In this document: piece by piece, positions 1-31,689 of the stretch | Layout of the letters: every line of letters begins with the position of its first letter | How positions within the stretch are numbered: position 1 is the first letter of the stretch | Source of the DNA: a virus | Direction: 5' to 3' (one strand) | Virus record (IMG/VR): IMGVR_UViG_3300042507_000813 | Coordinates: 1-31,689 of that record | DNA: 31,689 bases | Translations under genes and position numbers: made by a program | Notes under the pieces: generated by a model | The model's database searches: none | What the model saw: the letters and a program-made list of their open reading frames with translations, nothing else | Told to the model about the DNA's origin: nothing

Positions 1-31
1 AGAACTTGGTATTCCACCGCAATGCGTTTAC
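1..31. repeat. Terminal redundancy, left copy
   Basis: These 31 bases are identical to 31659-31689. The coat-protein reading frame passes through both copies without a break, so this is an overlap of a circular or circularly permuted molecule rather than two biological repeats. The unique circle is 31,658 bp. An overlap this short is typical of assembly of a circular molecule (inference). Confidence 0.95.
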
Positions 32-224
32 CCTGGCTACAGCCGACCTCCAATTGCCTGACGGCGTTCATTTTGCAGGCCGTGCAAGCGATAAGGATAA
101 TGGCTTGTCGATTCGTGTGGTGCGTCAATACACCATTAACAACGACTCCATCCCAACCCGTTTAGATGTACTTTACGGCTGGGCTCCGCTTTACCCAGAA
201 CTCGCCTGCCGCGTAGCAGCTTAA
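1..224 (+). CDS. Major capsid (coat) protein, C-terminal part (continues from 30635)
   Basis: This is the 3' end of the coat gene that starts at 30635 and crosses the junction. The frame enters at base 3 (second codon base at position 1) and stops at 222-224 with TAA. Joined over the overlap the protein has 415 residues, close to the 430 of P22 coat. This segment encodes the last ~73 residues (from FHRNAFTLATADLQLPDG to ACRVAA), which in this family form the end of the HK97-fold core. A good ribosome site for the next gene follows at once (AGGAAAGGAACC). An apparent TTG start at base 6 is an artefact of the cut and is not a real start. Confidence 0.93.
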   Translation, partial: NLVFHRNAFTLATADLQLPDGVHFAGRASDKDNGLSIRVVRQYTINNDSIPTRLDVLYGWAPLYPELACRVAA

Positions 225-242
225 TAGGAAAGGAACCTAATC

Positions 243-482
243 ATGCCAAATCCAGGACCAGCAACTACCCAAACAACCAATTTCCTGTTCAACGGTGACT
301 CAACTGACGGTATTCAAATCGCCGGTGCCGCTGCAGACAAATTGGCGTTTCATGGCTCAACCCCTGTTATCCAGGCGGCTGCAATTACCAATATCGGCAA
401 CTCCGCTACTGGTACTGAAATTGCAACTGCTGTAAATAGCATTCTGGTTGCGCTGCGTAATAAAGGCCTCATCGCGACTTAA
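243..482 (+). CDS. Small head-fibre/decoration-like protein
   Basis: A 79-residue protein encoded 18 bp after the coat gene, with AGGAAAGGAACC upstream of its ATG. The middle (about residues 32-46, ADKLAFHGSTPVIQ) and the end (ATAVNSILVALRNKGLI) match what I recall of small phage head-fibre proteins (Phage_fiber_2 type): a 'DK-x-FYG-x-PV' turn followed by a helical 'aInai-aLr-kGl' tail. Its position directly after coat and before a strong terminator fits a virion decoration or fibre subunit. The family assignment is from memory of the motif; the role is inferred. Confidence 0.6.
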   Translation: MPNPGPATTQTTNFLFNGDSTDGIQIAGAAADKLAFHGSTPVIQAAAITNIGNSATGTEIATAVNSILVALRNKGLIAT

Positions 483-496
483 TCTCGCATGAGACC

Positions 497-540
497 TAAA
501 AAGGGCCATTCTCCAAAAGAGGTGGCCTTTTTTTATTTTT
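497..540 (+). terminator. Rho-independent terminator after the head operon
   Basis: GGCCA (504-508) pairs with TGGCC (523-527), with inner CTC/GAG pairing around a CAAAA loop. The stem is preceded by AAAAG and followed by TTTTTTTATTTTTTT. It is a textbook intrinsic terminator. It ends transcription coming through coat and the 79-aa gene, so the fibre/tail genes downstream need their own promoter or readthrough. Confidence 0.9.
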
Positions 541-571
541 TTGGTATAAAAAGCCAAAAACATAGGATAAT
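541..571 (+). promoter_or_regulatory. Candidate promoter for the fibre/tail operon
   Basis: After the terminator there is a TTGGTA (541-546) and a GATAAT (566-571) separated by 19 bases, in an A-rich stretch ahead of the gene at 599. Spacing is slightly long, and an alternative TATAAA lies at 545-550. A promoter is expected here because the preceding terminator isolates the next operon; the exact boxes are uncertain. Confidence 0.4.
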
Positions 572-598
572 TTAAACATCTCTATCTCGAGGATAATC

Positions 599-931
599 AT
601 GGACTCTTTAAAGATTCTTTCCCCAACTTATCGGTTGGACCTTACAACTTCCGCATCAGCTGCTCTGCAATTAATTCCAGATACGCCAACCCTAGCATTT
701 CGCGTGGCTATCCTAAATACTGGAACCGGTACTGCAGCCATTACTTTTGGCACAACTGATTCCAATATGGCAACTCCAGCGATTGCCTCAACGGGTGGCA
801 GCGGCTCATTTATTCTGGCTCCTAGTATGTTTTTGCCAATCATCATTGATTGCCCTCGGCCAAACTTCTTTATTAAGGCCATTTCGTCAGGCACAAACGC
901 GCTCTATTTGACATTAGTGGCAAACGAATAA
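599..931 (+). CDS. Hypothetical beta-rich virion-associated protein, 110 aa
   Basis: First gene after the terminator, with GAGGATAATC before its ATG. The 110-residue product is rich in Ser, Thr, Ala and Gly with alternating hydrophobic residues (FRVAILNTGTGTAAITF, ALYLTLVANE), which suggests an all-beta fold without signal peptide or membrane segment. It lies 10 bp upstream of the large fibre gene, so a structural or fibre-attachment role is likely by context. I do not recognise the family. Confidence 0.7.
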   Translation: MDSLKILSPTYRLDLTTSASAALQLIPDTPTLAFRVAILNTGTGTAAITFGTTDSNMATPAIASTGGSGSFILAPSMFLPIIIDCPRPNFFIKAISSGTNALYLTLVANE

Positions 932-941
932 GGGATTTACC

Positions 942-3458
942 ATGTCCAACGACACCGCAAAGACTATAACAACCAATATAGTGCCGGTCCAAGGGACTTT
1001 TGAGCCCTTGCCGCCCTATGAGTGCATCAATTTAATTGGACCTGCTGGAACGCCGTTTTTTGCTCCTACTAATCCTGATTTAAATGGCGTAAACATTACC
1101 AACAGTACGATTAATAGCACGACTATTGGGGCAACAACACCAGCAACGGGCGCGTTTACTACCGCAAGTTCAACCAATCAACCTGTTGGAAATAACGATT
1201 TAACGACCAAACTGTATGTTGATTCTTTGGCTTTAGGTATTTCGTGGAAACAACCGGTTATTGCTGGTACAACGGCAAACATTACTTTGTCTGGTTTGCA
1301 AACCATTGATACGGTATCGGTGTTGGCTGGTGAGCGTGTACTCGTTAAAAACCAAACAAATCAAGCAGAAAATGGTATTTATGACGCAGCTGCCGGGGCA
1401 TGGACTCGCTCTCCCGATGCAAATACATGGGACGAACTAATTTCTGCCCTTGTGTTTATCGTAGAGGGCGGACAGGCTGGCGCAGCATATTACTGCCCAA
1501 TTCAGCCAGGCGGCACCCTTGGGGTAACCGCAATTACTTGGAATAACTTTTCAGTCGGCGGTGTGTATTTTGCTGGTACAGGCCTTAACCTGTCTGGTGG
1601 CGATACATTTAACATCACCAATACTGGCGTTACCGCAGCAACTTATGGCTCGGCCTCGGCGGTTCCAGCAATTGCCGTTAATCAACAAGGTCAAATTACT
1701 AGCGCAACCAATACCAGTATTGCAATTGCAGGCAGCCAAGTTACCAGCGGAACTATTGATTCTGCGCGTATTTCGGGCTCGTACACCGGCATTACCGCGG
1801 TTGGAACGCTATCTGGATTAACAGTCAGCAGCACAATTACTGGATCAATTTCGGGTAACGCAGCCACCGCAACAACGGCAGGCAGCGCGACCACGGCCAC
1901 CACGGCCACTAATTTGGCAGGCGGCGCATCTGGCTCTATTCCTTACCAAAGTAGTGCAGGCACAACAACATTTTTAGCGGCTGGCACTAACGGTCAAGTC
2001 TTAACTTTGGCTGGTGGCGTACCAACATACGCAACACCAACCACGGGAACAGTCACCTCAGTAGGCGGTACTGGAACGGTATCTGGCATTAGCTTGTCGG
2101 GAACGGTAACAAGCAGCGGAAACTTAACTTTAGGCGGAACTTTAGATTTATCCGCGCCCCCAGCAATTGGCGGCACAACTGCAAACACAATTCGTGGCAC
2201 AACCGTCACCGCAACTACTGGTTTTGTAGGAACTAATTTTGATGCTGCGGGATCAGGCGGTGGAGCATTAAGAAATGATGTTGCAGGTGCTTGTTTGCAA
2301 TGGGGTGGTGGCGGTGGTGTCAATGTCACCGTAAATGGTCCAATCAATATGAATGGCGCTAATGCAGCTATTCAGATTAACCCAACTGGTACCGGAACTG
2401 TCTCGATTGCCCCTGCGGGCGCATTGACTGTAAACCCAACAACCGCATCAACCATGAACAATGTGGCCATCGGCGGGACTACTCCGCTGGCCGGCACATT
2501 TACTGATTTACGGGTAAACAACACGATTTCTTTGGCCGGAACTACCGGAACGGCTGGATTTGTATTGACCTCCAATGGCGCATCGGCTCCAACCTGGCAG
2601 GCCAATGCAAATGGACTTGCGATTGCGGACGATACAACCACTAATGCAACCCGTTATTTAGCGTTTACTAGCGCAACAACAGGCAATATTACAACTGCCA
2701 ATGTTTCCTCCACAAAGCTGCAATATAACCCCTCTACTGGTGTATTAAGTTCTACTGGATTTTCTGTAGGCGCAACTGGATTAACATTTTCTGATGGTTC
2801 AACACAAGTAAGCAACGCAGTTCCACAGGTAACTACCTACACAAGTGGTTCAGGAACTTATACAGTACCGACTAATGCCAAATACCTTTACATCAAAATG
2901 GTTGGTGGTGGTGGTGGTGGCGGAGGATCAGGTAACAACGCAACTATGGGAACTGGAGGAAATGGCGGAGCTACTACATTTGGTTCTTTATTAACTGCAA
3001 GTGGCGGTGGTGGAAGCAATCAAAATCCTGCAGGTGGTGGAGGCACAGTAATTAACCTTGGAGCATCTGGGCAAGGATTTGCTGGCGCTGCTGGAGGAGC
3101 AGGTAGTTTGTGGGCAACTGGTTCATCTGGCAGTGGTATTTATATTCAAGGTGGAGTTGGGGCTAGCTCTGCTTTTGGTGGCGCTGGAAACACTACCTAC
3201 GGAAATGGAACGCCTGGTGCTGGTGTAGCTAATACAGGATCAGGTGGTGGTGGAGCAGCATGGAATCCAAACGCAACAAATCAATATGCTGGCGCTGGAG
3301 GCGCTGCGGGTGGATATATTGAAGCATATATTACAAGTCTTTCAGCAAGCTATAGTTATGCTGTAGGTGCTGGTGGTGCAGGTGGTACTGCTGGTACTAA
3401 TGGATACGCTGGCGCTGCTGGCGGTTCAGGTGTAATTATTATTACTGCATTTTTCTAA
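942..3458 (+). CDS. Large tail fibre / receptor-binding protein with glycine-rich tip
   Basis: An 838-residue protein, GGGATTTACC before ATG. Residues ~80-200 contain a fibre-type segment (LTTKLYVDSLALGISWKQPV, then VLAGERVLVKNQTNQAENGI, then WTRSPDANTWDEL) that recurs in phage tail fibres and appendages. Residues ~200-640 are a low-complexity Thr/Ser/Gly/Ala beta-repeat shaft with many TTATTA-like and GTVTSVGGTGTVSG-like units. From about residue 645 (YTVPTNAKYLYIKMVGGGG) the protein is a glycine-rich domain to the end, typical of receptor-binding tips. The 3' part is visibly more AT-rich than the shaft. It occupies the place between coat and gp4-like genes, unlike P22, where the tailspike is elsewhere. 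Role in host adsorption is strongly inferred; receptor unknown. Confidence 0.85.
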   Translation: MSNDTAKTITTNIVPVQGTFEPLPPYECINLIGPAGTPFFAPTNPDLNGVNITNSTINSTTIGATTPATGAFTTASSTNQPVGNNDLTTKLYVDSLALGISWKQPVIAGTTANITLSGLQTIDTVSVLAGERVLVKNQTNQAENGIYDAAAGAWTRSPDANTWDELISALVFIVEGGQAGAAYYCPIQPGGTLGVTAITWNNFSVGGVYFAGTGLNLSGGDTFNITNTGVTAATYGSASAVPAIAVNQQGQITSATNTSIAIAGSQVTSGTIDSARISGSYTGITAVGTLSGLTVSSTITGSISGNAATATTAGSATTATTATNLAGGASGSIPYQSSAGTTTFLAAGTNGQVLTLAGGVPTYATPTTGTVTSVGGTGTVSGISLSGTVTSSGNLTLGGTLDLSAPPAIGGTTANTIRGTTVTATTGFVGTNFDAAGSGGGALRNDVAGACLQWGGGGGVNVTVNGPINMNGANAAIQINPTGTGTVSIAPAGALTVNPTTASTMNNVAIGGTTPLAGTFTDLRVNNTISLAGTTGTAGFVLTSNGASAPTWQANANGLAIADDTTTNATRYLAFTSATTGNITTANVSSTKLQYNPSTGVLSSTGFSVGATGLTFSDGSTQVSNAVPQVTTYTSGSGTYTVPTNAKYLYIKMVGGGGGGGGSGNNATMGTGGNGGATTFGSLLTASGGGGSNQNPAGGGGTVINLGASGQGFAGAAGGAGSLWATGSSGSGIYIQGGVGASSAFGGAGNTTYGNGTPGAGVANTGSGGGGAAWNPNATNQYAGAGGAAGGYIEAYITSLSASYSYAVGAGGAGGTAGTNGYAGAAGGSGVIIITAFF

Positions 3459-3467
3459 GGTCTAATT

Positions 3468-3749
3468 ATGCAAAAATATGCAATTATTTTAGATGGTATT
3501 GTAATTAATTCTATTGAATATGAATTAGAGCCTAATCATCCAATTCCAGGATTTGATAGCGCTTGTATAGCAGTTCAATCTGAAATTGCAGGCCCTGGAT
3601 ATACTTATAAAAATGGTCTATTTACTGCTCCATCACCTTATCCGTCATGGATATTAGAAAATAATATTTGGATTCCTCCTATATCAATTCCTGAAAGTGG
3701 AGGCCCTTATGTTTGGGATGAAGCAACTAAATCTTGGGCAACTATTTAA
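3468..3749 (+). CDS. Small tail-fibre-associated protein
   Basis: A 93-residue protein encoded 9 bp after the fibre gene. It begins MQKYAIILDGIVINSIEY and carries PYPSWILENNIWIPPISIP and a terminal YVWDEATKSWATI. This 'YAII-dGiVxN ... PYPSW ... Y-WDE-xxxW' pattern is common in small proteins next to phage fibres. Such proteins are thought to be fibre-tip or assembly components, but I know of no firm function. AT-rich base composition matches the end of the preceding fibre gene, suggesting the two moved together. Confidence 0.7.
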   Translation: MQKYAIILDGIVINSIEYELEPNHPIPGFDSACIAVQSEIAGPGYTYKNGLFTAPSPYPSWILENNIWIPPISIPESGGPYVWDEATKSWATI

Positions 3750-3877
3750 TGTTTACTTGGAAGATTTTATCTATTTCCGAAAGATGTAAAAGTATTTGTT
3801 ATTTGTTATTTGCAAATGATGGTGTAAACATTGTTAAAACAGAAGGAAATTATGTATTTTCTAGTTACATTAATTAA
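3749..3877 (+). CDS. Tiny ORF, possible truncated paralogue of the next gene
   Basis: ATG at 3749 overlaps the TAA of the previous gene (TAATG) and reads 42 codons to TAA at 3875-3877. The peptide starts MFTWKILSISERCKSI and contains VKTEGNYVF. The gene at 3899 starts with YKWSILE and contains VETEGNWKM at a similar place. The similarity suggests a shortened copy or a degraded N-terminal remnant of the same family. The close coupling argues that it is translated; whether it functions is unclear. Confidence 0.45.
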   Translation: MFTWKILSISERCKSICYLLFANDGVNIVKTEGNYVFSSYIN

Positions 3878-3898
3878 ACCAATAAATGAGGAATTAAA

Positions 3899-4210
3899 TT
3901 GATTACTTATAAATGGTCAATTTTAGAAACCGTCATTATTGATGGAATACTTAAAACCATTAAATACCAATGCAAAGCAATAGATAGTAAACATTCTGTA
4001 GAAACCGAAGGAAACTGGAAAATGTTGACTGAGCATATGGTTGATGAAAACACAACCGAACACCAGGTAATCCATTGGCTTGATTTAGATGTTACCCAAA
4101 ATGACAAACATCTTATAAAATACAGATTACAAGAGCAGCTGGATGCGCTTAGTTCTGAAATTTCAACTAAACCGCCCTGGGCCGTGGACACATTTAAGGT
4201 GACGATATGA
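3899..4210 (+). CDS. Small fibre-region protein (W-x-I-L / PPW type)
   Basis: 103 residues from a TTG start at 3899 preceded by GAGGAATTAAA; no ATG start is available nearby. It begins [11 protein letters not shown], has TEGNWKM near residue 38, then [13 protein letters not shown] and ends near [11 protein letters not shown]. This layout (N-terminal W-x-I strand, central G-N/W, then 'vI-W', a helix and a 'PW' end) matches a widespread family of small phage proteins between fibre and tail genes (the DUF7936 type, from memory). Function unknown. Its stop overlaps the next start (ATGA, 4207-4210). Confidence 0.65.
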
Positions 4211-5172
4211 CACAACCAATCGACATCATCTCTCGCGCCCTTAAAGATATTGGGGCTCTTGAGGCTGGTGAAACCCCCGCTCCAGCGGACGCGCAAGACG
4301 CATTTGATATGCTCAATGACATGGTTGACCAATGGTCAAATGAGCAAATGATGGTCTTTTACAAGACCGAAATCATATTTACTCTGACTGCTGGCCAAAC
4401 CCAATACACCATTGGCGCTGGCGGCCAGATCAACGGCACTATTACTGGCTCAATCAGCGGCACAACTTTAACGGTTACCGATGTCTCCGATGGCGCCATT
4501 GCGCTGGGCATGACTTTGACTGGCTCCGGTGTGGCTGCTGGTACTAAGATAACTGGATTTAAGACGGGCGCGGGCGGTAATGTGAACTCGGATGGAACCT
4601 ATACGGTCAACATCTCGCAGACCGTGGCCAGCACCACTATTAATGCGTATTACGAGCGCCCTCTGTCTATTAATTCAGCATTTGTAAGGGTAAACACTAA
4701 CTCCAATGGCCAGCCTATTTTGAATGGCGGCCTTGATTACCCAATTACCATTCTCAACCTAGAAAACTACGAGTTGATTGGTTTAAAAACCCTCAATGGA
4801 CCTTGGCCTCGCGCCTTGTACTATCAGCCAGGCGAGTCTTTAGGAACGATTACGGTATGGCCAAACCCATCCCAAGGCGAGATGCATATTTTTGCCGACA
4901 CTCTGTTTCAGCGCTTTTCTTCCATCAATGATGAGATAGTTATCCCTCAAGGCTACATAATGGCCCTCAGATGGTGTTTGGCAGAGCGGTTGATGCCGAT
5001 GTATGGAAAAGCCAGCCCAACGCAAATACAGATGATTAATGGCTTTGCAGGCCATGCCAAGGCAACCATTAAACGCACCAATATGCGACCAATGCAAGTT
5101 GCCAGATTTGATGACTCATTAATTGTTGGTAAACGAGCAGACGCAGGCTGGATTCTGACCGGAGGCTTTTAA
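4207..5172 (+). CDS. P22 gp4-like tail accessory / head-closure protein with inserted beta module
   Basis: A 321-residue protein. The N-terminus ([20 protein letters not shown], then [17 protein letters not shown]) and the later [13 protein letters not shown] and [16 protein letters not shown] segments are those of the P22 gp4 tail-accessory family, which binds below the portal, closes the DNA-filled head and receives gp10. P22 gp4 is only 166 residues. The excess is partly explained by a foreign-looking segment at about residues 76-147, where [20 protein letters not shown] through [15 protein letters not shown] interrupts the conserved GAGG...RPLSI stretch. The same module occurs twice in the next gene. 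The start overlaps the preceding stop and the stop overlaps the next ATG (TAATG). No catalytic role was assessed. Confidence 0.85.
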
Positions 5173-7043
5173 TGCCTGATTTTGGATTCGTTGGCGCAGC
5201 TTACGAAGCGCCCTCTATTTATCAGGATGCCCAAGAATGCATCAATTTTTATCCTGAGATAGACCCCACTAAGCCGCAAGGCGACCGTGGTGTTATGGCG
5301 CTTTATCCTACGCCCGGGCTTGAAACGGTTGTTGTTCTGCCCAATCAAGAAGAAGTGCGAGGCATTCGTACTCTATCAGGCGGGACTCAAGTCGTTACCG
5401 TTTGCGGTGATTTTGTATATGTCATGGAGTCTGATTACACGCCCAAAATGATTGGTCAGATGAATACTTCTGCTGGCCTGGTTGGGATTGTAGATAACGG
5501 TATAAATGTCTACATAGTAGATGAGATTTACCGCTACACTTGGTTTATCTCTAATCCATCCGCAGCAACCTTTACTGGATCAATATCAAGCACAACTTTA
5601 ACGGTTACTTCTGTATTGAGCGGAACTATTGCAGTTGGCCAGTCTATTTTTGGAGCCAATGTATTGCAAAATACCGTTATTACTGCTTTAGGAACCGGAA
5701 CTGGCGGTACTGGGACTTACACGGTTAGCAATTCGCAAACGGTTGCATCAACTACTATTAATTCGGTTGCATCGCCTGCAATCGTTACCGGCGCAATATC
5801 TGGAACAACCCTTACAGTTTCTGCTGTCACTAGCGGAACTTTGCGAATAGGCCAAACTATTGAAGGCGCTGGCGTAACCGATGGCACAATAATTAAGGCC
5901 TTTGGTACTGGATCAGGCGGAGTAGGCACATATACCGTCAGCGCATCCCAGACGGTCAGCAGCACAACCATTTATGCCATGAACTGGACTGTTTTACCTA
6001 TAAACGATGGCGCATTTGAGGGTGGCGGTACGGTTGATATAACCGACAATTACTTTGTTTATAACAAACCTGATTCGCAGCTATGGGCTGCCTCAGACCT
6101 TTTGAGCCCAATCACCGATCCGCTTTCCTTTGCTAGTAAAGATGGCTCACCAGATGACCTAGTGTCAATTATTGTAGACCGCCGCGAAGTCTATTTGCTT
6201 GGCGAGATGTCCTCCGAAGTATGGATTAATTCGGGCGCGGTGCCATTTCCCTTTACCCGTATCCCTGGCACATCCACCCAGCAAGGTATTGCAGCGCAAT
6301 ATTCCATGTCAAGGATGGGTAATTCGTTTGCGTATGTGTCTAAAAATAACCGCGGTGAGGCAATGATTGTGCGCATGAATGGGTATTTTCCTGAGAGAAT
6401 ATCCACCCATGCGGTAGAAACAACTTTAGTTAATCAGAATGTTGCAGACGCTATAGCTTGGACTTATCAGTTAGAGGGCCATGAAGTATATGTGGTAACT
6501 TTCCCATCAATCGGTGATAACGGTCTAACTTGGGCATTCGACAATACAACCGGCCTCTGGCATAAATGGCTTTACCGTAACAATCAAAATGAATTTGAGC
6601 GCCACCGCGGTAATTGCTGCGCATTCTTTAACCAGCAAGTATTGGTTGGAGACTATGAAAACGGCAAGATTTATCAGTTAAGCCGAAACTATTACACCGA
6701 TGACGGCCAACCAATTCGCCGTATTCGCCGAGCCCCGCACATTACAACCGACCTGCAACGCCAGTATTTCCATGAGTTGCAGATTCAGTTCCAGCCAGGC
6801 GTAGGACTATCAACCGGCCAAGGCGATGACCCCCAGGCTATGCTGCGCTGGTCTAATGACGGCGGATCAACTTGGTCTAATGAATATTGGACAACCATTG
6901 GAAAACAAGGAAAATACCTAAATCGTGCTATTTGGCGGCGTTTAGGGTTTTCGCGAGATAAGGTTTTTGAGGTTTCTATTTCTGACCCCGTTAAGGCAGT
7001 TATTATTTCTGCAAACTTAAAGGCCGAGGCTGGAGAAAACTAA
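5172..7043 (+). CDS. P22 gp10-like packaged-DNA stabilisation protein with two inserted modules
   Basis: 623 residues against 472 in P22 gp10. The start ([20 protein letters not shown], then [12 protein letters not shown]) and the central [59 protein letters not shown] and ERISTHAVE are hallmark stretches of this family, a hub subunit of the short tail that prevents loss of packaged DNA. Residues ~133-198 and ~205-270 are two tandem copies of the beta module also present in the gp4-like protein ([20 protein letters not shown] and [20 protein letters not shown]). They lie between the RYTWFIS and NWTVLP segments. ATG overlaps the preceding stop, and the next gene starts in the TAATG at the end. 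Confidence 0.9.
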
Positions 7044-7261
7044 TGACTACACCGCAAAACCAACGGCTGCCAACCAGCCCATTAGTTGATAATACGGGGC
7101 GGCCAACCCGCGCCTGGCAGCTGTTTTTGCTAAACCTTTTAAACTTTTCTAGCGCATCAACGGCTACTACTGGAGGGGCTGCCTTGCCTGCTAATCCAGC
7201 TGGTTTTATTGAAGTCACAGTAAATGGGGAATCTAAAAAAGTTCCCTATTACAACCCATGA
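7043..7261 (+). CDS. Small conserved tail-module protein, 72 aa
   Basis: Starts in the TAATG at the end of the gp10-like gene and overlaps the next start (ATGA). The product reads PTSPLVDNTGRPTRAWQLFL, a short Thr/Ala linker, then LPANPAGFIEVTVNG and a KVPYYNP end. Such small proteins, with an 'lvd-G-p-xxW-xFL' helix and a 'GFi-v-i-G...KvPYY' C-terminus, are frequent between gp10-like and ejection-protein genes. No membrane segment. Function unknown; a tail-tip or needle-related role is possible but unsupported. Confidence 0.7.
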   Translation: MTTPQNQRLPTSPLVDNTGRPTRAWQLFLLNLLNFSSASTATTGGAALPANPAGFIEVTVNGESKKVPYYNP

Positions 7262-7737
7262 GTGAAATAGAAAAAACCATCATTGTTCGGCAGGCCGTTG
7301 AGGCCGATTTGCCGGTATATGTGCAATTAAGCGCTGACTTTCATGCTGCGTCCCCTATGCACCGGGTTTGCGCATTTGAGCCACAAGGATATGAGGAATT
7401 TTTAAGAGGGGCCTTAAACAATCCAAATATCTGTATTCTGTTGGCGGAGTTGAATGGAGAAATAGTAGGAATTACTGCAGGCATTATTTATCCCTTATAT
7501 TTTTCGCCCTCCCATAATGTTTCTCAAGAATTATTGTGGTGGCTAACACCTGCAGCTAGAGGCTCTGGAGTTGGTAATAAGATGTTTAAACATTTACAAT
7601 TGTGGTCAAAGGAACGCGGCGCAAAAACCATGTTTATGATTGCCCTTGAAGATGAAAGAGCAGAAAAAATGGAAAAAGTTTACTGTCGGGCAGGTTTTGA
7701 GCCGATGGAGCGTACATTTATGAAGGGAATTGAATAA
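7258..7737 (+). CDS. GNAT-family N-acetyltransferase
   Basis: 159 residues with a complete GNAT layout: IIVRQAVEADLPVYVQL (beta1/alpha1, residues 8-24), ILLAELNGEIVGITAG (beta3-beta4, ~60-75), the acetyl-CoA pyrophosphate loop R101-G-S-G-V-G (R/Q-x-x-G-x-G/A), and a C-terminal CRAGFEPMERTF. The family transfers acetyl from acetyl-CoA to amines; the substrate here is unknown. The gene is locked between tail genes by ATGA and TAATG overlaps. Co-expression with virion genes suggests modification of a virion or host-surface component late in infection (inference). Genes of this type recur at this place in P22-like phages. Confidence 0.85.
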   Translation: MSEIEKTIIVRQAVEADLPVYVQLSADFHAASPMHRVCAFEPQGYEEFLRGALNNPNICILLAELNGEIVGITAGIIYPLYFSPSHNVSQELLWWLTPAARGSGVGNKMFKHLQLWSKERGAKTMFMIALEDERAEKMEKVYCRAGFEPMERTFMKGIE

Positions 7738-8471
7738 TGGCTATAGGAACAGGTACCGCAATAGCGATAGGAGCTGGAGTAGGGCTACTAGGCGCCAAGA
7801 TGACATCGGATGCGGCTCGAAGTGCAGCACGAACTCAAGCTGATGCTGCGGGCGCTGCTGCTGCTAATGAACGGGCCATGTATGAGCAATCCAGAGAGGA
7901 TTTAGCCCCATACCGCGAAACCGGTTACACCGCTCTAAAAGACATTGAACGGATGAAGCCGTTTCTTACGGCTCAGTTTGGTCCAGATCAGTTTGCACAA
8001 TATTTAGACCCCAGCATGGCATTTCGCCAGCGCATTGGAACCCAGGCTACTGAACGCATGGCCAATGTGGGCGGCGGCGCATTAAGCGGCAATACTTTAC
8101 GCGCCCTGACTGATTATGGCCAAAACCTAGCGTCTACCGAATATGGCAATGCATTTAATCGTTTTCAAACTGAACGCGGCAATATTTATAACACCCTGGC
8201 TAATATTGCTGGAATGGGACAAGGCGCGGTCAATACTGGTGTGCGCGCTGGAGAATCTTTTGCAGGTCAAATGACCGGACTTACAACTGGATCAGCAGCT
8301 GCACAAGCAGCCGGAACCGTAGGTTCTGCCAATGCATACTCAGGCGCTTTAGGTAATGTTGGGAATATGGCATTCCTGTCATCCCTTATGAGACCGCAAG
8401 CGGTTGCCCAGCAGCCAACGCCCACAGGCCCAACCACAGGTCAAATATATAACCCCGTAGCGGTAGCGTAA
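7737..8471 (+). CDS. DNA-ejection protein, position of P22 gp7
   Basis: 244 residues; P22 gp7 has 229. The first ~22 residues (AIGTGTAIAIGAGVGLLGAK) are a glycine/alanine hydrophobic segment, followed by an Ala-rich helix (SAARTQADAAGAAAANERAM) and the conserved YEQSREDLAPYRETGYTAL, DPSMAFRQRIGTQ and NAFNRFQTERGNIYNTLANI stretches seen in phage DNA-transfer/internal virion proteins. These proteins leave the particle at infection and help build the conduit across the envelope. Start overlaps the GNAT stop (TAATG). Confidence 0.8.
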   Translation: MAIGTGTAIAIGAGVGLLGAKMTSDAARSAARTQADAAGAAAANERAMYEQSREDLAPYRETGYTALKDIERMKPFLTAQFGPDQFAQYLDPSMAFRQRIGTQATERMANVGGGALSGNTLRALTDYGQNLASTEYGNAFNRFQTERGNIYNTLANIAGMGQGAVNTGVRAGESFAGQMTGLTTGSAAAQAAGTVGSANAYSGALGNVGNMAFLSSLMRPQAVAQQPTPTGPTTGQIYNPVAVA

Positions 8472-8481
8472 GGAATAAATC

Positions 8482-9852
8482 ATGGCAATTAATATAAAAC
8501 CAGACATTTCTTTAAGCGCAAAACCACCGGCAACAATGAGTTTGCCGGAAATAGTGAATTTGGCCCGTGGAGCGCAAGCATTTCAACGCGAAAAAGAAAT
8601 ATTCCCTGAGTTAGTAGAACAGTCACAGATTGCAACGCGTACCGCACGAACAGGCGAACAGTCTGCTGCGTTTACATTTGATCAAAAACAAAGCGATGCC
8701 CTTATGAATATTGTGGGCGGCTACAGAAATGATCCAAGAGTATCGTCAGGCGATGCAAACAAAGCAGTTGAAGCAATGCTAGAAATCAAATCAAAAGCTA
8801 GAAACCTTGGTATTCCGCCTGCTGTAGTAGAAAAAATTGCATCAACTGCAACTCAAATTGCAATTAATGACCCAAAAGGATTGCCACAATACTTTGACAA
8901 TGTAATCCAGACTCAGATTGGACCGTCTGGCCAGCAAGCATTGCAAACACCACAAATCGTAAGTTCCGGCGGTCAGTCTGGCATATTCCGTGGCGGCCCT
9001 GCAACCGTAACGACATTGCCATTGCCTGGCGCACCGGCGCCAGTAGCACCCGCAGGCGTAACATCCCAAGACATGACTGCCCCAATACAACCAAGGCCAC
9101 CAGCTGCTCCGGCTGCAGGCGCTGCTCCAACCTCAATGGTGCAGCCAGATGTAGGCCGATTGCCTTTGGCTTATCCGGTGCGTCAAGCAGGCGTACCATT
9201 TGCTGCGTTACCCCAAGAGGAAACAGACCGTACTGCAGGCAGCCAATACCGCAACGGTTTAGTGCAGCGTCAATCAGAATTAACAACCGCACGGCGTAAT
9301 TTGCAAGAGGTTGTTAAAACTGCGCAAAAGCTGCAAGAAGAATCCGTATTGCCAGAAACAGGCCCTGTTGGCGCAGTTAAAAGAAAATTTGCGGATATTG
9401 TTGGTGATCCAACTTATAAACAATTATCCAAAGACCTTGCAAATGTGCAAATTTCCAACATTAAAGCAGTTGGCGGTTCATTAGATACGGTTGGCGGCCA
9501 GCAGTTGATCCGCATGGCCAGCGGTGATGAGACATTCCCACCGGATGTATTGCTAAGTATTGCCCGCCGCGCCGATGCCGATATTACCAATCTGGATATG
9601 ATGGCCACCGGAATGCAGCGCCATACCCAAAAATTTGGGGATGCCAATGCTAAACGATTCCAGCAAATGTGGTCATCTAACGCAGACTCACGCATATTTG
9701 AGATTATGAATATTGCACGAGATGTAAAAGATGTTAAAAAACGCGAAGAATTAACAAACAAATTGCTTGGCGGCATGGATGACAATCAACGCAAAGACTT
9801 GTTCCGTCAATACAACAATTTAATCAAATTAACCAATACAGGTGATTTGTAA
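8482..9852 (+). CDS. Putative ejection protein, position of P22 gp20
   Basis: 456 residues, compared with 471 for P22 gp20. Mostly helical and polar: an N-terminal helix region (LPEIVNLARGAQAFQREKEI), a Pro/Ala-rich linker around residues 180-235, and long charged helices to the end. No signal peptide, membrane segment or catalytic motif is evident. Its function is called from gene order, as the middle of three consecutive genes matching the gp7-gp20-gp16 arrangement; sequence similarity to P22 gp20 was not seen directly. AAGGAATAAATC precedes the ATG; its stop overlaps the next ATG. Confidence 0.6.
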   Translation: MAINIKPDISLSAKPPATMSLPEIVNLARGAQAFQREKEIFPELVEQSQIATRTARTGEQSAAFTFDQKQSDALMNIVGGYRNDPRVSSGDANKAVEAMLEIKSKARNLGIPPAVVEKIASTATQIAINDPKGLPQYFDNVIQTQIGPSGQQALQTPQIVSSGGQSGIFRGGPATVTTLPLPGAPAPVAPAGVTSQDMTAPIQPRPPAAPAAGAAPTSMVQPDVGRLPLAYPVRQAGVPFAALPQEETDRTAGSQYRNGLVQRQSELTTARRNLQEVVKTAQKLQEESVLPETGPVGAVKRKFADIVGDPTYKQLSKDLANVQISNIKAVGGSLDTVGGQQLIRMASGDETFPPDVLLSIARRADADITNLDMMATGMQRHTQKFGDANAKRFQQMWSSNADSRIFEIMNIARDVKDVKKREELTNKLLGGMDDNQRKDLFRQYNNLIKLTNTGDL

Positions 9853-12251
9853 TGCAAGACATTGGCCAACTTATTTTAGGTGGCTCAAAACCGCCACCTC
9901 CGCAACAGTCTGGAGATTTATTTCGTTTTGAAAATTTGCAGCCAAGTCAGGTGCAAATGGCTGTTAAACGGTTTACTGATATGGGTCAAAACCCACAATT
10001 GCTTGAATCAGTATTAACATCGCCAGAAAAATTTAATGCATATCCACTAGAGATTAGACAGCAGTTTTTTAATTTGTCTACTGGTACGCAACCAGCAATG
10101 GCTAGGCAATACACTAATGCACCCGTAACAGTGCAAGATAATACGCAATCAGGCGCTGCTCAACCGGCCATGCGTCCAGCATCTGCCGACCTTATTGGTG
10201 ACATGATTTTAGGTAAACCAGCTGAAATCAAAACAACTGAAATTCAAGCGCCTGCAGCCCCAGCGCGAAAAGTAGGCAAAGTTAAGGATATGAGCCAGCC
10301 AGGCCCATTAACTCAGTTTGGCCGCACCGCTGCTAGTTTTTATGATGCAACCATTGGTAGTGTTGTACCAGGCATCGTAGAACCGGTAACTTATGCCGGA
10401 GCCCGTGCAATCGGTAAAACCCCAGAGCAAGCAAAAGAAATTAGTACGGCAACTGCTGCGCCATTTGAGTCTGCAATGGGTAAAACATTTGGGGTAACCC
10501 AAACTCCCGAATATCAAGGCGAAGCAACCCGGCGTTTAACTAACTTTATTGGAGAAAATTTCCAAAAGGGTGCGGCATGGATTGCTGAAAAAACAGGTTT
10601 GCCAGCAACTGATATTGAAAACATGATGGGAACTTTAGCAGCTGGCGGCGGAATAAAAGCTGCTCCAGCCGTGCAGCGAGGCATTGTTAAAGGTGCAGAG
10701 ACGGTAGAAACTGCTTTGGGAACGAATGTACCAAAACCACCAGAGGCGCCAAGAATTGAACCAACTTTAGGCGGCAAACCTAAAGTAACTTATGCAGAGT
10801 TTCAAGCCCAATTACAAGCAAAGAAACAAGGCGGACCCGCTGCAACATTACCCCCCGCGCCTGTTGTGCAAACTCCAACAATGCCAGCGCCAACCAACAC
10901 GCAGCCATTTCCAGAGGTAAAGTACGCGCAAAAAGGAAGTGTAAATCTGCCAGAGCAAGAACAACGCAAGCAAATTTTGGCTCGAGTTGGCCTAGAAAAT
11001 GCCCGTCAATCATCTATTTTAGGCGATGGATTTGCTGCTGCTAATGAGTTTCAAACAAGCAAAGTAGACGCGCCTGTAGGCCAGCTTTACAGAGATACAT
11101 TAGCTAATGAGCGCATGGCTTTAGAAAACTTTGGCCAAAAAATTATTGAGCGTACTGGCGGGACTATTGGCCTAGATGAAACTGCCCTTTATGACCGCGG
11201 CACAAGAATTACGCGCCCTTTTGATGATTTTAAAACTGCTTTGCAAACGCAAATGAACCAGGCTTATGAAAGCGCCAAACAGGTTGCTGGATCGCAGCCA
11301 GCAGTTGTGCCAAGTAATATACAGAAATTCTTAGACACAAACTCTAACTTTACGGTAAACGACAGTTTTATGTCTTTGCGCCGCGGCATTGAGTCGCATT
11401 TAAAAGAAAATGATTTATTAGATGCAAGCGGCAAAGTTAAGCCAATGACGGTAGAGCAGGCAGAAGGCTTGCGCAAATACATTAACTCTAATTGGAATAA
11501 CGAGCGGTCTGGCATTATTGGCCGCCTTAAAGATAAGATAGATAATGATGTGACTAAGGTTGCTGGTGAGGATGTTTACAAAAAAGCCAGAGACATACGC
11601 ACCAAAATTGCCCGTTTGTTAGATGATCCAAAAGGCGTGTCCAAGATTATGGATTACGACCCACAGTCACCTATGAACCGCGCCGTGCCATTTGAAAAGA
11701 TTGCCTCAACCGTTGAACGGATGGATGTAGACCAGCAGCGTCATTTAATTAAGCTGCTTAAAGAAATGCCAGACGAAGTTCGACCTCAAGCGGATGCAGC
11801 TATAGCTGAGATCAAAGCACAGTTTGCCAATCGCATATTGCAAGAAGGTTCTAAAAATAAGGGTCAATGGAATGCAGGCAATATCACTAAATATTTAAAT
11901 GACAATAACCGCAAACTTGGCATTTTGATGGAAGATAAAGAATTGGCGCAGATGGTCAAAGACCTGCACGATGCCGGCCATCTGGTTAAGTATGATGCGT
12001 CTTATCCTGGTGCAGCAATACAGGCTCATAATTTAATTCGTTTGGGCGCGGCACCGCTGCTTGGAACTTTAGGAACCTCAGTAGGCGGAGCAGTTGGTGG
12101 CGCTTTTGGTGGTGTGCCAGGCGCTGGAGTTGGAGCGACTGTTGGCGGTATGTATGGCGCAAAACGGGGCGTGGCTATGGCAGAAAAGTCTGCATTAAAA
12201 CGCGCCCAGAAAAAAATGGTTCCCCTCAAAGATGTTGGTAAAGGAAAATAA
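9852..12251 (+). CDS. Large putative ejection/internal virion protein, position of P22 gp16
   Basis: 799 residues, longer than P22 gp16 (609). The N-terminal part is Pro/Gln/Ala-rich and disordered. Residues ~145-260 are helical (PGPLTQFGRTAASFYDATIG, then VEPVTYAGARAIGKTPEQ). The middle third is a charged helical domain (MTVEQAEGLRKYINSNWNNE). The last ~70 residues hold a glycine-rich hydrophobic stretch (GTSVGGAVGGAFGGVPGAGV) and a basic tail, a pattern common in proteins that insert in membranes during DNA ejection. No lytic-enzyme motif was recognised. Assignment rests on size, gene order and the Gly-rich segment. Confidence 0.6.
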   Translation: MQDIGQLILGGSKPPPPQQSGDLFRFENLQPSQVQMAVKRFTDMGQNPQLLESVLTSPEKFNAYPLEIRQQFFNLSTGTQPAMARQYTNAPVTVQDNTQSGAAQPAMRPASADLIGDMILGKPAEIKTTEIQAPAAPARKVGKVKDMSQPGPLTQFGRTAASFYDATIGSVVPGIVEPVTYAGARAIGKTPEQAKEISTATAAPFESAMGKTFGVTQTPEYQGEATRRLTNFIGENFQKGAAWIAEKTGLPATDIENMMGTLAAGGGIKAAPAVQRGIVKGAETVETALGTNVPKPPEAPRIEPTLGGKPKVTYAEFQAQLQAKKQGGPAATLPPAPVVQTPTMPAPTNTQPFPEVKYAQKGSVNLPEQEQRKQILARVGLENARQSSILGDGFAAANEFQTSKVDAPVGQLYRDTLANERMALENFGQKIIERTGGTIGLDETALYDRGTRITRPFDDFKTALQTQMNQAYESAKQVAGSQPAVVPSNIQKFLDTNSNFTVNDSFMSLRRGIESHLKENDLLDASGKVKPMTVEQAEGLRKYINSNWNNERSGIIGRLKDKIDNDVTKVAGEDVYKKARDIRTKIARLLDDPKGVSKIMDYDPQSPMNRAVPFEKIASTVERMDVDQQRHLIKLLKEMPDEVRPQADAAIAEIKAQFANRILQEGSKNKGQWNAGNITKYLNDNNRKLGILMEDKELAQMVKDLHDAGHLVKYDASYPGAAIQAHNLIRLGAAPLLGTLGTSVGGAVGGAFGGVPGAGVGATVGGMYGAKRGVAMAEKSALKRAQKKMVPLKDVGKGK

Positions 12252-12253
12252 TT

Positions 12254-13012
12254 ATGGCAGTCAATTTATCCCCCATAGGCAATGGATTTCAGTTTTTTAA
12301 TAACGATGGCCTGCCATTAAATGCCGGTAAAATTTTTACCTATCAGGCCGGTTCAACCACGCCGCTTACAACCTACACCGATTCCAGCGGATTAATTGCC
12401 AATACCAATCCTATTATTTTGGGGACGGATGGTCGGCCACCCTCTACTATTTGGTTGACAGAAGGGTTTTTTTATAAATTTGTATTAAAAACCGCTGCCG
12501 ATGTCACTATCCAAACTTATGACAATCTGTATGGAATTATTGGCGCAACGCCACCGTCTGCAACTCCAATTCCTGCGGGCGGCATCTTTTTGTGGTCTGG
12601 ATCAATAGGATCAATACCAGCCGGATATGTTCTTTGTAACGGGTTAAACGGTACCCCAGATTTGCGAGACCGATTTGTAGTTGGTGCTGGGTCTACTTAT
12701 GCTGTAAATGCAACTGGCGGCTCTGCTAATGCAGTTGTTGTAAGCCATACACACTCAGCAAGTGTTACAGATCCTGGGCATCAACACGCATATAGGCTTG
12801 ATGTTAATGGAGCAAGTATTGCTTTTGTAGGCAATCAAGGAAATTTGGGTGGCGCAACTTTGCCGGAGGGAACTGGGACACAAGCAAGCATTAGCACTTC
12901 AACCCAAACATCGACCACAAGCATTAGCGTTTCAAACGCATCTGCAGGTGTGAGCGGCACAAACGCCAATTTGCCTCCTTACTATGCGCTTTGCTACATC
13001 ATGAAAACCTAA
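12254..13012 (+). CDS. Collar-domain tail fibre
   Basis: 252 residues. Residues 1-95 (LSPIGNGFQFFNNDGLPLNA, GKIFTYQAGSTTPLTTYTDS, TDGRPPSTIWL) form a particle-binding type N-terminal domain found on many podovirus fibres and spikes. Residues 109-150 carry the phage tail-collar signature (IFLWSGSIGSIPAGYVLCNG, then TPDLRDRFVVGAG). SHTHSASVTDPGHQH at ~164-178 is a His-rich segment such as those that bind metal in long-tail-fibre tips. It likely forms a second appendage besides the 838-aa fibre. It sits two bases after the ejection-protein stop. Confidence 0.85.
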   Translation: MAVNLSPIGNGFQFFNNDGLPLNAGKIFTYQAGSTTPLTTYTDSSGLIANTNPIILGTDGRPPSTIWLTEGFFYKFVLKTAADVTIQTYDNLYGIIGATPPSATPIPAGGIFLWSGSIGSIPAGYVLCNGLNGTPDLRDRFVVGAGSTYAVNATGGSANAVVVSHTHSASVTDPGHQHAYRLDVNGASIAFVGNQGNLGGATLPEGTGTQASISTSTQTSTTSISVSNASAGVSGTNANLPPYYALCYIMKT

Positions 13013-13013
13013 T

Positions 13014-13268
13014 ATGGAATGGCAGACCATTATCAATATTGGCCTTGGATGTATTGTTGCATCCATAGGCTGGTTTGCTCGAGAAATCTGGGATTCGGTA
13101 AAAGAGTTGCGCAGAGACATACACCAGATTGAAAAAGACCTGCCAGAAATCTATGTGCGCAGAGATGATTTAAAAGAAGTGCGCCTAGAAATGGCTGCAC
13201 GGTTTGATAAGCTGGAAAGCATCATGGCCTCTTTTTTTGACCGGCTAAACGATAAAGCGGATAAGTAA
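13014..13268 (+). CDS. Small membrane-anchored coiled-coil protein
   Basis: 84 residues: an N-terminal hydrophobic segment (IINIGLGCIVASIGWFAREI, residues 5-24) followed by a heptad-rich charged helix (VKELRRDIHQIEKDL, then EVRLEMAARFDKLESIMASF). This single-span plus coiled-coil form is common among phage lysis-cassette accessory proteins (holin-like or i-spanin-like), but no family is certain. One base separates it from the collar-fibre stop, and its stop overlaps the next ATG. Confidence 0.7.
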   Translation: MEWQTIINIGLGCIVASIGWFAREIWDSVKELRRDIHQIEKDLPEIYVRRDDLKEVRLEMAARFDKLESIMASFFDRLNDKADK

Positions 13269-13483
13269 TGGATGTGCCATATAACAATGGGAAAATTAAG
13301 ATAGGCTGCGAATACTATCTAAACCCATTGAGGCCAAAATACATTGAGCGTGACGAAGATATGCTGGAGTTGCAGAGTTACCTAATTCAAGACCCAAGCA
13401 TACTAAATCGTCAATATTGGGCTAATCGGATTTATTTACTAATCCTTTTACTTATATTAATTCTTATGCTAATGGCTAATTAA
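13268..13483 (+). CDS. Hypothetical small tail-anchored membrane protein, 71 aa
   Basis: The first ~50 residues are polar (NNGKIKIGCEYYLNPLRPKY). The last ~18 (IYLLILLLILILMLMA) form one clear membrane helix with the C-terminus at the membrane end. Overlaps the previous stop (TAATG). No recognised family; its company with the membrane and lysis genes suggests an envelope role late in infection. Confidence 0.65.
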   Translation: MDVPYNNGKIKIGCEYYLNPLRPKYIERDEDMLELQSYLIQDPSILNRQYWANRIYLLILLLILILMLMAN

Positions 13484-13538
13484 AAAAAACAAAATGAGCG
13501 AACAAACATACATTAAATCTGCAAAAAATAGGTAAATA

Positions 13539-14150
13539 ATGGCTGAGAAGTTAAATGCAGACGATACGCTGTCTAAAGTATTAGCGTATGTAGACTCACC
13601 ATTTAAGCTGTTTGCCATTGTTTTGATGGCTGTTTTTGCATTTACGGGCTACATTATTTATGACCACCGAGAGCTAATTGTTGGTACTTACAAGGAAAGC
13701 CAAAAGCTACCTAGTATTAACAAAGACAGAGTTGATGAAGTAGCAGTTCATTTGTTTAAAACGACTGATGCAACTGTAGTAACGATATTTAAAGTTAATC
13801 CGTTGCTTGCCACTCGAATACAGTACCGTGCTTACACAACAAATGGTCGGGATAAAACGAATGATGGTTTAGATGTAGGGTTGTTTACAAGTAATCAAGC
13901 AAATAACCAAGATGTGGTAGCTTTAATGGCTGGCAATATACCTTGTGGTGAATACAAAACGGCCCAGTCAGAAATTGGCTTGTGGTATTTAGAAAAGGGT
14001 ATGCGGTACGGTTGCAGAATTAGTGTGCCGCCTGACCCCAGTAAGTTTGTAGGGCAGATTACCGTTGGCTGGGAAAAACAACCAGCAGATTTAGAACAAA
14101 CAAAAGCAATGCTTTTTATTGCAGCAACTATGTTATCAGGGAGAAAATAA
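13539..14150 (+). CDS. Hypothetical protein with one membrane span, 203 aa
   Basis: A short cytoplasmic start, then one membrane helix at about residues 22-44 (FKLFAIVLMAVFAFTGYIIY), then a ~155-residue soluble domain with two cysteines (GNIPCGEY and RYGCRISVPP) and an aromatic C-terminal part (VGWEKQPADLEQT). If the N-terminus is inside, the domain is periplasmic. Its stop overlaps the holin start (TAATG), suggesting a lysis-related or superinfection role; I do not recognise the family. Confidence 0.7.
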   Translation: MAEKLNADDTLSKVLAYVDSPFKLFAIVLMAVFAFTGYIIYDHRELIVGTYKESQKLPSINKDRVDEVAVHLFKTTDATVVTIFKVNPLLATRIQYRAYTTNGRDKTNDGLDVGLFTSNQANNQDVVALMAGNIPCGEYKTAQSEIGLWYLEKGMRYGCRISVPPDPSKFVGQITVGWEKQPADLEQTKAMLFIAATMLSGRK

Positions 14151-14557
14151 TGCTAGGACTAGACACCATTGTCGGCGTTGGAATGAAGCTGATTGACAAG
14201 CTGATTCCTGATCCAGCAGCCAAGGCACAAGCCCAATTAGAACTGGCTAAACTTGCCCAAGAAGGCAAATTAGCCGAAATACAGGCTGATACCGCAGAAT
14301 CTCAAGAAGTGACCAAACGGGCACAGGCCGACATGGCTAGTGATAGCTGGTTGTCTAAAAACATCCGGCCTATGACCCTTATTTTTATTCTTGGCGGTTA
14401 TTTTGTGTTTGCCATGATGTCGGCTTTTGGCAACAACGCAAACGAAAAGTATGTAGAGTTGTTGGGCCAATGGGGAATGCTTGTAATGTCATTCTATTTT
14501 GGTGGCCGTACCCTTGAAAAAATCATGGATATGAAAGTAAAAAATGAACCTAAGTGA
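14150..14557 (+). CDS. Holin, 3TM (GTA-holin-like) family
   Basis: 135 residues. An N-terminal segment ending PDPAAKAQAQLELAKLAQ is followed by an amphipathic charged helix, then SWLSKNIRPMTLIF and two hydrophobic helices at ~73-94 and ~102-118, and the GGRTLEKIMDM motif. The PDPAAKA start, 'W-S-kniRP' and 'GgRt-EK' are features of the Holin_3TMs family. It forms inner-membrane lesions that time lysis. Its 3' end overlaps the endolysin start by 14 bp, which couples the two. Confidence 0.87.
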   Translation: MLGLDTIVGVGMKLIDKLIPDPAAKAQAQLELAKLAQEGKLAEIQADTAESQEVTKRAQADMASDSWLSKNIRPMTLIFILGGYFVFAMMSAFGNNANEKYVELLGQWGMLVMSFYFGGRTLEKIMDMKVKNEPK

Positions 14558-14981
14558 ACATTTTAGTATGGAAGAATTAACTAATTCTGAAACTGCTGCT
14601 CGTAATAATTGGGATAACACCCCTAACGCTACCGAGATGGCCAATCTTGTGCGTTTGGCAGCTTTTTTGGAAGATGTTAAAACGATTTTAGGCGGCAAGC
14701 CGGTAATGATTAATTCGGCATTTCGCTCAAAACTGGTCAATGACGCAGTTGGTTCTACAGACACTAGCCAGCACCGGATTGGGTGCGCAGCCGATATTCG
14801 GGTGCCGGGCATGACCCCAGATGAGGTGGTCAAGGCGGTTATGGCTGCTGGCCTTGGATATGACCAGGTTATTCGCGAGTTTGACCGCTGGACCCATATC
14901 TCAATTCCTAACAACCCAGGGGATAAACCTCGGCAGCAGGCATTGATTATTGATCGCAGCGGGACTCGTCAATACGCGTGA
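14544..14981 (+). CDS. Endolysin, M15-type peptidase
   Basis: 145 residues. It carries the zinc-peptidase signature of the M15 group: SAFRS at 58-62, SQHRIGCAADI with H77 and D84, and WTHIS with H118 as third ligand. The start, NLSEHFSMEELTNSETAARN, is the usual beginning of phage M15 lysins. It should cleave peptide cross-links in peptidoglycan. No signal peptide, so it needs the overlapping holin for release. It is the last gene of the rightward late operon; the terminator at 15024 follows, inside an opposing gene. Confidence 0.9.
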   Translation: MNLSEHFSMEELTNSETAARNNWDNTPNATEMANLVRLAAFLEDVKTILGGKPVMINSAFRSKLVNDAVGSTDTSQHRIGCAADIRVPGMTPDEVVKAVMAAGLGYDQVIREFDRWTHISIPNNPGDKPRQQALIIDRSGTRQYA

Positions 14982-14985
14982 TACA

Positions 14986-15159
14986 CTATATGTAGGTTTC
15001 TTTGACCTCCTTTATGTCCTCTGGCCCTACCTTTTTGGTGGGGCTCTTTTTTTCGTAAATGATGGCATCCATATAGCCCTCACGATATGCATCGTGAATG
15101 GCCTCTAAGTGGCCTAAAAACAACAGAACTGCGCCTACAATTAGTAAAGCGGGGCGCAT
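14986..15159 (-). CDS. Tiny single-span membrane protein, 57 aa
   Basis: ATG at 15159, TAG at 14986-14988, overlapping the end of the lipoprotein gene by 19 bp. An N-terminal hydrophobic segment (PALLIVGAVLLFLGHLEA) is followed by a charged tail (DAYREGYMDAIIYEKK, then KEVKETYI). It ends 4 bp from the convergent endolysin gene and its sequence also contains, on the other strand, the late terminator. GGATG lies 4 bases before the start. Real by overlap and composition; function unknown, and with the lipoprotein it could form a spanin-like pair (weak inference). Confidence 0.55.
   Translation of the reverse strand: MRPALLIVGAVLLFLGHLEAIHDAYREGYMDAIIYEKKSPTKKVGPEDIKEVKETYI
15024..15053 (+). terminator. 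Rho-independent terminator of the rightward late operon
   Basis: GCCCTACC (15024-15031), loop TTTTT, GGTGGGGC (15037-15044) form an eight-pair stem with one G-U pair, followed by TC and seven T. It lies about 43 bp after the endolysin stop, antisense within the 57-aa gene. Confidence 0.85.
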
Positions 15160-15395
15160 GAGACATCCACGACAATATCCCTAGTCATGCCGCCGACCTT
15201 GCGTTTGGCGTAAATCACCACCGCTCTGGTCTTGGCTACCTGGCAATCTTGAATAGCGGACACAACCTCAAGACGGCTCATGGAATGAACCTTATCATCG
15301 ACTACCAGCTGCTGCTCTGGCATGGCCTGCTTATCCGGCAAAATGCCGCAGCCACTAAAAAACACTAAACAAACCCCGGCTATGATCATTTTCAT
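15141..15395 (-). CDS. Small lipoprotein, 84 aa
   Basis: AGGAGGGAGAC precedes ATG. A lysine-containing start, a hydrophobic core and a lipobox-like FFSGC (acylated Cys at residue 16) indicate a lipoprotein signal. The C-terminal half (RLEVVSAIQDCQ, then AVVIYAKRKVGGMTRDIVVD, ending VSCAPLY) looks like a compact fold with two cysteines, a disulfide candidate. I recall similar small lipoproteins of unknown function in environmental phages. Last but one gene of the early leftward operon, directly after SSB. Possible roles are superinfection exclusion or outer-membrane spanin; neither is shown. Confidence 0.7.
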   Translation of the reverse strand: MKMIIAGVCLVFFSGCGILPDKQAMPEQQLVVDDKVHSMSRLEVVSAIQDCQVAKTRAVVIYAKRKVGGMTRDIVVDVSCAPLY

Positions 15396-15404
15396 GTCTC
15401 CCTC

Positions 15405-15806
15405 CTAGAATGGGTTGTCATCATCAATGGAACCGGAATATGACCGAGAAGGATATTTTCCAGCGTTTTGGGGCGTTTCTGGCTGAGAATCGGGTTTGGG
15501 TCCAGCGAACTCTAATTCGCCTACCCTAGCCCTCATCGTCACGCCCTCGGAGCCATCCTTGCGCTTAAAGGTTTCTACATGGGGCTCTGTCATGCTGACA
15601 AACAATAATTGGCCTTTAGCAAGATACGGCTTTAACTTCTCGCAGCGCTCTCCCCACATAGTCCCATTAACCCATTGGGTTGGCTGCTTACCGTCAACCT
15701 TGCGGCCATAAGAGAAAGCCAACGACAAATCCATGATGGCCTTACCATCTGGCGTGTAACGAACCTCGGGTTCATTGCCCAGGCGGGCTAATCCAAGCAT
15801 TAACAT
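15405..15806 (-). CDS. ssb: Single-stranded DNA-binding protein
   Basis: 133 residues. An OB-fold start typical of SSB (LGLARLGNEPEVRYTPDGKA, then LSLAFS, then QWVNGTMWGERCEKLKPYL and KGQLLFVSM) is followed by a Pro/Ser linker and the acidic tip DDDNPF, which in SSBs binds partner proteins. ATG overlaps the exonuclease stop (TAATG, with GGGAG upstream). With the neighbouring exonuclease and Erf it forms a recombination unit acting on phage DNA ends. Confidence 0.88.
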   Translation of the reverse strand: MLMLGLARLGNEPEVRYTPDGKAIMDLSLAFSYGRKVDGKQPTQWVNGTMWGERCEKLKPYLAKGQLLFVSMTEPHVETFKRKDGSEGVTMRARVGELEFAGPKPDSQPETPQNAGKYPSRSYSGSIDDDNPF

Positions 15807-16453
15807 TAAAAACTCCCTTTATCAAAGTAATTCGATTCGTCATTAAAAAACTCAAAAAGTGCATCGCATTCTGCTAAAAACTTTTCGGCAGCTGCGTTAA
15901 CCTCGGCCAACTCCTCTGGGGTTGGAGTGTATTTCTTGATAAACAGGTCTTTGCCCTCGCCCATGCGCGGGTCGTAGGACACAAACCAGACATCCTTACC
16001 GGTGCAGGCCGACTGCAGCAACATCTGCGGCTTGTAATCCTCTGGAATAATCTGGTTGGCCACATACTTCATGTGTGTCTTGGTCTTGGGGCATTTGACC
16101 TCGATCAAGCAGCCATCGGACACAAACCCGTCTGGGCTCACGCCGCAATGGTCAATGTTGGGATGGTCAATAAAGCCAACATCCGTGACCATGAGGCCGG
16201 TACGGGTCTCAAAGGCCTCTTTAGCCGCGGCCTCCTGATCCACGCCCCATTGCATATCCGAGGTCATGTACTTGTCGGCAAAAGTGTTGGTAATGCGCTC
16301 GGCCACAATCTCGTAGCGTAAGTTCTCGCGCTCACTTGACTCCCTGCCAGACTTTAGGAAGTTCATGGCCGCAGCCATTCTGGAACCGGTTAACTTACCG
16401 AGGCGGTCATTCCACCAGGTTCCGTCTTGTTGAAATGGGTTTGGTTCACGCAC
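15806..16453 (-). CDS. YqaJ / lambda-exonuclease-family 5'-3' exonuclease
   Basis: 215 residues. Catalytic-core motifs of the PD-(D/E)XK lambda-exo family are visible: WGVDQEAAAKEAFE (E74), GVSPDGFV (D108) followed by LIEVKCP (E118, K120), then YKPQMLLQS near residue 140. It resects double-stranded DNA ends to 3' tails for the annealing protein made by the upstream gene. It overlaps that gene by 8 bp and shares its last bases with the ssb start. Confidence 0.92.
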   Translation of the reverse strand: MREPNPFQQDGTWWNDRLGKLTGSRMAAAMNFLKSGRESSERENLRYEIVAERITNTFADKYMTSDMQWGVDQEAAAKEAFETRTGLMVTDVGFIDHPNIDHCGVSPDGFVSDGCLIEVKCPKTKTHMKYVANQIIPEDYKPQMLLQSACTGKDVWFVSYDPRMGEGKDLFIKKYTPTPEELAEVNAAAEKFLAECDALFEFFNDESNYFDKGSF

Positions 16454-16997
16454 TTTGCGCTCCTTTTAGTTTGTCGTTATGTTTAGCTGCCAACTCACGC
16501 ACTAATTCGCGCTCGTCTGCTGCCAATGTTTTCCAAGTAGCGGTTAACTGCTCGGAACTGGTTGCTGCAGTAATTAAGGCCTCAATCTCGGCTTTGGTGC
16601 GCGTTGATTTAGGCTTAGCTGGAGCGCGAGATGCATTGTTGCCATCATCATCTTCTGGAGCAATACCACACGCCGCTTGAAGCGAATACCGGCGGGCATA
16701 AGTCATTGCTGATCCGTAGCCCTGGGCATCTTGCTTGGTAGCTGGCACATGGAGTTTGCCGCCGGAAATCATCTCGCCAGACTCATGGATAAAAATGGTC
16801 TCAATAATGATTCCATCCGCACATTCGTGCGAGTGCTGAACCAAGGCAATTCCATTCTCGTTAAGGGCATCAATCACGGCCTCAACGCAAGCAGCCAGGT
16901 CAGCATATCTTGATTTGAAGTGTGGATTGGTGGACGATTTAAGCGCTGGCCCGAAGGCCTTTTGCGCTTTAACTAATGCGGTTGCTATTTTTTGCAT
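16446..16997 (-). CDS. erf: Erf-family single-strand annealing protein
   Basis: 183 residues from the ATG at 16997, chosen because GGAGAGAAT lies directly before it; an upstream in-frame ATG at 17072 would add 25 unlikely residues. Erf-family signatures: TNPHFKSRYADLAACVEAV (residues 23-41), GIALVQHSHE, and DAQGYGSAMTYARRYSLQAA followed by DDDGNNAS. The protein anneals complementary strands and, in P22, circularises terminally redundant DNA, which suits a headful phage. A Pro/Lys linker precedes a C-terminal helical tail. Confidence 0.9.
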   Translation of the reverse strand: MQKIATALVKAQKAFGPALKSSTNPHFKSRYADLAACVEAVIDALNENGIALVQHSHECADGIIIETIFIHESGEMISGGKLHVPATKQDAQGYGSAMTYARRYSLQAACGIAPEDDDGNNASRAPAKPKSTRTKAEIEALITAATSSEQLTATWKTLAADERELVRELAAKHNDKLKGAQSA

Positions 16998-17008
16998 ATT
17001 CTCTCCAA

Positions 17009-17137
17009 TTAAATAAACAGTAAAAGTAAACAAAACACCACTAAACCAACTGCAGCCAAGGCCTCCATCCAAGGCGATTCTTTTTTAGTAAACACATTGC
17101 GCTGCCATTTATTGGCCTCAAAGTTAGTTTTTCTCAT
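17009..17137 (-). CDS. Tiny C-terminal-anchored membrane peptide, 42 aa
   Basis: ATG at 17137 overlaps the stop of the upstream gene (ATGA). A polar start (RKTNFEANKWQRNVFTKK) is followed by one hydrophobic helix (EALAAVGLVVFCLLLLFI) running to the stop TAA at 17009-17011. Its last codons contain one copy of the ACTGTTTATT motif discussed in the findings. Coupled translation and clean topology support a real gene; function unknown. Confidence 0.6.
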   Translation of the reverse strand: MRKTNFEANKWQRNVFTKKESPWMEALAAVGLVVFCLLLLFI

Positions 17138-17361
17138 GCTGCTTTCCTCCCTTTGCGGGGCGCGGAAATGTAACGGTAAACTGCAAACCGCACACCGTTT
17201 TGCTTAACCATCTCGGTCATGATGTCCCAGCCCTCGGATTTAAGTACATAAATAATGTCGGCCAGGCGCGTAGCGTGATAGCGCTCGATTGCCTCCCAGC
17301 TGGTTATTTTGCGTTTGGTGATTAAATGATTTGCAACTAGATTGATTTTGGTATCTTTCAT
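17134..17361 (-). CDS. Small helix-turn-helix DNA-binding protein
   Basis: 75 residues, start coupled to the upstream stop (ATGA). The sequence LITKRKITSWEAIERYHATR followed by LADIIYVLKSEGWDI and FAVYRYI is the pattern of the phage winged-helix HTH_39-type domain ('iTs-EAi--Y---RLadiI--Lk--Gw-I'). A basic tail PRKGRKAA ends it. Likely a small transcription factor or DNA-replication accessory in the early operon; target unknown. Confidence 0.75.
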   Translation of the reverse strand: MKDTKINLVANHLITKRKITSWEAIERYHATRLADIIYVLKSEGWDIMTEMVKQNGVRFAVYRYISAPRKGRKAA

Positions 17362-17615
17362 ACTTCCTCCACGGTTATTTTGTAATGACGGGCATTACAG
17401 TCGATGACGAACAACTCCTTTTTGGTACTACGAAAATGACCCTCTGGGCTCAAGTCGTAAAAGACAGGACCCGCGCCCATAATGATTGCCAATGGGTCTT
17501 TAGCGTTTAAGGCTTTTTTAGTTATGTTGGCGATGTAGTCGCAGTAAACAGGCTGCGCTAATTTCTCTTGCTGCTCCAACTGCTGCTGGTGATGTAATGC
17601 TTGGGTATCTTCCAT
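17358..17615 (-). CDS. Hypothetical early protein, 85 aa
   Basis: GGAGAGAAGAA precedes the ATG. A Gln/His-rich start (TQALHHQQQLEQQEKL) is followed by a compact region with two cysteines (YCDYIANI, FVIDCNARHYKITVEEV). No recognised family. It follows an intrinsic terminator-like hairpin, so its expression is probably lower than that of the two genes before it. Its stop overlaps the next start. Confidence 0.65.
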   Translation of the reverse strand: MEDTQALHHQQQLEQQEKLAQPVYCDYIANITKKALNAKDPLAIIMGAGPVFYDLSPEGHFRSTKKELFVIDCNARHYKITVEEV

Positions 17616-17625
17616 TTCTTCTCTC

Positions 17626-17651
17626 CAAAAAATGGAGGGGCGAACCCCTCC
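17626..17651 (-). terminator. Intercistronic intrinsic terminator in the early leftward operon
   Basis: Read leftward: GGAGGGG, loop TTCG, CCCCTCC, then ATTTTTT. Seven perfect GC-rich pairs closed by a stable UUCG tetraloop and a T tract make a strong intrinsic terminator. It lies between the stop at 17658 and the ribosome site of the 17615 start, so it probably attenuates rather than ends the operon unless an antiterminator acts. Confidence 0.85.
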
Positions 17652-17657
17652 GGTTAA

Positions 17658-17951
17658 TTAACGGCTAACGGTTTTTACTGCAAATACTGCGGTGATTTTG
17701 GTAAACATCTGCAGCTGCTCATCGGTAACGCCGAGGTCAGCAACAAGGCCTTTGTAATCCACAACCTGGCGGTTGCTGGCCACAACGGTGGCGCGGTACA
17801 GATTGCCCTCGTAAGAGGATGGGCCACCCGCGGTAGCTGCCTCTTTGAGTTGGTCTTTGATGGTGTCTGCCTCTTTGGTCAGGTCAGCGATTTGTGCTAA
17901 CAACAAACCAAGGCGGTCAACTTGAGTGATTTGGATGTCGATTGGGTTCAT
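17658..17951 (-). CDS. Hypothetical early protein with coiled coil, 97 aa
   Basis: CGGAGAGAATAT precedes the ATG. Residues ~10-40 (RLGLLLAQIADLTKEADTIK, then DQLKEAA) form an amphipathic helix or coiled coil. The rest is a small alpha/beta part (YRATVVASNRQVVDYKGLVA, then EQLQMFTKITAVFAVKTV). The layout recalls small phage proteins of unknown role that accompany recombination genes. Flanked on both sides by hairpins. Confidence 0.7.
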   Translation of the reverse strand: MNPIDIQITQVDRLGLLLAQIADLTKEADTIKDQLKEAATAGGPSSYEGNLYRATVVASNRQVVDYKGLVADLGVTDEQLQMFTKITAVFAVKTVSR

Positions 17952-17963
17952 ATATTCTCTCCG

Positions 17964-17983
17964 ATAAATGGGGCCGTGGCCCC
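17964..17983 (-). terminator. Intercistronic GC hairpin, weak terminator or processing site
   Basis: GGGGC (17970-17974) pairs with GCCCC (17979-17983) around CGTG, followed leftward by ATTTAT. The T tract is poor, so it is a weak terminator at best. Its position between a TTAATTAA-containing stop context and GGAGAGAA mirrors the stronger hairpin 330 bp downstream. Confidence 0.5.
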
Positions 17984-17988
17984 GTTAA

Positions 17989-18351
17989 TTAAGCTGCTAC
18001 TGTAATGTTACCTGTTGCAAAATGCTCTGCAATAACATCAAGTGAGTTAAAACCGAATGGTGCTACATAAACTGCGTGGCCATCTTCGTCAACGATTACA
18101 TCGCCAACTGAAACAGAATGCATTGGAGCCAGGCGCTCAATGTATTTCTCTGGGCCGATGTTGCCGATGTCAAAAACGCGGCCTAATGATTCGGCTTGAA
18201 TGTATGCAACTGGCTTGTACAAACCGCGGGCAGCAAGGATAGCTGCATCTGTGGGTTTGAATGTTGTGTTGAGGTATGTCTCACGATGAGCGCTGAACTC
18301 GTCATCGGACAGATTGATTTGATATACAGTAAATAGTTTTTTGTAAGTCAT
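17989..18351 (-). CDS. First gene of the early leftward operon, hypothetical, 120 aa
   Basis: Start at 18351 is chosen for its AAAGGAGAATTAAC; an in-frame ATG at 18417 lies in the promoter. The protein starts MTYKKLFTVYQINLSDDEFS and has DAAILAARGLYKPVAYIQAE, then VFDIGNIGPEKYIERLAPMH and VSVGDVIVDEDGHAVYVAPF. The last part resembles small phage proteins with a 'sS-GDvi-d-dg--y-v---GF' strand pair. Being first behind the main leftward promoter, it should be made early and abundantly. Function unknown. Confidence 0.75.
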   Translation of the reverse strand: MTYKKLFTVYQINLSDDEFSAHRETYLNTTFKPTDAAILAARGLYKPVAYIQAESLGRVFDIGNIGPEKYIERLAPMHSVSVGDVIVDEDGHAVYVAPFGFNSLDVIAEHFATGNITVAA

Positions 18352-18395
18352 GTTAATTCTCCTTTTTGTCCGGTCTGGAAGTTGACCGTAGATGA

Positions 18396-18424
18396 ATAGT
18401 AAACTGTTTATTTGCATTTCTCAA
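18396..18424 (-). promoter_or_regulatory. Early leftward promoter with embedded operator-like motif
   Basis: Reading leftward, TTGAGA (18424-18419) and TACTAT (18401-18396) are separated by exactly 17 bases, about 45 bp before the first early gene. The spacer contains AAATAAACAGT, the reverse complement of the ACTGTTTATT motif present in four other places. With its flank the motif forms the near-palindrome TAAACTGTTTA. A protein bound there would block the promoter. Boxes were seen by eye; not tested. Confidence 0.65.
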
Positions 18425-18446
18425 CAGATTTATGTGTTTTTTTATC

Positions 18447-18482
18447 AAAACTAGGGAAACCACCTATAAAACTAGGGTAAAC
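18447..18482. repeat. Tandem 21-bp-spaced direct repeat, likely operator or iteron pair
   Basis: AAAACTAGGGAAAC (18447-18460) and AAAACTAGGGTAAAC (18468-18482) share AAAACTAGGG, and their starts are 21 bp apart, two helical turns. This places both copies on one face of the DNA, upstream of the leftward promoter. Likely protein-binding sites. Confidence 0.65.
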
Positions 18483-18942
18483 ACTTAGAAAATGGCGTTG
18501 TTTTTTAGTCAATGCGCTAGATTTATCTGTGGTAACATGGCCATGTCAGCAAGGTGGCACTTGTTGGAATCTCTGGAAGCGAACCCCGAATTTTTCGGTG
18601 GTGCGATAGGTTTTGGCATCGGTCATTCTTCCAGAGGACTTATTCCAAAACTGCCCGCCAAGGCCGCACCACCCAAGGATTTGGGGTTTTTTGTTGCCTG
18701 CTGACTGCGACTGCGCTGGGGAGGGTAACGACCAGCTGCGCAGATCAAAGAGCCAGCTGGGGGGAAATGCGGAAGAATGGCGAATGAGGGCGGCGAAGTC
18801 AGCACCCTTGCATTAAAAGGCTGGCGAGTCTATGTGGCTCCGAAGTGAAAGCATAGTAAAGGAAGATTCGGTCATTCGAGGGATGGCTGAGTCTTGTCCA
18901 CCAAAGTGAAAATTAATTAATAACTACATACTTCAATCTTAG
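18483..18942. ncRNA. Noncoding control region with a structured-RNA candidate
   Basis: About 460 bases without a convincing gene, richer in G and C than the AT-rich promoters on each side. Pairings seen: GGTGGTGCG (18597-18605) with CGCACCACC (18665-18673), nine perfect pairs, enclosing GTTTTGG (18610-18616) with CCAAAAC (18645-18651). CTGCGC-TGG (18711-18719) pairs with CCA-GCGCAG (18732-18743, three-base bulge). CTATG (18830-18834) pairs with CATAG (18852-18856). CCCAA/TTGGG (18672-18685) followed by T6 may end a rightward RNA at 18692. TCGGTCATTC occurs at 18619 and 18868. Candidates are a phage regulatory RNA, a 5' leader of the rightward operon, or a replication origin; strand is not certain and no known RNA family was recognised. 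Confidence 0.45.
18535..18546. promoter_or_regulatory. Perfect 12-bp palindrome
   Basis: ACATGGCCATGT is a perfect inverted repeat at the left edge of the structured noncoding tract. It could be a dimeric regulator site. Only one copy was noticed. Confidence 0.35.
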
Positions 18943-18971
18943 TTGCAAACTATTTGCTAATCATTTATTCT
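18943..18971 (+). promoter_or_regulatory. Candidate early rightward promoter
   Basis: TTGCAA (18943-18948), a 17-base spacer, and TATTCT (18966-18971) in an AT-rich stretch just before the gene at 18991. Transcription would start only about a dozen bases before the ATG, overlapping AAGAAGGAGAAC. Alternatively, transcription enters from farther left and the structured tract is its leader. Confidence 0.4.
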
Positions 18972-18990
18972 CTGCAAGAAGGAGAACAAT

Positions 18991-19263
18991 ATGACCTTAG
19001 ATGACATCGAAGAAGTTGCCTTGAAATGTGGAATGGTTAAGACCAATAAAAAATGGTCGGCTACCGAAACCCAATTTGAATGTTTTACAACCAATTTCCT
19101 AGAGGAATTTAAAGGAATAGCCAGAGACCAGTTGGTTAAATCCATCAAACGCGCAGCCGATTACGAGCGCGAACAATGCGCCAAGATTGCTGAGATGGCC
19201 TGGTTTAACGGTATGGAACAAGACCATATCGCCAACGCCATTCGAGGCCGAGCGGACGAATGA
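18991..19263 (+). CDS. First gene of the early rightward operon, hypothetical, 90 aa
   Basis: AAGAAGGAGAACAAT precedes the ATG. The protein begins MTLDDIEEVALKCGMVKTNK and ends with YEREQCAKIAEMAWFNGMEQ and IANAIRGRADE; 'YEREQCAKIAE ... IA-aIR-R' is a familiar C-terminal end in small phage proteins of unknown function. Two-part helical layout, no membrane segment. Its stop overlaps the following tiny gene (ATGA). Confidence 0.75.
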   Translation: MTLDDIEEVALKCGMVKTNKKWSATETQFECFTTNFLEEFKGIARDQLVKSIKRAADYEREQCAKIAEMAWFNGMEQDHIANAIRGRADE

Positions 19264-19373
19264 ACACCAATTCAATCCAGGCACAACTGATTATCGAGTT
19301 GTCTTGGTTTATTTTGATTGTCGCAATACTGGTTGGACTTATTCTTTGGTGGACAAAAAATGACAGACTTTGA
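19260..19373 (+). CDS. Tiny membrane peptide, 37 aa
   Basis: ATG at 19260 overlaps the upstream TGA; 37 codons to TGA at 19371. One membrane helix (IIELSWFILIVAILVGLILW) fills the centre. It overlaps the next start by 14 bp. Overlap on both sides and a clean helix favour a real gene. Function unknown. Confidence 0.55.
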   Translation: MNTNSIQAQLIIELSWFILIVAILVGLILWWTKNDRL

Positions 19374-19740
19374 TGAATTTTGGAAACTTTATCCCCGCCG
19401 TGTGGCCAAGGGCGATGCGCGTAAGGCATGGACCCAAACCGAGGCAATCCGCCCACCGCTGCCAGAACTCTTGGAATCTATCCGGCAGCAGATGCGCTCG
19501 GATCAATGGCGCAAGAATGATGGTCAATTCGTATGTTACCCCGCAACTTGGTTGCGCCAAGAGCGCTGGTCCGATGAGTTAAAAGTAACCTTGCCTGGTG
19601 TTGTTGACGGCAAAGAATGGCACGAAACATGGCCCGGCATTGTGGCTAAAGGTAAGGAAATGGGCATTTTGGAGTCGCAGTTTGCCCATCCCTATGAATT
19701 CAAAGCGGCAGTATTTCGCGGATCAGTCAAAGCTGCGTAA
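19360..19740 (+). CDS. Replication-protein-like protein, C-terminal FWxxYP domain only
   Basis: 126 residues from ATG at 19360; an upstream in-frame start at 19318 has no ribosome site. It opens with MTDFDEFWKLYPRRVAKGDA and has RKAWTQTEA, then DQWRKNDGQFVCYPATWLRQ and ERWSDE. This 'FW--YPRk--K--A-KAW ... D---F--yPatWL-q-rW-DE' block is normally the C-terminal domain of phage replication initiators/helicase loaders, after an N-terminal winged helix that is absent here. It may recruit host DnaB-type helicase (inference). A short tail of unknown fold follows. Confidence 0.7.
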   Translation: MTDFDEFWKLYPRRVAKGDARKAWTQTEAIRPPLPELLESIRQQMRSDQWRKNDGQFVCYPATWLRQERWSDELKVTLPGVVDGKEWHETWPGIVAKGKEMGILESQFAHPYEFKAAVFRGSVKAA

Positions 19741-19997
19741 TGAACAACAAGCTGAATGCCGCACAACGGAAATACCTAGCAACCATTAAAACGCTATCCT
19801 GCGGCGTTTGTGATGCAGCGGGACCTAGTGATGCCCACCACATCGAACAAGGCCTGCAATACATCTGCATACCGCTTTGTAAGGACTGTCACCAAGGCAG
19901 CCACAACGGTATACATGGCCGCAGGTCTATTTGGAATGTATTAAAGAAAACTGAACTAAGCGTACTCAATGACACAATCCAAAAACTCCTCCGATAG
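19740..19997 (+). CDS. Ref/HNH-like zinc nuclease candidate
   Basis: 85 residues, ATG overlapping the previous stop (TAATG). Zinc and histidine pattern: C21-G-V-C24, D31-A-H33-H34-I, P45-L-C47-K-D-C50-H51, then H55 and H59. This C-x2-C ... HHI ... LC-x2-CH layout fits HNH-fold nucleases, in particular the RecA-dependent nuclease (P1 Ref) type known in phages. It is next to the RusA resolvase gene, whose start lies within its 3' end. Nuclease activity inferred from motif only. Confidence 0.65.
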   Translation: MNNKLNAAQRKYLATIKTLSCGVCDAAGPSDAHHIEQGLQYICIPLCKDCHQGSHNGIHGRRSIWNVLKKTELSVLNDTIQKLLR

Positions 19998-20328
19998 ACT
20001 TACTCTGCCTTGGCCGCCAAAGGAACTGAGCCCCAATTATTCTGGGCATTGGGCTCCGCAAGCAGCTGCCAAGAAAAAGTACCGGTTTGCGGTCCGTATT
20101 TTGGCGATGCAGCACCCGCAGCCGATACCGGAAGAAGGCCCTATTTTCTTAGAAATAGAGTTTTACCAGCCAGACAACCGGGCGCGAGATCAAGACAACA
20201 TGATTGCAGCATTCAAAGCTGGTCAGGACGGTCTGGCCGATGCCTGGAAGATTAACGATAAACGCATTAACTGCACATACAAATTTAGCCAGCAAAAGGG
20301 CGGTATGGTAAAAGTAAAGGTTATATAG
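19969..20328 (+). CDS. rusA: RusA-family Holliday-junction resolvase
   Basis: 119 residues, start within the 3' end of the preceding gene. Family features: LTLPWPPKELSPNYSGHW (substrate-loop region), then the acidic R-A-R-D-Q-D-N motif (D74, D76) followed by MIAAFKAGQDGLADAWKIND, and a C-terminal basic strand (KGGMVKVKVI). The dimer cuts four-way DNA junctions made by recombination or replication, probably needed before packaging of concatemers. Confidence 0.92.
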   Translation: MTQSKNSSDRLTLPWPPKELSPNYSGHWAPQAAAKKKYRFAVRILAMQHPQPIPEEGPIFLEIEFYQPDNRARDQDNMIAAFKAGQDGLADAWKINDKRINCTYKFSQQKGGMVKVKVI

Positions 20329-20340
20329 GAACTGTTTATT

Positions 20341-20580
20341 ATGAAAAAACTTAAACGCCGACCACGGCTTGCGCAAGACATTTTGGTCTTGCTTGAGCAA
20401 AGACCCAATATGACTCAGGCTGAGATTGCTAAAGAGTTGCTGGCTAAACCCCATTCCATAAAAGCGATATTATGGAAATTAGTGCATCAACAAAATAAAA
20501 TTGTTGCCACAAAAGGCGCAAAGGCAGATAAAATAACAGGGCCGAAGGTCATTAATATGTACTGTTTGAAGGAATTATGA
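20341..20580 (+). CDS. Small winged-helix DNA-binding protein
   Basis: 79 residues. LAQDILVLLEQRPNMTQAEI followed by AKELLAKPHSIKAILWKLVH and a wing-like INMYCLKEL end form a winged helix-turn-helix. The sequence before the ATG is AGGAACTGTTTATT, so one copy of the 10-bp repeat motif (20331-20340) lies in the ribosome-site region; a regulator bound there could act at this gene. Candidate regulator of the phage's own promoters. Stop overlaps the next start (ATGA). Confidence 0.7.
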   Translation: MKKLKRRPRLAQDILVLLEQRPNMTQAEIAKELLAKPHSIKAILWKLVHQQNKIVATKGAKADKITGPKVINMYCLKEL

Positions 20581-20933
20581 AAGACATCGAAGCATTCTCG
20601 CTGGCATTACTTAACTCTGCGACCTGCGCGCATTTGCAGCATTGGCAGACCAAAAGCTATTCGCAGCACAAGGCCTTGGCAAAATACTATAACGCCGTCC
20701 CAGACCTCGTAGACCGGCTGGTAGAATCGTATATGGGTCGATATGGCCCATTAGACGAATTTGAGGAAGAATTCGAGATTGATAAAGACCCTGTGCGGTA
20801 CTTTAAAGCACTACAAAAGTATGTGGATCAAAACAGAAAACACTTGCCAAAAGACTCCGAATTACAGAATACTATTGACGAAATTCTGGATTTAATTAAC
20901 TCTTTGCTGTACAAACTGCAACAACTCTCCTAA
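20577..20933 (+). CDS. Ferritin-like (DUF5856-type) protein
   Basis: 118 residues. The N-terminal helix pair has LALLNSATCAHLQHWQTKSY, then HKALAKYYNAVPDLVDRLVE and SYMGRYGPLDEF. The spacing H19, H22, H31, D43, D46, E50 recalls the metal-binding helices of ferritin/Dps-fold proteins, and the pattern matches a phage family (DUF5856, from memory) often annotated Dps-like. The C-terminal half is helical and acidic. It may bind iron or protect DNA; neither is proven. Confidence 0.7.
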   Translation: MKDIEAFSLALLNSATCAHLQHWQTKSYSQHKALAKYYNAVPDLVDRLVESYMGRYGPLDEFEEEFEIDKDPVRYFKALQKYVDQNRKHLPKDSELQNTIDEILDLINSLLYKLQQLS

Positions 20934-20945
20934 AAGGAAACCAAA

Positions 20946-21119
20946 ATGAACACATTTGACTGCCCAAAAGACTGTAACGAGAACCCAGGCCGTAAAGAAA
21001 AGACCAAAAACGCCGTGATGCAAGAAGGCAAAAATAAGCCAATGGGCGAAAAAATGACCATGAAGGGTCGCGATACTAAGATGGCCACCAACAATTCTGG
21101 CGAAATTTACCAGAAGTGA
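20946..21119 (+). CDS. Small basic/charged protein, 57 aa
   Basis: ATG at 20946 behind AAAAGGAAACCAAA; TGA at 21117-21119. It starts MNTFDCPKDCNENPGRKEKT and is Lys, Met and Asn rich, with one C-x3-C pair. No recognised family. Its stop overlaps the GTG start of the next gene. Good ribosome site and coupling support translation. Confidence 0.6.
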   Translation: MNTFDCPKDCNENPGRKEKTKNAVMQEGKNKPMGEKMTMKGRDTKMATNNSGEIYQK

Positions 21120-21319
21120 ACTGCGGAAACTGTTTATTTTTTCAAGGTACGCAATTCGGCCATTGCCGGCGCTACCCTGAGTCAGTAACCAAACAGGCCG
21201 GAATGTGGTGCGGTGAGCATAAAGTCGATGCAAAGCCGCTGCCGATTTGTGAGGAGTTGGCATCCATACCCGTACCGGCACCTAAAAGGCGTAAGAAAAA
21301 TGATACGACCCCTGCGTGA
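21116..21319 (+). CDS. Small cysteine-rich zinc-finger-like protein, 67 aa
   Basis: GTG start at 21116 overlapping the previous TGA. N-C-x2-C-LFF (residues 3-6), GHCRRYPES (C17) and MWCGEHK (C32) give four Cys in 32 residues, likely a zinc site. This 'C-x2-C-f-f------g-CrryP' pattern is frequent in small phage proteins. A Pro/Lys tail follows. One copy of the 10-bp repeat motif lies at 21129-21138 within its 5' end. Function unknown. Confidence 0.65.
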   Translation: MNCGNCLFFQGTQFGHCRRYPESVTKQAGMWCGEHKVDAKPLPICEELASIPVPAPKRRKKNDTTPA

Positions 21320-21602
21320 CCGAATTGTTGTAAGACCCATTGAACGGGTTAAGAGCCAGGTGATTGAAGTCATCATGGATGAGTTGCCTAATATCGGCGA
21401 AGTATTGGCCGTGGGACCTGGGGAAAGAGACAAAAAAGGTCGATTGATCCCAAATCCTATTGAGATTGGGCAGCGCATTCGATTTGGCGGCATGGAAGAT
21501 TACCTGTCTTACCCTCGCTTTGAGATTGATGGCGAGGAGCTCATCGTTATGTCTTGGAAGGATGTTTGTTTCGTGGAGGCAGATAATGCCCAAAACCACT
21601 AA
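21300..21602 (+). CDS. Phage GroES-like co-chaperonin
   Basis: 100 residues from ATG at 21300; an upstream in-frame start at 21213 would run through the preceding gene. The start MIRPLRDRIVVRPIERVKSQ is the Cpn10 signature start, followed by a mobile-loop region (VIEVIMDEL, shortened compared with host GroES), then IGEVLAVGPGERDKKGRLIP, IEIGQRIRFGG, and FEIDGEELIVMSWKDVCFVE, all in the order of GroES. It should cap host GroEL and adjust its chamber for phage proteins; P22 coat is a known GroEL/ES client. No GroEL gene is present. It overlaps genes on both sides. Confidence 0.9.
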   Translation: MIRPLRDRIVVRPIERVKSQVIEVIMDELPNIGEVLAVGPGERDKKGRLIPNPIEIGQRIRFGGMEDYLSYPRFEIDGEELIVMSWKDVCFVEADNAQNH

Positions 21603-21870
21603 CAAACCGATTGCGCGCACCACTACCGGTAAGGGTAAGAATTACAACCCAGCCGAAAAGGGCGCGGGAATGACCGCAAAAGGAAGGGCGGAATACAATG
21701 CAAAAAATAATGCAAACCTTAAAGCACCTGCTCCAAACCCTAAAACAAAAGCTGACGAAGGTCGTAAAAAGTCTTTTTGTGCGCGGATGAGCGGAATGCC
21801 TGGGCCAATGAAGGATGAAAAGGGTAGGCCTACCCGAAAAGCAGCATCTCTTAAAAACTGGAACTGTTAA
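21586..21870 (+). CDS. Small basic conserved phage protein (DUF6321-like)
   Basis: 94 residues from ATG at 21586, inside the end of the co-chaperonin gene. Strongly basic. Contains GAGMTAKGRAEYNAKNNANL, APNPKTKADEGRKKSFCARM and SGMPGPMKDEKGRPTRKAAS, ending LKNWNC. 'GmTAKGRa-YN---g-NLK' plus 'KSFCARMsGmpGPmkde-GkPTRKa-sL--WNC' is a recurrent environmental-phage family that I recall as DUF6321. Role unknown; small size and charge suggest nucleic-acid contact. Confidence 0.75.
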   Translation: MPKTTNKPIARTTTGKGKNYNPAEKGAGMTAKGRAEYNAKNNANLKAPAPNPKTKADEGRKKSFCARMSGMPGPMKDEKGRPTRKAASLKNWNC

Positions 21871-21886
21871 CTAAAAGGAATTAATC

Positions 21887-22348
21887 ATGTCAAATTCAAA
21901 ATCAATCGGTGTAGCTTACGAAGATCAACAAATCGTAGGCGGTTCAGTAGATAACTCCCCAATCGGCGCATCTACACCGTCAACCGTGGTAGGCACAACT
22001 GTCTATGCAAGTAACGAATTAGGCTACAACGCATCTGCGTCTGGCACAGTAACACAAGCAAGTAGTAAAACAACGGGCGTAACACTTAACAAAAGCATTG
22101 GCCGTATCACTATGAATGCTGCGCAATTAGATGCTGGAACATCTGCGCTATTTACTTTAACTAATAGCCAAATTAGCGCAAACGATGTTGTCATTGTTAG
22201 CGTTTCTGGTGGTGGTACCGCCGGTGCGTATTGGCCGTTTGTTTCAAGTCAAGCTACTGGATCAGCTGTTATTGGTTTGTATAACAACACCGCTGGCAAT
22301 TTATCAGAGGCAGTTATTATGAACTTTGCAGTAATTCATGGTGTGTAA
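21887..22348 (+). CDS. Beta-rich virion-type protein, 153 aa
   Basis: AAAAGGAATTAATC precedes ATG. The C-terminal two thirds (TVTQASSKTTGVTLNKSIGR, ITMNAAQLDAGTSALFTLTN, NDVVIVSVSGGGTAGAYWPF, LSEAVIMNFAVIHGV) are a beta sandwich common in phage structural or fibre-tip proteins. The early rightward operon is an odd place for a virion protein. It may be a decoration protein with its own expression, or a secreted binding protein. No signal peptide. Confidence 0.7.
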   Translation: MSNSKSIGVAYEDQQIVGGSVDNSPIGASTPSTVVGTTVYASNELGYNASASGTVTQASSKTTGVTLNKSIGRITMNAAQLDAGTSALFTLTNSQISANDVVIVSVSGGGTAGAYWPFVSSQATGSAVIGLYNNTAGNLSEAVIMNFAVIHGV

Positions 22349-22350
22349 TC

Positions 22351-22518
22351 ATGGCTACTAAACCCGGCCTCTACAGCAATATTCACGCTAAAAGGGAAAG
22401 GATCGAGCGCCAAAAGGCTGCTGGAAAGACTCCCGAGAAGATGCGCAGCCCAGGCACCAAGGGCGCGCCAACTGCTAAAGCATTTAAAGAGTCGGCTAAA
22501 ACTGCTAAGAAAAAGTAA
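22351..22518 (+). CDS. Tiny basic protein, 55 aa
   Basis: ATG at 22351, two bases after the preceding stop, TAA at 22516-22518. It starts MATKPGLYSNIHAKRERIER and has MRSPGTKGAPTAKAFKESAK. 'PGLYaNIhAKR-RI ... KMR-PGtkGaPTa-aFk-SAkTAk' is a known tiny phage family, usually beside the next gene's family. Function unknown. Confidence 0.75.
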   Translation: MATKPGLYSNIHAKRERIERQKAAGKTPEKMRSPGTKGAPTAKAFKESAKTAKKK

Positions 22519-22661
22519 TGCCGCTCATTAAAGACATTGGCAAAAAGGCATTTCAAAAGAATGTTAAGGCAGAGATTGCTGCGGGAAAACCGGTCAAGCA
22601 GGCCGTGGCTATTGCGTATTCAGTTAAGCGTGAGGCTGCAACCAAAAAGAAGAAAAAATAA
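22518..22661 (+). CDS. Tiny basic protein, 47 aa
   Basis: ATG overlaps the previous stop (TAATG) and its stop overlaps the next ATG. The product MPLIKDIGKKAFQKNVKAEI then AAGKPVKQAVAIAYSVKREA and a lysine tail is a widespread tiny phage family ('kS-kaF-kNvk-Em-aGKP-kQAvAIAYsv'). Probably one helix-turn-helix-like pair of helices; role unknown. Confidence 0.75.
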   Translation: MPLIKDIGKKAFQKNVKAEIAAGKPVKQAVAIAYSVKREAATKKKKK

Positions 22662-24205
22662 TGGCTCGGCTGTCAGACATATTCGACCCAAATGTTGAGC
22701 GGCTATCTATATTGCCCCGTCCAGCTGGCAGCTTACCGTCCGAAGGGCGCGGGTCTGTTTTAGGCCAAGGCGTTAACTACAAGAGTTGGGTTGCGCCACA
22801 GATGTTGGTTGACATTGTAAAAGCAATAGAAACCCCATACCGAGCGCTGCAAGGCGAAGAAATTACACCGCAAGAGGCATTAAATGTTGGAATGAATGTT
22901 GCCGGTGGTGGATTTGCGGCCAGCAGAGGGGCTCCGGCAAACGCATTGGGAATGTTTATTGGCCCTAAATCGTCTGCCTGGAACAAAGCAAATTACGAAA
23001 AAGCTGTAGAAATGGAAAAGGCTGGGGCGCGCCCAGCTGACATTTGGCGCGAAACCATGACCGCCCGCGGCTTAGATCAGAAGTGGCGCCAAGAGATACC
23101 AGATACCGGCGCTGTTCTAGACATGAGCAAATTGCCGTCAAGGTACGAACAAATAATGCAGCCGCAAAATGCCAGATTAACCTCTGTATTTAGGCATGAT
23201 GCCCTAGAGGAGGCTTATCCAAACCTTGTAAACAATCTAAGGATTGCGAGAGAAAACCGCCAAGACATTCGCGGCTCATTTGATGAGGGAAAAAAATTAG
23301 TAACAACTGGCGGTGCTACTCATGCCGGCCAATCCTTGGATGACCAAGCCAATGCAGCCAGGTCAACTTTGCTGCATGAAATCCAACACGCCATCCAAAA
23401 GACCGAAAACTTTGGGCGCGGTGGCAGCCCAGAATCTGCAAAACTGATTGCAAACGCCCAGATTAAGTCTGAATTAGCGCCATTGGCCGTTCCATTTGCT
23501 ACTAACCGTAAAAATTGGGAAGATTACGGCGCAGCTGCTAGATCAGAATACATGGTTCGGCTAGGTGATATTGCGACCCGAGACAATATAAAGCCAAGGA
23601 TTATTTACAGTCTGCAAGACTGGTACAAATACGGCAATGATTACCGCCGTGAGGCTGGCCCACAACCTAAAAAGCCAGGCGCAGCCAGAGACGAATGGTT
23701 TAGGGGCGCGGCTCAATTTATCCAAGACCGCAATGTTTCGTCAGACGCTAAATACCAAAACCTGCCTTATGACAACCTGCGGGATGCTAAAAACGCCCAA
23801 AAACGGGCCATGACGCAGATCAAGAAAACCGATGAGTCTGCGCAGAAGTTTAGAGAATTAGAGGGAAAGCAAAAAACATTTGAAAAGATGTCGGATGTTG
23901 AGGCTTACAAGCGCCTGGCTGGTGAGGCCGAGTCAAGACTGACCCAGACTAGAGAAAAGCTGTCGATGGAGGAGCGAAGGGCTAATTACCCATTTGCGGA
24001 ACAGTACGAGAGAACCATGTATGAAAACGGGAGACCAGGTAAGCCAGAGCGCTTTAACCAATATGGTCTTGATGTCCCCCGTGATGAAACCGTTTCATAT
24101 ACCCAATTTGGCGATATATTTGGTGACCCACTAATGCAGTTTATTGGAAAAAAACCAACACCAGACCCGCTAGAAATGTTTATTGGACTTCCAAAGAGTC
24201 GATAA
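22661..24205 (+). CDS. Large polyvalent-type protein with zincin motif, 514 aa
   Basis: Residues ~97-150 (GMFIGPKSSAWNKANYEKAV, EMEKAGARPADIWRETMTAR, then KWRQEIPDTGAVL) and the HEIQH zinc-protease motif at 239-243 (RSTLLHEIQHAIQKTENFGR, then GGSPESA) together form a region I recall from large polyvalent proteins of phages and other elements, which are often delivered into cells. The N-terminal 95 residues hold a repeated-looking 'mfig/lfig' context, and MFIGLPKSR closes the protein. H239, E240 and H243 would bind zinc and catalyse. The C-terminal half is charged helices. Target unknown; it is the last gene of the early rightward operon. Confidence 0.7.
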   Translation: MARLSDIFDPNVERLSILPRPAGSLPSEGRGSVLGQGVNYKSWVAPQMLVDIVKAIETPYRALQGEEITPQEALNVGMNVAGGGFAASRGAPANALGMFIGPKSSAWNKANYEKAVEMEKAGARPADIWRETMTARGLDQKWRQEIPDTGAVLDMSKLPSRYEQIMQPQNARLTSVFRHDALEEAYPNLVNNLRIARENRQDIRGSFDEGKKLVTTGGATHAGQSLDDQANAARSTLLHEIQHAIQKTENFGRGGSPESAKLIANAQIKSELAPLAVPFATNRKNWEDYGAAARSEYMVRLGDIATRDNIKPRIIYSLQDWYKYGNDYRREAGPQPKKPGAARDEWFRGAAQFIQDRNVSSDAKYQNLPYDNLRDAKNAQKRAMTQIKKTDESAQKFRELEGKQKTFEKMSDVEAYKRLAGEAESRLTQTREKLSMEERRANYPFAEQYERTMYENGRPGKPERFNQYGLDVPRDETVSYTQFGDIFGDPLMQFIGKKPTPDPLEMFIGLPKSR

Positions 24206-24341
24206 CCTGACCGGTCTTGGCCATGATGAGGTCCATCGTGCGATTAAGCACCGCCAGCCGCTGCTCACCAGTAAGCATTTCAAACTCTGTAGTAAAGCCA
24301 ATGCTTTGGTCTTTTGATAGATAAAGATATAAGTCGTTCAT
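24180..24341 (-). CDS. Tiny hypothetical protein, 53 aa, end of a leftward cassette
   Basis: ATG at 24341 overlaps the stop of the upstream gene (ATGA); TAA at 24180-24182. The peptide starts MNDLYLYLSKDQSIGFTTEF and ends MAKTGQVIDSLEVQ. Its end overlaps the convergent 514-aa gene by 26 bp. Helical and acidic, no known family. Evidence is the translational coupling. Confidence 0.5.
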   Translation of the reverse strand: MNDLYLYLSKDQSIGFTTEFEMLTGEQRLAVLNRTMDLIMAKTGQVIDSLEVQ

Positions 24342-24574
24342 TTCTCTTGTGCCTTTCTTAGTATTGCTCTAGCAAATTCATAATAAGCAAATTGATAAAC
24401 AGATTTAATGCCGTATTCTTTGCCAATTTGTTCTATTTCCTCATCTGTTAGTGTCTTTAATTGTGGTGAGCAAGTATGAATAGAATCGCCTGTAACTCTT
24501 TGACCGCAAGCGGCGCAAGAAATCCAAGTGTCATAAGCGTTTAAAGTAACCGTTCCGTCATGGTTTGTTTTCAT
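24338..24574 (-). CDS. Small Cys-containing protein with LTDEEI...FARAIL tail, 78 aa
   Basis: Start coupled to the upstream stop (ATGA). Residues 16-24 have W-I-S-C-A-A-C-G, and HTC follows, a likely zinc site. The end, LKTLTDEEIEQIGKEYGIKS then YYEFARAILRKAQEK, resembles the end of the next upstream protein (LTDKEITAI ... FAKAILKKASEK). This tail is common in small phage proteins and may be an exchangeable module. Function unknown. Confidence 0.65.
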   Translation of the reverse strand: MKTNHDGTVTLNAYDTWISCAACGQRVTGDSIHTCSPQLKTLTDEEIEQIGKEYGIKSVYQFAYYEFARAILRKAQEK

Positions 24575-24939
24575 TTCTCACTCGCTTTCTTTAGTATTGC
24601 TTTAGCAAATGCAACAGGGTCATACCTTAAAGTAGGTTCATACCAAATTGCAGTTATTTCCTTATCTGTTAGTGTCTTTGCTGGATGAGCGTAAAGCGGA
24701 ATGTTATTCATCTTCGCTATGGTTGGCGTATGCCATGTCGTAGGCTTTGCCCACTCTAGTTTGCGCTCCTCTACATTGATGTACGCTACTGGTTCATCTT
24801 TCATTACACTTGCTCCGCTATCTACAATATGGGGAGGAGATGTATTTATCCACCCAGCAAATGGAATGGGCTCTACATTAACGGTCAATGACCCATCCTT
24901 TTCGGCCAATATTCTGTCCTCTGTCGTAAAAGTAGTCAT
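24571..24939 (-). CDS. Hypothetical protein with same C-terminal module, 122 aa
   Basis: Start coupled to the 23-codon ORF before it. The middle has DEPVAYINVEERKLEWAKPT, then IPLYAHP, a pattern ('epvAyi ... PLYahP') common in phage proteins of unknown role. The end TLTDKEITAIWYEPTLRYDP then AFAKAILKKASEK is paralogous to the downstream gene's tail. No signal or membrane segment. Confidence 0.7.
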   Translation of the reverse strand: MTTFTTEDRILAEKDGSLTVNVEPIPFAGWINTSPPHIVDSGASVMKDEPVAYINVEERKLEWAKPTTWHTPTIAKMNNIPLYAHPAKTLTDKEITAIWYEPTLRYDPVAFAKAILKKASEK

Positions 24940-25007
24940 TTTTTGGCCTTTCTAGCAGCTATTTCCCGTTGAAGAATGTGCCAAAACTCAGATTTAATGA
25001 TTTTCAT
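24936..25007 (-). CDS. Very short coupled ORF, 23 aa
   Basis: ATG at 25007 and TGA at 24936-24938 overlap the neighbouring stop and start (both ATGA). The peptide (MKIIKSEFWHILQREIAARK plus AKK) is one basic amphipathic helix. It may simply relay ribosomes between its neighbours; whether the peptide matters is unknown. Confidence 0.35.
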   Translation of the reverse strand: MKIIKSEFWHILQREIAARKAKK

Positions 25008-25324
25008 GTCCCAAACCTCGATCCAGACTGTTTCCTGTTGATAAGAGTAAAGTTTTCTGCGGGATAACGCATCGTGCGGACCCCAACAGAAGTATTCCAA
25101 ATAACCACAACGGTCTCATCCTCCACATAAAAGCAGCCCTCACTACTGTGGCCAGAGGTGGTGTAGTTGTAGGCTCGGTTTAGTTTGTTGTAAACCTTAC
25201 CGTCTACCTTACATATATCATCCGTCAATACAATCTTTCCTCCGCCCTCATTGGGCATGGTTGCTATAGACGCAGCCGAGGCTAACATCGGTACAAACAG
25301 TAAACAACCCAACCATCTACGCAT
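25004..25324 (-). CDS. Small secreted protein, 106 aa
   Basis: ATG at 25324 is chosen for AGGGAGAGGGCG before it and because a signal peptide follows: MRRWLGCLLFVPMLASAASI, cut probably after ASA (residues 15-17). A longer in-frame start at 25381 would bury this signal. The mature ~88 residues contain a pair of cysteines (DICKVDG, GCFYVEDETVVVIW) and would be periplasmic, possibly disulfide-linked. Envelope modification or superinfection exclusion is plausible, not shown. It overlaps the upstream gene by 8 bp. Confidence 0.65.
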   Translation of the reverse strand: MRRWLGCLLFVPMLASAASIATMPNEGGGKIVLTDDICKVDGKVYNKLNRAYNYTTSGHSSEGCFYVEDETVVVIWNTSVGVRTMRYPAENFTLINRKQSGSRFGT

Positions 25325-25523
25325 CGCCCTCTCCCTTTTTTTGATATTTACGCCTACTCTTGCGCTTATTACAAGTAGCACATTGCCACCGGTTTACTTT
25401 TTTACCCTCTTTCATAGCACCTAATGCTGCAGACTGCATTGTTTGACAACTCCCACAGAACCGCTTACCAGTTAAACCAATCTCAGCCGCTCTAGCCAAC
25501 TTTACTATTTCATTACCGGACAT
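25317..25523 (-). CDS. Zinc-ribbon protein, 68 aa
   Basis: TTGAGAGGTATTAG precedes the ATG. C23-G-S-C26 and C48-A-T-C51 form a zinc ribbon flanked by basic residues (KRKSRRKYQKK). First gene of the leftward cassette, divergent from the packaging operon. A nucleic-acid-binding regulator is plausible (inference). Confidence 0.7.
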   Translation of the reverse strand: MSGNEIVKLARAAEIGLTGKRFCGSCQTMQSAALGAMKEGKKVNRWQCATCNKRKSRRKYQKKGEGDA

Positions 25524-25606
25524 CTAATACCTCTCAATAAACAGTTTACCAAATAAGATTAACACAAACAACAAGAAACGATTTATTATTATGCTACTGG
25601 AACTTA
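25524..25606. promoter_or_regulatory. Divergent intergenic region with motif copy and promoter candidate
   Basis: AT-rich region between the leftward zinc-ribbon gene and the rightward packaging operon. It holds AATAAACAGTTTACC (25536-25550), the same near-palindrome TAAACTGTTTA as in the early leftward promoter. Rightward, TTAACA (25559-25564) and TATTAT (25584-25589) are 19 bases apart, a possible packaging-operon promoter. A leftward TTGTTT / TAAACT pair 17 bases apart would place the motif over its -10 box; it is weak. Confidence 0.5.
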
Positions 25607-25624
25607 TTGATTGAGTTAATCACT

Positions 25625-25894
25625 ATGGCCGCACCGATAGGAAATAGCAATGCTGTAAAAGGCAAAATGTTTTACGACAGGCTCCGTAAGGCGCTGACGC
25701 AAGAGCCGCATCGTCTTGAAAAGATTGTGGGTCAACTGATCACACAAGCGGAGATGGGCGAGGCCTGGGCGGTCAAAGAGATTATTGACCGGCTGGATGG
25801 TAAGGCCGTGCAGACTAACCAGGTTGAGAACACCGATGGAACTCCGTTACTATCTGGTATTCAAGTCATGTTTGTGAGGCCCAATGAACAATAA
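25625..25894 (+). CDS. Putative small terminase subunit
   Basis: 89 residues from the ATG at 25625, which lacks a clear ribosome site; a TTG at 25607 would add six residues and has TGGA upstream, so the start is uncertain. It reads MAAPIGNSNAVKGKMFYDRL, then RLEKIVGQLITQAEMGEAWA and VKEIIDRLDGKAVQ. 'GN-NA-KGk-f--aLr-aL ... la--L---A--Ge-wAikEi-DRlDGKa-Q' is common in proteins beside large terminases and often taken as small subunit. It would select phage DNA for packaging. It overlaps the next gene by 11 bp. Confidence 0.65.
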   Translation: MAAPIGNSNAVKGKMFYDRLRKALTQEPHRLEKIVGQLITQAEMGEAWAVKEIIDRLDGKAVQTNQVENTDGTPLLSGIQVMFVRPNEQ

Positions 25895-26054
25895 CAAACA
25901 ATCCCGCTGGCTTTGTACTAATTGCCAAAAAATATCCCTTTGGGATAAATTGCTGTTTGATGATCAGGTGACTAATTCGCCGGTCATTCAGTATGGCTGC
26001 CCAAACTGCCGGCACATGAACTGCATGGAATACATAGACCCGCGCAATGACTGA
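25884..26054 (+). CDS. Zinc-ribbon protein between terminase genes, 56 aa
   Basis: ATG at 25884, TGA at 26052-26054, overlapping both neighbours (11 and 8 bp). C11-T-N-C14 and C39-P-N-C42, plus C47, form a zinc ribbon with acidic flanks (LWDKLLFDDQ). Such small zinc proteins near terminases can be nucleases or packaging accessories, but there is no H-N-H motif here. Function unknown. Confidence 0.7.
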   Translation: MNNNKQSRWLCTNCQKISLWDKLLFDDQVTNSPVIQYGCPNCRHMNCMEYIDPRND

Positions 26055-27351
26055 AGTGGACGATCAAACGATTGTTGAGCAGCTGCAACAAGTTGTTGCC
26101 CAAGCAGAATTTCCTATCAAGCTGGCTTTTCTGTTTGAGCCCAAACGATATAAGATTTTGTACGGTGGGCGCGGAGGCGCTAAGTCTTGGGGAGTTGCCA
26201 GAGCATTATTAATTAAGGCAGCCAAAGACCCCATCCGCATACTCTGCGCCCGTGAATTCCAAGTCTCCATCAAGGATTCTGTACACAAGCTACTGACAGA
26301 CCAGATTGACAGTCTTGGTCTGCAATCTTTTTACGAGGTCACTCAGACCAGCATTAAGGGTAAAAATGGCTCTGAATTCTTCTTTATTGGCCTTAAAAAC
26401 AACATTACCAATGTCAAATCCTTTGAAGGCGTAGACATCTGCTGGGTTGAGGAGGCGCAGACCGTTTCTAAATCCAGTTGGAATGTCCTAATTCCGACCA
26501 TTCGTAAGGACAACTCCGAAATATGGATTACCTTTAATCCGGAACTCGAGACCGATGACACTTACCAGCGCTTTGTGGTCTCGCCGCCTACGAATGCGGT
26601 AGTTCAAAAGATTACCTGGCGCGATAACCCTTGGTTCCCTATGACCTTGCGGGAGGAAAAAGACAACCTCCAGATGCGGGACACCGAGGCTTACAACACC
26701 GTCTGGGAAGGTATTTGCCGTAAGACCGTGGATGGAGCGGTGTTTGCTAATGAGATTACCCTTGCTGACTTAGAGGAGCGCATTACCCGCGTACCTTATG
26801 ACCCAATTAAACCCGTCCATGCGGTTTTCGACCTCGGCTGGTCGGATAATACGGCCATTTGGTTTGTCCAATTTATAGGCTTTGAGATCAGATTAATTCG
26901 GTACATGGAGGATAGTCAAAAGACCATGTCCTATTACATGGCCGAGATGCAGAAGTTCGGGTATCACTTTGACACCCTTTGGCTGCCGCACGATGCCGAG
27001 AACTCAACTTTGGCAGCTGCCGGGCGCTCGATTGCTGACATTGTCAGAGCAGCCGGATATAAGGTACAGATTGTGCCAAGAACCCCAACTGCGGACTCTA
27101 TCAATGCGGCTAGAACAATATTCAACAAGTGTTATTTTGATAGAGAAAATTGCCATCAAGGATTACAATGTTTAAGACATTACCGATATGATGTGGACCC
27201 AGATACCAAACAATTCAGTAAAACGCCGCTGCACGACATTTTTTCCCACGGCGCAGATGCGTTTAAATATCTTGGATTAGTGGTGAATGAGCCCCGTAAA
27301 TCGGTAGCAAAACGAGCCGTGCAACAACCGGCTGGATCATGGATGGGATGA
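26047..27351 (+). CDS. Large terminase subunit (packaging ATPase-nuclease)
   Basis: 434 residues. ATPase: Walker A GGRGGAKS ending at K46-S47 (YKILYGGRGGAKSWG), Walker B VDICWVEEAQ with E135/E136, coupling motif ITFNPE at 161-166. Nuclease: VFDLGWSDNTAIWF (D262, D267), LWLPHDAE (D316), HDIFSHGADAF (D397, D404). This is the PBSX-like Terminase_3 type. It cuts concatemeric DNA and pumps it into the prohead through the portal encoded next. Confidence 0.95.
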   Translation: MTEVDDQTIVEQLQQVVAQAEFPIKLAFLFEPKRYKILYGGRGGAKSWGVARALLIKAAKDPIRILCAREFQVSIKDSVHKLLTDQIDSLGLQSFYEVTQTSIKGKNGSEFFFIGLKNNITNVKSFEGVDICWVEEAQTVSKSSWNVLIPTIRKDNSEIWITFNPELETDDTYQRFVVSPPTNAVVQKITWRDNPWFPMTLREEKDNLQMRDTEAYNTVWEGICRKTVDGAVFANEITLADLEERITRVPYDPIKPVHAVFDLGWSDNTAIWFVQFIGFEIRLIRYMEDSQKTMSYYMAEMQKFGYHFDTLWLPHDAENSTLAAAGRSIADIVRAAGYKVQIVPRTPTADSINAARTIFNKCYFDRENCHQGLQCLRHYRYDVDPDTKQFSKTPLHDIFSHGADAFKYLGLVVNEPRKSVAKRAVQQPAGSWMG

Positions 27352-27353
27352 TT

Positions 27354-29600
27354 ATGGCAAACGACCAGCGTATACAAGACGCACAGAAATATCTGAGATT
27401 CGCCAATGATGCGGACTCTTACAATCGCCAGGATGCTCTGGATGACCTTAAGTTCTCATCTGGGGACCAATGGCCAGTTGAGGTGCAGAACTCCCGCAAC
27501 CTTGAGGCTAGACCCTGCCTAACCATCAACAAGTTAGATGGTTTTATCCGCCAAGTCTGTAATCAGCAGCGCCAAGCGCGCCCCCGCATGAAGGCGCATT
27601 CAATGAACTCGGCTGCCAACGCTAAAGTAGCGGACATCCTGACCGGCATCTTTAAACACATTGAAGTTAATTCGGACGCAGATACCGCCTACGATACGGC
27701 TTTTGAATTTGCCGTGCGCATGGGCTGGGGTTATTGGCGCATCGTTACCGACTACACGCGCCCAGACTCGTTTGACCAAGAAATCTATATTAAGCCGATT
27801 GCAAACCCATTTACCGTTTATTACGACCCAAATAGTCAGATGCCAGACGGCTCGGATGCCGAGTCATGCCTGATTACTGAGGTAATGAGCAAAAAGGACT
27901 TTAAGGCCCAATACCCTAACGCAGACGATGGCGGCAACTTCAATATGCGCGGTACAGGCGATGCGGATGCCGACTGGATCATGAAGGATGACATTCGGAT
28001 AGCTGAATGGTGGTACACCGAGCGCAAAAAGACTAAATTACTCATGCTTTCCGATGGTACGCAAGTCTATAAAGAGGACGCGCCCAGCGCAGAAATCATG
28101 ATGGCAGCCGGCATTGAAGTGGTAGCCGAGCGCGAAACCATGCGCAAGACCATCAAATGGGCAAAATTGACCGGCATAGAAATTCTTGAAGAATCAACTT
28201 GGCCAGGCAAATATATTCCCATCGTGCCGGTTTATGGCCAGCAGCTGGTGGTTGACGATAAGCGCAAGAAGTACGGCATTGTGCGCATGGCTAAAGACCC
28301 GCAGCGGATGTACAACTACTGGCGTACTGCTTTGACTGAGTCTGTGGCTCTCGCGCCCAAGGCCAAATGGCTATTGGCAGAAGGCCAAGATGAGGGCCAT
28401 GAGAATGAGTGGAACCTGGCTAACATCAAGGCCACGCCTGTACTGCGTTACAAGCAAAAAGACATTGAAGGCCAGCCCGCGCCCGTACCAACACGGCTGC
28501 AACCAGAGCCACCGGCTGCGGGAATTGTTGAGGCTACAAGCGCCATTAATAATGACTTGCAGACCGTAGTAGGCATATTTGACCCAAATATGTTGGCTCA
28601 AGGCAATATGTCTGGTAAGGCAATCCGCGGCCAGCAAATGCAGATTGATATGTCGAATTTCCATTATTACGACAATCTGACCCGCTCCCTCAAGCAAACG
28701 GGGCGCGTAATCCTGGACTTAATTCCTAAGATTTACGACAAAGAGCGCGTTATGCGGATCATTGGTTACGATAACCGCCCAGAGATGGTGACCATCAATC
28801 AGCGCATTGTGGACGAAAACGGTGCGGATAAGATTCTTAATGATGTGACCGTAGGCGAATACGATGTCTATATGGACACAGGCCCAGGCTATCAATCCAA
28901 GCGCCAAGAGGCAGTTGAGTCCATGATTCCATTGCTCCAAGCCAACCCAGAGTTGTTCCAAGCTGCCGGTGACCTAGTGTTCCGTAACATGGACTTCCCA
29001 GGCGCAGATGTGATTGCAGACCGTTTGGCTGCATTAAATCCATTAGCCAAAATTGATGAGAAATCGGACATTCCGCCACAGGTTCAGATGCAGCTTATGG
29101 CCAGCCAAAAGATGGTTGCCGATATGCAGCAGCAGATTGCGGCCTTGACCATGAACTTGCAGCACCAGACCGATGTGCAGAAAATGAAAGAGGAAGGCGC
29201 AACCAAGCGAAAACTCATGGATGTTACCTCTAGGGCGTACAACACCGAGACCATTAATGAGGCCAAAGTCAATCAAACCAATCTTAAGGCGATTACCGAC
29301 CAGAATAGAACTGAGTTAGACGCTATTACCAAACTGCTTTTAAAAGGTATGGACACACGCGCCCTGCAGCAAGAAATGGACCGCAGAGATACCGAACAAG
29401 ACTTGGTGGCCTCTTTTGCGGAAAGCGAAGTCAATATGAATGACTCGCCATTCTTGCAGCAAGAGATGCAGATTGCCCAGCAGCCAATGACCAACCCCCA
29501 GATGGATGACCAGATGATGGCGCAGTTTGCAGCGCAAGAAATGCAGCCGCAGCCATTAGAGCAGCCGGCCATTCCTGGCGTACCAATGGGACCTCGTTGA
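27354..29600 (+). CDS. Portal protein (P22 gp1-like)
   Basis: 748 residues from the ATG at 27354, two bases after the terminase stop; an upstream in-frame ATG at 27339 would overlap it. P22-type portal features: AQKYLRFANDADSYNRQDAL, FSSGDQWP, LTINKLDGFIRQVCNQQRQA, RPRMKAHSMNS, DTAYDTAFEFAVRMGWGYWR and the late MDTGPGYQSKRQEAVESM. The last ~180 residues are long Gln/Met-rich helices, the barrel seen in P22. The 12-mer forms the DNA gate at one vertex. P22 gp1 has 725 residues. Confidence 0.93.
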   Translation: MANDQRIQDAQKYLRFANDADSYNRQDALDDLKFSSGDQWPVEVQNSRNLEARPCLTINKLDGFIRQVCNQQRQARPRMKAHSMNSAANAKVADILTGIFKHIEVNSDADTAYDTAFEFAVRMGWGYWRIVTDYTRPDSFDQEIYIKPIANPFTVYYDPNSQMPDGSDAESCLITEVMSKKDFKAQYPNADDGGNFNMRGTGDADADWIMKDDIRIAEWWYTERKKTKLLMLSDGTQVYKEDAPSAEIMMAAGIEVVAERETMRKTIKWAKLTGIEILEESTWPGKYIPIVPVYGQQLVVDDKRKKYGIVRMAKDPQRMYNYWRTALTESVALAPKAKWLLAEGQDEGHENEWNLANIKATPVLRYKQKDIEGQPAPVPTRLQPEPPAAGIVEATSAINNDLQTVVGIFDPNMLAQGNMSGKAIRGQQMQIDMSNFHYYDNLTRSLKQTGRVILDLIPKIYDKERVMRIIGYDNRPEMVTINQRIVDENGADKILNDVTVGEYDVYMDTGPGYQSKRQEAVESMIPLLQANPELFQAAGDLVFRNMDFPGADVIADRLAALNPLAKIDEKSDIPPQVQMQLMASQKMVADMQQQIAALTMNLQHQTDVQKMKEEGATKRKLMDVTSRAYNTETINEAKVNQTNLKAITDQNRTELDAITKLLLKGMDTRALQQEMDRRDTEQDLVASFAESEVNMNDSPFLQQEMQIAQQPMTNPQMDDQMMAQFAAQEMQPQPLEQPAIPGVPMGPR

Positions 29601-29637
29601 CAACTATCGAAAAACAGTTTCTAATAGATTTAACCTA

Positions 29638-29653
29638 CCGATGGGTTCATCGG
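29638..29653 (+). promoter_or_regulatory. Small hairpin between portal and scaffold genes
   Basis: CCGATG, loop GGTT, CATCGG: six perfect pairs, followed by GTTTATTCTT. Too T-poor for a strong terminator; it may reduce readthrough or stabilise the downstream scaffold/coat message, which needs more product than the portal gene. It ends 21 bases before the scaffold ATG. Confidence 0.45.
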
Positions 29654-29674
29654 GTTTATTCTTGGAGTTAATCC

Positions 29675-30601
29675 ATGTCTGACGCAGAAGTAGTACAGGA
29701 ACCAGCAAGGAAACAAGCTGCGAACCTAGTAACAAATGAGAATTTAGCTGAGTTTAATGCACAAAAACTTGGTTTAGCCACTCAGGAAACTCCAACTGAG
29801 GCCGCGGATGCGGAGCCGGTTGTTGAGCAAGAGCGGAGTGAACCAGAGGCAGAAACAGAGGCTGTAGCAGGTGAAAAGAAGCACAACCCGAAACTTGAAA
29901 AGCGGTTTTCGGAACTGACCAAGCAGCGCGAAGCAGCCCGCCAAGAAGCGGACCGTGAGCGTACTGCTCGAGAGGCTCTCGAGGCGCGTTTAAGGGACAT
30001 GGAGGCAAAGGTAAATCCGCCTAAATCGGATGAACCAGACCCTAAACCAGACCCAACGCAATTCAATGATGCCCTAGAGTATGCGGAGGCTCTGGCCGAG
30101 TGGACTACTGATCGAAAGATGCGGGAGCGAGATCAAGCAGAATTGGCTCGTAAAGTTGAGGAGGAACAGTCGCGGATGCGGCAGAAGTTCCAAGAGCGCC
30201 TCGATGCTGCGAAACAAGATATGCCGGATTACGAGGAAATGGTTGCATCAAGTGATGTTTCGGTCTCACAGCCGGTCACAGACGCAATTATTGAGAGCGA
30301 TGTAGGCCCACAAATCCTATATTACTTGGCCGAGAATCCAGAATTCGCTCGAGAATTGGCGGATAAATCCATCACTTCTCAACTCCGTGCTATCGGGCGT
30401 TTAGAGGCTAAATTTGAGAAATCAGAGCCAACTAAACCGAGCGTAAAAGAACCTGTTGCGAAGAAGTCTAATGCTCCGGCACCGATTAACCCGCTGAAAT
30501 CCGGCGGCAACCCTAGCGACATTACGCTAGATGCTGACCGTAAATTTCATGGCACTTACCAGCAATGGAAAGCTGCCAGGTCTGCAGGGAAAATTAGGTA
30601 A
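29675..30601 (+). CDS. Scaffolding protein
   Basis: 308 residues; P22 scaffold has 303. Highly charged and helical, no cysteine: an acidic N-terminal third (ETPTEAADAEPVVEQERSEP), a long coiled coil (KRFSELTKQREAARQEADRE), a Pro/Asp hinge (PDPKPDPTQFNDALEYAEAL) and a basic C-terminal end (RKFHGTYQQWKAARSAGKIR) like the coat-binding helix-loop-helix of P22 gp8. It directs prohead assembly and is removed before packaging. Assignment rests on form and on its place between portal and coat. Confidence 0.85.
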   Translation: MSDAEVVQEPARKQAANLVTNENLAEFNAQKLGLATQETPTEAADAEPVVEQERSEPEAETEAVAGEKKHNPKLEKRFSELTKQREAARQEADRERTAREALEARLRDMEAKVNPPKSDEPDPKPDPTQFNDALEYAEALAEWTTDRKMRERDQAELARKVEEEQSRMRQKFQERLDAAKQDMPDYEEMVASSDVSVSQPVTDAIIESDVGPQILYYLAENPEFARELADKSITSQLRAIGRLEAKFEKSEPTKPSVKEPVAKKSNAPAPINPLKSGGNPSDITLDADRKFHGTYQQWKAARSAGKIR

Positions 30602-30634
30602 TGGGTAACCTTACAATTAATTTGGAGAATTATC

Positions 30635-31689
30635 ATGGCAAATAACTTGCTAACCATCTCCATGATCACCAACGAAGCGTTGATGGTCTTGGAAAACAGT
30701 TTGACCTTTACTGGTCGTGTAGACCGTAATTATGATGACCAATTTGCGGTTATCGGTGCAAAGATTGGTAACACAGTCAATGTACGCCGCCCAGGTCGTT
30801 TTATCGGTACAACCGGCCCAGCGCTGAATGTTGAGGACTTTAACGAGACTTCATCACCAGTAACCCTCTCAACACAGTTCCATGTGGACACACAATTTAC
30901 GACTCAGGATTTAACCCTGTCGTTAGATATGTTCTCTGACCGTGTTTTGAAACCAGCTATTGCTGCAATCGCCAACAAAATCGACTTTGACGGCACCACA
31001 ATGGCAGTAGACAACACAGCTAATACCGTTGGTACAGCCGGTGTAGTTCCATCTGACATCGCAACATTCCTAACCGCCCAGGCATTCTTGGACGGCGAAG
31101 GCGCTCCCCGTGACGGTAAGCGCTCTTGCGTGGTTGATCCCTTTACTGGCGCCTCAATTGTTGGCTCCCTTAAAGGTCTCTTTAACCCACAAGGCACTAT
31201 CTCTGGTCAGTACGAAAAGGGAATGATGGGTCGCGACACAATTGGTATGAACTGGTATATGGACCAAAACATCGTGTCCCACACCTATGGTTCATACGCA
31301 ACCGCCACATTGTCTACCAACACAGCAACCTTTACTGGTTCATTGACAACTGGCTGGGCTCAGACCTCGACCATTACCATCTCCGCTGCAACCGCTAACG
31401 CCGGCTTAAAGCAAGGCGATACGATTCAGATTGCTGGTGTGTTCGCAGTTAACCCACAAAACCGCCAACCATACGGCGGCAATGTATTGCGTAACTTTGT
31501 TGTAACTTCCGATGTGACTATCACTTCCGGCGGTTCAGCATCTGTAACTGTTTCCCCAGCGATTATTACTGCTGGCCAGTTCCAGAATGTGAGCGTTTTG
31601 TCTACCTCGGCATCTGCAGTTGTCACACCGTTCAACAAGACCGGTATTGTCAGCCCACAGAACTTGGTATTCCACCGCAATGCGTTTAC
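30635..31689 (+). CDS. Major capsid (coat) protein, P22 gp5-like, N-terminal part
   Basis: TTGGAGAATTATC precedes ATG at 30635. The frame is open to the end of the window and continues at base 1 to stop at 224, giving 415 residues. The start NNLLTISMITNEALMVLENS, then VDRNYDDQFAVIGAKIGNTV and NVRRPGRFIGTTGPA belong to the P22 coat family (HK97 fold with an extra inserted I-domain). The Thr/Ser-rich segment at residues ~225-345 (TATFTGSLTTGWAQTSTITI, then GLKQGDTIQIAGVFAVNPQN) corresponds to the I-domain position. Hundreds of copies build the head. P22 coat needs host GroEL/ES to fold, which connects it with the phage GroES gene. Confidence 0.95.
   Translation, partial: MANNLLTISMITNEALMVLENSLTFTGRVDRNYDDQFAVIGAKIGNTVNVRRPGRFIGTTGPALNVEDFNETSSPVTLSTQFHVDTQFTTQDLTLSLDMFSDRVLKPAIAAIANKIDFDGTTMAVDNTANTVGTAGVVPSDIATFLTAQAFLDGEGAPRDGKRSCVVDPFTGASIVGSLKGLFNPQGTISGQYEKGMMGRDTIGMNWYMDQNIVSHTYGSYATATLSTNTATFTGSLTTGWAQTSTITISAATANAGLKQGDTIQIAGVFAVNPQNRQPYGGNVLRNFVVTSDVTITSGGSASVTVSPAIITAGQFQNVSVLSTSASAVVTPFNKTGIVSPQNLVFHRNAF
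31659..31689. repeat. Terminal redundancy, right copy
   Basis: Identical to bases 1-31 and lying inside the coat gene. It is the overlap by which the sequence closes into a circle. Confidence 0.95.

Follow-up and report, generated by a model that had tools for sequence, protein, structure and literature searches.

The DNA analysed here, called the window, is a virus record of IMG/VR; it has 31,689 bases with a 31-base terminal repeat and is therefore probably a complete genome. An ordinary phage recombination pair, YqaJ-like recombinase/exonuclease plus ERF annealing protein, is encoded among its leftward early genes (15806-17072, - strand). A 460-base tract at 18483-18942 had been described in a sequence-only reading as a single structured noncoding region; structure and conservation are both confirmed, but the tract comprises two conserved structured RNA elements, a terminator element and, downstream of it, what we refer to as the RNA proper. 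The principal features are:

18564-18692, + strand: terminator element with a crossing pairing, upstream of the RNA proper
18564-18579, + strand: strand 1 of this element (TTGGAAT CTCTGGAAG), pairing with the apical loop of the hairpin that follows
18582-18692, + strand: terminator hairpin, outer stem AACCCC/GGGGTT and then six T
18711 to about 18911, + strand: RNA proper, delimited by alignment of homologues
18709-18829, + strand: span matching Rfam RF02932 (Betaproteobacteria-1), 65 bits against a gathering threshold of 49.4, E 5e-10
18912-18990, + strand: leader to the first gene, AT-rich and A-rich (family profile), with no terminator
19360-19740, + strand: initiator-like protein of 126 aa, consisting solely of a domain that is C-terminal in other phage initiators

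As had been claimed, the composition is GC-richer here (53.6% in 18540-18910 against 46.5% window-wide), and the tract folds at -148.2 kcal/mol compared with -131.0 for shuffled sequences (z -2.9). The RNA proper belongs to RF02932; the earlier statement that no known family was recognisable is wrong because 18709-18829 passes the RF02932 threshold. This is the sole Rfam match in 18380-19000 with E up to 1: plasmid copy-control RNAs and other ColE1-type models have no match in that interval, no model of a group I or II intron, known ribozyme or riboswitch matches the tract, and a tRNA/tmRNA scan of it was negative. RF02932 reportedly derives from a 2017 paper that presented 224 candidate structured RNAs. 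Rfam gives no function for it and none was found in the literature searched. The family occurs in betaproteobacterial phages and prophages and shares with the RNA described here the P1 and P4 regions, which overlap the Rfam consensus helices; the Rfam model ends before P5, P6 and the tail and has no P3, Px or P1-loop helix. Although the family is known, neither Rfam nor the literature searched contains its full fold, its self-matching repeat or the terminator element linked to it.

A conserved-core pattern recovered 11 viral contigs, all 11 of which pass RF02932. A further 17 loci tested were likewise all above the gathering threshold, which brings the homologous loci that pass it to 28. This is therefore a single family, and the Rfam model covers just its central part. 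Our own model, R1, was built from 18 sequences, and together with two wider pattern scans it yielded at least 137 distinct members. Many matches of the degenerate pattern scan were due to chance and were removed by the model, three loci (L260, L154 and L208) were false positives, and two (L181 and L182) were omitted because automatic detection of the boundaries had put their tails in the wrong place. In one Burkholderiaceae-type family the RNA was present in about 5-6 of 401 genomes sampled, and sampling the class more widely gave 1 in 369. BLAST of the window tract against phages and plasmids gave no match, and other queries identified two named phages with the RNA, Acidovorax phage AP1 and isolate ctpbd312. 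In ctpbd312 (MW202545, locus L039 5782-6239) two annotated hypothetical proteins, UOF78434 and UOF78433, overlap the RNA and are probably spurious reading frames. The annotation of AP1 (L038) contains many implausible product names, such as large tegument protein and STEC autoagglutinating adhesin, and has to be treated with care. One bacterial genome (L043 1500-1625) holds a diverged Betaproteobacteria-1 copy, either decayed or a variant, with neither the GGCGAAG core nor the 3' domain.

To derive the fold, 91 diverse sequences were aligned with plain MAFFT (alignment A2; the false positive L260 is included in its counts), and helices were picked in it by mutual information with no prior structure. 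Seven covarying helices, plus P6, extend over about 200 nt:

18711-18718/18736-18743, + strand: P1 hairpin, one mismatch (A2 columns 34-41/65-72)
18732-18735/18757-18760, + strand: P1-loop helix, crossing, CCAG with CTGG (columns 61-64/93-96)
18752-18755/18778-18781, + strand: P2, part of tested columns 87-91/128-132
18766-18770/18810-18814, + strand: Px, crossing, AATGC on the inner strand of P2 with GCATT (columns 117-121/163-167)
18787-18790/18805-18808, + strand: P3 pseudoknot, crossing, AGGG with CCCT (columns 138-141/156-159)
18798-18803/18820-18825, + strand: P4, its loop containing the 3' strands of P3 and Px
18830-18834/18852-18856, + strand: P5, covarying in A2, within module 1 (18827-18856)
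18863-18871/18887-18895, + strand: P6 hairpin, AAGATTCGG/CTGAGTCTT, nine pairs, from the sequence

Over the A2 helices 86.4% of cells are paired compared with 61.9% after shuffling, 862 cells have changed on both sides, and the covariation score is 0.614 compared with 0.194 after shuffling, with 0 of 500 shuffles reaching the observed score. When partners are slid by 1-3 columns pairing falls to 36-47%; it should be noted that relatedness among the sequences is kept by these slid controls and is not removed by the shuffles. Both-sided changes occur in 11 of the 12 pairs of P1 and the P1-loop helix and in all ten pairs of columns 87-91/128-132 and 117-121/163-167 (P2 and Px), while P3 is 97% paired, with both-sided changes in up to 42 cells, and P4 98% paired, with 48 and 42 such cells at two of its pairs. 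P6 was excluded from the pair count since its register varies between subgroups, and the complementarity of its strands across the family stands at z 9.5 over swapped strands. G.U mismatches exceed A.C mismatches (264 vs 89), showing that it is the + strand that folds. Invariant residues include GGCGAAG (18792-18798), which is enclosed by P3, and are also found outside the helices of the compact pseudoknotted core. The proposal of a conserved structured RNA is thus upheld by strong covariation among relatives.

Every pairing named in the sequence-only reading is present where it had been placed. Its bulged hairpin at 18711-18743 is P1 and its five-pair stem CTATG/CATAG (18830-18834/18852-18856) is P5, and the other two stems, GGTGGTGCG 18597-18605 with CGCACCACC 18665-18673 (nine pairs) and GTTTTGG 18610-18616 with CCAAAAC 18645-18651 (seven pairs), are inner stems of the terminator element, whose terminator stem spans 18582-18605/18665-18688 with a T-run to 18692; CCCAAGGATTTGGG followed by six T is present at 18672-18692. 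A repeat of TCGGTCATTC had also been pointed out; it does occur at 18619 and 18868, and only there, but it is not conserved as a repeat in a close relative (L004) and is probably a chance occurrence and not a functional signal.

The crossing pairing of the terminator element joins CTCTGGAAG (18571-18579) to CTTCCAGAG (18628-18636) and TTGGAAT (18564-18570) to ATTCCAA (18642-18648). Among 48 distinct loci the architecture is constant while the sequences differ, and the longest Watson-Crick run between strand and loop is 7.3 nt in the own combination compared with 5.09 +/- 0.14 in swapped ones, with runs of at least 7 nt in 79% of own and 7% of swapped combinations. From its sequence this pairing may be read in two ways, as a pseudoknot or as an attenuator switch. 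In most loci with the RNA at the head of its operon, the terminator hairpin ends some 11-38 nt before P1, and the element is mostly absent where a primase gene precedes the RNA. No Rfam model matched it in the sequences scanned.

A terminator is found within 150 nt downstream of the RNA in only 5 of 87 loci, with none in the other 82, indicating that the RNA is a cis leader or intra-operon RNA of early/replication operons; the structured leader that had been one of the earlier suggestions is supported to this extent. One of the few exceptions has a strong terminator soon after the RNA tail (L010, about 575-600). The next + strand ORF begins about 105 nt past the RNA, and the family profile of the intervening leader has an AT content of 0.65-0.71 and about 0.60 purine. 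The downstream genes are diverse and mostly on the same strand as the RNA. Among the matches listed, an initiator-like gene is present in 38 loci, always downstream of the RNA, a helicase gene in 27, a primase gene in 25 and a primase-helicase gene in nine, the last three named from sequence features together with the AP1 and ctpbd312 annotation; in most of the 25 the primase gene ends within about 10 nt upstream of the RNA. When only long-flank loci are counted, one of these four gene types lies within 4 kb in 25 of 36, and 11 of 36 have no recognised replication gene.

The initiator-like proteins encoded near the RNA are short, at 83-141 aa in 38 of 38 cases, and match PHROG 9327/270/9474 only at profile positions around 172-262. 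Homologues in ten other sampled phages have 221-291 aa, and several are annotated as HTH or replication initiation proteins; R1 found no RNA around these long genes, in DNA reaching mostly about 1 kb to each side. Lambda O-like initiator origins are comparable in having a protein of the same domain family nearby and in an early operon; they differ in that the N-terminal part annotated HTH in other phages is missing from the protein described here, and in the presence of the RNA in the region. A short initiator does not by itself predict the RNA, since ctn9Y15 encodes a short protein and has no RNA. Upstream of its 125-aa replication protein this phage has an unannotated HTH-like reading frame (L287 2420-2720), and it seems to carry the HTH-like initiator part separately.

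A module, RGU-N..Y..CC-A-X, occurs twice in the RNA, once as the 5' strand and loop of P5 and again as the 3' strand of P6 and the tail:

18843-18850, + strand: X copy 1, AAGTGAAA, in the P5 loop, matching the RNA's own tail
18890-18911, + strand: module 2, P6 3' strand and tail, TTGTCCACCAAAGTGAAA, showing identity covariation with module 1
18904-18911, + strand: X copy 2, AAGTGAAA, in the tail

The two modules covary by identity and not by complementarity, with columns 182/275 identical in 93% and 185/278 in 82% of A2 sequences (z 16), and 193/282 and 196/286 in 91% and 81%. X is mostly 5-12 nt long and 74% purine. Counting only those with six bases or more, at least 62 different versions of it exist; they vary between lineages but agree inside each RNA. 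Loop and own tail match over a mean of 6.42 nt, compared with 4.12 +/- 0.08 for swapped tails and 4.39 in the best of 2000 permutations, although some matches extend over just 4-5 nt. When near relatives with differing loops are compared in disjoint pairs, the own match exceeds the swapped one 29 times against 4 (p 3e-5); X has changed over an unchanged core in L190/L217 and L006/L012/L032. No own-specific complement of X was found within 700 nt, no third copy within 1 kb and no cis target in the fetched, partial contigs. Both module copies can pair with their own P6 5' strand over RGUN (z 5.3 and 9.5), so part of the module identity may reflect competition for that strand; X itself is not explained by such competition.

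Because loop and tail are identical in sequence, the loop is complementary to the tail's template DNA strand, and two matched copies with neither a complement nor a third copy form a self-sufficient pair, as expected for a loop RNA that reads the template of its own tail. Our leading reading, which we hold tentatively, is that the tract is the leader of an early/replication operon and its RNA an origin RNA that forms a hybrid with its own DNA template. According to this model, the terminator with its crossing pairing would gate early transcription. The RNA would fold co-transcriptionally into a compact pseudoknotted core presenting the P5 loop, and X would then invade the template DNA at the tail behind RNA polymerase. 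The resulting lasting RNA-DNA hybrid would open the DNA for replication, acting as a primer and/or helicase entry site; its partner would be either the short initiator-like protein or the helicase/primase. The purine-rich X and the AT- and A-rich tail would suit stable hybrids and DNA opening, and both the short initiators and the replication context agree with this model.

A precedent for such a mechanism exists. A loop of ColE1 RNA II pairs with the template strand. A persistent RNA II hybrid opens the origin and primes replication (PMC5043065). Both RNAs are long structured leaders before a replication region with an open tail after them; the hybrid with own template is here a proposal, and the identity between one RNA segment and the RNA at the proposed hybrid site is a likeness in working only. 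RNA II has no sequence or Rfam relation to the RNA described here. The latter is also shorter, has conserved pseudoknots and a hypervariable repeat, is found in phages, and has an upstream terminator in place of the known antisense RNA. An origin had already been suggested for the tract and is still a live option, but GC skew in three genomes placed no origin at the RNA. Further points against it are ctn9Y15, the 11 of 36 loci without a replication gene, the matches of 4-5 nt, and the identity at columns 182/275 and 185/278, which a loop-DNA hybrid does not need and which fits competition for the P6 5' strand.

We consider it more doubtful that the origin is self-addressed, in the sense that the loop, which evolves fast, recognises its own tail's DNA, the RNA and not the initiator's DNA-binding domain sets the replication start, and the upstream terminator is the switch. 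If the repeat does read its own DNA, tailed phages would have an RNA-specified origin, and incompatibility among related phages could depend on the hypervariable match. The full fold, the repeat, the terminator element and the missing initiator N-terminal part make the function of RF02932 directly testable.

Four alternatives rank below the origin reading. The best placed, though we think it rather unlikely, is a cis-acting antitermination or anti-pausing RNA that works on RNA polymerase and is gated by the upstream terminator, as a counterpart of HK022 put. Put is a cis-acting structured RNA element of early phage transcripts that needs no phage protein (PMC9378689), and a leader before diverse genes, mostly on the same strand and with no terminator after it, agrees with such a role. 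However, put is about 70 nt long with two stem-loops (PMC9378689) and lacks a self-matching repeat, a form not shared by the RNA described here, which has about 200 nt and several pseudoknots; antitermination gives no reason to expect a self-matching, hypervariable repeat, and the terminator lies upstream, out of cis reach of the RNA.

Somewhat less likely is a trans-acting guide, in which both X copies bind one foreign RNA or DNA target, such as another phage or a host transcript, for immunity or regulation, with X diversifying along with the target. Variation of X over a constant core is in keeping with this idea, and there is a parallel in RAGATH-18, an orphan RNA motif that proved related to the guide RNAs of a nuclease (PMC11061315). 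Yet a second copy of one guide would be superfluous, 82 of 87 loci have no terminator after the RNA, and no RNA-guided nuclease of the TnpB/IscB type was found among the neighbours scanned, which covered part of the window ORFs. A ribozyme or conformational switch, with the copies competing for the P6 5' strand, for example in self-processing of the leader, appears improbable: the compact pseudoknots with invariant residues outside helices and the complementarity of both copies to their P6 5' strand speak for it, whereas X has no complement in the RNA and no Rfam ribozyme or intron matches. An independent small RNA gene seems very improbable. The Rfam entry type 'Gene; sRNA', a type label and not a sequence criterion, speaks for it; against it, terminators follow the RNA in only 5 of 87 loci, and the primase stop codon often a few nt upstream places the RNA inside operon transcripts.

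A further observation concerns the fold itself. A2 columns 182, 236 and 275 (window 18827, 18858 and 18890; contexts CGRGU, URAAGG and RGU) are together all G in some lineages and all A in others, a pattern for which pairing offers no explanation and which perhaps reflects a tertiary contact.
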